DNA from: a virus
DNA: 64,000 nt
Reading direction: 5' to 3' (one strand)
IMG/VR virus record: IMGVR_UViG_3300030060_004796
Location: 44,731-108,730 of that record
The position numbers and the translations under genes are program-made. Within the stretch, counting starts at the first letter, position 1; the number at the start of each line of letters is the position of its first letter. The notes beneath the pieces were generated by a model that saw only the letters and a program-made list of their open reading frames with translations, did no database searches and was not told the DNA's origin. Below, one piece after another: positions 1 through 64,000 of this stretch.

Positions 1-3000
1 AAATATCACGATCAAACAATACGTAGACAATTTCTAAAAGATCTTGCAGATGATATGATTCAACCTGATCCTGATCAAACAGTAGCATTCCTAGAAGAAG
101 GTATAATGCCTACAGACTTTTATGATGGAACACCAGGCAGTGAGGGTTTAATAACTAAAAGTAGTGATCCATTAAAGTGGGCAACTATAGAAGGACTTAA
201 AGAAAACTATTATGAAGCAACTAAAGTAGATAAGGGTGAAACAACTGACGCTACTAAAGAAGAAAGAAGGCAGGCTGAGTCAGAAACTTCAGAAGGAACT
301 CAAGCAGAACCTGACTTTGAAAGTGTTACAGGAAGAAGTAAATACCAACAGTTTCTACAAAAAGATAAAGATACACGTGAGATTATAGAAAGAAAGTATA
401 AAGAATATAAATCTACTTGGAATTCTGAGCAAGGTCCGCTTATGAGTAAGAATGAATGGGCTGCTTCACCACAAGGTGGAAAAAATATTATAAAGTCTAG
501 ATATGAGTTAGATCAAATGTATCAAGCAGAACCTGCTGAAGTAAAAGATAAATATCCTACTCTAGAAGATTGGATAATTGCAAATAAAAAGAATCCTTTA
601 ATTGCAGGAACAAACGGAATACTCACTAAAAATAATGTTGGTATTTCAGATGTATCTGTAAACTTATCTAAAGAAACAGGAGTACAAAGAGATAAACTTG
701 ATGGTAACCAAAAAGTAATTGCTACAGATAAGGCTACTGGATTAAGTGTTATTGAGGTAACTAACTATGATGATAATAATAATAAAGATGTACAATATTA
801 TATATCAGATAAAGACCCACAAAATAGAGTTTGGAAAACCTATGAAAATCTAAACCCTAAAGGTAAACAAGTAATTAGATCTGGATATGTAAAAAAGACA
901 GATGCAGTAAAAGCATATAATTATATATTAAGAAATATGCCTTCAGACACTGTGTTTGAATTTGGTAAGGATGATCAAGGAATGCCTATTAAGTGGACAA
1001 CTTCAGATATTGTACTTGACTCTGCAGATAATGAATATATTGTTAGATCTAATCCTAAGATGGTTAGAAGAAATAATAATCTTTATGTAGTACCAATTGG
1101 TAAAGCTAAAGCTAAAAAAGGAGAGGATGAAAGAGTTTATATAACAGAAGATGAATGGAGAACTCAAGGATGGAAAAAGAAAGAAGAATCAAAACTTGAT
1201 ATAGGTACAACAATACAGAAACTTAGTTCATTTGAACCAGTTAAAATATATCCTTTTGACGGAAGTAAAGTATTATTTGGAAAGTTTAAAAATCATCCAG
1301 TACCAGAGGAAGGAGCAGAGTTGTCATTTGATGATGTTTTAAGGAGTTTATCAGAAGAGGATAGAAAAAATATTACATTCCTAGTTGAAAAGAATCCAGC
1401 GTATGATCAATATTTGCAAGACTTAGAAAGTGGAAGTCTTCAGCCATATCAAGGTGATCCTAGATTTGATCCAAATCCAGCTATACGTAAAGGACAAAAT
1501 AAATATGAAGTTACTATAATGTTGGGTAATAGACCTATTGGTAAGATGATGGGTGTTGGGATAGCAACATTAGTAGATCCTAAAACTGGACAAAAAATTG
1601 ATGGACACAAAATAACTACAGAACAAACAGAAAGAATTTTCAGACTTAATGGTAGAGATGCAGCAGATGTAGCAGCAATGGTTAGAAGAAATTATGCAAA
1701 GGCTAATTTAATAACTAGAGAAATTGAAAATAGAATTGGAACTAAAAGTTCAACTGTAATTAAAATCAGTAGTTTACAAGATATTGAGTTAAATGTGTTA
1801 CCTGGTTACACAGGATGGTATGTTGATAATGACAACAATCCTATTAATCCTAGATCTCCTGGTGCAAAAAAGAATGCTAAACGTGCTTCAACACCGTGGG
1901 CAGATATACCTCAATCATATAATAATTATGATGGTGAATTAATTATATATGACACAAAAAGATCAAGAGATTCAGGAAGAAGATCTTCTACAAAAGTGTG
2001 GTCAATTGATCCAAGTAGTGCAAGAGGTAAAACAATATCTAATGAGATTACAAATTACATTCAGAAAAAAGGCTTATTATCTGTAGGTCAATTGGGATCA
2101 GGTAGATACTTACAGTTTGTGAAACTACCAAATGGTACAATTCATCATTTTGAATTAAAGTTAGATCCGCTATCAGAAGAAAGCTTAAATGATATTGCTG
2201 TTGATATTAAAAATAAACAACAGGAACTTATTGGTAAGGCATATAATGAAAAAGGAAAATTAAACAAAAAGCAAGCGGTACTTACAAGAGATAAAATTAA
2301 CCAAGAACTAGCAGAATCTTTCTACATACTTTCAAATATTGTTGGGGATGATATAGAAATCTACTTTAAGGAAACAGGTGAGATGATGTTTAAAGTAGAA
2401 AGAGAAGATTCAAAAGTAACTATAGCTCTTGAAGAAAAATTCTTTGAACTTATCACAGATGGAAAAAGTTTAATAGAAACAATTAATAATGAGTTTAAAA
2501 GAGTGGAGGCAGATAAAGCAAAGAGAGATAAAAAGTTTAAGAAAACTAACTTTAATCTTACAATGGAAAGCTTTTCTCCATCTATACCAGCTAACTTAAC
2601 TGATCCAACTCAACTTGTAGATTCTGGTGTTTCAGCAAGAGTTATAGCAACTGTGTCATGGGGACAATTAGCTGATATTAATTATACAAATGAAGTTAAG
2701 ATTAAGGAAGAAATAAATGGTCCTAGTACAACAGGAGGTACAATGACACAAACAACTCCTTATGGAACAGAGCAAGGCCCAGAAGTACAGCTACCAAATA
2801 CTACAAAAGAAAATGCTTATGAGATTCCAAAATCAAAGTTTACTATACCAGAAGTAACTAGTAATGAAGATAGATTAGCATTAATAGAAGAAACTTTAAC
2901 TGAAGACCATAAGCGTACAGTAGCTTTAATGCGTGAAAAAAATATTGCTCCAGAAAAAATAGAGAGTTTTATATTTAGTAAAGCTAAAGAAACAGGTCAA

Positions 3001-6000
3001 GGAAATAATCTATTAGTGGATTTTGAAATGGAAGACATTTTAAATAATCCAAAAGAGTATAGTGAAGCATTAGTAGTTAATGCTATGAGAAGAAGAATAG
3101 ATGGAAGTAGTCCTATTAGTAGTGGTAGTGCTGAATCTAGAACAGCAGAAAATCTAGCAGAAATTAAACAAGATATACAACAAGGAGAACAGTTTAATAA
3201 AACTTTTAGTAATGAGAATGCTGCTGGTAGATATAGAGCTGGTGAAGGTTATGTAGCATTTCAAGGAAAATATAGAACTGGTCAAATAGGATTGCGAAGA
3301 TTGGCATATGAATCACTTATTGATTTAGGAATTCTTGAAGGTATTGACAATCTAACAGAAACTGAAATAACAGATGAACTATGGGCAGAGTTAATGGAGC
3401 AAGAGTTTAAGAATCTTCCTGAAGGTATCTTAATGCCTATAAGAAGAAAGATTGCAAACTCTACACCACTTACACCAAGAGAAAGATTAATTATTGACGC
3501 ATTAGAAAGTCAAGGTAAAAATATACTTGATGGAATAACTTCTGAAGAAGCTGCCACTCAAAAGAATGAAGATAATTTACAAGCAGAGTCAGGTAATCAA
3601 AATATATTAGATCAAATATCTAAAAAAAGAAATGAAATAGCTCAAGCTAAAGATAAAGTAGAAAGAGAACTTACAGCTCAAATACAAAAAGCAAATCCAG
3701 AAATGTCTAAACCAGAAGTAGAAATTCAGGTTAATGAGATGATGGAGCAAGATGATGAGATTAAAAAGTTAAATACTGAATTAGCAAAATTACAATCTAA
3801 ATTAGGGTATAAAATATTACCAGAATTTGATGGGAATGATGTTGAAAATATTGACAATTTTATAGACTGGGTTAAAAATAATTTACCAGAAGCTATTATG
3901 GTTGGTGATATTGATGATTTAGGTAGAAGATTAAAAGCTAATGGTGTAACTATTGGTGCGTTTGTTATGGAACTATCTAAGGTTTCTGGAGGAATAAAAG
4001 ATCTTGTAGGTAAAGTATATGTAGGAAAACAATCTCCATTTAGATACCATGAGGCATTTCACGGTGTATTTAGAATGTTACTTACTGATGCTGAAATTAA
4101 AAAATATCTTGGTGTAGCTAAGAATGATGTACGTAAAAAAATGCAAAGCTCTAAAGGTTATGAAATACTACCTGGAGTGTTTGTTAAAAATATGAATCAA
4201 GCTAGAATAACTCTAAGAGGTCTAGCAAAGTCATATGCTTTAATGGACAATGCAACATTAGATGAAAGAATTTATGAAGAATATCTAGCTGATGAGTTTG
4301 AAAAATTCAAAACAAATCCAAGATCTTCTAAGGTAGGATCTGAAGTTAAAAGTTGGTTTACACGTTTATTAGAATGGATCAAAAATATTTTCTTAGGATA
4401 TAACTCTTCAGAATTAAATGACTTATTTACAAGTATAGATTCTGGAAAATATAGAGAAGCAGGTATTCAAGAAAATGTATTTACAAGAGAAGCTATGCAA
4501 GAAATTGCTGAAGGAGGTGTAGTTACTTCAACAGCTTTGAAAGCAATTAGAAAAGGAGATCCTATTGAGTCAGTAAGGCCTACTGTTAGAAACGGGGTAG
4601 TAATTCCTGATGGAAGAACAATCTATATAAATAATTATTTTACAGCTAAAGAGACAAATGGAATAGTTGCAGAAATAGGAGCTATGTATCTCAATAGATT
4701 AGATACTCTTGCTGATGATCCTAATTTTACAGGAGAATACAATCCTTCAGCAATACTTGACCAAACAATAGATGAGTATATAGAAAGGTATAATTTTGCT
4801 AGAGCAACGGAAACTTCTGACGGAACTAAAAATTATTACTATGCTGGCAAAATAAATAGACAGACTAGAGAAAAATTAAATGAAAGATATAAGTCATTAA
4901 AGCAATATAAATCTGATGTTAAAGATTCTGTTACAGAATATCTAGAATTGTTTGATGAAGATGTTACATCTGAATTAGAAGTTTTAGAAAAAATTGATAT
5001 GGATTCTGGAGGTCAAGTTAAGACAACAGAACAATATGAAAAAGATGCAAATGAAATAGGAGGATGGAAATCATTAAGTAAAGGTGTACGTAAATTTCTT
5101 GCAACTACAACTAAAGAAGTGAAAGATGAGTTTACTGGAGAAATAGTTTCTGTTCCAGTTGATTATATTACAGCATACAATGCGTTAATGAAATCTTTAT
5201 CAGGTATGACTAATATACATAGTATGCTTGTTAAGTTAAAATTATTCTCAGAATCAAGTGAAGATGCAAGAGCAGTTATAGATGCAATCTTTACTAAAGC
5301 TAATCTTTCTAATATTACACTAGAGGATTTTATAAATGGAAATTATAAGCTTGATCAAGTAACTAATGAAGTTTTCTTCCAAGGTATTATAAAAGCATTT
5401 TCACAATTTAGAACGGATTATTATTATTTAGAAACAGATGTAGAAAAAGGACTTGTAAATATATTTAAAGCAAATCATAGAGATGATGCTCATACTCAAA
5501 CTGATAAATGGCAAGGAAATTATACAAGTAAATTAGAGAATTTAAATACAAATCCTAATGCTCTTAGTGCTGCACAAGATCCTTGGGGTAGTATTGTATT
5601 TAATTCTAATAAAGAATCAATTAAAGAAGAAGAGTTAAATACAACATCAAAAAGAATTCAAAGACAAATAGAAAATAGTATAGGTTTTAATCTTAGTTGG
5701 ATGACTGTTAAATATATGATTCTATCAAACGGTATTCAAAATAAAACAGATGCTCAAGCAAAATTCTTAAATACATTTAAAAGTGAGATAGAATTTAATT
5801 TAGATGATGTTTCTCAAATTCAAACAGCTATTTCAAATCATGGACTTACAAAAGATAACCGTCAAACTGGAAACTTATTTTATGATATGAATGAAGTTTC
5901 TGTTGAGGAAGAAGAAAATGAAGTTAATGCAGAAGGAACAGATGTAAAATCTAGAATTAAAAAGCTAGCAAAATTAAATGCAATTTTTGATGACACAGTA

Positions 6001-9000
6001 GGTGCTACAGTATTTAGGAATCCAGAAGGAAAACTTATATATGCTCATCAAATGCCAACTTATGATCTAGAGAAAATAGCAGAATTAAATAGTGAAGATG
6101 CTATAGATGAGTTAATGAACAGTAACAGATTCTTAAATTCTAACTATTTATTAAATGATCCTAGATTTAGAAAACTAGCTGCGGATGGTAAGCTAAGAAT
6201 ATCTAGAGTAGCTGGACAAAAAATAGTAGACTTAAATACTGATAGTGAAGGTAACTTTAAAGCATCTAATGGTATTGATCTAAGTAGAAGAGCTGTAACA
6301 TTTGGAGATTCTACACCTAAAGATTTTTTATCTCAAATGATAAATCTTTATATAGCTGACTATAATAATTTAAACGGTAAAGTTCCAGAAAATACGTATA
6401 AAGCTGAAGATGATTTTGGAACAATGATAGACAAACCATTTACTACTTCATTAGTTAATGTTACAGTAATTGCAGAATCTAACACAGCTGACTTTGTACC
6501 TATACCTATTATAACCGCAGTACAACTAAAGAATGGAAAATCTACAATAACTGATGAATATGTAGATGATGTTATGACTGAAGTTGAAAATGAATATAAT
6601 AGAATTCAACGTGAGGTACAACAAACAGAAGGATATACAGAAGACAACCTTAAAGGATATAATGAATTTACTTCTGTTGAAGATATAAATGATGAAGATG
6701 CTAAAACAGATAGAGCAGCTAAATTTGGAACTACTGCTGAACTATTAAAAAGCAAGAAGAGAACTTCAGAAACAATTAGAGAAGTTGGAGATGGTATTGA
6801 GTTTGCTTTAGGTCCTGCTGAAGTAAAGTCAGCAAAATCCGGAACAAGTATAATACTAAGAGAAGTTGGACATAATAATAAGAAGCTGGGTCTTAATCAA
6901 GATGAGTCAGTAAGAACTCCTATTTATACTTTAAAAAGTAAAAAAGAAACTGAAGAAACTTATTCAGTAACATATAAAGGTGTAGTTTCTGTAGAGTCAT
7001 ATTCTGTAGATACTATAAAAGAAATGTTAAATGAGGATTGGTCAGAAGCAAAAGATGGTACTCATACTCATAAAGTAAAGCTTGGTGATGAATCAATATG
7101 GGTTAGAAGTGCTAGACAAAGAGATTGGATTAATGGCAAAAAAGATCTTGAAGTATTTGAGGTTATACCTTCTTCAAAAGTAGAAACGGAGATAACAGAA
7201 CTAGGTGAGGAAATAATAACAACTGAAGATAACGTATTAAAAGAACTACAAAGAATTGCAAGAACTGAAGTTGATGATAAGGGTAATCCTTTATCATTTG
7301 ATGAAGCACTTAAGATGACTAAAGAAAAGACAGGAATTGATCCTAGAGCATTAGTTATTCAAAGATTAAATCAAGAGTTTGAAGAGTTTATGGAAGTTAT
7401 AGGTCCGGGACAAACAGGAGCTATCAATCAAATAGATAAAAGATTAACTAGCAAACTAACAACAGCAGAGGGAAAAACAAACAAGAATACAGAAAGATCA
7501 ATGGTTCTTCTTAATCTTGAAAATAACAATACAGATAATCACAACTTAAAACAAATATTTTTTAATGATTATCTAAATAGAATATCTATTAAACAAATTC
7601 TTATGGGTGATAGAGCTTTAGGTCTTAAGGATGTTGTGGATGAGATCAAAAGAATGAAAGCCTTAAATGCTGCTGGACCAAGTGCTGAAAGTGTTATTTA
7701 TGCTCCTGAAAAAGGAGTGATGCATCCTACTAAACATATTAGTCTTATAACTATGACTGATGTTGAGACTCCTTCTAAATATAATACAAAAGGCAAAGAA
7801 GGTAAAGTTACTGAGACTGATGCTCAAATGTGGGGAACTACTAAAGGGTTTAGACATACAATGTTTGGATTTGGAATGCTTAATTCTGCACAAGCTAAAA
7901 TATTAGACAAGATAGAAGCAGGAGAAGATATTAGTATAGATGAATTTTATGGTGCTGGAGTTTCTAAAAATGGATATAAACAATTAGGTGCTATTTTAAA
8001 TTCTCAAAAACTTGTTTATTTTGATGGAGAAGTATTTCTAAAGATGTCTAATATTGTATTAACTAAGGCATTGACTTCTGATCCACAAACTAATTTCCAA
8101 ACTGCTCTTCCAGGAAGAGAAGATATGCATAATCTAAGATTAAAGCTAGAAAAGATAGAACAAGAAGGTGATCAAACTATTGCTTTTGCTGTGCCTGAGT
8201 CTGCTTCTAAAATGGTTAAAAGAAATGTTATAGATTATACAAGAGCTTTTGATGCTAATTTAGAATTAAGTCCTGAAAATATTTCTAGCCTTGATGCACG
8301 TTGGATGAGATTACAACAAGTTAATCCATCTAATAAAGAAATCATTATTGATCCAACACAAATAAAACAAATCATCACAAGTGAGCAAGATGATAGTGTT
8401 CAAGTAATGTTTGCTGGAGAAATGATCCCAATAGGAAAAATAAGAGAAATCTACAATGATGCTGTAAGTAATAGAGTTGAAATTAAATATCTAGATAGAA
8501 GAAACTTAATATTTGATTTCCAAATAGGACAAGATGAATTACAAGCAAGTATTAAGAAAGGACAAGTAACTCCTGATCTATCTGCATTCTTAGAATACGC
8601 AAAAAATAGTTTAGCAGCATCAGGTGCAAGAGCACAATTTATGGAATTATTTGAAGTGGATAAAGCTGGTCAGCCAAAATATGATCTAAACAATCCTATT
8701 ACAATCAATAAATTCCAAGAACTATTTATGTCATTCTTCACTAAAGGTGTAATGAGTGAAAAGGTAAGTGGTGAATCAGTTGCATTAGTATCTGGGCAAG
8801 GTATGAAAGTAATTAAGAAGGTTAAACAATTAGATCCTGTAACAGGTCAACCTATTGAATGGGAAGTTATTAGAATGCAAGACTACGCTAATCTTAAAAA
8901 TAGACCAGAAATAAAGTATCTTAATTATACAGATGTTGCTAATAAGACATTTGCAGATATGAGAGTAGGTGATTTATATGTAGATGAATTAAAAGCTAAT

Positions 9001-12000
9001 GTAAAAGAGTATGATGAAAATGGAAAGGAGACAGGACTAGTATATTCTGAAATGATGTTGCCTGCACATCATTCATCATTAAAAAATATTAAATCAGGAC
9101 AAAAGATTCCTGATGTTGTATCAAAAGCATTTGCTACACGTATTCCATCACAAGATAAACACTCTGCAATTAATCTTAGACTTGTAGACTTTATGCCTGT
9201 ATTTTATGGATCTTCAGGAGTATTCCCACCAGATCTTATTGAAATATCTGGGGCTGACTTTGATATTGATAAACTATATGTACAATTTAAAGAGTTTTAT
9301 AGACAAGATGGTGAGTTTGTTGAGTATGGAAAAACAAAAGATACTGATAAACAATATGAAGAGTACCTTAGATATAAGCAAGCAGAGTCTAAGCAAAAAG
9401 GTACATCTATGCATATGGCTGTACAGAAGTGGAATAATAGAGGAAGAATTATTGATATAGATTTAGATGCTGATGTTTCTCTTCCTTCTGAAGAAATTAT
9501 TGGAGGATTAAGATTGCTAGATCTGCCAGTAACAAGAGAAGAGTTTGCAGAATACCTAAAGAAAAATAATAATAGACTTCCATATTCTGGAGCACATAGT
9601 AATAAAGCATTGGATGCTAAGTATGCTTTATTAGGAAACGAAGGAATGACAGAAGGTAGAAATGGTAGAGATGTTGGAATTGCTTATGAGCCAGCTGTAT
9701 TAGATCCTTTAGAAGATGTATGGAGCTTTATACAAAAAGAACTTCCGGAATTAGCAGAACAGGTTCAAGAAGAAGGTGTTATAGTAGATAATATGCTTGG
9801 TATGTATAGAGCATGGAAAAACAACAAAGAAGGTGCTAATTCTATTGGAGCTATTGTATTACCTAATATAGTATTAAATTTACTTAAAGAATACAAGGTT
9901 GATTTAAGATCAAAAACTTCAAACGGCAAAAGAATTTTAGGTGGTAACTTAGAACTTAATGGTATTCAGTATAAAAGTTTTAAAGGAGATTATGCTATAA
10001 ATCCTGAAACTAAAAAACCAGATGTAAATGGTTTAAGAAAACAATTTGTAATATCTGCTTTAGTTACAGCTGCAACAGATAACGCAAAAGAAAGATTGCT
10101 TGCAAAACTTGGTTTAAATAAAGATGCATTAGCTACTGTTGGTACATTACTAAGTGTTGGTGTAGATATTAATACAGCAATATTACTTATTAATCAACCA
10201 GATATAAAGCGTATGTATGCTTTAGTTGCTAATAAAGAAAAGCCTACTGATCCAGGAATGGACTCAATGGTCAAAAGAGAACTAGAAGCAATTTTAGCAG
10301 AAGATGCATTAGCAGAAAAAAATTCTAAAAAAGTTAATGTTGATAGTGAATTATTAATAAGACACATAAAAGGTGGAGAAGTTGCTACATATGAAAGATT
10401 TGCTATATTAAAACAATTCCAAGAAGCTAGAACTTTAAAAGAAAATGTAGGCCATCTTCAAGCATTAGTAACTAAAGTAGCAGGTTTAGGTAGAGGCATG
10501 AAAGAAATGTATGATTCTTTTGAAAGCTTTGAAAAGTTAGGATCTGAACTTAACAATGTACAATTTGGAAAAGAAGAAATTCCTTTTGACTCAAGAGAAC
10601 TATTTAAAGGAAAAACATTCCAAGCAACATACTATAAAATATTCCAAAATATACAACAATTAACACCTACTGTATTCTTAACAGAAACAGATGAGTTTAG
10701 AAAAATTACAAGTGCTATTATAGCAAACATGAAAGATCAGAGTCCAGAAAGGGTTCAGAAAGTAAAACGAGATGTTCTTTCTTATATGATTGGAAAAGGA
10801 TACACAACTTATCTTGGTAAAGTAGGAAAAGCAACTCTAGCAGCATCTTTACAAAACGGAATGATATATGATGAGTTTGCTGATGGTCTTACAATAGTAG
10901 ATGTAATAAATGAAATTAAAACTCTACTAAAAGGTAAATCAAATTACTTTATAGATCAATTTGTATATGCAAAGGATACAAGAAATCCAAATAATAAGTC
11001 AGGTATTAATCAAGCTGTATCTAATACATGGGGTAGAATTGGTGCTGATCAAATGACAGTTATTCAAAATAGTCTTAGAGAATTATATGCTGATGAAAAT
11101 ATTAGACACAACGTATATCACTTACTACATTATGAATTAGTTAAGAATGGATTACAATATAGTGAAGGTACATTATTAAGTGCATTCCCAGCAGCTATGT
11201 TAGATGAATTATTATTAGTATCAGAAACTATTAAGGATACATTTAATAATGAGATTGTTACTAATGAAATGTATAACAAATTATTTGGAATGTCTTTTGA
11301 TGAATTAATTTCAGAAGTAACAGAAGGTTATTTACAGAGTAGAAGTAATGTATACTATACTCCTGAAATAAAAAAGACAAAATCTGAAGCTCTTACATAT
11401 AATAAAGAAGAAGGTATATTAGATGTTAGTAGATACAGCAGACGTAAACCTAGAAGTAAGAAGAAAGGAAAACACAAAAGAAAAGGTACAGGTAAAGTAT
11501 TTGATGGAGTACTTAGAAGAGCTGGTTTTGAACAACAAGAAAATGAATTTGAATTCCCTCTAGTTATTACAATGAATGTAGGAACTAAAAGGAAGCCAGA
11601 CTATAGGACTTTCAAGCTTGAAGAAGTATATTCAACTAACAAGATTGAAAAAACAGAATTATCTGATCCGAGTTTCACACCACAAATGATAAATGTTGAT
11701 ACAGACTTTGGAAAAGCTACGGGATATAGAGCAGTATATAAAGAGTTTGATACATTTGGATCTATGCAGCAAAATGGAATGGGATTCATGTGGGGTGATA
11801 GATCAACATACCAATATTTACAAGATGAAATAAACAAAACAACAAGTGCTGTTGAAGATGGAAATCAACAACAAGATGATATGATTAATAAACTTGCTAG
11901 TCAAAAACAAAAATCTCCAATAGGCCCTGGAACAAATGTAAATATTAATGCAACAAATGATTCAGTGAAAACATCAGATAATAATAATAATCCTGTATCT

Positions 12001-12300
12001 TTGTCTAAGATTCAAAAACTAAGTGAAAAGGGAGAACCTGATTTTGATGCAATCATAAAGAAGGCTGCACCAGCAACAGGTTTAAAGAAAGAAGCAATGA
12101 GTGAAAATGCTACTCAACCTGGAGAAAATAAAGTTTTAGAAGATTTTTATAATAACTTAACAAAACTTGATAAAGCAATGCTTGCTAAAGCAGCAGATAT
12201 ATCTAACATAGAAGAGTTAATAGAAGATTTTAATGATCCTAATAATCAGTATAATGAAGAGGATTTTATAGAGAATCTTAAAAAATGTTATAGTAAATAG
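1..12300 (+). CDS. Giant virion RNA polymerase-type protein with zincin domain (5' partial)
   Basis: The reading frame is open from base 1, and the first ATG (55) has no visible ribosome site, so the true start most likely lies left of the window. At least 4081 residues follow that ATG. Residues about 3068-3072 read DFDID inside GADFDIDKLY, preceded by a conserved RIPSQ...S block; this matches the metal-binding DxDxD loop of crAss-like phage virion RNA polymerases (double-psi beta-barrel fold, YonO/QDE-1 relatives). Residues 1332-1336 read HEAFH, a zincin metalloprotease signature, with a candidate third ligand Glu in the following EEYLADEF helix. The family is known to be injected with phage DNA and to transcribe early genes. 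Processing by the built-in protease is inference. It is followed after 6 bp by a second giant gene, suggesting one unit. Confidence 0.85.
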   Translation, partial: KYHDQTIRRQFLKDLADDMIQPDPDQTVAFLEEGIMPTDFYDGTPGSEGLITKSSDPLKWATIEGLKENYYEATKVDKGETTDATKEERRQAESETSEGTQAEPDFESVTGRSKYQQFLQKDKDTREIIERKYKEYKSTWNSEQGPLMSKNEWAASPQGGKNIIKSRYELDQMYQAEPAEVKDKYPTLEDWIIANKKNPLIAGTNGILTKNNVGISDVSVNLSKETGVQRDKLDGNQKVIATDKATGLSVIEVTNYDDNNNKDVQYYISDKDPQNRVWKTYENLNPKGKQVIRSGYVKKTDAVKAYNYILRNMPSDTVFEFGKDDQGMPIKWTTSDIVLDSADNEYIVRSNPKMVRRNNNLYVVPIGKAKAKKGEDERVYITEDEWRTQGWKKKEESKLDIGTTIQKLSSFEPVKIYPFDGSKVLFGKFKNHPVPEEGAELSFDDVLRSLSEEDRKNITFLVEKNPAYDQYLQDLESGSLQPYQGDPRFDPNPAIRKGQNKYEVTIMLGNRPIGKMMGVGIATLVDPKTGQKIDGHKITTEQTERIFRLNGRDAADVAAMVRRNYAKANLITREIENRIGTKSSTVIKISSLQDIELNVLPGYTGWYVDNDNNPINPRSPGAKKNAKRASTPWADIPQSYNNYDGELIIYDTKRSRDSGRRSSTKVWSIDPSSARGKTISNEITNYIQKKGLLSVGQLGSGRYLQFVKLPNGTIHHFELKLDPLSEESLNDIAVDIKNKQQELIGKAYNEKGKLNKKQAVLTRDKINQELAESFYILSNIVGDDIEIYFKETGEMMFKVEREDSKVTIALEEKFFELITDGKSLIETINNEFKRVEADKAKRDKKFKKTNFNLTMESFSPSIPANLTDPTQLVDSGVSARVIATVSWGQLADINYTNEVKIKEEINGPSTTGGTMTQTTPYGTEQGPEVQLPNTTKENAYEIPKSKFTIPEVTSNEDRLALIEETLTEDHKRTVALMREKNIAPEKIESFIFSKAKETGQGNNLLVDFEMEDILNNPKEYSEALVVNAMRRRIDGSSPISSGSAESRTAENLAEIKQDIQQGEQFNKTFSNENAAGRYRAGEGYVAFQGKYRTGQIGLRRLAYESLIDLGILEGIDNLTETEITDELWAELMEQEFKNLPEGILMPIRRKIANSTPLTPRERLIIDALESQGKNILDGITSEEAATQKNEDNLQAESGNQNILDQISKKRNEIAQAKDKVERELTAQIQKANPEMSKPEVEIQVNEMMEQDDEIKKLNTELAKLQSKLGYKILPEFDGNDVENIDNFIDWVKNNLPEAIMVGDIDDLGRRLKANGVTIGAFVMELSKVSGGIKDLVGKVYVGKQSPFRYHEAFHGVFRMLLTDAEIKKYLGVAKNDVRKKMQSSKGYEILPGVFVKNMNQARITLRGLAKSYALMDNATLDERIYEEYLADEFEKFKTNPRSSKVGSEVKSWFTRLLEWIKNIFLGYNSSELNDLFTSIDSGKYREAGIQENVFTREAMQEIAEGGVVTSTALKAIRKGDPIESVRPTVRNGVVIPDGRTIYINNYFTAKETNGIVAEIGAMYLNRLDTLADDPNFTGEYNPSAILDQTIDEYIERYNFARATETSDGTKNYYYAGKINRQTREKLNERYKSLKQYKSDVKDSVTEYLELFDEDVTSELEVLEKIDMDSGGQVKTTEQYEKDANEIGGWKSLSKGVRKFLATTTKEVKDEFTGEIVSVPVDYITAYNALMKSLSGMTNIHSMLVKLKLFSESSEDARAVIDAIFTKANLSNITLEDFINGNYKLDQVTNEVFFQGIIKAFSQFRTDYYYLETDVEKGLVNIFKANHRDDAHTQTDKWQGNYTSKLENLNTNPNALSAAQDPWGSIVFNSNKESIKEEELNTTSKRIQRQIENSIGFNLSWMTVKYMILSNGIQNKTDAQAKFLNTFKSEIEFNLDDVSQIQTAISNHGLTKDNRQTGNLFYDMNEVSVEEEENEVNAEGTDVKSRIKKLAKLNAIFDDTVGATVFRNPEGKLIYAHQMPTYDLEKIAELNSEDAIDELMNSNRFLNSNYLLNDPRFRKLAADGKLRISRVAGQKIVDLNTDSEGNFKASNGIDLSRRAVTFGDSTPKDFLSQMINLYIADYNNLNGKVPENTYKAEDDFGTMIDKPFTTSLVNVTVIAESNTADFVPIPIITAVQLKNGKSTITDEYVDDVMTEVENEYNRIQREVQQTEGYTEDNLKGYNEFTSVEDINDEDAKTDRAAKFGTTAELLKSKKRTSETIREVGDGIEFALGPAEVKSAKSGTSIILREVGHNNKKLGLNQDESVRTPIYTLKSKKETEETYSVTYKGVVSVESYSVDTIKEMLNEDWSEAKDGTHTHKVKLGDESIWVRSARQRDWINGKKDLEVFEVIPSSKVETEITELGEEIITTEDNVLKELQRIARTEVDDKGNPLSFDEALKMTKEKTGIDPRALVIQRLNQEFEEFMEVIGPGQTGAINQIDKRLTSKLTTAEGKTNKNTERSMVLLNLENNNTDNHNLKQIFFNDYLNRISIKQILMGDRALGLKDVVDEIKRMKALNAAGPSAESVIYAPEKGVMHPTKHISLITMTDVETPSKYNTKGKEGKVTETDAQMWGTTKGFRHTMFGFGMLNSAQAKILDKIEAGEDISIDEFYGAGVSKNGYKQLGAILNSQKLVYFDGEVFLKMSNIVLTKALTSDPQTNFQTALPGREDMHNLRLKLEKIEQEGDQTIAFAVPESASKMVKRNVIDYTRAFDANLELSPENISSLDARWMRLQQVNPSNKEIIIDPTQIKQIITSEQDDSVQVMFAGEMIPIGKIREIYNDAVSNRVEIKYLDRRNLIFDFQIGQDELQASIKKGQVTPDLSAFLEYAKNSLAASGARAQFMELFEVDKAGQPKYDLNNPITINKFQELFMSFFTKGVMSEKVSGESVALVSGQGMKVIKKVKQLDPVTGQPIEWEVIRMQDYANLKNRPEIKYLNYTDVANKTFADMRVGDLYVDELKANVKEYDENGKETGLVYSEMMLPAHHSSLKNIKSGQKIPDVVSKAFATRIPSQDKHSAINLRLVDFMPVFYGSSGVFPPDLIEISGADFDIDKLYVQFKEFYRQDGEFVEYGKTKDTDKQYEEYLRYKQAESKQKGTSMHMAVQKWNNRGRIIDIDLDADVSLPSEEIIGGLRLLDLPVTREEFAEYLKKNNNRLPYSGAHSNKALDAKYALLGNEGMTEGRNGRDVGIAYEPAVLDPLEDVWSFIQKELPELAEQVQEEGVIVDNMLGMYRAWKNNKEGANSIGAIVLPNIVLNLLKEYKVDLRSKTSNGKRILGGNLELNGIQYKSFKGDYAINPETKKPDVNGLRKQFVISALVTAATDNAKERLLAKLGLNKDALATVGTLLSVGVDINTAILLINQPDIKRMYALVANKEKPTDPGMDSMVKRELEAILAEDALAEKNSKKVNVDSELLIRHIKGGEVATYERFAILKQFQEARTLKENVGHLQALVTKVAGLGRGMKEMYDSFESFEKLGSELNNVQFGKEEIPFDSRELFKGKTFQATYYKIFQNIQQLTPTVFLTETDEFRKITSAIIANMKDQSPERVQKVKRDVLSYMIGKGYTTYLGKVGKATLAASLQNGMIYDEFADGLTIVDVINEIKTLLKGKSNYFIDQFVYAKDTRNPNNKSGINQAVSNTWGRIGADQMTVIQNSLRELYADENIRHNVYHLLHYELVKNGLQYSEGTLLSAFPAAMLDELLLVSETIKDTFNNEIVTNEMYNKLFGMSFDELISEVTEGYLQSRSNVYYTPEIKKTKSEALTYNKEEGILDVSRYSRRKPRSKKKGKHKRKGTGKVFDGVLRRAGFEQQENEFEFPLVITMNVGTKRKPDYRTFKLEEVYSTNKIEKTELSDPSFTPQMINVDTDFGKATGYRAVYKEFDTFGSMQQNGMGFMWGDRSTYQYLQDEINKTTSAVEDGNQQQDDMINKLASQKQKSPIGPGTNVNINATNDSVKTSDNNNNPVSLSKIQKLSEKGEPDFDAIIKKAAPATGLKKEAMSENATQPGENKVLEDFYNNLTKLDKAMLAKAADISNIEELIEDFNDPNNQYNEEDFIENLKKCYSK

Positions 12301-12306
12301 GAAAAT

Positions 12307-15300
12307 ATGGCAACAAAATGTTATAATAGAAATAGTGCAGAGTATCAAAGTCTACAAGGAAAACTTGGTAAAAATATTTTTGTAGATAGTGTTATTGACA
12401 AGTGGCAAAAAAGTAATAACTCTGATATGATACCTACTGTGGAACAGGTTGATAAATTTTTAAATCAACAAAAAACTATGCTTAATCTTAAGAAGAGAGA
12501 GTATAGTGAAGCTGTTCTTGCAAACTTATCAAACAAAGGACTTATAAGTAAGTGGAATGGTGAGTACTATATAAATGTAACTGAGCCAGGTCAAATAGAA
12601 AGAATAGATAGAAAGGTTGCTGAATTAAATAGAATAAAAGCACTTAGATTATTAAAACTATGGGGTGTTAATCCAGAAGCAATAACTATGGAGAGAACAG
12701 ATAAAACCTATAGAGTTGATATAAATCCAAACATATTTACAAAGGGAGATCTGATAGCTCAAGATAATATTAAAAATCATACACATGTTTTAGATATTCT
12801 TGAACACATGAGTGATTTATTTCCTCAACTAAATATTCAAGTAGCAACAGTAAAAGAAGCAAGAGAATATTACGACAACTTAAGTGAAGAACAAAAAAGA
12901 AAAGTATCATTTGATCAGATTACAAGTTACTATGTAAAGGGTACAGTAATGATTATTAAAGGTAGAGTAACACCAGAAACTGCTATTGAAGAAGTGTTAC
13001 ACCCTTTTGTTGATGCTGTATATCTAGAAAAGAGAAGTTTATTTGATGGACTCCTAAAGGAAGCAAGAGAAATGTTTCCTCAATTAAGAATGGAGGTAGA
13101 TGCAGAGTATAATCAAAGAAGAGGTTTTTCTCAACGTGATAGAGATCTTGAATTAGTTACTCAAGCATTATCTAGACATTTCAAAAGAGAATATGAAAAT
13201 GAACCAACATCAAGTTGGAGAAGTAAAATAGCTCAACTATTAAAATTCTTATTAGATGTTATACAGGATCTAAGTGCTTTTGTATCTGGGAAAAGATTAG
13301 GTATATCAGCATCTATGCTTAACTCTAATAATACATTAACTAGTATTGCCAAACTTCTTAATACTCAAGATCTACAATTTAAGTTTACAACAGATTCAGT
13401 TTTAGATACAAAAGTTAGATACTCTTTAACTCCAAAGTTAGAAGCAGCATTAAATAAATATAAAGATTTTGCAACAGAGCCAATTCAAAAACAGATAATA
13501 GATAACCTATTTCATAAAGCTCTTAGTAATAAAGAAATATTTCCTGATTTTACTGCAGGAAGTCCATTGACTGGAACTGAAACTCCTTTAGTAGTACTTG
13601 ATAAAGATACTCATGTCTATAAAAATGTAGAAACTCTTGAGGTATATGATTCAACAACAACAAAAATAAAAGGTAAGTTAGATGATGATGCTGGTTTATA
13701 TAAAATCAATAGAGATATAGGTAATGACTTTGATATGATAATGGAGTTTTTAGCACTGCAAGAAGCTAATGAAGCTGAGGCACTTGAAATTCTATTACCT
13801 AAAATGAAAGTTCTTGATAGAGATGCAACAATAAGGGCTATTTCTAAAATGGAAGATAAGCTTGCAGAATATAGAGAAGCAGGTGCTGTTATAATTCCAC
13901 AGGTAGTAGTAGCAGATGCAGCGTCTAAAACTGCTGGTACTATAGATCTAATGGCTATTCATAAAGATGGTACAATACAAATAATAGATTTAAAGGTTAG
14001 TAAGAATTCTATTAATACAGATATGTATGATAGACTATTTCCTGTAAATGAAGGCAGTATTTGGTATGATCCTTCACTAAAGAAAAATGAGCAATTTGGA
14101 TTAACTACAAGAATGCAGCAAGGTTTGCAGGTTAATACTTATAGAAGAATGCTTATTAATATGGGATATACAGTAGATCCTATTAGTAAAACTTTACATT
14201 TTAATGTTGATGTAACAGGTAAAGGAAAGAAACAAGAGTTTAAGGGTACCTTTAAATTTGATGGTGAGGTTAATCATCCATCAAGTCAAGCATTAACACA
14301 GGTTGATGAACTTGTTCCTTTAAATCCAGATATAAAACATAAGGAAACTATGGAAGAGGATCCTTATATTACTGAAGATGAGGCACTTCCACAAGATGAT
14401 GTAATAGAAGAAAGGATTTATGCAGCTCAAGTAGAAACTGTTAAGCAGTACAAAGACAAGCTTGTAACAAGAAGAGAGGTAATTGAACAACTATTAGATA
14501 GAGAAAAACAAACAATCTTCACTAAAAATTTACTAAACAATATAGATAGGGCTATCACTGACATTAATGTTGCTATAACAGAAGGAAGAGCTGATATTGT
14601 TTATGAAGAATTATTACAACAAAATATAGAAGAGCTAAAACAATTTATAGAATATGTAGAAACTGGTGATAAAACTAGTTCTGAATATATTGATATGGTT
14701 TTAAAAATGGAAGATATAGCAACTACATATGCAGGATTAGATGTAGTAAGTCTTCCAGAAGGTATATCTTTAGGTAATAAAAAAGAGGCACTTAGAAATA
14801 CTCTAAAAGAACTTGTTGATAAAATTAGAGGTGATGGAGCTTATACTAATAAAGGACTTGTTGATGAAGGAATTTACCAACACGTAAGAGAAATATATAA
14901 AGCAAATACAAATAGAACAGATCTTACAGATGCAGAAATAGATAAGATAATGTCTGAGATGGAAGATATGAGTTCTATAAATTATGGTACAAGTGATTTA
15001 GCTACAAGTAGAGATCCTTTATCACAGATAATGGATAAGCTATATAAAAGACAAGTTCAAAAAACAATTGATAAAGTTGAGGAAAGAAATAGAGAACTAA
15101 GAAGGTTAGGTACAAAGCTGGAAAAGTTATCATCAGGTAAAGTTGATTTTAGTTATATGTTAAACTTTGATAAGGAGGGTAATTTTAAAGGAACTTATGT
15201 AGAACAAATAGGACCACAATATGATGCCTTATTCAATGAAGTTAGAGCAGAGTTAACTGATGACAGAGGAGAATGGAAAGATTATATTGTTAAGGCTAAT

Positions 15301-17859
15301 TTAGAAGATTACACAAAAGAAGAACTTGAATGGAATAAAAAAATAAAAGCTGCAAGAAGAAAGTATGCTCAATTAATGGAAGCAGAATCTGTTGTAGATG
15401 AAAGAAGAGTGGATGGTAAATACCATAAATATAATGCTGAATTTAGAGCTGCTAGAGAAGAGGTTTTAGAATTTCGTTATAATGCAGATAGTACATGGGG
15501 ATGGTGGCAAGCTAAAAGAGGTGTTTCATCAGTAAAAGTTAATGAGTTTTACCGTAAATACTATGAAGAAAGTGTAGTTACTAAGGTTAATGAAGACGGC
15601 TCTGTTTCACAAGTGACTTCAAAAAGGTTTCCAAAAAGAGATTATGTAGAAAAAAGAACTACATCAAGAGGTGGAAAACTTAATGATATGGTCAACCCTA
15701 AGTATGAAAAAATTATGAATCCTGATCCTACTAATTCATTGGCATTAGCACAAAAGGAGTTTTTTATATTTTTCCAAAAAGAATTTTTAAGTTTATTAGA
15801 TAAACTTCCTAGTAGTGTTAGAGATCAAATGATAGGTAGAATACCTGTTGTTAGAGATAATGCTCTCACTCAAATGAAAAGAGAAGGAGGTTTAATTGCA
15901 GGATTAGCTTCTAGAGCTTCTAGAGGTTGGAAAAATTTATGGAGAACAACATCAAGACAAGAAAAAGTAATAGTTGATGCACAAGGACAATTCATAGATA
16001 CACTACCTATATTCTATGTTGGTCAACCACAAAATGAAAAATTATTAGAATCTATTGATGATGAATTACAATTATTAGAATCACAATACAAAGAAAAGAA
16101 AATAAAAATTGATGAGTATAAAGAAAAGAAAAATGGATTAATAACAAGAAGAAATGATCTTCAGTCTAAACCTACATTGAATCAAATGAGTTTAGATATG
16201 GTAGATAATCTATTAAGATTTTCTGCAATGGCTGAGAACTATGAAGTAATGAATGAAATCAAAGGTACTCTTTTAGCATTTCAAAAAGTTATTGAAAATA
16301 GAAATTATTCTCCTTCTGGAACAAAACGTCTTTTCTCAAAGATTAGAGGTAGAGATACTACAGTAGGTATGGGTCAAGAATCTAATATAACTGCTAGAGC
16401 AAGAAAGTGGATGCATATGGTGTATTATAATAATGATAGGCAAACAGAAGGTGCTCTAGATAAAATTTCTAAAAACTTAATTCAATTGTCATCATTAACA
16501 TATGTAGGTTTAAACTGGTGGGGTAACATTAATAACTACGCAATGGGTAGAATGAATAATGCTATTGAAACTATTGGTGGTAGATACTTTGAACCAGAAG
16601 CAATGTTAAGAGCTACAAAAGTATTTCAAGGAGCTGCAATGCAAGATGTTGTTAAAAAAATGGGTAGCAGTTCTACTTGGGCTGGTATAACTGGAGGTAA
16701 AGGTGCTTATGAAGATTATATACCTGAAAGTAAATATAACGGATTGGTTGGATATTTTAGAATGATGGATGATATGGCAGATCTACGTGAGCAAGGTAGA
16801 GCTAAAGGTAAGGGTGGAGTTGTTAGAGAAGCAATGTCATGGGCATATTTATTCCAAGATGGAGCAGAGTATAATGTTCAAACTAAAGTTGGTATGGCAA
16901 TTCTTATGTCAACTAAAATGCAAAAACTAGATGATGCAGGAAAAGTATTAGATGAGATGTCTTTATATGATGCCCTTCAATACAATAATAAGACTGGTGA
17001 TGTAGCTTTAAAAGACGGTTATGATACTATGGTAAAGAAGAATGGTACTAAGGTTAAGTTTGATGATAATGCTAGATATGATCTTAGAAATAATATCCGT
17101 GAAGTAAACAAACAAATTCATGGTAACTATGCTCATGCTGATAGAATGATTATTCAACAACACTTCCTTGGTCAGTTAGCAGCTCAGTTTAAAAAATGGG
17201 TAGCTCCAGCTATTAAAGCTAGATATAGAAGAGAATACTATGATGAGAATCTAGGTTGGATGGAAGGACGTTATAGAAGTGCTTGGTCATTTGTAGGATT
17301 TCTTTTTAAGGAAAAAGCTAGCATAAATAAGACTGTTAAAAGAATGAAATATGAGTTTGGTGATGAAAGAGCTTTAAATAAGATTCAAGGTATGAAGAGA
17401 ACTCTAGCAGATTTTACATTTATGATGGCATCTTTTGCAATGGCTATGATCATGGATGCATTATTTGATGATGATGATGAAGATAAAAATGTACACAGAA
17501 AAAGATTTGAGAATGCGTTAGTCTATCAATTTAATAGACAAGCAAGAGAGCTTATGTTCTTTACTCCATTTGGACTTAAAGAACAATTCTATATGACAGA
17601 TTCTCCTATTGCTGTAACAAGAATGATGGGAGATATGGGTGACGCTGTAATTGCTACATTCAAAGTACCTCTTGCATATAGTTATCAGCTAGCAAGTCCG
17701 GACTATGATATAACAAAAGATAAAGCTATATATTATCAAAGAGGTCCTAGAAAAGGAACAATGAAAGTTTCCAAAGAATGGAGTGATGTTATACCATTAC
17801 TTTATACGATCAATAGATATAGAGCCTATGACACTGTTAAAGATTTCTGGGTTAAGTAA
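12307..17859 (+). CDS. Giant multidomain protein with PD-(D/E)XK nuclease domain
   Basis: An 1850-residue protein starting 6 bp after the polymerase-type gene. Residues about 535-620 form a RecB/Cas4-like PD-(D/E)XK core: AGTIDL (Asp547), IIDLK (Asp561, Lys563) and a later QQGLQVNTYRRML helix that matches the Q...Y motif. Residues 228-234 (EEVLHPF) resemble a zincin helix that lost its first His, so any protease domain here is probably inactive. Long charged coiled-coil-like stretches occupy the middle. Near the C-terminus a hydrophobic segment (TFMMASFAMAMIMDALF) precedes an Asp-rich patch, suggesting membrane contact. Giant proteins next to the polymerase in crAss-like phages are virion cargo; that this one is ejected into the cell and cuts host or competitor DNA is inference. 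Confidence 0.75.
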   Translation: MATKCYNRNSAEYQSLQGKLGKNIFVDSVIDKWQKSNNSDMIPTVEQVDKFLNQQKTMLNLKKREYSEAVLANLSNKGLISKWNGEYYINVTEPGQIERIDRKVAELNRIKALRLLKLWGVNPEAITMERTDKTYRVDINPNIFTKGDLIAQDNIKNHTHVLDILEHMSDLFPQLNIQVATVKEAREYYDNLSEEQKRKVSFDQITSYYVKGTVMIIKGRVTPETAIEEVLHPFVDAVYLEKRSLFDGLLKEAREMFPQLRMEVDAEYNQRRGFSQRDRDLELVTQALSRHFKREYENEPTSSWRSKIAQLLKFLLDVIQDLSAFVSGKRLGISASMLNSNNTLTSIAKLLNTQDLQFKFTTDSVLDTKVRYSLTPKLEAALNKYKDFATEPIQKQIIDNLFHKALSNKEIFPDFTAGSPLTGTETPLVVLDKDTHVYKNVETLEVYDSTTTKIKGKLDDDAGLYKINRDIGNDFDMIMEFLALQEANEAEALEILLPKMKVLDRDATIRAISKMEDKLAEYREAGAVIIPQVVVADAASKTAGTIDLMAIHKDGTIQIIDLKVSKNSINTDMYDRLFPVNEGSIWYDPSLKKNEQFGLTTRMQQGLQVNTYRRMLINMGYTVDPISKTLHFNVDVTGKGKKQEFKGTFKFDGEVNHPSSQALTQVDELVPLNPDIKHKETMEEDPYITEDEALPQDDVIEERIYAAQVETVKQYKDKLVTRREVIEQLLDREKQTIFTKNLLNNIDRAITDINVAITEGRADIVYEELLQQNIEELKQFIEYVETGDKTSSEYIDMVLKMEDIATTYAGLDVVSLPEGISLGNKKEALRNTLKELVDKIRGDGAYTNKGLVDEGIYQHVREIYKANTNRTDLTDAEIDKIMSEMEDMSSINYGTSDLATSRDPLSQIMDKLYKRQVQKTIDKVEERNRELRRLGTKLEKLSSGKVDFSYMLNFDKEGNFKGTYVEQIGPQYDALFNEVRAELTDDRGEWKDYIVKANLEDYTKEELEWNKKIKAARRKYAQLMEAESVVDERRVDGKYHKYNAEFRAAREEVLEFRYNADSTWGWWQAKRGVSSVKVNEFYRKYYEESVVTKVNEDGSVSQVTSKRFPKRDYVEKRTTSRGGKLNDMVNPKYEKIMNPDPTNSLALAQKEFFIFFQKEFLSLLDKLPSSVRDQMIGRIPVVRDNALTQMKREGGLIAGLASRASRGWKNLWRTTSRQEKVIVDAQGQFIDTLPIFYVGQPQNEKLLESIDDELQLLESQYKEKKIKIDEYKEKKNGLITRRNDLQSKPTLNQMSLDMVDNLLRFSAMAENYEVMNEIKGTLLAFQKVIENRNYSPSGTKRLFSKIRGRDTTVGMGQESNITARARKWMHMVYYNNDRQTEGALDKISKNLIQLSSLTYVGLNWWGNINNYAMGRMNNAIETIGGRYFEPEAMLRATKVFQGAAMQDVVKKMGSSSTWAGITGGKGAYEDYIPESKYNGLVGYFRMMDDMADLREQGRAKGKGGVVREAMSWAYLFQDGAEYNVQTKVGMAILMSTKMQKLDDAGKVLDEMSLYDALQYNNKTGDVALKDGYDTMVKKNGTKVKFDDNARYDLRNNIREVNKQIHGNYAHADRMIIQQHFLGQLAAQFKKWVAPAIKARYRREYYDENLGWMEGRYRSAWSFVGFLFKEKASINKTVKRMKYEFGDERALNKIQGMKRTLADFTFMMASFAMAMIMDALFDDDDEDKNVHRKRFENALVYQFNRQARELMFFTPFGLKEQFYMTDSPIAVTRMMGDMGDAVIATFKVPLAYSYQLASPDYDITKDKAIYYQRGPRKGTMKVSKEWSDVIPLLYTINRYRAYDTVKDFWVK

Positions 17860-17860
17860 A

Positions 17861-18028
17861 ATGGAAAAAGATAAAAAGTGGTATATTGATCAATATAATA
17901 GGAATAGACCCTATAAAAACCAAGTGACAAGTTGGAAAGAATTAAGAATTAAACAAAAACTTGAACTAAATGGAAATAAAGAAGCCTTACAAACCACTAC
18001 CAGATTACCTAGCAATAGGTCCATCTGA
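17861..18028 (+). CDS. Small hypothetical protein between giant gene and SET gene
   Basis: A 55-residue frame that begins one base after the stop of the 1850-residue gene, at MEKDKKWYIDQ. The first ~36 residues are charged and protein-like; the rest overlaps the start of the SET-domain gene by 59 bases in another frame. The tight spacing supports a translated gene, while the overlap and the lack of any recognised domain weaken the case. No function can be assigned. Confidence 0.45.
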   Translation: MEKDKKWYIDQYNRNRPYKNQVTSWKELRIKQKLELNGNKEALQTTTRLPSNRSI

Positions 18029-18290
18029 TATACACGGAGCAGGTATTATTGCCAAAGAAGATATACCTGCCGGAATAGATATGGGTATAACTCATGTGTA
18101 TGATCCAGAATTTCAACATGACTATATTAGAACTCCATTAGGAGGATTTATTAATCATTCAGAAACTCCTAATTGTGAATTAGTGGAAGATGACAGTGAT
18201 GTTAGTTATAAAAGAATAAAGACTCTACATAAAATAGAAGCTGGAAAAGAGCTAACCTTAAAGTATAGTTTATATAAACTTAATGATTAG
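17970..18290 (+). CDS. Small SET-domain protein (putative lysine methyltransferase)
   Basis: This 106-residue protein carries the hallmarks of a SET domain in order: IHGAGIIAKEDIPAG near residue 22, FINHSETPNCEL near 62 (the NHS..PNC element that binds S-adenosylmethionine) and IEAGKELTLKYSLY near the C-terminus. SET enzymes transfer methyl groups from S-adenosylmethionine to lysine side chains. At 106 residues it is close to a minimal SET core, without pre- or post-SET zinc modules. It closes the giant-protein unit, overlapping the small upstream frame. A role in modifying the phage polymerase, virion proteins or host proteins is inference; substrate and activity cannot be read from the sequence. 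Confidence 0.75.
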   Translation: MEIKKPYKPLPDYLAIGPSDIHGAGIIAKEDIPAGIDMGITHVYDPEFQHDYIRTPLGGFINHSETPNCELVEDDSDVSYKRIKTLHKIEAGKELTLKYSLYKLND

Positions 18291-18302
18291 TTAACATAAA
18301 CA

Positions 18303-18351
18303 GGGGTTACATTACGTATCTTATTTATATGAAACGTATAGATGTAACCCC
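18303..18351. terminator. Hairpin between convergent units
   Basis: Arms GGGGTTACAT (18303-18312) and ATGTAACCCC (18342-18351) pair perfectly, and inner ACGT blocks can extend the stem. It lies between the plus-strand giant-protein unit and the minus-strand reductase, where a two-way terminator is expected. No clean T-run follows. Confidence 0.6.
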
Positions 18352-18395
18352 AATAGTTTATATTGCAATAATGATTATTGTTTTTGTTTTAGGCA

Positions 18396-20255
18396 CTATC
18401 TAACTTCACAGGCACCACCGGCACAAGCCAGTTCACCTGATAAATTAGTATTGTCATCATCTTCAGTAACATTGAATAAGTCAATATTCATTAAGGACTT
18501 TTCAAGTTCTATGAATTTCTTTTTTGTAATATCCTCAAATGGAGCTTGAGTATAAGTACCACCATCATAAGGTAAAACAGATAAACCATTATAATGATCC
18601 CTATTCTTCCACATCCACTCACCTGCCATATCCCAATCTTCCTCTTTAAGACTTACAGTAGCAGAGACATTGTGAGTATTACTTCCAGATCTATGACCTG
18701 GTTTAACCCATTCAGTGGCTACCTTTTTAATTCTTTCAAGAAGTGCAAAAGGAGACTCTGTTCTAAGTATAGATCCTTCTGGAGCTGACTGAGGTATACT
18801 AATTACAGCAGTATCATGTCCACGGAATACACAGTCTTCTATTAATTCAGGATGGTTTTCTACTAAATAACTATAAATAGATTCATTCTTACCAACACGT
18901 ATTCTTCTTACATAATAATCATTATGCCAAGCATGAATACCAGAGCTTGTTCCTAATGTTAATGAGGTTGTACCAGCAGGTTTAACTGTAGTGCATCTAG
19001 CTGCTTTTTTCACTCCTATTAACTTTGCTACTCTTGCGTTCTCTTTTTTTACTATACTTGCAGCTTCCTTCATATCCATTTGGAGCACAGCGGCACTCCC
19101 TATTCCTGTCATTGACACACCTATAAGAGCGTCTTTTTCTGTTGTTTCTTTCCATATCTCTCTTAAATAATGAAAGTTAGTATATCCAGCTTGTAGTGTT
19201 CCAATGAAAGCAGCACCTTTAACTCTTTCATTTAAATCATCTTGTGATTCAATTGTTGACACATTTACTTCACAAAGATTACAGAATTGATAAGGACGTA
19301 AAGCTATCTCACAACAAGGATTAGTTCCCCAATCTTTATCATTGTTAAAGTATATACCAGGTTCTCCTGCTCCAGATAGTTTAACACGTTCCCATAGATC
19401 CATAAAAAATTCCTTTGTTATTTTATGTCTCATTAATACAGCAGAGTTATTAGCTCTACCACGTTGTGGGTTTAGTTCCCACCAGTTTCCAGATTTTGAT
19501 GAAATCATTTCACTATCATCTGCACTAAATAAACTAATTAAAGCTGCACGTCTAATACCACCAGCTAATACAGCATCAGCTATATAACAAACTATATCAT
19601 GAACCTCTAAAGTAGAAAGATTATCTCCATCTACTTTAGAACTTAACAAACCTTCAATTTTTAAAAGACATTCTTTAAGTGGTTGAGGACCAGGGGCTTT
19701 ACCACCAGATGTTACAAGTCTAGCTCCTTTAGGTCTGATGTCTGAAAAATCAAATATAACTCTAGAAGATCTTCCATTAAGATAAGATTTCATTAATACT
19801 TTTATTGAGTCAGCCCAACCTTCTATACTATCACCAATTAAATATCTTTTAGTTCTTTTTGGATAAGGTTTATTAATAGGAGGAAGTTTAGCAACATGAT
19901 GTTTTTGAACTGAATAACCTACTCCGGTACCACCCAATAACAAAAACATACATTCATTAAAAGAATCTAAACTATCTATAGGAAGATAAGCACAATTATA
20001 TATTCTATTAGGAGAAATTTCAATTGGCTTACCACCAAACTGCATAGATCTCATAGACGGAAGAATTTTCTTATCATATACTAACTCATATACTTTTTCT
20101 ATTTCATCTTTTAGTTTGGGGTAATGCTTAATATGCATTTCTTTATTTCTTGTTACAAGCTCTTTCCAAGTCTCTCTTCTTTTTAATTCTGGATTGTATT
20201 TTGCGTATTTCATATGGACAGTAATGTCACTTAGAATTTTGTTATTCAAATTCAT
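18396..20255 (-). CDS. nrdJ: Adenosylcobalamin-dependent (class II) ribonucleotide reductase
   Basis: A 619-residue protein that reduces ribonucleotides to deoxyribonucleotides for phage DNA synthesis, using adenosylcobalamin as radical source. Visible landmarks: IYNCAYLP near residue 89 (first redox Cys), NPCCEI near 313 (the family NPCxE loop with active-site Cys and Glu), FCNLCEVN just after (second redox Cys), and a C-terminal CAGGACEVR tail that supplies the shuttle thiols. It is shorter than the ~740-residue monomeric Lactobacillus enzyme but keeps the core; no NrdB-type partner or glycyl-radical motif is seen, which supports class II. It is separate from the main replication unit, on the minus strand between a hairpin and a small gene. 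Dependence on host cobalamin is inferred from the class. Confidence 0.9.
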   Translation of the reverse strand: MNLNNKILSDITVHMKYAKYNPELKRRETWKELVTRNKEMHIKHYPKLKDEIEKVYELVYDKKILPSMRSMQFGGKPIEISPNRIYNCAYLPIDSLDSFNECMFLLLGGTGVGYSVQKHHVAKLPPINKPYPKRTKRYLIGDSIEGWADSIKVLMKSYLNGRSSRVIFDFSDIRPKGARLVTSGGKAPGPQPLKECLLKIEGLLSSKVDGDNLSTLEVHDIVCYIADAVLAGGIRRAALISLFSADDSEMISSKSGNWWELNPQRGRANNSAVLMRHKITKEFFMDLWERVKLSGAGEPGIYFNNDKDWGTNPCCEIALRPYQFCNLCEVNVSTIESQDDLNERVKGAAFIGTLQAGYTNFHYLREIWKETTEKDALIGVSMTGIGSAAVLQMDMKEAASIVKKENARVAKLIGVKKAARCTTVKPAGTTSLTLGTSSGIHAWHNDYYVRRIRVGKNESIYSYLVENHPELIEDCVFRGHDTAVISIPQSAPEGSILRTESPFALLERIKKVATEWVKPGHRSGSNTHNVSATVSLKEEDWDMAGEWMWKNRDHYNGLSVLPYDGGTYTQAPFEDITKKKFIELEKSLMNIDLFNVTEDDDNTNLSGELACAGGACEVR

Positions 20256-20336
20256 AATTTAAGTTTTTAATAAGTTAATATAATAGTGAAACCTTCTTCC
20301 GTTTAGAGGGTAGTAATAATATACAGAATTATTCCA

Positions 20337-20507
20337 TTATAATGAAATCAAACTGTATGAAAATGTTACAAAAATTAGACCTATTGAGATATTAAATGTT
20401 GGATGCCATTCATCACTCTCTTCTAATTTTGTTTCATGTTGTGATATAGACAAACCTAATAGGCTTGTAGCTCCTAAAAATTCAAAATTAAATTGATGTC
20501 TTTTCAT
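20337..20507 (-). CDS. Small protein with C-terminal membrane segment
   Basis: A 56-residue frame starting MKRHQFNFEFLGATSLLG and ending in a hydrophobic stretch (ISIGLIFVTFSYSLISL). It sits upstream of the reductase on the same strand, 81 bases before its start, and divergent from the plus-strand late unit. The single C-terminal hydrophobic segment suggests a small membrane protein. No family is recognised. The rest of the 20256-20536 interval holds the divergent promoter region. Confidence 0.55.
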   Translation of the reverse strand: MKRHQFNFEFLGATSLLGLSISQHETKLEESDEWHPTFNISIGLIFVTFSYSLISL

Positions 20508-20531
20508 TGGATATATTTTAGTTTTATTATA

Positions 20532-20560
20532 TTTTTTTGTATATTATAAGTGTACATAAC
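20532..20560 (+). promoter_or_regulatory. Shared promoter-like motif, copy A
   Basis: Contains TTTTTTGTATATTATAAG followed by TGTACATAAC, about 34-60 bases before the ATG at 20594. Near-identical blocks occur at 26940 and 60278, each before a plus-strand unit. It does not fit the host-type TAnnTTTG box, so it may be read by a phage polymerase (inference). Confidence 0.5.
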
Positions 20561-20593
20561 GGCAAAAGTACAAATTTTATATATATATACATT

Positions 20594-20893
20594 ATGGATT
20601 GGGATATTATTGGCACCATTGTTATAACAGCACTTACCGTTTTGGGTAGCAGTGAGGCATTTAAGTATTACAAGTCTAAATTGACATTTAAAAGTAAAAC
20701 TATGGATCTAAGAGAAGAACATAAAAAGGACTTACAAAAAAGAGTTAATAGACTAGAAGTTTTACTTACAGAATCAGCATCAGAGAAAGATGATCTAAGA
20801 ATGTGTGTTTTGAAATTAACTGAAGAGGTTGCTACACTCCGTGAAAGAGTTAAGTTCCTTGAAGCAGAAAATGAAAGACTAAAACTAAAATAA
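20594..20893 (+). CDS. Membrane-anchored coiled-coil protein
   Basis: A 99-residue protein. An in-frame upstream ATG (20537) overlaps the promoter-like motif, so MDWDIIGTIV at 20594 is the better start. Residues 4-22 form a hydrophobic N-terminal segment; residues ~37-97 are a long charged coiled coil with heptad Leu/Val (EKDDLRMCVLKLTEEVATL). The architecture, one membrane helix plus a coiled coil, is that of inner-membrane spanin-like or small holin-accessory phage proteins, but no conserved family signature is seen. It opens the late plus-strand unit. A role in lysis or envelope contact is inference. Confidence 0.65.
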   Translation: MDWDIIGTIVITALTVLGSSEAFKYYKSKLTFKSKTMDLREEHKKDLQKRVNRLEVLLTESASEKDDLRMCVLKLTEEVATLRERVKFLEAENERLKLK

Positions 20894-20899
20894 ATAATT

Positions 20900-21526
20900 A
20901 TGGCAAAGAAAAAAAGTAAAGGCTCAAAAAAAGCAGCCAATCATGGTAAGAACCTAGCAGGTGCAATGAAAAGTGTAAGCACTTCAACTACACCTATATC
21001 TTCATTATATCCTAAAAAAGTTACTGTAGGTAGTTCAAAGACATCACCAAGACATATGCAAAAAGGTACCAGATCTCAAAGTACATCTGCAATGCCTCAA
21101 AAATTTTTATTATCAATAACTAATCCAGGAGAACAGCCTGAAGCTCCAACACCAGTTACTAATCCAGGAACATTGGCTAGCCCTACTAATCCTGATGTCT
21201 ATGCATCATATGGTAAAAAAGGTTGGAACAAATTAGCAAAAACATATGCATTAGATCAAAAAACCTTAAATGTTGCTATATCTAATTATAATACTTATTT
21301 AACAAATCTATCTACATATCAAGATGATTTATCAGCATATAATACAAGACTTGCAAATTATAATAGAGATACAATTGTAAATAATAAAAGAACTACTCAA
21401 TATAGCCGTGATGTAACAAAATTTATAAGGTCATTAGGTAGTAAATCTAAAGTATCTGTAAAAAAATCAAAGTTAGCTGGAGGTTCTAGAAGTAGCAGAA
21501 CTGGTAAACCAGGTGGATCAAGATAA
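20900..21526 (+). CDS. Basic low-complexity protein, probable virion-associated
   Basis: A 208-residue protein with Lys/Ser-rich ends (MAKKKSKGSKKAANHGK; SRSSRTGKPGGSR) and a central part rich in Pro, Asn and Tyr with irregular repeats of the form NYNTYL/AYNTRL/NYNRDT. It starts six bases after the preceding gene's stop in the recurrent context AATTATGGCAA. The basic tails suggest binding to nucleic acid or packing in the virion. No known domain is recognised, and the function is unknown. Confidence 0.6.
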   Translation: MAKKKSKGSKKAANHGKNLAGAMKSVSTSTTPISSLYPKKVTVGSSKTSPRHMQKGTRSQSTSAMPQKFLLSITNPGEQPEAPTPVTNPGTLASPTNPDVYASYGKKGWNKLAKTYALDQKTLNVAISNYNTYLTNLSTYQDDLSAYNTRLANYNRDTIVNNKRTTQYSRDVTKFIRSLGSKSKVSVKKSKLAGGSRSSRTGKPGGSR

Positions 21527-21537
21527 AATTTAATACT

Positions 21538-22053
21538 ATGAACTATAAAAGAAAATATAATAAAGGTGGTGGCACTAATTCTGTTGAAGGTGACAATTCT
21601 GTTTCTGTAGATAGTCAAAATCAAGATGTATTTCAGCGTAATAGAGATGCTCAAAATCAAATGATGCAGCAGACTATAAATTCTCAAAATCAAGCCTTGC
21701 ATGTAACTAATGCAATGGGTGAGATAGAGGCAAAGAGAAATATAGTTCAGCAACAACAGTTTCAGCAGCAAATGATGATAATGCAAGCTAGACTACAAAT
21801 GATGCAACAACAAAATGAGCTTCTTAAAACTAAAATTGAAAAAGATGATCTCATTAATTCAGCAAGAACTGTACCCACTCATAACCAAATGTCTATCCAG
21901 TCTCCTAAGAAAAGGGGAGGATCTACTAAGTATGGTAAAGGTGGTGCAAAGAAAAAAAGTAGAATTGTAATTTCACAAAATATGGGAGGTGTGATGAAAC
22001 ATGGTGGACAATGTGGATTGCCAGGAGGAAGATACTCTAAAAAGAAAAGATAG
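21538..22053 (+). CDS. Gln/Met-rich protein with Gly-Lys tail
   Basis: A 171-residue protein. Residues ~30-105 are unusually rich in Gln, Met and Asn (QQQQFQQQMMIMQARLQMMQ) and predicted to be helical or coiled coil. The C-terminal third contains KKRGGSTKYGKGGAKKK and ends in LPGGRYSKKKR. The KRGG/KYGKGG motifs recur in other small proteins of this genome (28107, 28705, 29022, 61698). It lies between two small genes of the late unit with 2-11 base gaps. A structural or internal virion role is likely but unproven. Confidence 0.6.
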   Translation: MNYKRKYNKGGGTNSVEGDNSVSVDSQNQDVFQRNRDAQNQMMQQTINSQNQALHVTNAMGEIEAKRNIVQQQQFQQQMMIMQARLQMMQQQNELLKTKIEKDDLINSARTVPTHNQMSIQSPKKRGGSTKYGKGGAKKKSRIVISQNMGGVMKHGGQCGLPGGRYSKKKR

Positions 22054-22055
22054 AT

Positions 22056-22340
22056 ATGGCTAAGGAGTTGAATGAAGAAACTGGTTTTGTATTAAGTATT
22101 AAAACTCTTATTGGAATTGCATTTGCAATTGCAACTGTTGTTGGAATGTGGTTTGCACTTCAAGCAGATATACAAGAAGCTAAAGAATTGCCAGCTCCAT
22201 TACCTCCAGATGTGACAAGAATGGAGTTTGATATGAAAGATAAGAATATAAGACTAACAATACAAAATACAGCAGATGATGTTGAAGAACTTAAAGAAGA
22301 TCTTGACAGAATTGAAGAAAAAATAGATAAATTAAAATAA
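22056..22340 (+). CDS. Small membrane protein with C-terminal coiled coil
   Basis: A 94-residue protein with one membrane helix (about residues 14-34, LIGIAFAIATVVGMWFAL), a Pro-rich linker (LPAPLPPDV) and a charged coiled coil at the C-terminus (DDVEELKEDLDRIEEKIDKLK). It follows the Gln-rich gene by two bases. The helix-linker-coil layout matches many phage proteins of the lysis or virion-envelope contact type. No family signature is recognised. Confidence 0.6.
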   Translation: MAKELNEETGFVLSIKTLIGIAFAIATVVGMWFALQADIQEAKELPAPLPPDVTRMEFDMKDKNIRLTIQNTADDVEELKEDLDRIEEKIDKLK

Positions 22341-22364
22341 ATAATAACTTTAAATTTAAGTAAA

Positions 22365-22781
22365 ATGGCAACAGTAAATAACACAATTACACTAACATCT
22401 AATGATCTTACATCTGATGCAATATCATTAAGTGTTTTAAAATCTCTTACAGCAACTAAGGGTGGTATATCCAGAGTTCCTTTAGCTACAACAGCTATTG
22501 CAGGTGCTACAAAACTAGCAACAGCAGCTCAGTTCACTGAAGGATCAAGAGTATGGTTATACAATCCAGCTACACGTGATGGCGCATCAAAAAATGACAG
22601 AATCTATGTTTCATTAACAGAAGCAGTAGATCCTACTACAGCAGCATTTACAACTATTATGTTAAAAGGTGGTGAATGGGCAGTATTTCCATGGTCTGGA
22701 TCTACAAGAACTACAGATTTAGACCTTGAAGCATATGGATCATCAGGTGCAATGGTAGTAGAGTTTGGAATTTTTCAATAG
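22365..22781 (+). CDS. Late paralogous beta-rich protein, copy 1
   Basis: A 138-residue member of a four-copy family (22365, 22809, 27164, 29560). Shared landmarks: an N-terminal MATVNNTITLTSN-type strand, TKGGISRVPL near residue 33, a V-W/Y-L/I-N strand (RVWLYNPAT), a GEWAVFPW block near 107 and a C-terminal VVEFGIFQ. The family is Thr/Ser/Ala rich with no Cys, typical of secreted or virion beta-sandwich proteins. It lies 27 bases before copy 2. A decoration, tail or receptor-contact role is inference. Confidence 0.6.
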   Translation: MATVNNTITLTSNDLTSDAISLSVLKSLTATKGGISRVPLATTAIAGATKLATAAQFTEGSRVWLYNPATRDGASKNDRIYVSLTEAVDPTTAAFTTIMLKGGEWAVFPWSGSTRTTDLDLEAYGSSGAMVVEFGIFQ

Positions 22782-22808
22782 TAAATAACAATTAATAAAT
22801 AAATAATT

Positions 22809-23201
22809 ATGGCAACGTTAAATTTAACATCAAATATCAACGCAGCTGGTTTAACAACAGATACAATATCATCTACAGTATTATTAACTAATGCTAGTAT
22901 TACTACAGGTGGTATATCTAGAGTTAGTACTACAGCAGTAGTAGGTAGTAAGGCAGTCTTATTAGATGCATCAACATTTCCTGATCCTACAGATACTACA
23001 AGTGTATATGTATATATTAAGAATGCTGGTCCAAATGTATTAAGACTATCTGTTATAAACAATACAGCATCTAATGCTGAAGATGAAATGTCTTTAGCAT
23101 CAGGAGACTGGGCAATGTTCCCTTGGGCAGCAGCAACAGATATAACAATGTATCAAGCATCTGCTGGTACTACTGTTGTTGAGTATGGAGTTTTTGCATA
23201 A
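22809..23201 (+). CDS. Late paralogous beta-rich protein, copy 2
   Basis: A 130-residue paralogue of the preceding gene. It shares TGGISRVST near residue 37, SVYVYIKNAGPNVLRLSV near 66, GDWAMFPW near 97 and the C-terminal VVEYGVFA. The tandem arrangement suggests duplication. The start context is AATTATGGCAA. The next gene starts four bases after its stop. Probable virion or surface protein; no known domain is recognised. Confidence 0.6.
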   Translation: MATLNLTSNINAAGLTTDTISSTVLLTNASITTGGISRVSTTAVVGSKAVLLDASTFPDPTDTTSVYVYIKNAGPNVLRLSVINNTASNAEDEMSLASGDWAMFPWAAATDITMYQASAGTTVVEYGVFA

Positions 23202-23205
23202 AGAA

Positions 23206-23562
23206 ATGAAAGATCCAGTTTGGAAAATATTCTTAAGCTATCTTATTTTTTTATGTTTTATGACTTTAAGCTCAACAGCTTTTGGGCAAATTACTGTAGT
23301 TCAGTATAATGCTGGATGGAATGATGCAAATAAAGTTACTTGGTTAAACAAACTAAGTGATGTAGATAAAGTAAAATACGTAGATATAGCTACTGATATT
23401 AAGGCTCAAAAAAAGCATGAAATAGTAGTTGTACCTACTATTATTATATTCAAAGATGGTGAAGAAGTAAAAAGATACCAAGCTGATATTTCATTTAGTA
23501 TGAAAGCCACTAAAGAAGAAATACAAGAAGATATAGACGAACTATTAATGGAAGATTTTTAA
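23206..23562 (+). CDS. Secreted thioredoxin-fold protein lacking CxxC
   Basis: A 119-residue protein with the start at ATG 23206, four bases after the preceding stop. Residues 1-27 form a signal peptide (hydrophobic core IFLSYLIFLCFMTL, cleavage near STAFGQ). The mature part has thioredoxin layout: first strand ITVVQYNAGW, then a helix where WCxxC would stand but with no Cys, and VVVPTIIIFKDGEEVKRY, the cis-Pro strand typical of the fold. It is therefore probably a non-redox thioredoxin-like periplasmic protein. It stands directly before the T9SS cargo and outer-membrane protein genes, so a chaperone or partner role for these is plausible but inferred. Confidence 0.65.
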   Translation: MKDPVWKIFLSYLIFLCFMTLSSTAFGQITVVQYNAGWNDANKVTWLNKLSDVDKVKYVDIATDIKAQKKHEIVVVPTIIIFKDGEEVKRYQADISFSMKATKEEIQEDIDELLMEDF

Positions 23563-23563
23563 C

Positions 23564-25858
23564 ATGAAAAAATTATTATTAATTTTACTATTACTACCTA
23601 CCTTACTTTTAGCACAAAATTCTTATATAGTTATTGAAGCTCAATATGATTCATGGGGACCTCAAGAATCAGAGTTTTATATTACTGATGCTCAAAGTGA
23701 TACAATATATCATCATCAACCTACAGTTCAAAGTGAATATTTATTAGATACATTATGGGTAAATGCTCAACCTCTTACTGTTATTTTATTAGATCAATTT
23801 GGAGATGGTTGGCAAGATACAGGTCAACAAGGTTACTTTAGAACATGGAATAACTGTCAAGACACTATAGTAGAGTTTATATGTTCACCAACAAATTACT
23901 TTGCTACAGAAATTATAAACTTTAATTTAGGACCATGTTTACCTAATGGACCACCTCCAGCACCATGTTTTCCTGCTGCCGTTATTATTAATTTAGATCA
24001 GTATCAATCAGAAACATCTTGGGAGATAACTGATTCTTTAGGTTTAGTAGTAGCATCAGGAAGTGGTTATGGATCACAACCAGATTATGCAACTATAACT
24101 GTACCAGTATGTTTACCAGAAGGAGATCTTAATTTTACAATTTTTGATTCATATGGTGATGGTCTACAAGGGTCACAATGGCAAGGCCAAGATGGTTCTT
24201 ATTTTGTTAAACAATGTAATGATACATTAGTATATGGAACAGATCCTGCTTTTGGTAACGATACTACTCATGTATTTACCATAGGTGAATGTCCTCCTAT
24301 ATATGGATGTACAGATGATGATTATGTAGAATGGAATCCTTTTGCAGATACTGATGATGGTAGCTGTCAAACATTAAAAATATTTGGATGTATTGACTCA
24401 ACAGCATTTAACTATGACTCTACTGCAAATACAATGGATCTTATTCCACAATGTGAATTTACGTTAGTGTTGCATGATTTGATGGGTAACGGTTGGGTAG
24501 GATCACATCTATCTTTAGATTTACCTGACACTTCTTTCTCCTTTACACACACTGGAGGTTTTAATGATGAATATCAATTTACTATAGACGCTCCAGATCC
24601 TGCTGTGTTTAGATTTCATATATCCTCACAAGCAGCACTAACAACTATAGAGTGTGGTTTTACATTAATGAATCCAGAAGGTGATACATTAATTAGTGTT
24701 CAACCACCATTTATACAACCTTTATTTCCTTATGCTTTTGTTACTAATTGTGGTAATACATGTATAGAAAAAGTATTTGGCTGTATAGATAGCCTTGCTT
24801 TAAACTATGATGATGAAGCTAATACAGATGACAGTTCTTGTTATTATGTAGCTGGATGTATGAATCCTTTGTATTTAGAGTATGATGCTGCTGCAGACTT
24901 TGATAATGGAAGTTGTAGTACTTTAATAGTTTTAGGGTGTATGGATTCTACTGCATTAAACTATGATCCATTAGCAAATGTAGAAATACCTGGATCTTGT
25001 ATAGCAGTTGTAGAAGGTTGTACTCAACTTTTAGCATTTAATTATAATCCTAATGCCAATGTAGATGACGGAAGTTGTGTACCTTTTATATATGGTTGTA
25101 CTGACCAAACAATGTGGAACTATGATTCATTAGCAAACACTGATGATGGTTCTTGTATACCTTTTGTATATGGTTGTATGGACAGTACTATGTTTAACTT
25201 TAATCCTTTAGCAAATGAACCAGATAGTTGTATTCCTTTTATTTATGGCTGTACTGATCCTAGTATGTTTAACTATGATGCCTCAGCTAACACAGAAGAT
25301 TTTAGTTGTATTCCTTACATTTATGGTTGTACTGATAGTACTGCCCTTAATTATGATCCGTTGGCTAATACTGAAAACGGTTCTTGCATTGAAGTGGTTA
25401 CAGGGTGTATGGACCCAGATGCGTACAACTATAATTCATTAGCAAATGTAAGTGACTCAGCTTGTGTTTATGATGCTGGTTGTATAACAGGACCTGGTAA
25501 TCCTTATTGGTTAAATGACGGATGTTATGCTTGGGTTATTGATGTAGATGTATACTGTTGTGAAAATGATTGGGATGCTTCATGTCAAACAATGTATGAT
25601 TATTGTCAACTTGGTTGGCCTACTTCAATAGATGAAACAGCATCAAGTTCAATAGTTGTTTATCCTAATCCAACAAGTGGAATTTTAAATATAGATACAA
25701 GATTAGATATATCTGTAGAAGTATATGATATTAACGGTAAACTAATGATTGAAAAAAATTCTAAAAGAATTGACTTTTCTGATTGGCCGGTAGGCATATA
25801 TAATTTAATTATAAGAAAAGATGAACTAGTAATTACTAAAAGAATAATAAAACAATGA
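23564..25858 (+). CDS. T9SS-sorted cysteine-rich repeat protein
   Basis: A 764-residue exported protein. Residues 1-17 are a signal peptide (MKKLLLILLLLPTLLLAQ). The N-terminal part holds two related beta domains with F/D-x-G-D-G-W/L motifs (QFGDGWQ, DSYGDGLQG). From about residue 247 come 11 repeats of ~25 residues of the form GC(T/M/I)D..xxNYDPxANxxDGSC, common in exported flavobacterial proteins. Then comes a CCENDWDASC block, and residues ~692-764 form a type IX secretion sorting domain: VVYPNPTSGILNID, VEVYDINGKLM, WPVGIYNLII, KRIIKQ. The host T9SS would move it across the outer membrane. The ATG of the barrel gene overlaps its stop. Surface display, exclusion or adhesion roles are inference. 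Confidence 0.8.
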   Translation: MKKLLLILLLLPTLLLAQNSYIVIEAQYDSWGPQESEFYITDAQSDTIYHHQPTVQSEYLLDTLWVNAQPLTVILLDQFGDGWQDTGQQGYFRTWNNCQDTIVEFICSPTNYFATEIINFNLGPCLPNGPPPAPCFPAAVIINLDQYQSETSWEITDSLGLVVASGSGYGSQPDYATITVPVCLPEGDLNFTIFDSYGDGLQGSQWQGQDGSYFVKQCNDTLVYGTDPAFGNDTTHVFTIGECPPIYGCTDDDYVEWNPFADTDDGSCQTLKIFGCIDSTAFNYDSTANTMDLIPQCEFTLVLHDLMGNGWVGSHLSLDLPDTSFSFTHTGGFNDEYQFTIDAPDPAVFRFHISSQAALTTIECGFTLMNPEGDTLISVQPPFIQPLFPYAFVTNCGNTCIEKVFGCIDSLALNYDDEANTDDSSCYYVAGCMNPLYLEYDAAADFDNGSCSTLIVLGCMDSTALNYDPLANVEIPGSCIAVVEGCTQLLAFNYNPNANVDDGSCVPFIYGCTDQTMWNYDSLANTDDGSCIPFVYGCMDSTMFNFNPLANEPDSCIPFIYGCTDPSMFNYDASANTEDFSCIPYIYGCTDSTALNYDPLANTENGSCIEVVTGCMDPDAYNYNSLANVSDSACVYDAGCITGPGNPYWLNDGCYAWVIDVDVYCCENDWDASCQTMYDYCQLGWPTSIDETASSSIVVYPNPTSGILNIDTRLDISVEVYDINGKLMIEKNSKRIDFSDWPVGIYNLIIRKDELVITKRIIKQ

Positions 25859-26934
25859 AAAATAAATTAGGATATTTATTTGTATTAGTATTTTGGTTAG
25901 TAGCTACAACTGCTTTTGGTCAAGATGAAAATAAGTTTAAAAAGAATTTAAAGAAGACTTTTAAGTTTGCAACATTCTATGGAGGAGTTAATGGTGGTAA
26001 TTCTATATCTGATGTAGATGTATATTCAGTTACAAATGGATTAGAGACAAGTATAATTGAAACCCCATTTGATTACTCAATTACTTTTGGTATAAGAAAG
26101 ATAGCTAGATTTGGATACGAGAATAGAGCTAATACATTCTATGATGGTACAGAGAAGTCATATAGTGATGCAGCAACTTTAGGTAAAGTAAAAGGATTTG
26201 AATTTCTTTTTGAATTAGATTACGCTAGACAACAAGGCACAGACTTTTTTAATCAACAACACTTTTTACGATATGTAGCTAATAGATGGATAGCTAAGAT
26301 GGAGTACGTTCAAGATGGATTTGCGGATATTAAATACTACGAGTCATCACAAAGATACAGACTTAAACTTGGCAATAAATTTTCATTTAATTTAGGTGCA
26401 GTACAAAGACTATCTGAACCATATGGATACGATCCACTAGAAGACTGGATACTTGAAACAGGAGACATACACTACACAAACCTTGCTCTAGAAGAAGGGT
26501 ACAATGTAGAATTTGATGGCTCAGGTGTAGTAACTTATCTAGATCCCAATGGTGCCGTTGTAGCAGAAAACACACAGGTATGGGAAGCTGTAGTTATACC
26601 TGGCGTATTAGCAGACTATACAGAGAAAAAAAGAAATGAACTACCAACGCAATGGAACCATTCTTTAGTTATTGGTTTTGATTACTATCACTTTACAAAA
26701 GACTTTTGGGTCCACAGTTGGGCAAACATTATGCCTTATCACTATAATAATGGTGGTGAGTTTTCATATCATAAGTTTAACAATGATGACCAATGGAATG
26801 ATTACTCAGGAGGTTTAATTTTTGGATATAGATTTAATAAACACTTAGGTTGTTTCATTGAGGGTAGGTACGCAAAGTACTGGAACCGTGAATGGCATGA
26901 CTTTAAAATAGGTGTTAATTATGTTATATTTTAG
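25855..26934 (+). CDS. Outer-membrane beta-barrel protein
   Basis: A 359-residue protein with a signal peptide (MKNKLGYLFVLVFWLVATTAFGQ) and many alternating aromatic strands (KFATFYGGVNGG, FDYSITFGIRKIARF, LIFGYRFNKHLG, FKIGVNYVIF). It ends in Phe, as outer-membrane barrels usually do for BAM recognition. It overlaps the T9SS cargo gene by four bases (ATGA), so the two are probably translated together. It could anchor or escort the cargo, or alter the host outer membrane against other phages; both are inference. The specific family is not recognised. Confidence 0.65.
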   Translation: MKNKLGYLFVLVFWLVATTAFGQDENKFKKNLKKTFKFATFYGGVNGGNSISDVDVYSVTNGLETSIIETPFDYSITFGIRKIARFGYENRANTFYDGTEKSYSDAATLGKVKGFEFLFELDYARQQGTDFFNQQHFLRYVANRWIAKMEYVQDGFADIKYYESSQRYRLKLGNKFSFNLGAVQRLSEPYGYDPLEDWILETGDIHYTNLALEEGYNVEFDGSGVVTYLDPNGAVVAENTQVWEAVVIPGVLADYTEKKRNELPTQWNHSLVIGFDYYHFTKDFWVHSWANIMPYHYNNGGEFSYHKFNNDDQWNDYSGGLIFGYRFNKHLGCFIEGRYAKYWNREWHDFKIGVNYVIF

Positions 26935-26939
26935 GAGAA

Positions 26940-26964
26940 TTTTTTGTATATTATAAATGTATAA
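26940..26964 (+). promoter_or_regulatory. Shared promoter-like motif, copy B
   Basis: TTTTTTGTATATTATAAATG followed by TATAAC, 18-42 bases before the ATG at 26982 and right after the barrel gene. It closely matches the blocks at 20532 and 60278. Confidence 0.5.
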
Positions 26965-26981
26965 CGTTAAATAAAAACATT

Positions 26982-27164
26982 ATGATTAATTGGATTAACA
27001 GCTGGAAAGCTGGAAACAAAAAAGAAAAATATCAAATAGATATTAGAATTGGTAAACTAACTGTATTAGAAGTTATGTTTTGCCCATGTGAATTTTGTGA
27101 GAATGAAAAAACTTCTTGTTCAAGATTTAGATTTATGATTTTTAACTTAGGATTTGAACTGTAA
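26982..27164 (+). CDS. Small cysteine-containing hypothetical protein
   Basis: A 60-residue protein beginning MINWINSWKAGNKKEK and holding a CPCEFCENEKTSC cluster of four Cys near residue 38, which could bind a metal. Its stop overlaps the start of the next gene (TAATG), so translation is probably coupled. It is the first gene after promoter-like motif B. No family is recognised. Confidence 0.55.
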   Translation: MINWINSWKAGNKKEKYQIDIRIGKLTVLEVMFCPCEFCENEKTSCSRFRFMIFNLGFEL

Positions 27165-27544
27165 TGGCAACAAAAACTTTAAATGTAACATTAGGATTAT
27201 CAACTACATCCACTATTAATGGGATCTTTACACTTAATGCAAGTGAATCAGATGCTATTAGTTATGATGATACTGCAGCTTCTAGCGCAACTATAACTGT
27301 TGCTACAGGATCTGCATCACAGTTAGTTGACAAAACGGTGGTTACAAGTAAAAGTACATATGTTTATATAAAAAATCTAGATACAACAAATTTTGTAGCA
27401 TTATATACTGATGATGCAAACCTTTGGGGAAAGATTCTTCCAGGAGAGTTTGCTTTTTTTCCAGTTGCACCAGGAGCAGGATTTGAAGTTAAGGCTGATA
27501 CAGCTGCCTGTGTAGTTGAATATGCTTTATTTGAACAACCATAA
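27164..27544 (+). CDS. Late paralogous beta-rich protein, copy 3
   Basis: A 126-residue member of the four-copy family. It keeps the MATKTLNVTLG start, the STYVYIKNLDTTNFVALY strand, the GEFAFFPV block near residue 95 and the VVEYALFEQ end, but lacks the GGISRV element of copies 1 and 2. Its start overlaps the stop of the preceding gene by one base. Probable virion or surface protein. Confidence 0.6.
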   Translation: MATKTLNVTLGLSTTSTINGIFTLNASESDAISYDDTAASSATITVATGSASQLVDKTVVTSKSTYVYIKNLDTTNFVALYTDDANLWGKILPGEFAFFPVAPGAGFEVKADTAACVVEYALFEQP

Positions 27545-27571
27545 ATTATAAACCATTAAAAAAATAATAAG

Positions 27572-27799
27572 ATGAATTTGGAAAACATAAAAGGATTAAA
27601 AAATGTAAATGTTTCAGACAACAAAGCTGAGATGACATTCTGCGCTAATTGTAAATCATGTCCAGCAATTGACATTTCTGCTGACTCAGATAGAGTTGTA
27701 GTAGGAGGTGATGATGAAGGATACACTGAGTTTACAAAAGATCAGTTTGCATTATTTATGGATGTTGTAAAGTCTGGAGCCTTTGACAAATACCTATAA
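27572..27799 (+). CDS. Small acidic protein with CxxCxxC motif
   Basis: A 75-residue protein with CANCKSCP near residue 24 and an acidic middle (GGDDEGYTEFTKDQFALFMD). The three Cys could bind a metal, but no matching family is recognised. It lies between the copy-3 gene and a run of small basic genes, two bases before the next start. Function unknown. Confidence 0.55.
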   Translation: MNLENIKGLKNVNVSDNKAEMTFCANCKSCPAIDISADSDRVVVGGDDEGYTEFTKDQFALFMDVVKSGAFDKYL

Positions 27800-27801
27800 A
27801 A

Positions 27802-28104
27802 ATGGCAAGAAGAAGAAGAACATATGGAGGTGGTGGTGAAACAGACACTCAACCTGGAGGTGGAAGAAGAGGTGATAACTCTGGAAACAGTGGTGAAAGC
27901 AACTCTCAAACTATGAATGCTGTAAATGCTTCTGGCTCTATCACTAATGCTAATGGGAAATCTTCTAATAAATCTGCAGATGCTAATAGATCTACAGTTA
28001 AAAGAAAAAAATCTTGTAAAAGTTTAACAGGTATTACAAGAGTTAAATGTGTTCTTTCTAAATATAAAGGACAAAGTGGGCCTGTTGGTCCAAATATGTT
28101 ATAG
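27802..28104 (+). CDS. Basic Gly/Ser/Asn-rich protein with GPNML C-terminus
   Basis: A 100-residue protein opening MARRRRTYGGGGETD, with an Asn/Ser-rich middle and a KKSCKSLTGITRVKC basic region. It ends GPVGPNML. This end resembles those of three other small proteins here (28107, 29022, 61698). It lies two bases before the next gene. Intrinsically disordered and probably nucleic-acid or virion associated; the function is unknown. Confidence 0.55.
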   Translation: MARRRRTYGGGGETDTQPGGGRRGDNSGNSGESNSQTMNAVNASGSITNANGKSSNKSADANRSTVKRKKSCKSLTGITRVKCVLSKYKGQSGPVGPNML

Positions 28105-28106
28105 TC

Positions 28107-28304
28107 ATGGCAAAGAATTGGATAAAAGGTGCAATAAAAAGACCAGGAAGATGCACTCCATTTCCAAACCCTGATTGTATGCCGGGAACACCACAATATA
28201 ATCTTGCTAAAAGATTTAAAAGTGGAGACCTTAGTAAAAAGAAAAGAGGTGGTCAGGTTGCATCATGTGGATATGGTGCAGTAGGACCAAATAAAATATT
28301 ATAA
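28107..28304 (+). CDS. Small basic protein with GPNKIL C-terminus
   Basis: A 65-residue protein (MAKNWIKGAIKRPGRC...) with RCTPFPNPDCMPGTPQYNLAKRF in the middle, a KKKRGG motif and the end GAVGPNKIL. The N-terminal region with paired Cys and PGTPQYNLAKRFKSGDL resembles short proteins seen in other Bacteroidota phages, but I cannot name a family. It is packed two bases from both neighbours, and the holin gene follows. Confidence 0.55.
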   Translation: MAKNWIKGAIKRPGRCTPFPNPDCMPGTPQYNLAKRFKSGDLSKKKRGGQVASCGYGAVGPNKIL

Positions 28305-28306
28305 TT

Positions 28307-28699
28307 ATGAGTATATTAGGACAAATATTTTCAGGAGGAGCTAAAGATTTAGTAGAAGGTATAGGTGGAGTTGTAGATAACTTACACACTTCTAAAGAAG
28401 AAAAGCTTGAAGCTAAACAAAAAATGAAAGAATTAGTTGCTAACTATGAAGTAGAGATGGAAAAGCAAATCACTTCTAGATGGGAAGCTGATATGAAATC
28501 TGACTCATGGTTAAGTAAAAACGTTAGACCATTGGTTTTAATATTTTTAGTTGTTAGTACCGTGCTATTAATATTTATTGATGCAGGTGTTATCAACTTT
28601 GTTGTTGAAGCAAAATGGACTGACTTACTACAATTAGTATTAATCACTGTGATAGGTGCTTACTTTGGTGGTAGGTCCCTTGAGAAGACAAAAAAATAG
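28307..28699 (+). CDS. Holin (3TM-type)
   Basis: A 130-residue membrane protein. Residues ~50-68 carry the family hallmark (MKSDSWLSKNVRPLVLI), followed by a membrane helix (VLIFLVVSTVLLIFIDAG) and a second hydrophobic segment (LLQLVLITVIGAYFGGRSLEK); the N-terminal half is amphipathic. This fits the 3TM holin family (gene-transfer-agent release type), which forms lethal holes in the inner membrane at lysis. It sits in the late unit among small basic genes rather than beside a lysin; the best lysin candidate is the L,D-transpeptidase-like gene at 63155. Confidence 0.75.
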   Translation: MSILGQIFSGGAKDLVEGIGGVVDNLHTSKEEKLEAKQKMKELVANYEVEMEKQITSRWEADMKSDSWLSKNVRPLVLIFLVVSTVLLIFIDAGVINFVVEAKWTDLLQLVLITVIGAYFGGRSLEKTKK

Positions 28700-28704
28700 A
28701 AACT

Positions 28705-29001
28705 ATGCCAGGATATATGAAAACCCCAATGGATATGATGGGTATGAGAGATAAAAATCTCATGAAAAGAAAAATGATGATGAATGCAAAAATAGGTAAA
28801 GAACTTAAAGAAGTACCTGGTGGTAAAGATGGTGCTGGTTTAAGAGCACTACCTAAATCAGTACGTAATAATATGGGTTACGCTAAATATGGAGCATCTG
28901 TAAAAAAACCTAGAACTATGAAAGAGTACTATGGTGGAGGTTCCCCTTCTATGGACAAAAGAGGAAGAAGAATTCCTGGGATGTTTGATGGAATGATGTA
29001 A
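28705..29001 (+). CDS. Met/Lys/Gly-rich basic small protein
   Basis: A 98-residue protein rich in Met and Lys at the start (MMGMRDKNLMKRKMMMNAK), with a GLRALPKSVRNNMGYAKYG segment and the end RGRRIPGMFDGMM. The (K/R)(V/I)PGMF string recurs in the next gene (GRKVPGMFKAQ). It belongs to a run of small disordered basic late proteins. Possible internal virion or tail-associated protein; no family is recognised. Confidence 0.55.
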   Translation: MPGYMKTPMDMMGMRDKNLMKRKMMMNAKIGKELKEVPGGKDGAGLRALPKSVRNNMGYAKYGASVKKPRTMKEYYGGGSPSMDKRGRRIPGMFDGMM

Positions 29002-29021
29002 AATTAAAAAAAAAAGAAATT

Positions 29022-29414
29022 ATGCCAGCAAATATAAAAAACAAAGGAAAAAAATACGGTAAATCAGGAATGGTTGCCTATAAATATGGTGGACGTAAAG
29101 TCCCAGGAATGTTTAAAGCTCAAACTGGATTTGGTGATCCTGGGTCAAGGCCAGCAATACCAACTACAAGATTTAATCCGTATACACACTTTAAAACTGA
29201 ACAGGACTACAATGCTTGGGTTAACTCTGGATCACCTGACATTAATACATACGTACCTCCAAGGAATCCAAATATATTTAATATGAGGACACCAAGGCCT
29301 GATATGGGGAGTATGGACAGAGGTATACCACCAACAAGACCAGTAGATACTACAAAGGTTAAAAAACCAATAATAAAAAGAGGTGGAAGTACAGGACCAA
29401 ATGGAATGTTATAA
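29022..29414 (+). CDS. Pro/Gly-rich basic protein with GPNGML C-terminus
   Basis: A 130-residue protein with YKYGGRKVPGMFKAQ near residue 20, a Pro/Arg/Asn-rich middle (RPAIPTTRFNPYTHF, PPRNPNIFNMRTPRP) and the end IKRGGSTGPNGML. It thus joins the PGMF motif of the preceding gene with the GPNxxL-type tail of three others. Its stop overlaps the next ATG (TAATG). Function unknown. Confidence 0.55.
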   Translation: MPANIKNKGKKYGKSGMVAYKYGGRKVPGMFKAQTGFGDPGSRPAIPTTRFNPYTHFKTEQDYNAWVNSGSPDINTYVPPRNPNIFNMRTPRPDMGSMDRGIPPTRPVDTTKVKKPIIKRGGSTGPNGML

Positions 29415-29548
29415 TGGCAAAAGTAAAAATATATACGTATACTAAGCCTTCTAGAAAGAAGAGGCCTGGTGTGCATGCAAAGACTAAAACAAGTAAAAGT
29501 AAAAATTCTAAGTTCTACAAGAAAGCATACGTAGGACAAGGAAAATAA
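29414..29548 (+). CDS. Small basic phage protein (KKRPGVHAKTKTSK type)
   Basis: A 44-residue protein, MAKVKIYTYTK..., with SRKKRPGVHAKTKTSKSKNS and the end AYVGQGK. This string resembles short Lys-rich proteins found in other Bacteroidota phages. The start overlaps the preceding stop, so translation is probably coupled. Very basic, likely nucleic-acid binding; the function is not known. Confidence 0.55.
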   Translation: MAKVKIYTYTKPSRKKRPGVHAKTKTSKSKNSKFYKKAYVGQGK

Positions 29549-29559
29549 AATATAATGTT

Positions 29560-29928
29560 ATGGCATCAACAATAAACTCAGTATTTACACTAGCAAGTTC
29601 TACAGGAACTGATCCTTTATCTATAAGAATAGCACCAACTTTTGCTATTGGTGATCCTACTGGCTCAGGATCAATAACAACTAGTGCAACTACATCTGAA
29701 TCTATTCTTAGTTCAGCACAAAGTGTAGATACTTATGTATTTTTAAGAAATACAGGTGCAAGTTCTGCAGGAAATGTTTTAGTAACAGATGGTGGAACTC
29801 CAGCTAATATTGCTTTACTTAAACCACAAGATTTTATGTTCATGCCTCTTAAGGGTGGAACAGGACTGAGAATTAATTACGATACAGCAACAACAACTCT
29901 AGATTGGTTTTACTGGACTAGAGGTTAA
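29560..29928 (+). CDS. Late paralogous beta-rich protein, copy 4
   Basis: A 122-residue divergent member of the four-copy family. It keeps the MASTINSVFTLASS start, DTYVFLRNTGASSAGNVLV, LLKPQDFMFMPLKGG near residue 87 and a C-terminal TLDWFYWTRG in place of VVEYGxF. It stands 11 bases before the tail-fibre-like gene, which supports a role at the virion surface. Divergence from copies 1-3 suggests specialisation. Confidence 0.55.
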   Translation: MASTINSVFTLASSTGTDPLSIRIAPTFAIGDPTGSGSITTSATTSESILSSAQSVDTYVFLRNTGASSAGNVLVTDGGTPANIALLKPQDFMFMPLKGGTGLRINYDTATTTLDWFYWTRG

Positions 29929-29939
29929 TACTTTTAGTT

Positions 29940-31538
29940 ATGCCAGTACCACAAATACCAAATCCATTACCAGGAAGTCCAGGAGGTAATTATCCAGGAT
30001 TCATTCCTAACTATATGTATTACTTTAAACAAAGTGCTACAGTAGAACAATATTATCAAGCAAGAAATTTATTAGGTTTTGGTTATGCATCTTCTTCTGT
30101 ATTAAATGTTTATTTTCATGGAGCTCATGATGTAAACGCAGTAGATGTTGTGGCAATTACCTTATCTGCAGGAACAACACACTCTGATGCGGCAGAATAT
30201 ATATTAAATTCTGTTGTATATCAACAAGTTCATCCAACTTATCATCATATAATTAGAGTTTGTGTAACTGGTGGGTCTTCATTTAGACCTGAATTTGTTT
30301 CTTGTACTATAACATATGGAGAATGTTGTGGAGGTGGTAGAAGTACAATGGATTACTGGATACTAAGTGATGGATCTACTACACAACAAGTTGACAATAC
30401 TGAAACTGTAACATTTGCAGATGGTACCTTTATAAATAATGTTGTCTCAGCAACAAATACTGTTACAACAGATTTATCTGCTGTTGATGGAACTGCTGTA
30501 GCAGGTACAAGATTTCTAAGTAAGGATAATACTTGGGATGTTCCAATTACTGGTGTATCAGGAACACTTAATCAAATTCCTAAATTTACATCTACAACTG
30601 CTATAGGAGATAGTAGTATGGCAAATCCAGTAGATGGGGCTGTAACTATTACTGGAACAACTACCCCTTCACTTTCACTTTATAAAGCATCTAATGAAAG
30701 ACTTTTAATTAATGCTTCTGATTCCTATAGTCAATTCACTAATAAAGCTACTAGTCATATGTTATTTAAAACTAGTGGTGGTACTAATGCTCTAACAATT
30801 CAAGAATCAAATGACCGTGTTGGTGTAGGAACAACAGGTGCACTTAGTGAATTCCATGTTGTAGGAAATATAACAATGGTTGATGGAAACGAATCTGCTG
30901 GAAGAATTTTAACTTGTGATGCAGCTGGTACAGGATCATGGGCCGCACCAGCAGCAAGTGGTTGTGCAGATGTATATAAAACAATAACTAATGGATCAGC
31001 TCCTTTTAGTGCTTCAGGTTGTACTGATACATTAACTATAGAATCACCTAATGGCAGCATTAGTGTAAATACATCAACTCAAGATACTGTAAAATTAGAA
31101 TTAGATAAAGGTAAATATGAGGCTATGACTATAACTCTAACTGATGAAAATAGAGTTATGACAGATGGTATAAAATATCAATTTAGAATGCCTTATGCTT
31201 TTACTTTAGCTGATTATCACACTGTTGCTTCTAATTGTGGAGATGCTGTAACTGCGCATATTAATGTGGCTCCTTCCGGTGGTGAAGAAGGAGCTTTTCA
31301 AGTAAAAATAGATTATAGTACACATACAAGTGGTGCAGGATCTTGGACTGCTTTAACAAGTACAAATATACATATTGATCATAGTGAATTAACATCCCAA
31401 ACTGCAGCAACACAACCTGTTTTATCCAAAACTACTCTTGCTTGTGGTGAATGGTTAAGATTTGAAGTAACACAGTCTACTGGTGCAGAAAGAGGGTTAA
31501 AAGTAAATCTAGTTGGTTATCAAACAGCTTTAGCATAA
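29940..31538 (+). CDS. Tail-fibre-like / adhesin protein
   Basis: A 532-residue Thr/Ser/Gly-rich protein. After a Pro-rich N-terminus, the centre holds motifs usual in Bacteroidota phage tail fibres: GVSGTLNQIPKFTSTTAIGDS near residue 215, LYKASNERLLINA near 250, and RVGVGTTGALSEFHVVGN near 300, a VGIGTTSP-type repeat. The C-terminal ~150 residues (from GKYEAMTITLTDENRV) look like a distinct beta domain with Cys, possibly the receptor-binding tip. The stop overlaps the start of the LamG-like gene. Role in host recognition is inferred from family and position. Confidence 0.7.
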   Translation: MPVPQIPNPLPGSPGGNYPGFIPNYMYYFKQSATVEQYYQARNLLGFGYASSSVLNVYFHGAHDVNAVDVVAITLSAGTTHSDAAEYILNSVVYQQVHPTYHHIIRVCVTGGSSFRPEFVSCTITYGECCGGGRSTMDYWILSDGSTTQQVDNTETVTFADGTFINNVVSATNTVTTDLSAVDGTAVAGTRFLSKDNTWDVPITGVSGTLNQIPKFTSTTAIGDSSMANPVDGAVTITGTTTPSLSLYKASNERLLINASDSYSQFTNKATSHMLFKTSGGTNALTIQESNDRVGVGTTGALSEFHVVGNITMVDGNESAGRILTCDAAGTGSWAAPAASGCADVYKTITNGSAPFSASGCTDTLTIESPNGSISVNTSTQDTVKLELDKGKYEAMTITLTDENRVMTDGIKYQFRMPYAFTLADYHTVASNCGDAVTAHINVAPSGGEEGAFQVKIDYSTHTSGAGSWTALTSTNIHIDHSELTSQTAATQPVLSKTTLACGEWLRFEVTQSTGAERGLKVNLVGYQTALA

Positions 31539-32407
31539 TGAATAATTCAGTAATAAATGGAATGACATTCTATAGTGGAAACAATCATACATTAGAAGTT
31601 GATGGTGTTAATGATCATTTAGATTGTGGTGCAACTACAAATTTACATTTCAGTAGAGCTAACATTGCTAGCCATGGTTTAACAATAATGGTTTGGTATT
31701 ATGGTAAAGGAGGTGCTCACACAGGTCCTTTTATAAATATTGGTGGAGCAGGCGGTGCAGATAATAACTATTATGGAATTACTGTTGGTATAAATGGTAG
31801 TAATCAAGCATACATGCATACAATGGGAAACAGTACTTCTCCAGGAGCTGGTTATCAACAAAGAAATACTAGAAAAATGAGTGGCACTGTATCAGGTAAT
31901 CAATGGAATCAATTAATATATGTTTTTGCTGATGCTAATACAGCAAATTGGAAAATTTATCTTAATGGAGTTAGTCAAACTTTAGCTACTTGTACAGGTA
32001 CTTCATGTGGTACATCCACCACTTCTCCTGTTTATTATAGTAGCCCTAAAACTGTTATAGGGTGGAATGGTAGATCTACTAGTGCAGATTATCTTGATCA
32101 GGGTTATATAGGTGATATAGCTATTTGGAAAAGAGATATAGGTGCCGGTGGAGCACAATCTTTATATACTGTAGCAACTACTGCTCCTGCTACTAATGGT
32201 GTTGATTTATTAGCACAAAATATTTATTATCTTGAAAATGATGCTTTAGATCTTGTTGCTTGGTGGAGAATGGGAGACCCTTATGGACCAGACACATACC
32301 CTTGGATTAATGATGAGTGGTCAGTAAATAGTGACGATACTAGATATACTGCCACAATGACTAATATGACTAGTGGTGATATAGTAACAACAAATAAGTG
32401 GGGATAA
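31538..32407 (+). CDS. LamG/concanavalin-like lectin-fold protein
   Basis: A 289-residue protein with the typical order of a LamG-type jelly roll: LEVDGVNDHLDCG near residue 25, LTIMVWYYGKG near 48, then QLIYVFADANTANWKIYLNGVSQTL near 120-145 (the W-x-I-Y-x-N-G-x motif) and YIGDIAIWKRDI near 190. Such domains bind glycans or proteins in phage tail tips and fibres. It overlaps the tail-fibre-like gene by one base, and the next gene overlaps its stop, so all three form one translational unit. No signal peptide is seen, which favours a virion protein. Confidence 0.7.
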   Translation: MNNSVINGMTFYSGNNHTLEVDGVNDHLDCGATTNLHFSRANIASHGLTIMVWYYGKGGAHTGPFINIGGAGGADNNYYGITVGINGSNQAYMHTMGNSTSPGAGYQQRNTRKMSGTVSGNQWNQLIYVFADANTANWKIYLNGVSQTLATCTGTSCGTSTTSPVYYSSPKTVIGWNGRSTSADYLDQGYIGDIAIWKRDIGAGGAQSLYTVATTAPATNGVDLLAQNIYYLENDALDLVAWWRMGDPYGPDTYPWINDEWSVNSDDTRYTATMTNMTSGDIVTTNKWG

Positions 32408-32643
32408 TGAAATATTATTATATAGTTGACATATCAGATTTAAATAATATAGTTTGGGATGAGGTGGTAGAAAACAAAGATACTATTAGATATAATGTAG
32501 CTAAAGATAAATTTTTAGTTAAACATGAAGGAAATAAACCTGCTTGTTTAAATGATTATTCTTCTTATACTAGAGAAGAAATAACAACTATTATTAATAA
32601 TGAAAGTAATGGTTGGTTTGTTAGTTCAGAAGATTGGAACTAA
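32407..32643 (+). CDS. Small hypothetical protein ending the late unit
   Basis: A 78-residue acidic protein starting MKYYYIVDISDLNNIVWDEV. ATG 32407 overlaps the preceding stop (TAATG) and is preferred over an in-frame GTG at 32398. It ends just before the terminator hairpin. Possibly a fibre-associated or chaperone-like small protein; no family is recognised. Confidence 0.6.
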   Translation: MKYYYIVDISDLNNIVWDEVVENKDTIRYNVAKDKFLVKHEGNKPACLNDYSSYTREEITTIINNESNGWFVSSEDWN

Positions 32644-32645
32644 AA

Positions 32646-32682
32646 AGAGCCAGCAGGAAATGGAAGTAAACCTGCTGACTCT
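32646..32682. terminator. Hairpin between convergent late and replication units
   Basis: Arms AGAGCCAGCAGG (32646-32657) and CCTGCTGACTCT (32671-32682) pair with one mismatch around a 13-base loop. It lies between the plus-strand late unit and the end of the minus-strand module, so it can serve both directions. Confidence 0.65.
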
Positions 32683-32714
32683 ATCTAGATAAATATAAAA
32701 TGTTGGTTTTATAT

Positions 32715-33050
32715 TTATTTTTCTATTCTCTCTTTAAGAAGCCCTTCCATAATGATCAGGTAATTAATAGCATCACCAAATTTTTCATTAATTAATTTTT
32801 CAGAAGGAAGTTCATCAGGAAGTTTTTTAATCATAGATTGAATTGACTCAAGATGTTTACAAGCATATTCATAGGCAACTTGTTCAGGTTCATTATGAAT
32901 TGAAAAAGCTACTCCATTTCTTAAGTTTGCAAATACGTCTTGATCATGTGAGTATTCATCTCTTTTTTTATTAAATACTCTTTCAGTCCTATTAAAGACT
33001 CCCTGTAAAAGACATTTAAATCTACTTAGATTCATTTGTTTTATCCGCAT
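32715..33050 (-). CDS. Small helical protein, possible MazG/DUF1599-like
   Basis: A 111-residue all-helical protein. The arrangement KKRDEYSHDQDVFANLRNGVAF ... ACKHLESI ... EKFGDAINYLIIMEGLLKE resembles phage DUF1599-like or MazG-type all-alpha nucleotide-associated proteins, where E..GD..NY contributes metal ligands. That match is suggestive only. An in-frame ATG at 33035 is an alternative start. It is the last gene of the minus-strand module and overlaps the upstream small gene. Confidence 0.6.
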   Translation of the reverse strand: MRIKQMNLSRFKCLLQGVFNRTERVFNKKRDEYSHDQDVFANLRNGVAFSIHNEPEQVAYEYACKHLESIQSMIKKLPDELPSEKLINEKFGDAINYLIIMEGLLKERIEK

Positions 33051-33186
33051 TTACAATTGTAGATGCATTATTTCTAATAATACTATTTTGATCAAGATCT
33101 ACATTGTTTAAGTTTGGTTCTTGATCCATTTTTACATTTGAAAGATTAGGCTCTTCCTGGGCCATTGGTTTTAAATTTTCATTCAT
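33022..33186 (-). CDS. Small Asn-rich hypothetical protein
   Basis: A 54-residue frame (MNENLKPMAQEEPNLSNVK...) with a twice-repeated unit, (E)EPNLSNVKMDQ then EPNLNNVDLDQ, which argues for a real protein. Its end overlaps the start of the gene at 33050 by 29 bases. Acidic and probably disordered; the function is unknown. Confidence 0.5.
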   Translation of the reverse strand: MNENLKPMAQEEPNLSNVKMDQEPNLNNVDLDQNSIIRNNASTIVNADKTNESK

Positions 33187-33213
33187 TTTTTTGAAATTTT
33201 AAAGGGTTAATAA

Positions 33214-33765
33214 TTAATACTCAAACTCTAAATTTAAAGTTTGTCTTTTTCCAGATGAAGGATAAGCACCATGCCAAAGCCAAGTTGGCATTAGTATTAT
33301 AAGTCCTTCTCTAGGTGCAATAGTTTTATATCTGATATAATCATTACCTTTTTTATATACGTAATAAAAATATCCTGGATAATCTATTGATGTTTTTTCA
33401 GGAGTTTCTAAATATATAACTACTGATATTGAATTTTCATCAAATAAAGGATTATGTTGATGTAGTTTATGCCATCCAGTTTTTTCTGCTAAAACTGTCC
33501 AAGCATTGTTTAATTTAAGATCAACATTATCTGTTTCAAATAACTTACTATATTTACTTAATACTATTTTCTTAAGAGTTTTTAATAAATCATTATCAAT
33601 ATACTCTCTTAAATTATATTGAATAGAATCCCCTCTTGTGCTAAGTTTTTTAAGATCAGCTTTTTGTAAGTCTTCTAAAGTAGATTTTATTTTACTCTTT
33701 ATTTTGTTTAAGTTGGACGGAACTACTAGTCCTTTTATCAGCCAGTCTTCCATATTTTCTGTCAT
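33214..33765 (-). CDS. Putative 2-oxoglutarate/Fe(II) oxygenase
   Basis: A 183-residue protein. Residues ~100-125 (HKLHQHNPLFDENSISVVIYL) supply a candidate HxN/H metal site. The C-terminal block APREGLIILMPTWLWHGAYP followed by RQTLNLEFEY matches the distal His and Arg region of phage 2OG-Fe(II) oxygenases. Such enzymes hydroxylate protein, nucleic acid or small-molecule substrates. The gene overlaps the upstream membrane-protein gene by 74 bases. Substrate unknown. Confidence 0.65.
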   Translation of the reverse strand: MTENMEDWLIKGLVVPSNLNKIKSKIKSTLEDLQKADLKKLSTRGDSIQYNLREYIDNDLLKTLKKIVLSKYSKLFETDNVDLKLNNAWTVLAEKTGWHKLHQHNPLFDENSISVVIYLETPEKTSIDYPGYFYYVYKKGNDYIRYKTIAPREGLIILMPTWLWHGAYPSSGKRQTLNLEFEY

Positions 33766-33883
33766 AATTTTCCATGTTTTGTTCTAATTTTTTATTTTGC
33801 TCAAGTGCAATTCCTTCTCTAATAGCATATCTAGCTAAATAGAAAGTACCAACACCAACTGCTATTAATATAAATGTACTCAT
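33692..33883 (-). CDS. Small single-pass membrane protein
   Basis: A 63-residue protein with an N-terminal membrane helix (FILIAVGVGTFYLARYAI) and a charged, disordered tail. It starts two bases downstream of the radical-SAM-like gene and overlaps the oxygenase start by 74 bases. The helix and the tight spacing support it. Function unknown. Confidence 0.5.
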   Translation of the reverse strand: MSTFILIAVGVGTFYLARYAIREGIALEQNKKLEQNMENYDRKYGRLADKRTSSSVQLKQNKE

Positions 33884-33885
33884 AA

Positions 33886-34722
33886 TTAAAATATATATCT
33901 GATTGTTTTTAAATTAAAATATTTACTATATAACTTTTTAAAATTATCTAATGCTCTTGCTTTTTTTCTTACTGGATACCTAAGTGTACCACTAAGATTT
34001 TTAGGTTCATCAGAATATTTCATAAGTTCACGGGCTTCTTCACTTGCTTTATTCATTTGAAATACATGATTAGTAAGTGCTATAACTTCACATTTATTTT
34101 CACCTGCATATTTTTTTACAAATCTAAATAAATTATCATACTCAATACTCCATCCAGGATAAAATATTAAAGGTGAATAATTTAGATGAACTTCCCAACC
34201 TAGATCTTTAAGTCTATTTACATCTTTTATTCTAGATAATATATTTTGCATTTTAGGTTCAAGTATATCTGAATACTTTTGAGGCATCAAACTTACTCTT
34301 ATTCTTGGTTTTTTATTAAAATGATTTACATCTAGCTTTAACAAACCTGGATACTTAGTAGCCATAGTACTATTTAACCTAGGATGATCATCAAATCTTT
34401 TAAGATAATCATGCAATGATTCAGGCATATGTTTTTGCATTAAAACTAAATCTGAATTACATGCTATATCTACCATTGTATATACTGGATCTTGTTGATT
34501 AGGAACTTTAATATACCCCGCCTCCCATGCAAGAACAGAATTAAATATGTCATCAACGTTTGTGTTAATATAAACTCTTTTACCATTATATCTTGACATA
34601 TAACAATATGTATTTACACAACCACCAAAGCATCCATAAATTATATTTGGTGCAATACAATCAGAGCTATTATTATTTGTTTTAGTTATTAAAGTTTTGG
34701 TCTTTTGTTTTTTTATAGCCAT
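33886..34722 (-). CDS. Radical SAM / spore photoproduct lyase-like protein
   Basis: A 278-residue protein. The N-terminal IYGCFGGCVNTYCYMSRYNGK near residue 29 resembles the cluster loop of spore photoproduct lyase-like radical SAM enzymes (YGC...C...YCY). The visible spacing is CX3CX4C rather than the usual CX3CX2C; the nucleotide sequence confirms it. Later segments (KPRIRVSLMPQKYSDILEP, DLGWEVHLNYSPLIFYPGW) fit the TIM-barrel half of such proteins. SPL relatives repair UV-damaged thymines. DNA repair here is inference, and the odd spacing leaves activity open. Confidence 0.6.
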   Translation of the reverse strand: MAIKKQKTKTLITKTNNNSSDCIAPNIIYGCFGGCVNTYCYMSRYNGKRVYINTNVDDIFNSVLAWEAGYIKVPNQQDPVYTMVDIACNSDLVLMQKHMPESLHDYLKRFDDHPRLNSTMATKYPGLLKLDVNHFNKKPRIRVSLMPQKYSDILEPKMQNILSRIKDVNRLKDLGWEVHLNYSPLIFYPGWSIEYDNLFRFVKKYAGENKCEVIALTNHVFQMNKASEEARELMKYSDEPKNLSGTLRYPVRKKARALDNFKKLYSKYFNLKTIRYIF

Positions 34723-34744
34723 ATAATTTTTTAATTAAAGTGAA

Positions 34745-34789
34745 AAGAACCTGTATAACTAGATACTATAAAAAGTTATACAAGCTCTT
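34745..34789 (-). terminator. Intergenic hairpin after DUF932-like gene
   Basis: Arms TGTATAACT (34752-34760) and AGTTATACA (34774-34782) pair perfectly, and flanking AAGA/TCTT bases extend the stem. On the minus strand it follows the gene ending at 34808 and is followed by a T-rich run. Confidence 0.5.
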
Positions 34790-34807
34790 AACACATTCTG
34801 ACATGAC

Positions 34808-35683
34808 TCAGATTTTAAATTTACCAAACATTTCATCTTGTGCCTCTAGATCTGCAGCATAATTAAATGATTTGTTTTCTAATTCATCAATTATAGATAG
34901 TTGACGTGGATCTATTTCATCTACATCAGCTATAATATTTTGATCAGAATTGTGCAATCTTGATTGACTCAACAATTCTGCCGTCATAAATTCATGAAAC
35001 TTTTGTTGATCACTCATCCAAGATCTAGGATGTGTTTTCTTAAGTGCATGAGTTACATGATTATAAAAAGTCCATGCATTATCTCTATCAGCTTCATATG
35101 TATAAGATGGTTTTTTAATTTCATTCTTAATACAAGACATTTGAGTTGCATCCACTAATTCTTTTTCCATAAATAGTCTACCTGCTAATTCTGATTGCTC
35201 TTTTACGCTTAATGAAACTTTTTTTAATTCATCTTTATCAGCTATTAATTTATCAAAATGTAAATCAGCTTTTTTTATTTGTGACATTATATGGTTAAAT
35301 GCTTCTGAATCAGCATTACCTGTATGTTTTCTAGCATATGTAGACATATCTCCAGAAACCATTCCATTATTACATACAAATACATAGGCTCCAATACCAC
35401 ATTGGAACCTAACTTGTTTATTGTAACTATTTGTCCAGGCAAACATCATACCTAATTCTGAATCTTTAGTAGATTGAATATGATATATCCCTTGAGCTAT
35501 ATTACAGTCTCCTGTTGCTCTATATACTTCATTAGTAATATTAAACCCGTGAGTAGCTAATATACTTTTGCTAGCATCAATTAAAAACTTATGACGTATT
35601 ACTGTATATGTTTCTCCATGATTAGGAAATGCAGCTTGAGACAATATATTTGCAGTTGTCTCTCTTGGTTTTTTGTATCCCAT
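34808..35683 (-). CDS. DUF932-like phage protein
   Basis: A 291-residue protein with the features of the DUF932 family of phage and plasmid proteins: an N-terminal YTVIRHKFLIDASKSIL region, FQCGIGAYVFVCNNGMVSGD near residue 93, then ARKHTGN. The C-terminal half is helical (WTFYNHVTHALKKTHPRSW). The family is widespread in phages, often near replication or recombination genes, but its biochemistry is not settled. It is preceded by a TAAATTTG box and followed by a hairpin, so it may be transcribed on its own. Confidence 0.7.
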   Translation of the reverse strand: MGYKKPRETTANILSQAAFPNHGETYTVIRHKFLIDASKSILATHGFNITNEVYRATGDCNIAQGIYHIQSTKDSELGMMFAWTNSYNKQVRFQCGIGAYVFVCNNGMVSGDMSTYARKHTGNADSEAFNHIMSQIKKADLHFDKLIADKDELKKVSLSVKEQSELAGRLFMEKELVDATQMSCIKNEIKKPSYTYEADRDNAWTFYNHVTHALKKTHPRSWMSDQQKFHEFMTAELLSQSRLHNSDQNIIADVDEIDPRQLSIIDELENKSFNYAADLEAQDEMFGKFKI

Positions 35684-35703
35684 TTTTTTTGATTTTATTG
35701 TTA

Positions 35704-35711
35704 CAAATTTA
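35704..35711 (-). promoter_or_regulatory. TAnnTTTG-type box
   Basis: On the minus strand it reads TAAATTTG, 21 bases before the ATG at 35683, matching the Bacteroidota -7 box. No clear -33 TTTG is seen. Confidence 0.35.
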
Positions 35712-35721
35712 ATTAATTTTA

Positions 35722-37629
35722 TTAAAATAGCAATAGTTGATTTGACTTAATTCCTATAATATTATTTATTTCTTTTTCTATTGCATCAAGATAATATTTT
35801 TCATTAATATTATATGATTTCCATTCTTTTACTTCAGCATCATTATAGATTGTTTGCATCCATCTACCTGATTCTAACTGTATTTCCCGGTTATCATTTT
35901 TATTAACTTTAATTATCTTAACACCTTTATTTGAAATAAAATATCTATTTATTTTTTGAAGTTCATCTTCACAACCTTGACCATCTTTAACATACCTAGC
36001 AACTTGTTTCCAGTTACCTTTAGATTTACCACCAATACAATAATCTAAAATATTTCTATTATGTTTTATTGTATCTTCTGGTAAAGTACCATCAACAAAG
36101 TAGGCGTATATAGCTTTTGGTATAATAAGTTTAGACTTATTCTTATGAAGGGCTAAGTTTTCAAATTCAAACCGTCCCTTACATTTAGCTTTACCATTAT
36201 TATCAATTGCTATATAGTTATTTACATCTGCTAATATTAATTTTTTATATTGATCATGTTCAAGAACAAGATTAGTTATCTCTTCCCATTTCTTGCATAC
36301 TTCCATATATAAATCAATTTTAGATCTAGGTATAATTGTCTCAACACCATCTGTATTTTGTAACAAAGGTGTTGCTTCAGGAATTGCTTCCATAATCATT
36401 TCATAAAGCATCATTAGAGTAAGTTGTCCATTAACTGTAATAAACATAGTAAACTGAGGATCATATAGAAATGAGTTTTTATCATTAGAAAGACCATATG
36501 TACTATTAAGAATAATTTTATATACATAATTCATAGGATTACTTTTAGGAATCTTTTTTCTTTCTGTGAAAAACCATTCATATAGATGACAGAATGCTTT
36601 TTTATCTAAATGTGCAGGTGCAATTTTATTCATAATAGCAAGATTAGGATAAAAACTTGCAACATCTGAAGACATTATAACGTTCTCATCATCAGACTCA
36701 TACACTCCTGGCTGCATTGCTCCATGAGCACCACCTAGTCCAAAGTGTGTTTTTATTCCTTTATACTTTACATTATATTTAAATCCACCTTTTGTTTGAT
36801 TAGGGTTAATTTCTACTGTCTTAAATTTCTCAAGTAAATTATTAAATTCAGGTGTCTCAAACTTAATGTAATCAAGAATAAGATCCTTAATTTTAATAAC
36901 ATTTCTAAAAGTTCTTAATTTTTTAAGATCATATTTAGGAATTCCTAATTCCTTACTAAGATAATAAGCAAACAACTCTTTACTTATACGTGGTTCAGAT
37001 GCATTGTAAAGATTTATATTATATTCATTTGTTAAATTCTTTCTTAAAGCTATTAATGGTTTTGATCTTTCAAAAATTTCTTTTGTTGATTCAACATCAT
37101 TAACACAGTATTTAATAATTAAATCTAATTGTTTTTGATTATCTATATTTGTAGTATGTTCAATAGGCATATCTATGATATTATCCCAGTCCATACTATA
37201 TTGTATCCATTTTAAACTAGATAACTTAGCCATATTATCCCAATGATTAAGTTTAAAGACATCTATTTGCTTAATAGTCATATGCCACTCAGCAAAAGTT
37301 TGAAACTCTTTATTACTAGATCTTCTAATAGCTTCTTGAGCATAACCATATATCTCTTCTGCTATACTTTCTCCATCCATCAAGAGCAAGTTTTCATGGT
37401 CTTTTATTATATTATGAGTTATTTGGGCATCAAACGCTAGTCCGTTATAAGATATATGCCACTCATTATTTTCAAGATTTTCTTTTAAGAATTCTGAAAA
37501 CTTTACATAATCATTTTGCAATTTGCAAATTGAAAATATATGTGTCTCATCTGTTTTGTAGTGTTTAAATACTCCAACAAAACAATTTGACAAAGTTTCA
37601 TAATCCATTACCCAATGGTTCATAGTCAT
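35722..37629 (-). CDS. B-family DNA polymerase (replicative)
   Basis: A 635-residue protein. ATG 37629 is chosen over an upstream in-frame TTG at 37644, which lies inside the preceding terminator's T-run. Proofreading exonuclease motifs: DYETL near residue 9 (Exo I), YNGLAFDAQ (Exo II) and YCVNDVEST (Exo III). Polymerase motifs: SDVASFYP near 321 (motif A), KIILNSTYGLS near 370 (motif B) and QNTDGVE near 425 (motif C). It is short for the family, in the range of protein-primed or compact phage enzymes, though no terminal-protein gene is identified. It should copy the phage genome with the primase and helicase encoded further upstream in this module. Confidence 0.9.
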   Translation of the reverse strand: MTMNHWVMDYETLSNCFVGVFKHYKTDETHIFSICKLQNDYVKFSEFLKENLENNEWHISYNGLAFDAQITHNIIKDHENLLLMDGESIAEEIYGYAQEAIRRSSNKEFQTFAEWHMTIKQIDVFKLNHWDNMAKLSSLKWIQYSMDWDNIIDMPIEHTTNIDNQKQLDLIIKYCVNDVESTKEIFERSKPLIALRKNLTNEYNINLYNASEPRISKELFAYYLSKELGIPKYDLKKLRTFRNVIKIKDLILDYIKFETPEFNNLLEKFKTVEINPNQTKGGFKYNVKYKGIKTHFGLGGAHGAMQPGVYESDDENVIMSSDVASFYPNLAIMNKIAPAHLDKKAFCHLYEWFFTERKKIPKSNPMNYVYKIILNSTYGLSNDKNSFLYDPQFTMFITVNGQLTLMMLYEMIMEAIPEATPLLQNTDGVETIIPRSKIDLYMEVCKKWEEITNLVLEHDQYKKLILADVNNYIAIDNNGKAKCKGRFEFENLALHKNKSKLIIPKAIYAYFVDGTLPEDTIKHNRNILDYCIGGKSKGNWKQVARYVKDGQGCEDELQKINRYFISNKGVKIIKVNKNDNREIQLESGRWMQTIYNDAEVKEWKSYNINEKYYLDAIEKEINNIIGIKSNQLLLF

Positions 37630-37642
37630 GTCATTTAAATCC

Positions 37643-37667
37643 AAAAAAAAAGGAGCACAAGGCTCCT
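37643..37667 (-). terminator. Rho-independent terminator
   Basis: On the minus strand, AGGAGC / GCTCCT (37651-37667) pair around a five-base loop and are followed by eight T (A-run 37643-37650 on the plus strand). It ends the gene at 37689 just before the polymerase gene. Confidence 0.8.
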
Positions 37668-37688
37668 TTAATCTTGGAAGGTTAGTAA

Positions 37689-38144
37689 TTATACTTTTTC
37701 TAATATAGGTGTACTTGCCGTTGCACCTACAATATCTAATCCAGCTTCATCTAAAAAGAATTCATCTAGATCAAGTGCATCAGGATTAACAGCAAACATC
37801 TTAATCATTTCTCTAATTTCTTCTTCAGTGACTACATAATGTTCTGAACAAGTATCCATTGCTCTTCTTTCTTCTCTGAAGTCTTTACCATTTGGTCTTG
37901 GTTTTCCTTTAACAGGAAGTTGATCTCCATTATCATCTAGTCTAGGGACCATGTGATAAGATGTCTTCATAAATTTAGAGATTACTACCATAATTTTTTC
38001 ACTTGGTGAGAATAAACATTCTACATAAGGACAGTCATTATGAATAGGAATCATTTTAAAACTTTTCATAGAGCCAAATGCACTTTTAATTAGTAGCATT
38101 GTTTTTGGGTTTTCCTCTACATACTTTTTTGCTTTCTTTGTCAT
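37689..38144 (-). CDS. Hypothetical acidic protein
   Basis: A 151-residue protein of unknown family with a Lys-rich start (MTKKAKKYVEENPKTM), a beta-like middle (ECLFSPSEKIMVVISKF) and an acidic C-terminal third (NPDALDLDEFFLDEAGLD). It has its own TATATTTGC promoter box 22 bases upstream and a strong terminator downstream, so it appears to be a separate, probably highly expressed gene. That arrangement fits a small DNA-binding or regulatory protein, but nothing in the sequence shows it. Confidence 0.65.
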   Translation of the reverse strand: MTKKAKKYVEENPKTMLLIKSAFGSMKSFKMIPIHNDCPYVECLFSPSEKIMVVISKFMKTSYHMVPRLDDNGDQLPVKGKPRPNGKDFREERRAMDTCSEHYVVTEEEIREMIKMFAVNPDALDLDEFFLDEAGLDIVGATASTPILEKV

Positions 38145-38165
38145 ATCAATTAGTTTTTATTATTT

Positions 38166-38174
38166 GCAAATATA
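38166..38174 (-). promoter_or_regulatory. TATATTTGC promoter box
   Basis: On the minus strand TATATTTGC (TAnnTTTG type) lies 22 bases before the ATG at 38144. The same nonamer precedes genes at 51269 and 62824. Confidence 0.45.
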
Positions 38175-38179
38175 TAAAA

Positions 38180-38737
38180 TTATTTTGTTTCTTGTAATAC
38201 TGCTAGATCTTTTTTAAAATCTTCTTTTTCTAAATCTGGTACACTACATAGTTCACCAACTTTTTGTAGATCATCAATATTTACATTAAGTATCTCTGAA
38301 TAATCTTCATAGTAAAAATCTGGATATAGATAACTTTCAACATATTCAGATATAGTTCCAGTTTCTCCAAAAAAATTCATTATAATTTCTTTAGTTCTTT
38401 TTGTAAATTTAGAATATTTGCCTTTTTTAAATTTGTTAATATCTCTTTTAAAAGTTTCTAAATCAAATATATATAAAAAATTCAGATCATCAATTTTATG
38501 TTTTTCTTCAAATAATACATTTGTTTCCAAGAATAATTCAGCAAACATTTCAAATTCTTTAGTCCAATTATTCTCCACTGTATAAAAGCATAATAATTTG
38601 TTCTTGTCTTTTGGATATATATCATTCCAAGATATATATGTTTGGACAGGAACAAATCTTACACCTTTCTTTATTCCCAGTAGAGGATAAAGAAAAACTT
38701 TACTTTTTTGAAAATATTCTCTGTATAATTTCTTCAC
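38180..38737 (-). CDS. Hypothetical protein
   Basis: A 185-residue Phe/Tyr/Lys-rich protein (MKKLYREYFQKSKVFLYPLLG...) with helical and beta segments and an acidic C-terminal part. It follows the exonuclease gene with no gap and so is probably co-transcribed and translationally coupled to it. No family is recognised. An accessory role to the exonuclease is possible from position only. Confidence 0.65.
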   Translation of the reverse strand: MKKLYREYFQKSKVFLYPLLGIKKGVRFVPVQTYISWNDIYPKDKNKLLCFYTVENNWTKEFEMFAELFLETNVLFEEKHKIDDLNFLYIFDLETFKRDINKFKKGKYSKFTKRTKEIIMNFFGETGTISEYVESYLYPDFYYEDYSEILNVNIDDLQKVGELCSVPDLEKEDFKKDLAVLQETK

Positions 38738-39730
38738 TTACAATGTTACATTATTTTTAGAAAACTCATATGGTAAACTATATTCTCTTTCACTATAATG
38801 ATAATCAGCAATGTTTAATATTTCTACAAAAGCATGATTCCATTCTTGCATAGTTTCATTACTTACATCAAATACATAAACTTGATCATAATTATCAATA
38901 ACTGCAAACTTAAAATTAATTTTGTAATCTTGAACCTTATCTTCTGAATTTTTTATCACCAGAACACTGTAAATAACTGCTTGCATCCAATATTTATAGT
39001 AATCCACTGTTTCTGCAAATTTCTCTAAACCTTTAGATGTAGTTTTTAAATCTACAATAGTAATTTCTTTTGAGTCATGGTCAATTATATATCTATCAAT
39101 ATATCCTTGCAATCCAAACTGATAATTTAATAGTTCACACTTAAGATATTTTTCATTATGAACCTCAACTGGATCCATTTCAAAATCTGTAACAGTGTGC
39201 TCCATTAAAGACATAACATTTTTATTAGCTTTAAGTATTTCTACTCTCTCAGTTGCTTTAGCCAACATATCATTATCTATAATATCTTTACCACTTTCAA
39301 GTAAAAATTGAAAATACTCTCCGTTTTCAATAGTTTGAATTTTGCTTAGTCTTTTTTCATCTTCTTTAAAAGATTGGTAAAGATTGTGTTCTTTTAATAC
39401 TTCAAGTATCTCTGGACCTAAATCATCTAATATTATAACTAAGTTACCTACTATTCTTTTTTTTAAATCATTTAAGACTTTACGAACATTATCTGAGGGT
39501 ATTTTACTAGGTACGATACTAAATTCATCATGAAGCTTCTCAGGCTCTAATAACAATAAATGAAGTAATTTACCTTCAATTAAATGTTTATCAGTCTTGA
39601 GTTCCCTTTCTTTAAGAATATAATCTATGTAAAATAGTTTTGGACTAAAAAGTAATTTGTTTAATGAGGTGTAGCTAAAGTTATAGTCCTTGTTGTAAAA
39701 CTCTTCCTCTTTGATTGGGTCTTTTCTCAT
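38738..39730 (-). CDS. PD-(D/E)XK exonuclease (RecE/Exo VIII-like)
   Basis: A 330-residue protein with the layout of phage PD-(D/E)XK recombination exonucleases: YTSLNKLLFSPKLFYIDYIL near residue 20, EGKLLHLLLLEPEKL near 52, GLQGYIDRYI near 205 (first catalytic Asp), ITIVDLKTT near 222 (Asp and Lys) and WMQAVIYSVLV (the Q...Y helix). Such enzymes resect double-strand ends to expose ssDNA for annealing by proteins such as Sak4. A structured intergenic hairpin separates it from the upstream unit. Recombination-dependent replication is inferred from the set of genes. Confidence 0.8.
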   Translation of the reverse strand: MRKDPIKEEEFYNKDYNFSYTSLNKLLFSPKLFYIDYILKERELKTDKHLIEGKLLHLLLLEPEKLHDEFSIVPSKIPSDNVRKVLNDLKKRIVGNLVIILDDLGPEILEVLKEHNLYQSFKEDEKRLSKIQTIENGEYFQFLLESGKDIIDNDMLAKATERVEILKANKNVMSLMEHTVTDFEMDPVEVHNEKYLKCELLNYQFGLQGYIDRYIIDHDSKEITIVDLKTTSKGLEKFAETVDYYKYWMQAVIYSVLVIKNSEDKVQDYKINFKFAVIDNYDQVYVFDVSNETMQEWNHAFVEILNIADYHYSEREYSLPYEFSKNNVTL

Positions 39731-39747
39731 TTTTTTAATTTTTAAAG

Positions 39748-39806
39748 TGTATGAGAAGTACGGGCTTCCACAAGATATTTTTACCTTACCCGTACTCCTG
39801 CATACA
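39748..39806 (-). terminator. Long imperfect intergenic hairpin
   Basis: Outer arms TGTATG / CATACA and inner arms AGTACGGG (39757-39764) / CCCGTACT (39789-39796) form a two-part stem around 24 bases. It lies after the gene ending at 39822. It may end transcription or be a processing site; the T-run is weak. Confidence 0.5.
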
Positions 39807-39821
39807 GCTGGTTTTGTTTAC

Positions 39822-41093
39822 CTAAAAAGGTAAATCATCATGGCCTACTCCAGCTACTTCAGTTAATACTTCACTTAATTTGTTATCATTCTCATCTACA
39901 AGTTGATCTTCATATTTACTCTTTAGTTTTAAATCATCTGCAGTAATTGTAAATACACAATCTTTTGTGCCTACACCTAAATGTGATTCTATAACATTTT
40001 TAAACATCATATTTGAAATATATCTAGATCCCCACATTGTTAGACAATCATCTTTTATTAGATATTCTAATAAATTATTATATGCTTGTCCCCAATTAGA
40101 TAAAGTTAAATTAATATAATTATCAAATATTTTTCTAAGATATTTAAAATTAACATGATTCCAAACCTTTCTTCCTTTCATATTCTCAGAATGATTTGCA
40201 AATAATAAAGCTAAATACAATTTAGAATCTTCAACATTACAATTAGCCATCATAGTTAAACCTATATTAACATTTTCCTCATCTTGTGATGAAACTAAAT
40301 TATCTAATTGTTCAAATTCAGTTATACCAAGAGTTACAGAATCTTGAACACAAAGCTTATTAAGCACAGTATCTTTAACAAGTTTATCCTGATTGTTATA
40401 AATCCATGTATATAAATCATAAGAATCAGCTTTTATATAAGTAGTATAAGAAGCCTCAACTGCAGATTTACAACCAAGATCTGTTTTCTGTACAATCTTT
40501 TGAAGAAATGAATTTATACTTTTTTCACGGTCATTACTAGCATCTTCTGCCCAATAATAACTATAAGTGTTTAATCCAACATATATATTTTCTCCAAAAG
40601 TATCTGCAATACTATTTATAAAATCAATTATAATATTTTTATCATCTTGATCAATAGATGATAATGACAATAAATTTAAAACAGCACTCTTCCAAACATT
40701 ATAATCAAATACATCTTTATAAGTGCTTTCTGTCATTTTGTTTAATGTATTTTCACCTATAACTGCAATATCTGCTTTATCTTTATCTCTTATCACATTA
40801 AATCCACATTCATCTTTAAAGTTTGCTAATTTATCTCTTGATAAGGTAAGATTTGGTAATCTATATAAAGTGCTAACACTATTGATGAAATAATCTTTAT
40901 CATATTTTTCATCATTTATATTTTCAAGTATTTCATATTCATTTGATCTTCTATAATGACTATGTGATGCTCCTGCATAAACACCTAATTCTGATGCTCT
41001 GAAACATCCTTTAACATTATTGTGTCTAATAAATTGGTTTTCTCCCTCATTTACATCTAAATATTTTATTTCTATATTAATTATTTTCTTCAT
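39822..41093 (-). CDS. Hypothetical protein of MoxR cassette, paralogue A, SSB-like tail
   Basis: A 423-residue protein of unknown family. Three stretches align by eye with the upstream neighbour (41077-42132): LPNLTLSRDKL...DKADIAVIGENT, FEQLDNLVSSQDEENVNIGLTMM and the C-terminal FKNVIESHLGVGTKDCVFTITAD, so the two genes look like diverged paralogues. It ends GVGHDDLPF, very close to the acidic D-D-D-I-P-F tail with which bacterial SSB recruits partner proteins. It overlaps its paralogue by 17 bases and is last in a run with the MoxR ATPase and VWA protein, suggesting it is a substrate or adaptor (inference). Confidence 0.65.
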   Translation of the reverse strand: MKKIINIEIKYLDVNEGENQFIRHNNVKGCFRASELGVYAGASHSHYRRSNEYEILENINDEKYDKDYFINSVSTLYRLPNLTLSRDKLANFKDECGFNVIRDKDKADIAVIGENTLNKMTESTYKDVFDYNVWKSAVLNLLSLSSIDQDDKNIIIDFINSIADTFGENIYVGLNTYSYYWAEDASNDREKSINSFLQKIVQKTDLGCKSAVEASYTTYIKADSYDLYTWIYNNQDKLVKDTVLNKLCVQDSVTLGITEFEQLDNLVSSQDEENVNIGLTMMANCNVEDSKLYLALLFANHSENMKGRKVWNHVNFKYLRKIFDNYINLTLSNWGQAYNNLLEYLIKDDCLTMWGSRYISNMMFKNVIESHLGVGTKDCVFTITADDLKLKSKYEDQLVDENDNKLSEVLTEVAGVGHDDLPF

Positions 41094-42132
41094 ATTTTAA
41101 ATATTTTTTATATTCTGGTTTAACTTCTACTTTAAATACATAAAGATCTCTGTTATCTATTCTTATTTCTTTTCTAACAATAGGTTCTAAGTATTTAAAA
41201 GCTGTTTTATCTAATTGATCACGGTCTTCTAAAAACTTGATCATATCTAATGCACTTTTATGATAATAGTCTTCTACGTTAGAAATTTTTTTCCAATAGT
41301 CTACATCTTTATTACGGCTTATTCTATAAATATTAGATCCAATTTCTTGTCCAAGCTTCCACATTAAATGTTTTTTCTTAGTATAATCAATTGTAGGTAA
41401 TATTTTTCCTGCCATTTCAATGTTTTCATCATCATAAGAACTTAACATAGTTACTATTTGCTCTATAAGTTCTTCTGTAATTTCAACTTTGTTTGCACTA
41501 CTATGTAATACACTTTCAACATCCATTGTAGTTGCTTCACCTGTATCAATTCTATGTGCAATATTAACAGCCATACCGGTCATCATCCATGCATCATAAG
41601 GCATTGCATAAAAATCTGTATTATATCTACTAACCCAACCTTCACATTTAGGATCATAAACAACTCTTGCAAGATTACCGCCTCTGGCATTTTCTTCACA
41701 ATAAGTATCTATTGTATTACAACCACTCTCTACTGCTTCATAATTCCAAAGATGATTTAATAAAAACCTTGTACTTATGTTTTCACTATTTTCAGAACTT
41801 GTAGCAATAAAATCATGTGTTATATAAATTTCAGCTTTCATATAATCACTGGTTAATACAACTCCGTGTTCTTTTAATGCAGATTTTACTCTGTCAGCAG
41901 AAACTCTACAGTTAGGTAGTAAATATGCCTTTTTGTAAGAAGATAGATTTGTAGTTTTTGAGCTTTCAAGTATATCTTCTATTTTGTTATATATACCGTC
42001 AGACTCATCTAAATATACTGTTTCTATTGTACCATTTGTAGCACTAGTCATGACCCCATAGGGATCACAACTAATACCAAAATGTGCAATAGCATCATCA
42101 TTAAATTTTTGAAATATTGATTTGCTTGCCAT
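41077..42132 (-). CDS. Hypothetical protein of MoxR cassette, paralogue B
   Basis: A 351-residue protein. Matching regions with the downstream neighbour are LPNCRVSADRV...MKAEIYITHD, EQIVTMLSSYDDENIEMAGKIL and LEPIVRKEIRIDNRDLYVFKVE. The 'S.D.EN...' helix resembles a repeat unit of HEAT-like proteins, but no named domain is recognised. Its start overlaps the stop of the MoxR ATPase gene by one base, so it is probably translationally coupled. A role as adaptor or client of the ATPase is inferred from order alone. Confidence 0.65.
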   Translation of the reverse strand: MASKSIFQKFNDDAIAHFGISCDPYGVMTSATNGTIETVYLDESDGIYNKIEDILESSKTTNLSSYKKAYLLPNCRVSADRVKSALKEHGVVLTSDYMKAEIYITHDFIATSSENSENISTRFLLNHLWNYEAVESGCNTIDTYCEENARGGNLARVVYDPKCEGWVSRYNTDFYAMPYDAWMMTGMAVNIAHRIDTGEATTMDVESVLHSSANKVEITEELIEQIVTMLSSYDDENIEMAGKILPTIDYTKKKHLMWKLGQEIGSNIYRISRNKDVDYWKKISNVEDYYHKSALDMIKFLEDRDQLDKTAFKYLEPIVRKEIRIDNRDLYVFKVEVKPEYKKYLKYEENN

Positions 42133-43394
42133 TATTTAATTGTCATTTTAATGATGTCCGGATTCATCATCATCTTATTAAACTTTTGTTTATTACCATT
42201 AAAAATTGTACGCACAACTAAATACTTAAGATCATCAGTAAAATAATCTTTAGTACATAGTGCAATTAATCTATCAGTAATTTTTTGATTTACAGTATTC
42301 TCTTTAGAGTACACTACAGCATAGTTTGCTAATCTTGTAGCTAACGTTGATGCAATATCTGCTCTATAAGAATCACCTTGACCAATACAACTTCTCAGTT
42401 CTCCAAGAATATATTGCTCATTATCATGTGTCAATAGATCTGTAGGAGTTACTAACTTATCCAATTTGTTATTAATGAAAGTAGTGAACATAGATGCAAA
42501 AGCATCTCCCACTGAACCTTCACCAATCATTTGGATCATAGTTAAATTATCCTCAAAAGATTCAAAACTAGATATAGCATTAAAGAATGCTGTAATAGAT
42601 CTTGCATTGGTCTCCTGTGTTACTAATTCCGGGTTTAGTAATAAGAAGTTAATACATCTAGTATCTATTCCTGCTTCTTCTGCCCAACGTGCCCAAACAT
42701 TTACATCAAACTTTAGATTTGCTGTAATATATCTAGTTTTTTGTGCTGAGTCAATAGAATTAACCATATAATCACCATTGTCTGGGTTAGATGTTAGAAT
42801 TATATGCCAATCTTTTGGAAGACTCCAAGATATGTATTGCTGTCTGTCCACTAATTCCATAACTGCTTGAATAAATCTCATATCAGCACGGTTCCAGTCA
42901 TCAAGAAGAAGAATACCACCCTCTTTCTTATCTGAAATCCATTCAGGTGCACAATAAGACATTCTATTCTTACCTGTTACTTTCCAACCTTGTCTTAGAT
43001 ATTCTTCTACTGCAAGTTCATCAACCCATTGACCAACTTTTTTAGTGATAGTTGCATTTCCTACTTGTGCAGCCGCTGCAGCTTTTTGTGCTGCTGTATA
43101 TTGAAGATCATCTATTTTCTTTTGTACTTGCTTTTCCTTATACATTTGAAATTGACGTACAGGGAAACCAACTAAATCACCTAACTCCTCTATTTGTGCT
43201 AAGTTTAACTTAACAAAATTTAATTTATGTTCTTTAGCAATATCAATAACTGCAGATGTTTTACCAATTCCTGATTCACCTACAATTTCTACTGCTACTG
43301 GATTTTTACCACTCTCCTGTAAGAATCTATTATTCTTAATGATGTGGTTTGTAAAATCCTTTACTTCATCAATGTTTAAATTTACTTGTGCCAT
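42132..43394 (-). CDS. MoxR-type AAA+ ATPase
   Basis: A 420-residue AAA+ protein: Walker A GESGIGKTS near residue 39, a long insert with an Ala-rich helix (AAQKAAAAAQVGN) near 102, Walker B GGILLLDDWNRAD near 160 and sensor 1 LTSNPDNGD near 201. MoxR ATPases act with VWA proteins as chaperones that insert metals or remodel complexes. Here the VWA/metallopeptidase gene lies six bases upstream and the two paralogous genes follow directly, giving a four-gene cassette. It lacks any phage helicase motif, so a DNA-unwinding role is unlikely. Its target in infection is unknown. Confidence 0.8.
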   Translation of the reverse strand: MAQVNLNIDEVKDFTNHIIKNNRFLQESGKNPVAVEIVGESGIGKTSAVIDIAKEHKLNFVKLNLAQIEELGDLVGFPVRQFQMYKEKQVQKKIDDLQYTAAQKAAAAAQVGNATITKKVGQWVDELAVEEYLRQGWKVTGKNRMSYCAPEWISDKKEGGILLLDDWNRADMRFIQAVMELVDRQQYISWSLPKDWHIILTSNPDNGDYMVNSIDSAQKTRYITANLKFDVNVWARWAEEAGIDTRCINFLLLNPELVTQETNARSITAFFNAISSFESFEDNLTMIQMIGEGSVGDAFASMFTTFINNKLDKLVTPTDLLTHDNEQYILGELRSCIGQGDSYRADIASTLATRLANYAVVYSKENTVNQKITDRLIALCTKDYFTDDLKYLVVRTIFNGNKQKFNKMMMNPDIIKMTIK

Positions 43395-43399
43395 TTTTT

Positions 43400-44560
43400 T
43401 TAATTTATTTGAATTTTTAGTCCTGGTAACTCTTTATTTATCTCACAACGAGAACTGTGTACCCATAACGTATTCTTGGGACAGTTTTCTGGAGTGTATG
43501 CTTCACCATCTGTTAAATATATAAGAGCTGTATAAACTCCTTTCTTTTTATTAAATAGATCTATAACTGGTTGAAAGTCTGTACCACCTCTACCTTTGAT
43601 CTCCCAATCCTTTCTTGGATTGAATTCTTCTACTGAATTTATTTGAGTGTCACATTGGGCAACTGTAATCTTATGACCAGTTTTATGCATATGTGTTAAC
43701 TCATTCATAAATTCTTTTAATTCACTGTTAGATACTGATCCACTTGTGTCAACACCAACAAGAATATTATTTTTAAACTTAATTTTAAGACCCGGATTTT
43801 CTACATACCTCTTGTTATACTTACGTCTTAACTTTTTAGTATATGATACACTAGAGTTACCAACAAATCTTCTAAGATAACCTTTCCAATCAAATGATGG
43901 AGGTTCTATAGTTCTGAGCTTACTAATAAGTTCTGCTAATTCCCCTGGTATATTACCACGTCTTTTTTCAGTTTGTTCTGCAGTTTCTTTTAACTGATGC
44001 TCAATTTGCTTTTGTACTAATTTTTTATCTGCTTCAGTTAATTCATCAAACTCATCCCATGTTTTATGATCATATTGACTATCACCATCCATCTGATCTA
44101 AAAGTGATTGTAGTGTTTGACACTGACCATTTTTATCAGCTTCATCAAGTTTTTCATAGTAATATGTAGTACCTGCCCTAGGCTCTAGATTTAAATCTTT
44201 AAACATGTCCATAGTAATACCACCTTCAGGTAAATGATCTGAATCTATATATTGATTTATTTCCAAATCTGCAGCTATATTAAATAGTTTTTTATTTGGA
44301 AACCTATCTCTCATAACTAAATGACCAAATGATATATGAAGTAATTCATGTTTAAGCAATCCTATTCTATGTAAATCATTTAAGTTATCAAAGAATTCAG
44401 GATTAACTGCTAATTGCACTCCTATACCATGTTTACTCACACCTGCTGTAGGTATGTCTTTTCTAAAGGTTTTATTTAACCCAATCAAAAAGAGCCCGTA
44501 GAAGGGCTCCTTTAATATTAATGTTTTACCGGCTCTTGCCAGGTTGTCTGCTGTTACCAT
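43400..44560 (-). CDS. VWA protein with metallopeptidase-like domain (DUF2201-like)
   Basis: A 386-residue two-domain protein. The N-terminal part has HELLHISFGHLVMRDR near residue 92, an HExxH motif with a further His, as in the DUF2201 metallopeptidase-like domain. The C-terminal part is a von Willebrand A domain with a complete MIDAS: GVDTSGSVS near 269, the conserved Thr region KGRGGTDFQP and TALIYLTDGEAYTP. Such proteins pair with MoxR ATPases, and its ATPase partner follows within six bases. The start overlaps the upstream gene by seven bases. Proteolytic activity is possible because the HExxH is intact. Confidence 0.8.
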   Translation of the reverse strand: MVTADNLARAGKTLILKEPFYGLFLIGLNKTFRKDIPTAGVSKHGIGVQLAVNPEFFDNLNDLHRIGLLKHELLHISFGHLVMRDRFPNKKLFNIAADLEINQYIDSDHLPEGGITMDMFKDLNLEPRAGTTYYYEKLDEADKNGQCQTLQSLLDQMDGDSQYDHKTWDEFDELTEADKKLVQKQIEHQLKETAEQTEKRRGNIPGELAELISKLRTIEPPSFDWKGYLRRFVGNSSVSYTKKLRRKYNKRYVENPGLKIKFKNNILVGVDTSGSVSNSELKEFMNELTHMHKTGHKITVAQCDTQINSVEEFNPRKDWEIKGRGGTDFQPVIDLFNKKKGVYTALIYLTDGEAYTPENCPKNTLWVHSSRCEINKELPGLKIQIN

Positions 44561-44949
44561 GCTAATTCTAAATTTATTTTTTTAATAAATCCTTTTTTAC
44601 CTTCAGTAATAGTATCCAAATAAAGATTAGCTATTTCATATTCTATTATTTGTTTATCTATTTCAGTGGATTTTTTCTTTACATCCTTAAATAATTCCAT
44701 CCAAGGTTTACAGTTATCTGATAATGTCATTAATCTTAAATTTACTTTATCTGCATCATCAAACTCAGATTCTGCCACTAAACGCAAGAAGTTAGTTCTT
44801 CTATGTCCATTTAAAGATTTAGCTAATGCTATTATCCCTACCTCAGTAATATTTGTATTCATTATATTGGAAACACCTATTGCTAAGTCATCTGCTGATC
44901 CTAATAATTTTTTATTTTTTAAATAAAATTTTAATGTTAATTCAATCAT
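44554..44949 (-). CDS. Hypothetical protein before VWA gene
   Basis: A 131-residue mostly helical protein (MIELTLKFYLKNKKLLGSADD...; NGHRRTNFLRLVAESEFDDADKVNLRL). It overlaps the VWA gene by seven bases and the upstream DUF6915-like gene by eight, so it is an integral part of the cassette. No family is recognised. A regulatory or adaptor part in the MoxR/VWA system is possible from position. Confidence 0.6.
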   Translation of the reverse strand: MIELTLKFYLKNKKLLGSADDLAIGVSNIMNTNITEVGIIALAKSLNGHRRTNFLRLVAESEFDDADKVNLRLMTLSDNCKPWMELFKDVKKKSTEIDKQIIEYEIANLYLDTITEGKKGFIKKINLELAW

Positions 44950-45289
44950 TTATTTTTGATGTTTTAAGTGCCCATACAGGCATTTTGTTACTAGACATTA
45001 TATCTATCCATTCTTTAGCAGTAGGTATGTAATTATTACAGTCCTCCTTTACATGTTGTTCACCAACATATCTTGTATAGACGGTTTTACCATCTGAGTT
45101 AGTAAAGCTTTTACCAAATCTTTTTTCACATTCAAAAATACCCTCAGAGTGATGCCTAAACATTCTATGCATCATAGTTGCTAACCAACCTTTACTCTCA
45201 TCAAACCATTCATGTATGTGATTATAATCTTCAACTTTACCTCCCCATTTTCTAACTGATGATTTACTATGTAGTAACGGGTGAGCCAT
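44942..45289 (-). CDS. DUF6915-like protein
   Basis: A 115-residue protein beginning MAHPLLHSKSSVRKWGG and containing HEWFDESKGWLATMMHRMFRHH, EGIFECEKRFG, NSDGKTVYTRYVGEQHVKED and IPTAKEWI. These blocks match a small conserved phage/bacterial family (DUF6915) rich in His, which hints at metal binding. It overlaps neighbours on both sides. Function of the family is not established. Confidence 0.65.
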   Translation of the reverse strand: MAHPLLHSKSSVRKWGGKVEDYNHIHEWFDESKGWLATMMHRMFRHHSEGIFECEKRFGKSFTNSDGKTVYTRYVGEQHVKEDCNNYIPTAKEWIDIMSSNKMPVWALKTSKIND

Positions 45290-45677
45290 CTTTAATTTGT
45301 TCTGAAAAAATTTCTAAAGCTTTTCTATTTTCATCATAATGATAGTCTTCTATATGTCTTTGTGAATGATCTATTGTTACATCTCCATTTTCAACATTAA
45401 TAGTAAGACATCCATAACCACCTTCATTATTTACCCAATCCCATTCAATAACTGAAGAAAGTAATTCATATATATAATCATCAAATGCATCAGCAAAAGA
45501 TGTAACAGATATATCATGGCTATATCTTTCTTCACCGTTTTGATCTATTGTATATACACCCCAATTATCTATACATCCATCATCTCCACCACCACTATAA
45601 GATATTTCAAGTTTGCTTACGTTTAGATCTCTTAGCTTTTTTAATTCTAGTTTTTGTTTTATTGTCAGATTTTCCAT
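45267..45677 (-). CDS. DUF6878-like protein
   Basis: A 136-residue acidic protein with LEISYSGGGDDGCIDNWGVY near residue 23 and WDWVNNEGGYGCLTINVENGDVTIDHSQR near 79, a layout resembling DUF6878. The SGGGDDG and EGGYG strings are characteristic. It overlaps the RusA-like gene by 71 bases, unusually long for this genome, and the DUF6915-like gene by 23. Function unknown. Confidence 0.6.
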   Translation of the reverse strand: MENLTIKQKLELKKLRDLNVSKLEISYSGGGDDGCIDNWGVYTIDQNGEERYSHDISVTSFADAFDDYIYELLSSVIEWDWVNNEGGYGCLTINVENGDVTIDHSQRHIEDYHYDENRKALEIFSEQIKDGSPVTT

Positions 45678-46041
45678 TTTTTAAAATTTTAATTTCTACA
45701 CCTGGTTTCTCCTTATTATACTCATAAGGTTCAAAATGAGGAATAATATATGTCATATTATCATCCTCAATCCAACCGTGTTTCACCATATCATCCTGTA
45801 CAGTTTGTGCAGGGTTTATATAGTCAAATTTATGTCTACTTCCTCTGAAAAATTTAAAAGATATTATAACAGGTAGGTCATATTTGACCAATTCTTTCTT
45901 AAAAGAAGCAGCCAGCTTCTTGTAGATTTTAGTAGTATCCTTACGATACTTCATTACAGTCTTGCTTGAAATCAAATATTTACCTGTCCATCTTTTTCCA
46001 TTTTTACTACTTGGCACATTGCCCGGTATAAACCATTTCAT
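45607..46041 (-). CDS. RusA-like Holliday junction resolvase
   Basis: A 144-residue protein with IPGNVPSSKNGKRW at the start and RGSRHKFDYINPAQTVQDDMVKHGWIEDDNM near residue 71. The three Asp positions fit the RusA metal site (D..N...D.....DD). RusA enzymes cut four-way DNA junctions and tidy branched replication intermediates before packaging. A Lys/Arg-rich tail (TKTRIKKAKRSKRK) may add DNA binding. It overlaps the primase gene by four bases. Confidence 0.8.
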   Translation of the reverse strand: MKWFIPGNVPSSKNGKRWTGKYLISSKTVMKYRKDTTKIYKKLAASFKKELVKYDLPVIISFKFFRGSRHKFDYINPAQTVQDDMVKHGWIEDDNMTYIIPHFEPYEYNKEKPGVEIKILKNGKSDNKTKTRIKKAKRSKRKQT

Positions 46042-47015
46042 GATCTTAAAGTTTTAATTAATAACTCTTTTAATTCATGATGCACTTTATCAAAGCCATA
46101 ATCACTTACAGCATCTGATATATCTTTACTTAAAGTTAGGTGACAACCATCAATATTAAACATTTGTTTATATTTATCTATTGCGTTGACTCCTGCTGCA
46201 TCATTATCAAACAAAGTTATAACTTTTTTGTATTTAGACTTAAGATTTTCAATTATATATGGTTTAATTACAGTATTTTCTGAGTCAGGTGCAATAACTT
46301 CTACATTGTATCCAAATGATTTTAGACACATTGCATCTTTTAATGAAGAACATATAACAAGATATGGTTCATTATATTGTAACTGATCAAATCCCTGTAG
46401 ATGAGCTTTTACCTTGATGAATTTATATTTTTTTTGACTTGGTTGATATATTTTATAAATATTATCATCTTTATCAAAGTATCCATATAATTTAGGCTGT
46501 TCAATCTTAATAGATTTAAGACCCTCATCATCTTCTTTAGACATTTTATAGTATTCTAAAGGTTTTACATTATACTTAGTAAGCATCTTTTTGCCAATAT
46601 TAAACTTTAACCAAAATACTTGGTCAAGTCTATTCCACTCCCGTGGATGACAATAATCTACTTTATACTTAGCATGATTTTTAACCTCTATAGAATACTT
46701 ACCCTCTTCTAGAGTAAACTTATTGTAATCATTTATTATTTTAAATATTGCTTTTGAGAAGTCTAAATTAAACAACTCCTTCACAAGATCTATTTTATTA
46801 CCATAGTTTCCAGTAGAAAAATCTTTATACTTATATTCCCTTGTTCCATTGTCTACAAATACCCACATACTAGGTGTTCTCTCACCCGGATTAAAAATAG
46901 AATGTATTCTAACATTCTGTCCTGTTAATCTTTCTGGTAGATCTAAATAGTATTGGAATACCCAAGCACTAGGAACATTATTCTCATCAAGTTCTAAGTT
47001 CTTTGTACTTATCAT
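46038..47015 (-). CDS. DnaG-type primase with Toprim domain
   Basis: A 325-residue protein. The N-terminal region (RIHSIFNPGERTPSMWVFVDNG, YKDFSTGNYG) resembles the RNA polymerase/CHC2-type start of phage primases. The Toprim fold follows: YLVICSSLKDAMCLKSFG near residue 218, then VITLFDNDAAGVNA near 263 with the paired Asp. The usual catalytic Glu of the first Toprim motif (E-G-x-x-D) appears as Ser, as in a group of phage primases with SSLKD. It should lay primers for the polymerase at 35722. A terminator-like hairpin precedes it. Confidence 0.75.
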   Translation of the reverse strand: MISTKNLELDENNVPSAWVFQYYLDLPERLTGQNVRIHSIFNPGERTPSMWVFVDNGTREYKYKDFSTGNYGNKIDLVKELFNLDFSKAIFKIINDYNKFTLEEGKYSIEVKNHAKYKVDYCHPREWNRLDQVFWLKFNIGKKMLTKYNVKPLEYYKMSKEDDEGLKSIKIEQPKLYGYFDKDDNIYKIYQPSQKKYKFIKVKAHLQGFDQLQYNEPYLVICSSLKDAMCLKSFGYNVEVIAPDSENTVIKPYIIENLKSKYKKVITLFDNDAAGVNAIDKYKQMFNIDGCHLTLSKDISDAVSDYGFDKVHHELKELLIKTLRS

Positions 47016-47022
47016 AATAAAT

Positions 47023-47043
47023 GAGGGGGCATTACACCCCCTC
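47023..47043 (-). terminator. GC-rich hairpin before primase gene
   Basis: GAGGGGG (47023-47029) and CCCCCTC (47037-47043) pair around seven bases, directly after the ssDNA-binding candidate (ends 47050) on the minus strand, followed by ATTTATT. Probably a weak terminator or attenuator between two replication genes. Confidence 0.6.
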
Positions 47044-47049
47044 TATTAT

Positions 47050-47757
47050 TTATAGTTCAAAGTCAGAACCACTTCCAGTTGTTCCTTCAAATGAAGAATC
47101 AGCTTTTGGCTCTTCTTTTCTAACTAAAGCTTTAACATGTGTATTCTTATCAAAAGTCATTAATCTAGATTTTGTAGCATCTACATCAATTGCTTCAACA
47201 GGAACACCATCTTTAGATACTCTTGGTAAGTAAAGGTCATTATTAATATAACCTTGATTACTTTCCCATTCTCTTGATCCTACACAAGCATTAAAGAATT
47301 CAGTGTTACTAAATACCTTAGCAACTTGATTCATAAAATCTTCAATTGTGTCAGCCTCAATAGCATCTAATTGATCTCTTTTACCTAATTGCTCAGATAA
47401 GAAAATCATAGATTTTAAAACTTCTTGATCTCTATTTACTTCTCTCCCGCTTGGAAGTGTAGCATCTTTATAAGGATAAGGAGTCATTCTAACTCTACCA
47501 ACTTGACCTTCATATCTACCTTTAGATTGATCATTCATGTCTTTATAGAAACCTTCAAATTCACCTTCTACAGGCTCAGTTTCTACATGTAACATGATAT
47601 TATACGCTTCAGAATCATAAGGAGTTTTGTCAAATGTTACAGAGTTAATTCTGATTACATTATTCCCTGGTCCCATCACTGGTTTCGGTCTACCACTTCC
47701 TGCAGACATGTCTTTTGTGTTAAACATAGCTTTTGTTTTTAAATTTAATTCACTCAT
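47050..47757 (-). CDS. Candidate single-stranded DNA-binding protein
   Basis: A 235-residue protein with an N-terminal beta-rich region (NNVIRINSVTFDKTPYDSEAYNIMLHVETEP), a middle helical insert and an acidic, flexible tail (KADSSFEGTTGSGSDFEL) typical of phage SSBs that recruit replication partners. It lies between a Sak4-like ATPase and the primase, as expected for this role. No exact family signature can be named, so the assignment rests on layout and context. Confidence 0.55.
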   Translation of the reverse strand: MSELNLKTKAMFNTKDMSAGSGRPKPVMGPGNNVIRINSVTFDKTPYDSEAYNIMLHVETEPVEGEFEGFYKDMNDQSKGRYEGQVGRVRMTPYPYKDATLPSGREVNRDQEVLKSMIFLSEQLGKRDQLDAIEADTIEDFMNQVAKVFSNTEFFNACVGSREWESNQGYINNDLYLPRVSKDGVPVEAIDVDATKSRLMTFDKNTHVKALVRKEEPKADSSFEGTTGSGSDFEL

Positions 47758-47769
47758 TTCTAATAATTT

Positions 47770-48462
47770 TTAATTTTCATATTTGATTATACAGTCCTTT
47801 ACAAACTGTAGATCATTTTGTATAAAGGGAATTTTAAACATTCCCATTGGTGACTTACATGTATTTTCCCCATTATTGACAGTATCAAATCCATATTCTA
47901 AATTGTTTGGATATTCATCCTCTGTCTTTCTTACTCTACCAAATAACACGATAGAAAAGAGTCCTTCCAAAGTCAAAGTATTATCTATCATTTTACCAAT
48001 AGTTTTAGCTTTAACTTTTCTATGGCCATTTACATCTGTTGATTCTTCAGAGTGAGTTAAAAAGAATATAGTTAAATCTTCTCTCATGTCTTTAGGCATC
48101 TTAGCAACTTGTGCTAGGTTAGCCGCAATTTGAGTAAATTTATCATAACCCTTTTCACTTGCTCTATCAAAATATTCAAATGAACTCATATACTGCCAGT
48201 CATCAATAACTAATGTCTTGATCTGTGGCATTTTTTCATTAACATGATTCATTGCTTTAATAATTCCAGCCGCTGAAGAAGTTGAAGTCATGTTACCTTT
48301 TGGATTTTCTTTTGAAATGTTTTTGTAATTTCCTTTCCATCCTTTAAACGGTAGTGGTTTATTAGCAATGTTAATAATGAAAGTCTCTTTTGGATCTAGA
48401 TTTCTGATTGAGGTAGACTTTCCTGTACCTGAATCTGCAATAATCAATACGCTTTGTGCCAT
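47770..48462 (-). CDS. Sak4-like RecA-fold ATPase (recombinase)
   Basis: A 230-residue P-loop ATPase: Walker A IIADSGTGKSTSIRN near residue 6, Walker B IKTLVIDDWQYM near 80 and a sensor-like LTIFFLTHSEES near 129. This short RecA/Rad51-like layout is that of Sak4 phage recombinases, which anneal ssDNA in concert with a cognate SSB. The SSB candidate follows 12 bases downstream, and the exonuclease lies further along the same unit. A DEAD-box or packaging ATPase is unlikely given the missing motifs. Confidence 0.75.
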   Translation of the reverse strand: MAQSVLIIADSGTGKSTSIRNLDPKETFIINIANKPLPFKGWKGNYKNISKENPKGNMTSTSSAAGIIKAMNHVNEKMPQIKTLVIDDWQYMSSFEYFDRASEKGYDKFTQIAANLAQVAKMPKDMREDLTIFFLTHSEESTDVNGHRKVKAKTIGKMIDNTLTLEGLFSIVLFGRVRKTEDEYPNNLEYGFDTVNNGENTCKSPMGMFKIPFIQNDLQFVKDCIIKYEN

Positions 48463-48464
48463 TT

Positions 48465-49007
48465 TTATTTATTTAATTTATTACTTATACTTAATAGTGC
48501 TCTCTCAATTCCTTTTAACACATCTAGCATATCTCTTTCTGTTTCTGGATTAGGTAATGTAAAGTCATCTATTTTTAATTGTTTTGATTTTACATCTTCA
48601 ACTTCAATGATACTTTTATCTCTATCAGTAACATCATTCATTACTTTTAATTCAGATACAGGAATTATGTGTCTTTCAAATCCTGAGCTACTTGTAATTA
48701 ATTCATATTCTTCTTTCCAATGAGGATTATGTTTAATTAAATACAAAGTTCTTTTAGGATCTTCTGATTCATAGCTTATACTTACAAATTCAGTATAGAT
48801 GTCTCTTCCCTTTTCTAGCTCACTAGGAAAAAATGAAACATGTAAATCATCTTTACCTGTTGGTCTGTATGCCATCTTTGGTATATATAGTGCATTAATT
48901 ATTCCAGCACTTTGGAAATAATCTTCATGCTCTTCTCTAAGCTCTTTTACTTTTGCTTTACGTTCTGCTGGAGTCATAATATTACATTTTATTTTAGTAT
49001 TTATCAT
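48465..49007 (-). CDS. Hypothetical protein
   Basis: A 180-residue protein of unknown family. Blocks such as AERKAKVKELREEHEDYF, VSISYESEDPKRTLYLIKHNPHWKEE and an acidic C-terminal region are visible. ATG 49007 lies two bases after the helicase stop; ATG 48977 is an alternative. The Sak4-like gene follows within two bases. It is part of the replication unit and may be an accessory factor, but this is only by position. Confidence 0.6.
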   Translation of the reverse strand: MINTKIKCNIMTPAERKAKVKELREEHEDYFQSAGIINALYIPKMAYRPTGKDDLHVSFFPSELEKGRDIYTEFVSISYESEDPKRTLYLIKHNPHWKEEYELITSSSGFERHIIPVSELKVMNDVTDRDKSIIEVEDVKSKQLKIDDFTLPNPETERDMLDVLKGIERALLSISNKLNK

Positions 49008-49009
49008 AA

Positions 49010-49957
49010 TTATCTTCTTTCTTGTTGAGGAGGGGTGTCCATCTCAACTATTTTCATTTGCTCAAACTGAGCTTTAAAGAAACTCATCCTAGTATCACCA
49101 TTTCTTGCTTTAAGAAAATGTAATACTAAAGTTTTGTCATCTTGTATAATATATCTATCAGGTCCATAGAATCTAATCTTTTGTTTAGCAGGCCGGTTAA
49201 TACCAATTAAAGTATCTGCATGCTGTAACATTGCATCTGAACCAAATATATCTGATTCTAATACATAATTACCATACTTACCATCCACTGCTCTGTCAGG
49301 ATTATCTATATTTCTATTTAATTGTGATAAACATATAAACATACAAGGATATTCACGTTTAGATTGTGTAAAGAATTCACCTAATTCAAATAACATATCT
49401 AATCTGTTATTTTGATATGGTGCTCTCTTAACAAGTATACTATGATCCAGAGTTATAATAGTTTTTTGACCCTTATGCTCCTCCATATACATATCTATTT
49501 GTTCACGCATTTGATTAACTGTCATTGGTGTGCTTATTATATCAACAGGGCTTTTAACTCTATCTTTTGCATACATATGACATTTCTCAAATACATTATG
49601 CTCTAATACACTTCCTGCACTACACAATTCCTTATATGTTTTACCTGTAATAGAACTAAATTCTCTTAATGCTGAGGTTCTACCCACCATTTCAAATTGA
49701 AATTCTAAAACTCTATAGTCTTCTGCAGGATTTAATACAAAAGATTCCCTTATAATTTGATCTTTAATTAATGTTTTACCTGATCCAGGTCTACCACCAA
49801 TAACAGTAAGAGTATTCCACTCTAATCCATCTGTTACAGCATCATTAAATTTAGGCCACGGAGTTTGTATTGATTTCTCTTTACCACTCTGCCTATCAAG
49901 CATGTATTTAAGGGCTTCATTAAAGGATTGATATTGTCCATTCCATGCTTTACTCAT
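49010..49957 (-). CDS. DnaB-type replicative helicase (C-terminal domain only)
   Basis: A 315-residue RecA-fold helicase: Walker A GGRPGSGKTLI near residue 54, Walker B IITLDHSIL near 167, the QLNRNIDN motif III near 211 and a C-terminal LHFLKARNGD motif. It lacks the N-terminal primase-binding domain of bacterial DnaB (~450 residues), as is common in phages. It unwinds the fork ahead of the polymerase. It overlaps the upstream candidate loader by four bases. Confidence 0.85.
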   Translation of the reverse strand: MSKAWNGQYQSFNEALKYMLDRQSGKEKSIQTPWPKFNDAVTDGLEWNTLTVIGGRPGSGKTLIKDQIIRESFVLNPAEDYRVLEFQFEMVGRTSALREFSSITGKTYKELCSAGSVLEHNVFEKCHMYAKDRVKSPVDIISTPMTVNQMREQIDMYMEEHKGQKTIITLDHSILVKRAPYQNNRLDMLFELGEFFTQSKREYPCMFICLSQLNRNIDNPDRAVDGKYGNYVLESDIFGSDAMLQHADTLIGINRPAKQKIRFYGPDRYIIQDDKTLVLHFLKARNGDTRMSFFKAQFEQMKIVEMDTPPQQERR

Positions 49958-50538
49958 ACTACTTTTTCTTTAAAATGACTATCTTCTGGTTCAACACCAT
50001 CTCTAATCATATCACAGTAATCTGCTAAGTCTGAGGATTTAACTTTATTCTTTCCTTCTTTTGCTATAAAATATTGACTTGTTTTCATATACATATATTC
50101 TCTATCTCTATATTCATTAACATACATTTTTGTTGCATCAATAACTTCATCCCAACTAAAGTCATAATTTTCAAAGAACCATCTAAACGAGTTCTCTAGT
50201 GTTTTGATATTTACTCTTGCTGGTTTACCACTTGGTAATTTACCTGCAGGAAACACTTCTCTATATTCATTTAATCTGCTAGCAAAGCTTTTACCCATTA
50301 ATTGGATACTTGTTCTTTTCTTTGCTTTAATAAAATAATTTTCAAATCTTATTATTATTTTCTTTCCCTTGACAGTTAGAGATCCATCAGATTCAAGCAT
50401 TCCAATTTGCTTTAACTGATTAACTTCATCTTTGTTATTTGGCAACGGTAATGATAGACTCTTCTTTATCCCGTAGAGCACTAAGAATTGATTTGGTGTC
50501 ATCTTTTCCTTCAATATCTGCTGAAATAATTCCCACAT
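49954..50538 (-). CDS. Winged-helix replication protein, candidate helicase loader
   Basis: A 194-residue protein with an N-terminal winged-helix-like region (MTPNQFLVLYGIKKSLSLPL, LKQIGMLESDGSLTVKGKKII) and a C-terminal helical region (NSFRWFFENYDFSWDEVIDATKMY, MKTSQYFIAKEGK). This order and its position just upstream of the helicase fit a DnaD/loader-like protein. The C-terminal part overlaps the helicase start by four bases, while the N-terminus overlaps the DnaA-like gene by 104 bases; ATG 50502 is an alternative start. Loader activity is inference. Confidence 0.6.
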   Translation of the reverse strand: MWELFQQILKEKMTPNQFLVLYGIKKSLSLPLPNNKDEVNQLKQIGMLESDGSLTVKGKKIIIRFENYFIKAKKRTSIQLMGKSFASRLNEYREVFPAGKLPSGKPARVNIKTLENSFRWFFENYDFSWDEVIDATKMYVNEYRDREYMYMKTSQYFIAKEGKNKVKSSDLADYCDMIRDGVEPEDSHFKEKVV

Positions 50539-50947
50539 ATTCTTTTATTTTTTTTATTACTAATTTATATGCTTCAGTCATATCTCTTTCACCATATCCC
50601 AATAGATTTTCTACTGTCTTATGCCTATGTATAACTGTTGCGTGATCTCTTCCTACAGATCTACCTACATAGGATTTACTATATCCTAGCTCTACACCTA
50701 AATATGAATGTATTTGCATCCATAATAATATTGATCTCCTTCTTGTTTTCACATTTTTAAATGCTTTAACATGTTGAAATTCTGGGTGTTTTATATACAT
50801 TGCGTCTATTATTAGTGACTCTAACACTTTTAATTTGCAACCATTTACTTGAAGAGTATTTACATCTTCATCTATTATAACTACTTGAATTTTTTTATCA
50901 TATTCATCTTTAATTTCTTTGATGAATGAGTGAATTTTTTCTTTCAT
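50435..50947 (-). CDS. DnaA domain IV-like DNA-binding protein
   Basis: A 170-residue protein. Residues ~35-120 resemble the C-terminal DNA-binding domain of bacterial DnaA: a helix LLWMQIHSYLGVELGYSKSYVGRSV and the signature VGRDHATVIHRHKTVENLL, matching the GGRDHTTVLH motif that contacts DnaA boxes. The AAA+ domain of DnaA is absent. A phage protein with only this domain could recognise the phage origin or compete with host DnaA. It has a TATATTTG box 23 bases upstream and leads into the loader and helicase genes. Confidence 0.75.
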   Translation of the reverse strand: MKEKIHSFIKEIKDEYDKKIQVVIIDEDVNTLQVNGCKLKVLESLIIDAMYIKHPEFQHVKAFKNVKTRRRSILLWMQIHSYLGVELGYSKSYVGRSVGRDHATVIHRHKTVENLLGYGERDMTEAYKLVIKKIKEYVGIISADIEGKDDTKSILSALRDKEESIITVAK

Positions 50948-50969
50948 GTTTTGGTTTTAAAATAGTTTA

Positions 50970-50977
50970 CAAATATA
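50970..50977 (-). promoter_or_regulatory. TATATTTG promoter box
   Basis: Minus-strand TATATTTG, 23 bases before the ATG at 50947 of the DnaA-like gene; host-type -7 element, no obvious -33 partner. Confidence 0.4.
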
Positions 50978-50983
50978 AGAAAA

Positions 50984-51145
50984 TTATCTTTTTTTTCTAT
51001 GTTTTCCAGCTAAAAAATCATCCATATCTATATAATATTCTTTCTCTAATTTTTTAAGATAATCTTTTTGTTTATATTCTTCAATGAAGTTTTTTACTAA
51101 TGCTTTTCTTTCAGCATTTTTTGTTTTTTTATTTTTGTCAGTCAT
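50984..51145 (-). CDS. Small Lys-rich protein
   Basis: A 53-residue frame, MTDKNKKTKNAERKALVKN..., mostly charged helix ending AGKHRKKR. It lies between the DnaA-like gene and the divergent plus-strand unit, and its end abuts the promoter box of the DnaA-like gene. Protein-like composition and position support it. Basic, possibly DNA binding; no family is recognised. Confidence 0.5.
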   Translation of the reverse strand: MTDKNKKTKNAERKALVKNFIEEYKQKDYLKKLEKEYYIDMDDFLAGKHRKKR

Positions 51146-51159
51146 TTGATTTATTTTTA

Positions 51160-51168
51160 TATATTTGC
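51160..51168 (+). promoter_or_regulatory. TATATTTGC promoter box of the plus-strand island
   Basis: TATATTTGC with a TTTTTG 22 bases upstream (51132-51137), a good match to TTTG-n19-22-TAnnTTTG. It lies only four bases before an ATG at 51172, so the transcript probably starts too late for that ATG and serves the gene at 51269. Confidence 0.5.
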
Positions 51169-51171
51169 ATT

Positions 51172-51321
51172 ATGATTATAACAGAAGATTATAAAATTAT
51201 TTTAACGGTACCCTCATTTCAAAAGTATAAGGTTAATATTAGACCTGAATTATTAAAATTTTTAAATTATGGCAAAAAAAAAGAAACTAACTCTAGAAGA
51301 ACAAAGAGAAAAAAATTATAA
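51172..51321 (+). CDS. Doubtful short frame upstream of the island gene
   Basis: A 49-residue frame (MIITEDYKIILTVPSFQKYK...). The first 34 residues look protein-like, but the ATG lies four bases after the -7 box and the end overlaps the next gene by 53 bases. It could be a leaderless leader peptide or just part of a 5' untranslated region. Confidence 0.3.
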   Translation: MIITEDYKIILTVPSFQKYKVNIRPELLKFLNYGKKKETNSRRTKRKKL

Positions 51322-51826
51322 AGAAACTCAAAAAGCTTTAGAAGATGGATATAATGTAACTATTGATCCTACTGCTGTTATTGATGTTCCAATGTCAGGA
51401 ATGTTTAGAGATTATTTAGGTGAAACATTAAATTATCTTTTTACACTTAGATCAGAGGAAGAAGTTATTAAATATCTTGCTCATATTAGAAATGGTTTAA
51501 AAGATATACCACAAGATGCACCATATGATGGTTATCTTAATTCTATATGGACAATTATGACTATAATAACTGAATTTAATCATCAAGCAGCTGCACAAGG
51601 TAAAACTGTTGTAACTAAAGAAAAAATGAAAGAAACAATGTCTACATTTTTATCATCTTTTGAGATAGGTAGTGAAGAGGATACTGCAAATCTTTTCAAA
51701 AGAGAAAAAGAAATAAGTAAAGCTAAAACAGATCATTATAATAAACTTGCTAAAGAATCTAGAGATAATAATAAAGAATCAGATTATGATGGTGAAAAAG
51801 CAGGTCAAACTTCTAGCGAAGATTAG
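51269..51826 (+). CDS. Hypothetical protein, lone plus-strand gene in replication module
   Basis: A 185-residue protein opening MAKKKKLTLEEQREKNYKE, with a helical middle (FRDYLGETLNYLFTLRSEEEVIKYL; DGYLNSIWTIMTIITEFNH) and a charged, probably disordered C-terminal region (KESDYDGEKAGQTSSED). It is the only clear plus-strand gene between 32.7 and 60.1 kb and has a TATATTTGC promoter. It converges on the next minus-strand gene with a 14-base overlap. No family is recognised; independent control suggests a regulatory or early role (inference). Confidence 0.65.
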   Translation: MAKKKKLTLEEQREKNYKETQKALEDGYNVTIDPTAVIDVPMSGMFRDYLGETLNYLFTLRSEEEVIKYLAHIRNGLKDIPQDAPYDGYLNSIWTIMTIITEFNHQAAAQGKTVVTKEKMKETMSTFLSSFEIGSEEDTANLFKREKEISKAKTDHYNKLAKESRDNNKESDYDGEKAGQTSSED

Positions 51827-52196
51827 ACCCTAACTCATCACCTAATTCTATAATCTCTTGTATCACAGAATTTAATTCTTCTTTGCTACAATCTCCAAAA
51901 GACTTGCAGTATTCTGTTCCATTTTTATTAAAACAGAGTCCTGCTTTTCTTTTTACTAATAGTTTCATTTCACTAAAACTATAACCAACTTCATTTGCTA
52001 ATTGTCTTATACTAACATGTATTTTAGCAATTTGTGCATTAGTACCATTACCATCAGACACACTAACAAATATTTCTACTTTGGTTCCTTCAGGAAGATC
52101 TTCTACAAAACTATTGTAGATGTTTTCCTGGGCTTTTATATTATAAACAAGTTTACTGTCTTTTTTTGTAAGATTTGAAAATAAGTTCTTTTTCAT
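51813..52196 (-). CDS. Hypothetical protein, weak NinB-like features
   Basis: A 127-residue protein. The C-terminal half (KIHVSIRQLANEVGYSFSEMKLLVKRKAGLC, KSFGDCSKEELNSVIQEIIELGDELG) resembles the C-terminal region of phage NinB/recombination-associated proteins, where a short basic helix follows an HVSIR-like motif. The match is by eye and weak. Its 3' end overlaps the convergent plus-strand gene by 14 bases and its start overlaps the zinc-ribbon gene's stop. Confidence 0.5.
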   Translation of the reverse strand: MKKNLFSNLTKKDSKLVYNIKAQENIYNSFVEDLPEGTKVEIFVSVSDGNGTNAQIAKIHVSIRQLANEVGYSFSEMKLLVKRKAGLCFNKNGTEYCKSFGDCSKEELNSVIQEIIELGDELGSNLR

Positions 52197-52417
52197 CTGT
52201 TTAATCTATCTTCATCAGCTTGCATTTCTAACCAATCTTCACGCTGACGTTCATTATACTCCCACTCCTCTTCTGGTTCATCAAACCAGTCATTACATTT
52301 ATAACATTTATACTGAACTATACCATCTTCTTCTATTTCTTCATATTCTGATCCACAGCAATAACTCACCAAATCATTTTCTGGTGGTGATGCTAGCTTC
52401 CAATCATCATAATTCAT
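52193..52417 (-). CDS. Small zinc-ribbon-like acidic protein
   Basis: A 74-residue protein with YCCGSEYEEI and YKCYKCNDWF, a CC...CxxC arrangement that suggests a zinc ribbon, within a strongly acidic chain (EPEEEWEYNERQREDW). It overlaps neighbours by four bases on both sides, so it is translated as part of a chain. No family is assigned. Confidence 0.6.
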   Translation of the reverse strand: MNYDDWKLASPPENDLVSYCCGSEYEEIEEDGIVQYKCYKCNDWFDEPEEEWEYNERQREDWLEMQADEDRLNR

Positions 52418-52518
52418 TTTTTAGTTCTTTTATTAATATGTTTTTCTACTTGAGAAGCAAAATACATTCCTGTTGCTAATCCTACTCCCCAAGCTATTAA
52501 ATGTGTTATAATTTCCAT
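52414..52518 (-). CDS. 34-residue single-pass membrane microprotein
   Basis: A short frame MEIITHLIAWGVGLATGMYFASQ... with one hydrophobic helix and a basic tail (KHINKRTKK). Its stop overlaps the ATG of the next gene as ATGA, a strong sign of a real coupled gene. A second 34-residue membrane microprotein lies at 57696. Function unknown. Confidence 0.55.
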   Translation of the reverse strand: MEIITHLIAWGVGLATGMYFASQVEKHINKRTKK

Positions 52519-52521
52519 TTA

Positions 52522-52722
52522 TTATTTTTTATTGTTTGATTTATTTTCATTATTATCAATGCTACTAAAATTAGTATCACTAGCCTTATTAACAGTATTG
52601 TTTTCATTTTTTTTATCTATTTTTTTAGCTTGATCTTTGATCCACCATTTAAGATAATCTTCAGGAGTGCCTTGCCAATCACACTCCTTCATTGCCTGAT
52701 ATAATTCTTTCATTTTTCCCAT
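52522..52722 (-). CDS. Small hypothetical protein with Asn-rich tail
   Basis: A 66-residue protein: a folded-looking N-terminus (MKELYQAMKECDWQGTPEDYLKWWIKDQ) followed by an Asn/Lys/Ser-rich tail. It lies two bases after the upstream lipoprotein stop and three bases before the microprotein start. No family is recognised. Confidence 0.5.
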   Translation of the reverse strand: MGKMKELYQAMKECDWQGTPEDYLKWWIKDQAKKIDKKNENNTVNKASDTNFSSIDNNENKSNNKK

Positions 52723-52724
52723 AG

Positions 52725-52964
52725 TTACTTTATTTCTTTATCACATATGTCTTCTTTATAGTACTCAATATATAAAGAATCTAATGTGTAATAATAATTT
52801 GCTTGTAATACATCTATTTGTTTCTGTATTTTAGCTCTACGTATGTGTTCTGAATCAGTTAGATTATTATACATACTGCATGATGAAAGCATCAATGTTG
52901 CTAATATAATCAAAATTGTATAAAAATATCCTCCAAGCCATTTTAATAATGTTTGCGTTCTCAT
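52725..52964 (-). CDS. Small lipoprotein with coiled coil
   Basis: A 79-residue protein with a basic start, a hydrophobic stretch (FYTILIILATLMLSSC) and a lipobox (LMLSSC), then a charged helix (EHIRRAKIQKQIDVLQANYY). This is the signature of a small lipoprotein, the form of outer-membrane spanins, but it lies in the replication region rather than with lysis genes. The SF2 helicase gene precedes it by three bases. Confidence 0.6.
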   Translation of the reverse strand: MRTQTLLKWLGGYFYTILIILATLMLSSCSMYNNLTDSEHIRRAKIQKQIDVLQANYYYTLDSLYIEYYKEDICDKEIK

Positions 52965-52967
52965 AAT

Positions 52968-54062
52968 TTATCTCTCTAAAGGGTTATAGTATTTAATTTT
53001 CTCTTGGTCAAATGTAGATAACGCTGAGTTAACCCATTTAACATCTATAGTATTAGCATAACATAGTATATGACATGTAGCTTTTTCATAAGGTGATAGT
53101 CTAAGTAGTCTACCAATTCTTTGAGCAGTTTTACGTTCATTGCCATATGCATGCATTATAATACCTTGTTTTAATTCTGGTATAGATATACCTTCATTAA
53201 GTTGAAGTACACAAGACATTTTATTAATTCTTCCATCACTAAATAATTGCAAGTTTTCTTCAGATTTTTTATTACCTGAATGATAACTATGTGTACACAT
53301 TCTATCAGCTTGCTTTTGTGTATTAGCAAATACTAAACATTTTTGGTTTATGTTTTTTAATAAACCTTTAGCATAAGCTTCTTTTGTACCATAGTCCATC
53401 ATTGCTTTCATTCTCATGATAGATGAAAATTGTTTTTGCTTTTGTGTTTGTGCCTCACCAACACGTGAAGTAAAATAATCATAGTCTCCTTTTTCTGATG
53501 TATACCAGAATCCACCATTCTTATTTTTCTTTTTGTGTGTTTTTAGTTTTGATAATTGCAATTCATGTACAATAATTTGATAGTCATTTAATATTTCACT
53601 ATCTGTTGCTTCATCAACACTAAAATTATATACAATAGGACAATATTTATTGACCATTTTGTATTTCTCAGTTCCTTTTCTTGGAGGTGTACCAGTTAAT
53701 CCTAATATTTTACCTGCAAAACTTGATAAGAACTCTTCATGATTTTCTAATAAACTGTGACACTCATCTAAATAAACAATATCATAATCATTAGGATTAT
53801 GTTTATTAATAGATAAATAAGTACTAAATGTAATATGATTTATAAGTTTATCAGTTAAACTCATTTTTAATAGTTCGTTCATCCAAGCTTCTTGTACAGT
53901 TAACTTTGGAACAACTACTAATACTTTTATAAATTGATTATAGTTTTTTAATAAGTGTTGTATTGCTATTCTTGTTTTTCCAACACCCATTGAAATACCT
54001 AAACCACATCTTTTATTATTTACGGCTAAGTCTAATGCCTGTTGTTGAATTTCTTCTCTCAT
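52968..54062 (-). CDS. SF2 DEAD/DECH helicase
   Basis: A 364-residue helicase: Walker A GISMGVGKTRIA near residue 22, motif II VYLDECHSLL near 96, motif III GLTGTPPRKG near 121 and motif VI TAQRIGRLLRLSP near 312. Such phage SF2 helicases act in recombination or replication restart (UvsW-like). It overlaps the HNH gene by one base. The DECH variant and compact size fit phage members of the family. Confidence 0.8.
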   Translation of the reverse strand: MREEIQQQALDLAVNNKRCGLGISMGVGKTRIAIQHLLKNYNQFIKVLVVVPKLTVQEAWMNELLKMSLTDKLINHITFSTYLSINKHNPNDYDIVYLDECHSLLENHEEFLSSFAGKILGLTGTPPRKGTEKYKMVNKYCPIVYNFSVDEATDSEILNDYQIIVHELQLSKLKTHKKKNKNGGFWYTSEKGDYDYFTSRVGEAQTQKQKQFSSIMRMKAMMDYGTKEAYAKGLLKNINQKCLVFANTQKQADRMCTHSYHSGNKKSEENLQLFSDGRINKMSCVLQLNEGISIPELKQGIIMHAYGNERKTAQRIGRLLRLSPYEKATCHILCYANTIDVKWVNSALSTFDQEKIKYYNPLER

Positions 54063-54325
54063 TAATTTCTTTTTATTGATAAACCTAATTCTATTGCTTC
54101 TTCAGGATGTGTCTCTATCCAATCATGACATGATCTACACACAGATAACCATGTTGACATATCATTATGGTATTCACCACGTCCTTTTTTATGATGTACT
54201 TCAGATGACCTTAATGCACAGCCAGGTATACTGGCCATACAATTAGGTTTATCTGTAAGGAAAACTTTTCTAAGTTTAGAATATTCTCTATTCTTCTTAG
54301 ACATTTTCTTTGATTCTCTTTTCAT
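54062..54325 (-). CDS. HNH endonuclease
   Basis: An 87-residue protein with two zinc-binding Cys pairs and an HNH core: CMASIPGCALRSSEVHHKKGRG near residue 29 and STWLSVCRSCHDWIETHPEEA near 58. HHKKGRG supplies the catalytic His. Free-standing HNH proteins can be nicking enzymes in replication or packaging, or homing endonucleases; the position in a replication unit favours the first. It overlaps the next gene by four bases. Confidence 0.75.
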   Translation of the reverse strand: MKRESKKMSKKNREYSKLRKVFLTDKPNCMASIPGCALRSSEVHHKKGRGEYHNDMSTWLSVCRSCHDWIETHPEEAIELGLSIKRN

Positions 54326-54795
54326 TTTATATCAAAATAATTACCAGGAAGTAAACCTTCCTCAATAAATTTTATTATAAGATGCTCATACTCTATACCA
54401 CAATCTCTAAGACTCATTTTGTTCTTATAATCAGGCATATATTCAAATGGAATTGCTATTAATGCTTTAGCATCTTTACTGTTTTCAAATATAGCAAAAA
54501 TTGCATTAGCTTTCTTATGACATAGCCATTGTTTCCATTTGTTAATAACATCTTGAGACCTTTTCCACACTTTAATTACCCTTCTCTTTTTGTCCCAGTG
54601 CATCTTATCAATTTCCTCCTTTTTATAAAGTTTTAATCCATGCAATACTCTTTTAAATAAAAAGTGTTGTTTAGGATTTAATTTACTATAATCAATATTT
54701 TCATATTTCTTAAATTGATCTAGTATTCCTAATCTGTGTAAATGTACAGTTTGTTGGGTATTTTTTAATTCTTGTAATTGTTCATTAGTAAACAT
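54322..54795 (-). CDS. Hypothetical protein
   Basis: A 157-residue basic protein (MFTNEQLQELKNTQQTVHLHRLG...) with a basic helical middle (KKRRVIKVWKRSQDVINKWKQW) and a C-terminal beta part (NAIFAIFENSKDAKALIAIPFEY). No family is recognised. It overlaps the HNH gene by four bases and follows a terminator, so it may start a unit. The basic helix suggests nucleic-acid contact. Confidence 0.6.
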   Translation of the reverse strand: MFTNEQLQELKNTQQTVHLHRLGILDQFKKYENIDYSKLNPKQHFLFKRVLHGLKLYKKEEIDKMHWDKKRRVIKVWKRSQDVINKWKQWLCHKKANAIFAIFENSKDAKALIAIPFEYMPDYKNKMSLRDCGIEYEHLIIKFIEEGLLPGNYFDIK

Positions 54796-54838
54796 AGTTT
54801 TAGTATTATTATTAAGTTAGTATTAAGTGAGTGTGTAT

Positions 54839-54868
54839 AAAAAAAGAGAGACCCGTTAAGGCCTCTCT
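54839..54868 (-). terminator. Rho-independent terminator
   Basis: On the minus strand an AGAGAGGCC / GGTCTCTC stem (54846-54868) is followed by seven T (plus-strand A-run 54839-54845). It ends the unit of the gene at 54895. Confidence 0.75.
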
Positions 54869-54894
54869 AATTTCAAACAAGTATTATGTGAGTC

Positions 54895-55503
54895 TTACAA
54901 CTCAAATGTAGAATCTTCTACAACTTCTAAATCTTCTTCAGGTGTAGGTTCTTCTATTTCTTCAGATTTATCAGATTTTTTGTTTCTTCTTGTAGTTTTC
55001 TCTTCAGAAACAACCTCATCTAATTCATCTTTGCTAATTGTAGCTTTCTTTGGCTCAAGACCATTTGCTTCTCTAATAGCATTACCATTAGTATGCGTAA
55101 TTAATGTGTCTTGCTCATCACTATCCATTGAATAGAATGTTTTTCTATATATAGGTGCATCAATTTCTCCTGTGTCAGTATTGGTTCCTATACATACGAT
55201 GCCAGTGTCTCCAGCTATTTTAAGGTCTCTATCAGGATTATTTGCACTAAATGGCTCAAATTGTTCTCTAATAACAATATGTCCTGGGAGTTCTTTTCTA
55301 TTTGCAAGCCCAGTTGCTTGTAAATCTTCTACAGTACCATGTATTAAAGTACTTCTTGTAGATCTCTTCACCCATCCTTGGGATCCAAATCCTACTTTTT
55401 CTTGAATTAATCTAACGTGCCCAAATTCAGGGTTGTTTTTAGATACTCTGATTACGTTATTGTTCTCATCTGGAACAATAGTAACTTTACCATTTTCTGT
55501 CAT
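54895..55503 (-). CDS. Hypothetical protein with acidic SSB-like tail
   Basis: A 202-residue protein. The N-terminal ~130 residues are beta-like (KVTIVPDENNNVIRVSKN, GHVRLIQEKVGFG); the C-terminal part is an extended acidic region ending EEDLEVVEDSTFEL. Such tails occur in ssDNA-binding phage proteins, but no fold match is certain. It has a strong terminator downstream, consistent with high expression. Candidate ssDNA- or partner-binding protein. Confidence 0.55.
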   Translation of the reverse strand: MTENGKVTIVPDENNNVIRVSKNNPEFGHVRLIQEKVGFGSQGWVKRSTRSTLIHGTVEDLQATGLANRKELPGHIVIREQFEPFSANNPDRDLKIAGDTGIVCIGTNTDTGEIDAPIYRKTFYSMDSDEQDTLITHTNGNAIREANGLEPKKATISKDELDEVVSEEKTTRRNKKSDKSEEIEEPTPEEDLEVVEDSTFEL

Positions 55504-55547
55504 GTCAGTTTGGTTTTAAAAATGTTAATAAAAAATTGTTAATTGTG

Positions 55548-55835
55548 CTAAACGTCATCAGGATGAAAGTAATCATCCTCTAGCTTATCTATATCCGAAA
55601 TCTCAGTAAGATTTGGCTCATACTCAACATGTTGATCATTTTGAGTTATATATTTACCTACTTTTGGTTCTTTTGTTGTACCTGATGCTAATTGTGATCT
55701 AAAAAAGGGATCAGTAACTTCACTTGTAAATTCATTACCAAGACAGTTTAATTCTTGTAACTCTTGATCAGTCATATCTAAGTACTGCTCTAGAGACAAG
55801 TGTATTATTCTGCCATTTGGTAATTGATAAATCAT
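55548..55835 (-). CDS. Small acidic phage protein
   Basis: A 95-residue protein, MIYQLPNGRIIHLSLEQYLDMTDQEL..., with a C-terminal acidic part (ISDIDKLEDDYFHPDDV). The N-terminal string resembles conserved small proteins of Bacteroidota phages, but no name can be given. A 90-base gap upstream (55836-55925) holds no other recognisable element. Confidence 0.55.
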   Translation of the reverse strand: MIYQLPNGRIIHLSLEQYLDMTDQELQELNCLGNEFTSEVTDPFFRSQLASGTTKEPKVGKYITQNDQHVEYEPNLTEISDIDKLEDDYFHPDDV

Positions 55836-55925
55836 TTAACAAAAGTAAAAAAAATACACGTCCCTATCACATAGTTTTATTGTCTCAGTAATAATAATTG
55901 AGAGAAGTATAGCTATCTATTATTA

Positions 55926-56510
55926 TTATTTATACAAATCAGTTATTTCCCATGCTAAATATGCTTGTTTTCTTGCATAAAGACTACTATATTTTAACAT
56001 ATTATTAGTCCAAGTATTGCATGTATAAAAGAAAGTATACTTACCTGTTGCTCTATAGTATTTTCCATTATTCTTTTTATCTGGAACTTTGATTCTATAT
56101 CCTTCATCAGTATATTCATATGAATCACTTATATGTTGTCTTAACATATTTAATTGATATTGATCTACTGGAACAGGTATCCAGTTTTTTTGTTTATTAT
56201 TATAAACAGTTTCACGAATTACAACATCTTCAGAGTTTTTTATTACATGCATAAAATCTAAATATTTAAACTCAGTCCATGTTGGTACATTTAAAAAGAA
56301 ATATTCTGCTCCCCATCCAAATGAGGTATATTCTTCATAATTATCAGTTCCTGTTGGTAATACTATATCAACATGAACATCATTACTATTTAAATACACA
56401 GTATCTACTATTTCTCTTGTGTCACCGTAAATTAAACAAGGACTGTTAACAGTATTCATTTCACAACCCATTAAAACTGATGCTGCTAATATTATTATTA
56501 TATTTTTCAT
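55926..56510 (-). CDS. DUF2459-like lipoprotein
   Basis: A 194-residue protein with a lipoprotein signal (MKNIIIILAASVLMGC) and then blocks typical of DUF2459: NDVHVDIVLPTG near residue 45, FGWGAEYFFLNVPTWTEF near 64, and FFYTCNTWTNNMLKYS near 160. The conserved His, Trp and Cys positions suggest a papain-like fold, but activity is unproven. It would sit in the cell envelope. A role in blocking other phages or remodelling the envelope is inference. It overlaps the upstream HTH gene by four bases. Confidence 0.65.
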   Translation of the reverse strand: MKNIIIILAASVLMGCEMNTVNSPCLIYGDTREIVDTVYLNSNDVHVDIVLPTGTDNYEEYTSFGWGAEYFFLNVPTWTEFKYLDFMHVIKNSEDVVIRETVYNNKQKNWIPVPVDQYQLNMLRQHISDSYEYTDEGYRIKVPDKKNNGKYYRATGKYTFFYTCNTWTNNMLKYSSLYARKQAYLAWEITDLYK

Positions 56511-56758
56511 CTTATTAATTTTATTAATTTACCATTTCTATTAATGCACTTTGCATCTTTTAGTTCTCTTATGCCCCTCTTGACGGTACTATAACTAACA
56601 TTTAGTAAGTCAGCTATAGTACCATTAGAAGGAAAACAAGTACGTCTTTTATTACAGTGAACTGCTAATACAGTGTAAATTGCCTTAGCATTTGTTGAAA
56701 GTTCAGGATCTGTTATAACATCATATGATACTATACCAAATCTATCAGACTTTCTCAT
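56507..56758 (-). CDS. Winged helix-turn-helix protein (HTH_36-like)
   Basis: An 83-residue protein with a full winged HTH: LSTNAKAIYTVLAVHCNKRRTCFPSNGTIADLLNVSYSTVKRGIRELKD. This HTH_36 arrangement occurs in plasmid and phage replication initiators and regulators. The small size means a DNA-binding domain alone. It overlaps the upstream gene by 14 bases and the lipoprotein gene by four. Possible regulator of the module. Confidence 0.7.
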   Translation of the reverse strand: MRKSDRFGIVSYDVITDPELSTNAKAIYTVLAVHCNKRRTCFPSNGTIADLLNVSYSTVKRGIRELKDAKCINRNGKLIKLIR

Positions 56759-57215
56759 TCCATATTTCCATAAGTTTATTATACTTCACATCATTTGGAT
56801 CTATCTTAATACAATCAAGAGTTTTAACATCATGATCTTGTATTACTACAGAGTTATGACATAATAATACATTAACTTTCATTTTATAATGAGTTGGATT
56901 AAAATCATCACCATATCCAGTATCACCCATTATAATACCATACATATAACCATCTGAACTCATTATACCTTTGTCTATCATAATGTCTTTATCCCAATCA
57001 TCAAATTCATATTTACCAGGTTTAAACTTTATATAGTCATTAATATTTAATAACTCATAATCAGGTTTAAACATAATATGTATAAGAAATTCTAATTGTG
57101 AATCAGTTAACATATGTATCACTGAATCCATCATTGCAGATTCTTTATACTTCTTGGTGAATATATCACCAACAAACATTTTAATATTTTCTGTGCTTAT
57201 ACTAATACTTTTCAT
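56745..57215 (-). CDS. Hypothetical protein
   Basis: A 156-residue protein. ATG 57215 (MKSISISTENIKMFVGDIF), two bases after the upstream gene's stop, is preferred over an ATG at 57314 that would overlap that gene by about 100 bases. The protein has acidic and beta segments (FKPGKYEFDDWDKDIMIDKG, GIIMGDTGYGDDFNPTHYKMKV). No family is recognised. Confidence 0.55.
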   Translation of the reverse strand: MKSISISTENIKMFVGDIFTKKYKESAMMDSVIHMLTDSQLEFLIHIMFKPDYELLNINDYIKFKPGKYEFDDWDKDIMIDKGIMSSDGYMYGIIMGDTGYGDDFNPTHYKMKVNVLLCHNSVVIQDHDVKTLDCIKIDPNDVKYNKLMEIWNEKV

Positions 57216-57217
57216 AA

Positions 57218-57448
57218 TTAATACATAATTTCTGCTAAGATGTGAACCATCACCCACATTAACCCTATTCCTAAAACTAAACCAAATACTATTGTTCCAG
57301 TTATCTCCATCCAATTAGATTTATATGTGTGCCATATTCTACCAAGTAATGTTCTTTTCTTTTCTTTTTTAAACATGCTTTTGTATGGCGGAATCTTTTT
57401 TCCCTTTGCATTATATGAATACCATACTTCATCAATTTTATTTGCCAT
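57218..57448 (-). CDS. Small membrane protein
   Basis: A 76-residue protein with a polar N-terminus (MANKIDEVWYSYNAKGKKIPPYK), a basic stretch (KKEKKRTLLGR) and a C-terminal membrane helix (TIVFGLVLGIGLMWVMVHIL). It follows the tRNA gene on the same strand. The C-terminal anchor suggests an inner-membrane protein. Function unknown. Confidence 0.55.
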   Translation of the reverse strand: MANKIDEVWYSYNAKGKKIPPYKSMFKKEKKRTLLGRIWHTYKSNWMEITGTIVFGLVLGIGLMWVMVHILAEIMY

Positions 57449-57494
57449 AATATTTCTTATTTATTAATATTCTGTTGTCGTAATACTTGTCTTG

Positions 57495-57568
57495 TACACC
57501 CAGTAGGACTTGAACCTACAACCTACAGCTTAGAAGGCTGTTGCTCTATCCAGTTGAGCTATGAGTGT
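57495..57568 (-). tRNA. tRNA-Arg (anticodon UCU)
   Basis: Minus-strand cloverleaf: acceptor ACACTCA pairs with TGGGTGT (7 bp, one G-U), D-stem GCTC/GAGC, anticodon stem ACAGC/GCTGT with loop CTTCTAA, so anticodon TCT, and T-arm GTAGG TTCAAGT CCTAC. Position 57495 is the discriminator base; CCA is not encoded. It reads AGA, the arginine codon that dominates this genome, so it likely supports phage translation. Confidence 0.9.
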
Positions 57569-57579
57569 AAAAATAGAAA

Positions 57580-57605
57580 AAGGGTAGCAGTTTCCTACTA
57601 CCCTT
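57580..57605 (-). terminator. Hairpin before tRNA gene
   Basis: AAGGGTAGCAG (57580-57590) pairs with CTACTACCCTT (57595-57605) with one mismatch. On the minus strand it is followed by a T-rich run and ends the unit above it, just before the tRNA. Confidence 0.65.
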
Positions 57606-57695
57606 ATTTCCTCTCACTCAAACTTAATAATCATACTGACTACTAAATCATCTACAACTATATAGTAATACTATACTATTGTGTTGTTATGTAGG

Positions 57696-57800
57696 TCATA
57701 GTTGAGCCATTATTACCAAATAAAGGCAACATAATGCTATTCCTATGAATCCTATAAATGCTCCTAAAGCACTAGATCTGTATTGATCATCTCTTTTCAT
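57696..57800 (-). CDS. 34-residue membrane microprotein
   Basis: A short frame MKRDDQYRSSALGAFIGFIG... with one hydrophobic helix. Its ATG overlaps the stop of the upstream gene as ATGA, supporting coupled translation. Similar in size and layout to the microprotein at 52414. Function unknown. Confidence 0.55.
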   Translation of the reverse strand: MKRDDQYRSSALGAFIGFIGIALCCLYLVIMAQL

Positions 57801-58360
57801 ATACATAAGTTATTGATTTTTCTTGTACCTGAGTTTTTACATTCAGTGTACTTATCTAATATATTAGGATTATTCTTAATCAATTGTTTCAATTTTGGAA
57901 AGAATTGACTTATTTCTTTAATCCTATTTATATTTTCATAATGATTGTAGAAGAAAAGTTCATTAATTTCTTCATTATATTCAATATGTATATTCCATTC
58001 AGATAACATTAATTTATATTTATCATTAAACTTAATTACATAAGTGTAATCACCTTTACCTTTCAATATGTTTGATAAATATTTAGGTACATTTTGTGTT
58101 ATCTGATAACATGTATAAGTTGTTTTCTCATCAATATTATATGATTGTCTAACATGACTCATCCAATAGTTGTTAATTATTTCAAATGTATTTCGTGTAG
58201 TTGTAACAAATCCAGTATGACCTTTGATTTGTTTATCTATCTTCAATACAGTTCTTATATTAAATCCAAATCTATGGTCATCATCCTTTGCAACTGCTTC
58301 AGCTGCAAAAGGATGAATCCCATTAGATAATAACCTTTTAAAATATTTAACTAACCTCAT
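57797..58360 (-). CDS. Hypothetical protein
   Basis: A 187-residue basic protein. ATG 58360 overlaps the upstream stop (ATGA) and is preferred over 58405. It begins MRLVKYFKRLLSNGIHPFAAEAV and has KYLSNILKGKGDYTYVIKFND and NELFFYNHYENINRIKEIS segments. No family is recognised; it is coupled to genes on both sides. Confidence 0.55.
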   Translation of the reverse strand: MRLVKYFKRLLSNGIHPFAAEAVAKDDDHRFGFNIRTVLKIDKQIKGHTGFVTTTRNTFEIINNYWMSHVRQSYNIDEKTTYTCYQITQNVPKYLSNILKGKGDYTYVIKFNDKYKLMLSEWNIHIEYNEEINELFFYNHYENINRIKEISQFFPKLKQLIKNNPNILDKYTECKNSGTRKINNLCI

Positions 58361-58623
58361 GATTTTGTCTCCCAAGATTTCCACGCTTGTCTTGAAATTC
58401 TCCAATTGCGGTAACTACTTCTTAGTGAAAAGAAATAGTTTAGTGTTGATACTAAGTAAACTAATTGTATAATACAATACATTAGTAATCCTCCTGCGTC
58501 ACCTATGTCAAATAGATAACCAACAGGTAACATTGCTATCATTGTGATCAATGCTAAGATAGTTGAAAAGATAACAGCTACAAATATTCTTATAGGTGCT
58601 ACCCAAGTTTTAATACGTTTCAT
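58357..58623 (-). CDS. Small two-helix membrane protein
   Basis: An 88-residue protein with two membrane segments (IFVAVIFSTILALITMIAML and GGLLMYCIIQLVYLVSTL) and a basic C-terminus (SYRNWRISRQAWKSW). This resembles small phage membrane proteins of unknown role. It overlaps the next gene by four bases. Confidence 0.6.
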   Translation of the reverse strand: MKRIKTWVAPIRIFVAVIFSTILALITMIAMLPVGYLFDIGDAGGLLMYCIIQLVYLVSTLNYFFSLRSSYRNWRISRQAWKSWETKS

Positions 58624-58640
58624 AACAGTAGTAGTTTTAA

Positions 58641-58790
58641 TTAATAGTTGTAAGTGATTTGAATGTCCATAAATGGAAGTAGGATTATTAGACCTAGATC
58701 ACGATGTGATTTCTGGTAACCAAATCCAATACCAACGAATGGTATAAAGTTTATGCTAAAGTCTAAGTTAGCTTTGAATTTTTTGTTCAT
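58641..58790 (-). CDS. Small hypothetical protein
   Basis: A 49-residue protein starting MNKKFKANLDFSINFIPFVG at 58790; an upstream in-frame ATG at 58844 would extend it into the structured RNA region, so the shorter start is preferred. Hydrophobic strands (GLIILLPFMDIQITYNY) suggest a beta-hairpin or membrane peptide. It is the last of a run of small genes. Confidence 0.45.
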   Translation of the reverse strand: MNKKFKANLDFSINFIPFVGIGFGYQKSHRDLGLIILLPFMDIQITYNY

Positions 58791-58827
58791 AATTGTATGA
58801 TTTAAATTAATAGTTTGAGTTAGTATA

Positions 58828-58936
58828 AAACTTATGCAATCCAAGGTATCCCTTCTTGCCTGATCAACGACTGGTTTTTGTTTGGCACTTAGTGTTTAGG
58901 ACTTTGCCCACCCAAACCTAACCATGGCATAAGTTT
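58828..58936 (-). ncRNA. Candidate structured RNA domain 1
   Basis: AAACTTATGC (58828-58837) and GCATAAGTTT (58927-58936) form a perfect 10-bp closing stem around ~89 bases. Inside are further pairings, such as TTAGG/CCTAA and a CAAGG/CCTTCTTG hairpin. No protein gene fits this interval. Strand is assigned by the direction of the neighbouring unit. Function unknown. Confidence 0.35.
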
Positions 58937-58938
58937 AC

Positions 58939-59007
58939 TATAACTAGTGAGGACTCGAACCTCATACTCTTGTTTCATAGTAGCACCTCATTACCTAGCT
59001 TAGTTTA
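58939..59007 (-). other. tRNA-like element (degenerate)
   Basis: On the minus strand a perfect T-arm, TGAGG TTCGAGT CCTCA, and an acceptor-like TAAACTA / TAGTT(A)TA with one bulge flank a too-short middle with only partial D- and anticodon-like arms. No canonical anticodon loop can be drawn. It may be a decayed tRNA or a tRNA mimic. Confidence 0.35.
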
Positions 59008-59150
59008 AAATTAATTAGGGGTCTGCATAGTCCTTTCATTTGGTCCAGAACTATGTCAGTATTATTACGACCATACCATCTACAAATGTAGTAGGAATTA
59101 TCTCTTACCTATTATAATGGCTTTACAGTATCTCCAACCTAATTAGTTTT
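59007..59150 (-). ncRNA. Candidate structured RNA domain 2
   Basis: AAAATTAATTAGG (59007-59019) pairs with CCTAATTAGTTTT (59138-59150), 13 bp with one G-U. Inside, CATAGT/ACTATG and CTACA/TGTAG form two nested hairpins. The order closing stem, hairpin, hairpin is that of a folded RNA. It abuts the tRNA-like element. Function unknown. Confidence 0.35.
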
Positions 59151-59356
59151 TATCTTTCAATATATCGTTTTAGTTTAAGAGTGTAATGTTTTAACTCATC
59201 TAGTTTCTCAGATGTACATGGAGCTTTATCTCCTTGTTTATGACATGCATTTATTAATTGTAACATGTCATCTACTGTATCTAGATGAAATCCAACAACA
59301 TCAAAGTCTGTTGGTCCTTGTGAATCATAAGATGTAAATTCTTTTTCTTTGTTCAA
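59150..59356 (-). CDS. Small hypothetical protein (TTG start)
   Basis: A 68-residue frame with no in-frame ATG until residue 31, so it would start at TTG 59356 (MNKEKEFTSYDSQGPTDF...). Composition (VVGFHLDTVDDMLQLINACHK; KLDELKHYTLKLKRYIER) is that of a small helical protein. It lies between the structured RNA domain and the origin-like region. Uncertain. Confidence 0.4.
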   Translation of the reverse strand: MNKEKEFTSYDSQGPTDFDVVGFHLDTVDDMLQLINACHKQGDKAPCTSEKLDELKHYTLKLKRYIER

Positions 59357-59560
59357 TTTATTATACCAGTATTATCCACTGGATTTTTTTAATGTTGCGG
59401 TTAATAATACTCTCATCCTATAGAGAGAGAACATAATAACTATACATAAGAGTATGTCAAGGAGATCATATTATAGGTAGACTATTGCATTTCTACTCAT
59501 CCTATGTTCATTACTCTCATGATAGCTATATTATATATTACTGTCAATAACAGTTGTCAA

Positions 59561-59590
59561 TGTGGTAACAAGTGGTAATTTGTGGTAAAT
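59561..59590 (+). repeat. Three 10-bp iterons (GTGGTAA)
   Basis: TGTGGTAACA, AGTGGTAATT and TGTGGTAAAT follow one another at exact 10-base spacing, one helical turn, with an inverted ACCACA at 59594-59599 and a further TGTGGTTA at 59657. Such phased repeats usually bind an initiator or regulator. Confidence 0.6.
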
Positions 59591-59702
59591 AAGACCACAC
59601 TCTCACAACTTAACACACACAATTAAATATTTTTTTAACTAATTAAATAATTTTTATGTGGTTACACACCTGGATGTGGATGTAACCTTGGATGTAACTC
59701 AC

Positions 59703-59783
59703 CTGTGAATACATTTGTCTAGTAGATGAGCACACATCCAATTAAGTTGGTGCTGATTCTATACTGTCAGTATGTATTCACAG
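59703..59783. repeat. Long inverted repeat with nested hairpins
   Basis: CTGTGAATACAT (59703-59714) and ATGTATTCACAG (59772-59783) match perfectly over 12 bp around 57 bases. Inside lie AGCA-CCAA / TTGG-TGCT and the palindrome ATACTGTCAGTAT (59761-59773). Possible origin cruciform or RNA structure. Confidence 0.55.
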
Positions 59784-59859
59784 TTTGAGTGAGTTTGTTT
59801 ATGCACTAATCTGTCATAGTACATAGAGGATTCAGGGATATTAATCCCCTTGTATTGGG

Positions 59860-60150
59860 TTATCCAGCCCAATACATTCCAGTTTCAATAGTGTTATCAT
59901 CCTGGTCCATTACAGGAGATTCACTCATTGAGATACCTTCAATCTCTTGATTTGATTTCAAATTAAGGGTTGATGGGTCAATGGAATTACCACTCTGGTC
60001 ACACGGACACCATAGACCGAAGGTCACGGTTCCTTGTGTTCTAGAGTAGATAGTTACACCATTCACAACTTTCTTTGTTAGTTGTGTAGGTTCAGATTTT
60101 ACAACAACTGTGTTGTTTACAATCTTGTGGAAGAAAACATTCTTTGTCAT
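59860..60150 (-). CDS. Hypothetical protein at head of minus-strand module
   Basis: A 96-residue protein, MTKNVFFHKIVNNTVVVKSEP..., with beta-like strands (GVTIYSRTQGTVTFGLWCPC) and an acidic C-terminus (DQDDNTIETGMYWAG). Its stop overlaps an 8-bp hairpin, GTATTGGG/CCCAATAC (59852-59875). It is the first gene of the minus-strand direction, next to the origin-like region, so it could be a very early gene. No family is recognised. Confidence 0.55.
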   Translation of the reverse strand: MTKNVFFHKIVNNTVVVKSEPTQLTKKVVNGVTIYSRTQGTVTFGLWCPCDQSGNSIDPSTLNLKSNQEIEGISMSESPVMDQDDNTIETGMYWAG

Positions 60151-60175
60151 AAGTCAAAAAGGTTTTTTAAATGAT

Positions 60176-60250
60176 CCCTAAACATAGGGGGTGGCAACAT
60201 GCCAAGAGTAAACCGGGGAGCAATTCCTAAGAACCTCTCAAGCACGTGAC
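60176..60250 (-). promoter_or_regulatory. GC-rich structured leader between divergent units
   Basis: CCCTA/TAGGG (60176-60189) and TGGCA/TGCCA (60192-60204) hairpins lie in a block much richer in G and C than its surroundings, including CCGGGGAG and the palindrome CACGTG (60244-60249). It forms the leader of the gene at 60150 on the minus strand. A regulatory leader or a DNA site is possible. Confidence 0.35.
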
Positions 60251-60277
60251 ACATAAAACATTTTAATTACCCAAAAA

Positions 60278-60300
60278 TTTTTTGTATATTAGGTATATAC
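60278..60300 (+). promoter_or_regulatory. Shared promoter-like motif, copy C
   Basis: TTTTTTGTATATTAGGTATA followed by TAC, 54-76 bases before the ATG at 60354. It matches the blocks at 20532 and 26940 over the first 14 bases. Confidence 0.45.
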
Positions 60301-60353
60301 ATCCTTTACTAAAAGGAAACAAATAATTGAGTGCTCACCTAAAATAAATTACT

Positions 60354-60710
60354 ATGTCAGAAGAATATGAAGATGATGACTTTAATGGACTAACTTACGC
60401 ACAGAAGTTACAGTTAGAGGAATTAATAATTGATACTGCATTTAGAAATTCATTCAGGATTATAACAAAAGAAAAAAAGTTTGAAGATCTACTGGATGAA
60501 AAAAGGGAAGATGGGATGAGTGCTGTCATGGCTCACCAGCCGGAAGAAGAACCGTCAATAGAAACGTTGGAAAATATGATGGCTTATTTCGTGGATACTG
60601 AGGAGTATGAAAAATGTGCTAAGATCCGTGATATAATAACGGATAGAGAAATAGATAATGAATTAAAAGAAATAATACCAAATGTACGTATACAAGGCAA
60701 AATTAGATAG
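60354..60710 (+). CDS. UVR-motif protein
   Basis: A 118-residue acidic protein. Near residue 84 it has MMAYFVDTEEYEKCAKIRDII, a UVR motif as in UvrB/UvrC and Clp/McsA-type proteins, which mediates protein pairing. The N-terminus is strongly acidic (MSEEYEDDDF). It overlaps the thermonuclease gene by 29 bases. A partner role in DNA processing is plausible but inferred. Confidence 0.6.
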   Translation: MSEEYEDDDFNGLTYAQKLQLEELIIDTAFRNSFRIITKEKKFEDLLDEKREDGMSAVMAHQPEEEPSIETLENMMAYFVDTEEYEKCAKIRDIITDREIDNELKEIIPNVRIQGKIR

Positions 60711-61044
60711 AGTGGTTGATGGGGATACCTTAGACGCTATCATTGACCTGGGGTTTGATATAACAGTTCATAAGAGAATAAGACTGGCGGGGATAAATAC
60801 TCCTGAGTCAAGAACCCGGGATCTAGAAGAAAAGAAACGTGGTCTTGCTGCAAAGCAAGCGTTAATAGATTTACTGGAGAAAACAAATGAAGAGAAATAT
60901 TTTGTAATAGAGAGTGAGAAGGTGGGCAAGTTTGGAAGAGTTCTTGGTAAACTACATATAGTTGTAGAAGAAAAAGAATGTTGCGTGAATGACAAATTAA
61001 TAGAAATGGGTCATGCCGTGGAATACTACGGTGGAAAAAGATAA
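60682..61044 (+). CDS. Thermonuclease (staphylococcal nuclease-like)
   Basis: A 120-residue SNase-fold nuclease: AKLDRVVDGDTLDAIIDLG near residue 6 (metal Asp), KRIRLAGINTPESR near 31 (catalytic Arg and Glu) and GKFGRVLGKLHI near 82 (second catalytic Arg). No signal peptide is seen, so it acts in the cytoplasm, perhaps degrading host DNA or RNA for nucleotide supply. Its start lies within the end of the UVR-motif gene. Confidence 0.85.
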   Translation: MYVYKAKLDRVVDGDTLDAIIDLGFDITVHKRIRLAGINTPESRTRDLEEKKRGLAAKQALIDLLEKTNEEKYFVIESEKVGKFGRVLGKLHIVVEEKECCVNDKLIEMGHAVEYYGGKR

Positions 61045-61047
61045 ATT

Positions 61048-61311
61048 ATGGCAAGAAAAAATAAAGGTGCAATGAAAGGCTGTTCTATCAAGAATGGTTG
61101 TAAAAGTAAAAAAGGTGGGCTTACAGCTAAGGGTCGTAGAATGATCAACAAAAAAACTGGCTCTAAACTTAAAGCACCACAGCCAGGAGGAGGTAAACGT
61201 AAGAAATCATATTGTGCTAGATCTAGAGGTCAAATGAAAATGCACAATATAAGCTGTAGTAAAACTCCAGATAAAAGAATTTGTAAAGCACGTAGACGTT
61301 GGAAATGTTAA
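61048..61311 (+). CDS. Small Cys/Lys-rich protein (DUF6321-like)
   Basis: An 87-residue protein with KKGGLTAKGRRMINKKTGSKLKAPQP near residue 21 and KRKKSYCARSRGQ near 51, resembling the DUF6321 family of small phage proteins. Several Cys suggest metal binding. It starts four bases after the thermonuclease stop. Basic and probably virion or nucleic-acid associated; the family's role is not known. Confidence 0.65.
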   Translation: MARKNKGAMKGCSIKNGCKSKKGGLTAKGRRMINKKTGSKLKAPQPGGGKRKKSYCARSRGQMKMHNISCSKTPDKRICKARRRWKC

Positions 61312-61321
61312 AACAGTAATT

Positions 61322-61480
61322 ATGGCAAAGAAAAAAAAGAAAGCAAAAAGAGACGCTTGCTATAGTAAAGTAAGATCAAGATATAGTGTATGGCCATCAG
61401 CTTATGCATCCGGGGCACTAGTAAGATGTAGAAAAGTGGGGGCTGCCAATTGGGGCAACAAGTCTAAAAAGAAAAAATAA
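61322..61480 (+). CDS. Small Lys/Cys protein (DUF5872-like)
   Basis: A 52-residue protein, MAKKKKKAKRDACYSKVRSRY, with SVWPSAYASGALVRCRKVGAANWG. The DACYxKVxSRYxVWPSAYASGALV..CR pattern recurs in many phages. Start context AATTATGGCAA; its stop overlaps the next ATG. Role unknown. Confidence 0.65.
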   Translation: MAKKKKKAKRDACYSKVRSRYSVWPSAYASGALVRCRKVGAANWGNKSKKKK

Positions 61481-61695
61481 TGGCTAAAGAAAGCTTACAT
61501 AAATGGTTTAGTAGAAACAAAGGTAAAGGTTGGATAGATTGCAAGACTGGTAAAGCTTGTGGAAGAAAGTCAGCAAAAGGCGGATCTAAAAGACCGTATC
61601 CTGCTTGTAGACCAACTAAAGCACAATGTACATCTGCAGCTAAAAAGAAAACTAGTTCAAAAAGAATTAGTTGGAAAAAACGTAAAAAGAAATAA
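61480..61695 (+). CDS. Small Lys/Cys-rich protein (DUF5872-like)
   Basis: A 71-residue protein with SLHKWFSRNKGKGWIDCKTGKACGRK near residue 5 and RPYPACRPTKAQCTSAAKKK, matching the SL..WF.RxGGKGWxDCxTGKPCGR pattern of another common phage family. Strongly basic C-terminus. Coupled to the preceding gene by TAATG. Role unknown. Confidence 0.65.
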   Translation: MAKESLHKWFSRNKGKGWIDCKTGKACGRKSAKGGSKRPYPACRPTKAQCTSAAKKKTSSKRISWKKRKKK

Positions 61696-61697
61696 TT

Positions 61698-61856
61698 ATG
61701 GCAAATAAAATTAAACCTGCAACAAAAAAAGGGACTATGCCTAAGAGCTTATACAAAAAAGGAGGAGCAGTTAAAAACACACAAGTAAAAAGCCCTCAAG
61801 TTCAAGGATGCGGATGTCCTTTTGGTATGCAAATAGGACCTAATAACATTCTTTAA
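61698..61856 (+). CDS. Small basic protein with GPNNIL C-terminus
   Basis: A 52-residue protein, MANKIKPATKKGTMPKSLYKKGG, with GCGCPFGMQIGPNNIL at the end. The C-terminus matches the GPNxxL-type ends of the proteins at 27802, 28107 and 29022, some 32 kb away. Function unknown. Confidence 0.6.
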   Translation: MANKIKPATKKGTMPKSLYKKGGAVKNTQVKSPQVQGCGCPFGMQIGPNNIL

Positions 61857-61858
61857 TT

Positions 61859-62074
61859 ATGTGGAAATTGTTCAAAGATCAAAATGACATTAATGAGAAA
61901 GCTATTGTAGGCTTTGCATCTTTTGTTCTTATGGTACTATTTGCTATTACAGATTTAGTAACAGGTCTTTGCGGTCAAGAGCTTATTATCAATAGTACTA
62001 TTTACAACTCTTTTGTGTTAGTAACACTGGGTTGTTTTGGTATTAGCTCATTTGAGAAAGTTAAATCTAAATAA
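61859..62074 (+). CDS. Small membrane protein
   Basis: A 71-residue protein with two hydrophobic segments (AIVGFASFVLMVLFAITDLVTG and TIYNSFVLVTLGCFGISSF) around a short loop and a Lys-rich end. The layout resembles small phage holin-like or membrane proteins. It precedes the PhoH gene. Family not recognised. Confidence 0.55.
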   Translation: MWKLFKDQNDINEKAIVGFASFVLMVLFAITDLVTGLCGQELIINSTIYNSFVLVTLGCFGISSFEKVKSK

Positions 62075-62080
62075 TCATCT

Positions 62081-62740
62081 ATGACAAATAAAGAAAAGAC
62101 TCCTCCAAAGGGGTCCGTAAGGTTTTCCCTTAGTCTTTCTCTAGAACAGAAGAAAGCTAAAACGGAAATTCTGAAGAATCCTTTTAACTTTATAGTGGGT
62201 AAAGCGGGATCAGGTAAGACATTGTTGGCTGTACAAGTGGCCTTAGATCAATTCTTCAAGCGTCAATACAATAAAATAATAATAACAAGACCTACTGTCT
62301 CAACTGAAGATAATGGTTTCCTGCCAGGATCTGAACGTGAAAAGATGGAACCGTGGCTTGTGCCTATACGTTCTAATATGCGTAAAGTCTATAATAAACC
62401 TCATATCCTGGAAAAAATGGAAAAGGAGGAAAAGATAGAGCTTGTATCATTGGCACATTTCCGTGGTAGAACATTTGATAATAGTGTTGTAATAGTAGAT
62501 GAGTTTCAGAATTTAACAAGATCACAGTTTGCAATGTGTATAGGTAGGCTTGGTAAAGATTCTAAAATGATATTTTGTGGTGACTCATACCAAATAGACT
62601 TAAAAGATAAAAACTGGTCAGCATATCATGACATGGCAAAACTAATAAACTCTAAGTATGTATTTAAAACTGTGTTAGAAGATTCACATAGGCATATAGC
62701 AATAGATGATTTACTAGAGCTATTAAATGGTTATCATTAA
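62081..62740 (+). CDS. phoH: PhoH-like ATPase
   Basis: A 219-residue P-loop protein: Walker A VGKAGSGKTLLAVQVALDQF near residue 39, IITRPTVSTEDNGFLPG near 65, Walker B NSVVIVDEFQNLTRSQF near 131 and a final CGDSYQIDL near 166. This is the core of PhoH, an RNA-related ATPase common in marine phages. The N-terminus is short, as in phage forms. Its role in infection is not settled. Confidence 0.85.
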   Translation: MTNKEKTPPKGSVRFSLSLSLEQKKAKTEILKNPFNFIVGKAGSGKTLLAVQVALDQFFKRQYNKIIITRPTVSTEDNGFLPGSEREKMEPWLVPIRSNMRKVYNKPHILEKMEKEEKIELVSLAHFRGRTFDNSVVIVDEFQNLTRSQFAMCIGRLGKDSKMIFCGDSYQIDLKDKNWSAYHDMAKLINSKYVFKTVLEDSHRHIAIDDLLELLNGYH

Positions 62741-62779
62741 AAAAAACCTTATAAACTTTTTTTATTTAAACTTTTTATA

Positions 62780-62788
62780 TATATTTGC
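62780..62788 (+). promoter_or_regulatory. TATATTTGC promoter box
   Basis: TATATTTGC, 36 bases before the ATG at 62824 and in an AT-rich gap after the PhoH gene; the same nonamer occurs before other units. No clear -33 TTTG. Confidence 0.4.
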
Positions 62789-62823
62789 CAACAGAATTTA
62801 ATTATTAATTTAAAATTAACAAA

Positions 62824-63165
62824 ATGGCAAAAGCTAAAAAAACAACGGCTCCAGAATCAAGTGGAGAAAACATTTCTAAAGAAGATTTAGAAACAAGAAG
62901 AAAGGAAATCACTTCATACTATGAAGAAAATATTCCTCATCTTAAAGTTCAAAAGGAGTATGAAGAACTTTTAAGAGACATTGAAAAAGTACGTGCAGAA
63001 AGACTGCAGGCTCAAATGTTTATTGCACAAACTATGGCTACTCCACCAGAAGGTGAAGAAGATCCAAGTGAAATGAAAGCATCATTTGATGCATCTAAAA
63101 CATCAGGTGCTGATGCAGCAGAGCAAATTAAAAGAACCCTAAAAAGACAAACTAATGAAGTATAG
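62824..63165 (+). CDS. Coiled-coil hypothetical protein
   Basis: A 113-residue protein, MAKAKKTTAPESSGENISKED..., with a long charged coiled coil (residues ~20-65: RRKEITSYYEENIPHLKVQ, DIEKVRAERLQAQM) and a disordered C-terminus. It overlaps the next gene by 11 bases. Possible structural or scaffold-type protein; no family is recognised. Confidence 0.55.
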   Translation: MAKAKKTTAPESSGENISKEDLETRRKEITSYYEENIPHLKVQKEYEELLRDIEKVRAERLQAQMFIAQTMATPPEGEEDPSEMKASFDASKTSGADAAEQIKRTLKRQTNEV

Positions 63166-63775
63166 TGTTGATCATATAAAGAGAGCACTAGAACGTAAGG
63201 GGTACAAGTTTTTTGAATCTGGTGACTATAACGTGAATATAGTTGGAGTAAGAAATTCATTAACCAAAAACAAAGTTACAAATGCATTTGATGATACAAT
63301 GACTGTATCCTACAAAAAGGATGGAGTATGGCAGTATCATGAATTTGATTGTACAACTGATCCAGGAACACACTATATGGATAGTCCTATTGTGCAGAGT
63401 AAAGGTACTGCAATACTTAAACCAGGACAATATAAAGGTTCTCATAAGATCAGAAAGCATCAAGGTAGATATGAAGCTTTAGGACAACAAAAACCTGTTA
63501 CAGTTTATAGAGACAATAACAGAGATGATGTATATAATTTAAATCAAGAAAATATTGATACTGGTTTATTTGGTATTAATATTCATAGAGCAACTAAGTA
63601 TGCTAATAAAAAATCTACACAAGTAGATAAGTGGTCAGCAGGTTGTCAAGTTATTGCATCTAATGATGATTGGACTAAGTTCATGAAGATAATGAGAAAA
63701 GCTAGAGATACATGGAGTAATAATTTCTCATATACACTAATAGAAAGTGAAGACATTCCAACAACATGGCTATAG
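63155..63775 (+). CDS. L,D-transpeptidase/YkuD-like protein, candidate lysin
   Basis: A 206-residue protein. Near residue 146 it reads FGINIHRATKYANKK, and 16 residues after that His comes SAGCQVIA. This H-x16-S-x-G-C arrangement matches the YkuD L,D-transpeptidase catalytic signature with one change (SHGC to SAGC). Such folds act on peptidoglycan; a phage copy could be a lysin. No signal peptide is seen. It overlaps the next gene by ten bases. Confidence 0.6.
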   Translation: MKYSVDHIKRALERKGYKFFESGDYNVNIVGVRNSLTKNKVTNAFDDTMTVSYKKDGVWQYHEFDCTTDPGTHYMDSPIVQSKGTAILKPGQYKGSHKIRKHQGRYEALGQQKPVTVYRDNNRDDVYNLNQENIDTGLFGINIHRATKYANKKSTQVDKWSAGCQVIASNDDWTKFMKIMRKARDTWSNNFSYTLIESEDIPTTWL

Positions 63776-64000
63776 TAAATAGAATAGAAAAAAAGATTAA
63801 AGTAGGTAAGGGTGAGGTAATACAATACCAAATCCTTACTTACTGCTTCTTTAATAATATACAGATTAGTGCATCTGATCTTAACTGTCTCTATTCTTTG
63901 GCTCTCATGGAAGGTGTTGAACTAACTACATTTTGTGAAAAAATATCTGAACTAGGTATATTTAAAAGTCCTCAATCTTGTAGAAATGCTTTATCAAAAG
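63766..64000 (+). CDS. Hypothetical protein (cut by right edge)
   Basis: A frame from ATG 63766 still open at the window end, beginning MAIVNRIEKKIKVGKGEVI. The stretch ISASDLNCLYSLALMEGVELTTF followed by ...SPQSCRNALSK looks like a helix-turn-helix. It could be a regulator or a small terminase-type protein; the rest lies outside the window. Confidence 0.55.
   Translation, partial: MAIVNRIEKKIKVGKGEVIQYQILTYCFFNNIQISASDLNCLYSLALMEGVELTTFCEKISELGIFKSPQSCRNALSK

Follow-up and report, generated by a model that had tools for sequence, protein, structure and literature searches.

A noncoding stretch of about 320 bases (323 nt, positions 58828 to 59150 of the window) separates two small genes in the genome of a crAss-like phage and is predicted to fold into three RNA structures arranged end to end. 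We consider it reasonably probable that this stretch is an accessory, exchangeable structured-RNA cassette, read from the minus strand, cotranscribed with its neighbors, processed at its domain borders, and acting in trans. Synteny among related phages is the best support for this reading. The window, meaning the whole 64,000-nt stretch of DNA analyzed, comprises positions 44731 to 108730 of the 120,198-base IMG/VR virus record IMGVR_UViG_3300030060_004796. The source phage is crAss-like by its protein sequences. Its portal protein matched phrog_6547 and was 24 to 32% identical to proteins of uncultured crAss-type, Cellulophaga, and Leptolyngbya phages, and a 5,193-aa ORF of the genome contains DFDID, a motif known from the RNA polymerases of crAss-like phages. 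A search of GTDB genomes for a neighboring gene of the RNA stretch returned none. The features of the locus are as follows.

59357 to 59859, minus strand: leader or promoter region upstream of the 68-aa gene, partly conserved in the related phage records L002, L010, L030, and L031
59150 to 59356, minus strand: 68-aa gene with a TTG start, directly upstream of the RNA stretch, its stop codon abutting domain A
59007 to 59150, minus strand: domain A, 144 nt, closed by AAAACTAATTAGG/CCTAATTAATTTT (arms 59138 to 59150 and 59007 to 59019)
58937 to 59006, minus strand: domain B, tRNA-like, 70 nt, with a T-arm and an acceptor-like stem
58828 to 58936, minus strand: domain C, 109 nt, closed by a perfect 10-bp stem (58927 to 58936 with 58828 to 58837)
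58641 to 58790, minus strand: 49-aa gene (MNKKFKANLDFSINFIPF...), directly downstream of the RNA stretch
57494 to 57568, minus strand: tRNA-Arg (TCT), downstream of the RNA stretch on the same strand, given for context only

An earlier reading made from the letters alone (the sequence-only reading) had described three abutting folds without a protein gene. All three were recovered where that reading had placed them, end to end, and no ORF of at least 30 aa lies wholly inside the stretch. Its translations had no significant similarity to neighboring ORFs, and the only resemblance to relatives lay in L002 and its duplicates, where the downstream gene region begins. On the minus strand, the order is the 68-aa gene, domain A (59150 to 59007), domain B (59006 to 58937), domain C (58936 to 58828), and the leader of the 49-aa gene, and the domain borders of the block coincide with gene borders. 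Minus is likely the sense strand because the T-arm, the tRNA-Arg, and the two genes on either side share this orientation. The stretch is one of only four internal gaps of at least 150 nt in the 120-kb genome, all of them located at 57.4 to 60.4 kb of the window, and its GC content (0.38) is the highest of the four (genome, 0.316).

Domain C conformed to its earlier description: a perfect 10-bp stem, AAACTTATGC/GCATAAGTTT, closes the 109 bases from 58828 to 58936. This stem is the outer helix of the minimum-free-energy (MFE) fold of the minus strand (-29.0 kcal/mol), within which the helices UGGUU/AACCA, GUUUGG/CCAAAC, GGGC/GUCC, and AAGG/CCUU are predicted; 1% of random 110-nt segments of the phage genome fold as well. 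The 13-bp stem said to close the 144 bases of domain A depends on the strand. Thirteen pairs form on the plus strand, one of them a G.U, but on the minus strand the helix consists of 8 bp, a C.A mismatch, and 4 bp (12 of 13 positions paired). Both inner hairpins claimed for this domain are present, at about 59070 to 59129 and 59023 to 59059.

The middle element had been called tRNA-like with a perfect T-arm, and it kept those parts but failed as a tRNA. Its T-arm is a perfect 5-bp stem with a TTCRANN loop (TGAGG-TTCGAGT-CCTCA, 58948 to 58964, minus strand). The motif GGTTCRANTCC occurs twice in the window versus 0.17 copies expected, the other copy belonging to the real tRNA-Arg. A 6-bp acceptor-like stem, AGCTAG/CTAGTT (58995 to 59000 with 58942 to 58947), is extended by ACTA/TAGT. 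Domain B thus shares a perfect T-arm and an acceptor-like stem with tRNA (RF00005) but differs from it in score and in the anticodon arm. As a candidate tRNA, it was rejected with 11.5 bits at 58941 to 59000 on the minus strand in a full-model alignment, against a gathering cutoff of 29 bits, and ARAGORN, for which tRNA-Arg was the only tRNA in the window, was negative for domain B. An anticodon arm with a 5-bp stem and a 7-nt loop was absent from domain B, the best candidate being TACT/AGTA with a 10-nt loop, and 30 nt separate the acceptor-like stem from the T-arm versus about 41 in a tRNA, a shortfall of about 11 nt.

Folding energy did not set the block apart. Relative to composition-matched shuffles, the minus-strand z-scores were -0.3 for the whole, -1.5 for domain C, -0.5 for domain B, and -1.4 for domain A, and the MFE of 58828 to 59150 was ordinary on either strand, so that energy would not single it out as a structured RNA. 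Perfect inverted repeats of at least 10 bp with arms 60 to 160 nt apart numbered 26 in the genome versus 22 to 39 in shuffles. A 13-bp inverted repeat at 54078 to 54253 was set aside, as it lies inside an 87-aa ORF and outside any gap. The arrangement of the domains was more telling: the observed score for two adjacent closed domains within 334 nt was reached in 5 of 2,000 shuffles (0.25%, p 0.0025). Two properties, the adjacent pair of closed domains and the perfect T-arm between them, are harder to ascribe to chance. The tests of the closing stems and of the T-arm were both post hoc, but the candidate places were few (the four gaps of at least 150 nt).

Looking for covariation, we found no relative that retains the sequence of 58828 to 59150, using three covariance models, a 16-mer scan of IMG/VR, and blastn. 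Searches with blastn gave only chance matches against phages and, against ten related records, only the sequence itself and matches of 14 to 20 bases. Single-sequence covariance models of domains C and A had no matches over 17 sources; over the same sources, the domain B model matched one tRNA-like element, located at 3330 to 3428 of L009 (19.2 bits, E 0.048). This weak element, which had also been detected at 17 bits, has an intact T-arm and an acceptor-like stem extending to 13 pairs including a G.U. The 16-mer scan with domain C led to 31 loci, none convincing for this domain (best, 18.9 bits, E 0.035), most of which share one recurring sequence context reading GWAKSY.

The flanking genes allowed the same slot to be followed in relatives. 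Homologs of the 68-aa gene are found in L003, L004, L005, L009, L010, and L011, and those of the 49-aa gene are found in L002, L004, and L030. L010, a 119.9-kb genome of the same gene order, keeps both flanking genes but lacks the RNA: a short leader and then a 117-aa ORF follow its 68-aa gene, and the C-terminal part of this ORF resembles, by eye, the 49-aa protein. L002 is without the 68-aa gene, and a structured spacer of about 165 nt (z, -1.9) precedes its 49-aa gene. In L030, a different ORF comes first, and a spacer of about 200 nt (z, -2.15) separates it from the 49-aa gene; a perfect 13-bp stem closes the first domain of this spacer. In a sister group, L004 and its close relative L011 differ by a clean noncoding insertion: about 600 nt, well folded (z, -2.7 to -3.7), stand immediately behind the 68-aa-gene homolog of L004 (6332 to 6945) and are absent from L011. 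The insertion terminates in a motif like twister-P1 (6884 to 6938, 37.2 bits, below the Rfam gathering score), which suggests that this RNA may make its own 3' end.

Two more structured RNAs lie several genes downstream of the 68-aa gene rather than adjoining it: a GOLLD RNA in L005 (2736 to 3134, 212.5 bits), about 1.8 kb downstream of the homolog, and a 600-nt noncoding stretch in L009 (1885 to 2480) that is predicted to fold very strongly (z, -4.5) and matches no Rfam family. Taken singly, few closing stems of the relatives' blocks reach significance (that of L030 and one helix in L005). Apart from a leader common to the window and L002, similarity among these blocks, or between them and the window, did not exceed that of shuffles. 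Because they align neither with the window RNA nor mutually, a common function would be an analogy only. At the level of gene order, the slot is shown to be exchangeable, holding other, predicted structured RNAs or nothing in relatives. Since this part of the genome holds other structured RNAs in some relatives and no such RNA in others, the window RNA is probably an accessory RNA that is gained and lost. The earlier proposal of a multidomain noncoding RNA thereby gains indirect support, from the lack of a protein gene, the match of domain borders to gene borders, and the presence, absence, or replacement by other structured blocks in relatives.

The partly conserved region of about 500 nt upstream of the 68-aa gene (59357 to 59859) is likely the start of the transcript. 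At 59703 to 59783 on its minus strand lies a 12-bp stem, CTGTGAATACAT/ATGTATTCACAG, and in L002, L010, and L030 the corresponding place has this stem as its longest inverted repeat. Its letters are altered and its pairing is kept in L010 (TATGAATACATA) and L030 (TTGAATGCATAG/CTATGCATTCAG); it is weaker in L031 and is followed by GTTACATCC or a similar sequence. This stem is likely a conserved structured element. The sequence CTCTCTATAGGA at 59417 to 59427 on the minus strand resembles a T7-type promoter core and precedes the operon; L002, L030, and L031 have it in the corresponding position, as does L010 with one letter changed. The sequence TCTCTNTATAGGA has a single occurrence in the genome.

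From this upstream region, the cassette would be cotranscribed with the 68-aa and 49-aa genes, and the transcript is predicted to fold into the three abutting domains. Host RNase P and RNase III would probably cleave this transcript where the domains meet: the acceptor/T-arm stack of domain B is of a type that RNase P and RNase Z recognize, and the long closing stems would suit RNase III. Such cleavage would correspond to the processed polycistronic RNA that the sequence-only reading had proposed as one possibility. The released RNAs would be stable and, more speculatively, might act in trans during infection, with host translation, the tRNA-sensing machinery, or a defense system as the most plausible targets. 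Weighing against this reading are the ordinary energy z-scores, the failure of the searches above to yield a homolog and hence covariation, the lack of alignment among the blocks of relatives, and the distance of several genes between the 68-aa gene and the RNAs of L005 and L009.

The block could instead be a cis-acting intergenic element, whose stems keep the 68-aa cistron apart from the 49-aa one and stabilize, process, or attenuate a polycistronic mRNA without any trans product. We regard this as unlikely. Its position exactly between two codirectional genes, with stems adjoining the stop codon and the next leader, fits such a role, as do the structured spacers that L002 and L030 have ahead of their 49-aa genes; however, 323 nt with a T-arm exceeds the needs of a spacer, and the blocks of relatives reach 600 to 1,000 nt. 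The occurrence of both genes without the RNA in L010 weakens the idea further.

Loss of function would leave a decaying remnant, that is, a degenerate tRNA (domain B) with fragments of a former larger RNA. The 11.5 bits of domain B as a tRNA, its roughly 11 missing nucleotides, the weak z-scores, and the other weak tRNA-like element of L009 are compatible with decay, but the closing stems and T-arm are intact and genomes this dense would usually shed dead DNA, so that we consider a remnant distinctly improbable. The ordinary MFE z-scores and the frequency of 10-bp inverted repeats in an AT-rich genome could also be taken to mean that the folds are chance features of unannotated sequence, or that the stretch is a decayed small protein gene like nearby ORFs of L010 and L030. 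We give this very little credence: the joint probability for the closing stems and the presence of the T-arm speak against chance, and the dissimilarity of the translations to neighboring ORFs speaks against a decayed gene.

If the preferred reading of an exchangeable, trans-acting cassette is extended to the relatives, some crAss-like phages might possess an RNA island close to where an operon starts, in which one structured-RNA cassette can take the place of another and the cassettes come and go in the manner of accessory antidefense genes. We offer this only tentatively; the cassettes would include GOLLD, the twister-ended RNA of about 600 nt, the 600-nt RNA of L009, and the three-domain RNA with its tRNA-like part. 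Such an island, if true, implies that phages have a rapidly evolving repertoire of RNAs acting in trans. GOLLD, ROOL, and similar large phage RNAs have elaborate structures without an explained function, and GOLLD is seen to form oligomers. Turnover of structured RNAs in one genome region among closely related phages would argue for an accessory role directed at the host. L004 and L011, and likewise the source phage and L010, form natural presence/absence pairs for testing function.

Among known families, an Rfam search of the window gave only tRNA-Arg above the gathering score, and permissive scans of the element gave only below-threshold, chance-level matches, with no ribozyme match. The twister-like motif that resembles the Twister-P1 ribozyme (RF03160) occupies a comparable slot in L004, whereas the window element has none. 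T4 stable RNAs C and D are small stable phage RNAs associated with tRNA genes; their likeness to the window RNA is by description and serves as a lead only. GOLLD is a phage-borne multidomain noncoding RNA, often near tRNAs and sometimes with tRNAs inside a variable linker region, and ROOL is a large structured phage or prophage RNA near tRNA islands (PMC12286853). GOLLD itself was rejected for the source genome, the whole 120-kb record having no RF02032 match at E <= 1, against 212.5 bits in L005. The window RNA is likewise phage-borne, multidomain, and noncoding, and a true GOLLD exists in the related phage L005, but it measures 323 nt where many GOLLD members exceed 800 nt, and it has no above-shuffle similarity to the L005 RNA. 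It is also much shorter than ROOL and lacks an Rfam match. By analogy, the window RNA, a member of no family tested, would work most like GOLLD and ROOL or like the T4 stable RNAs.
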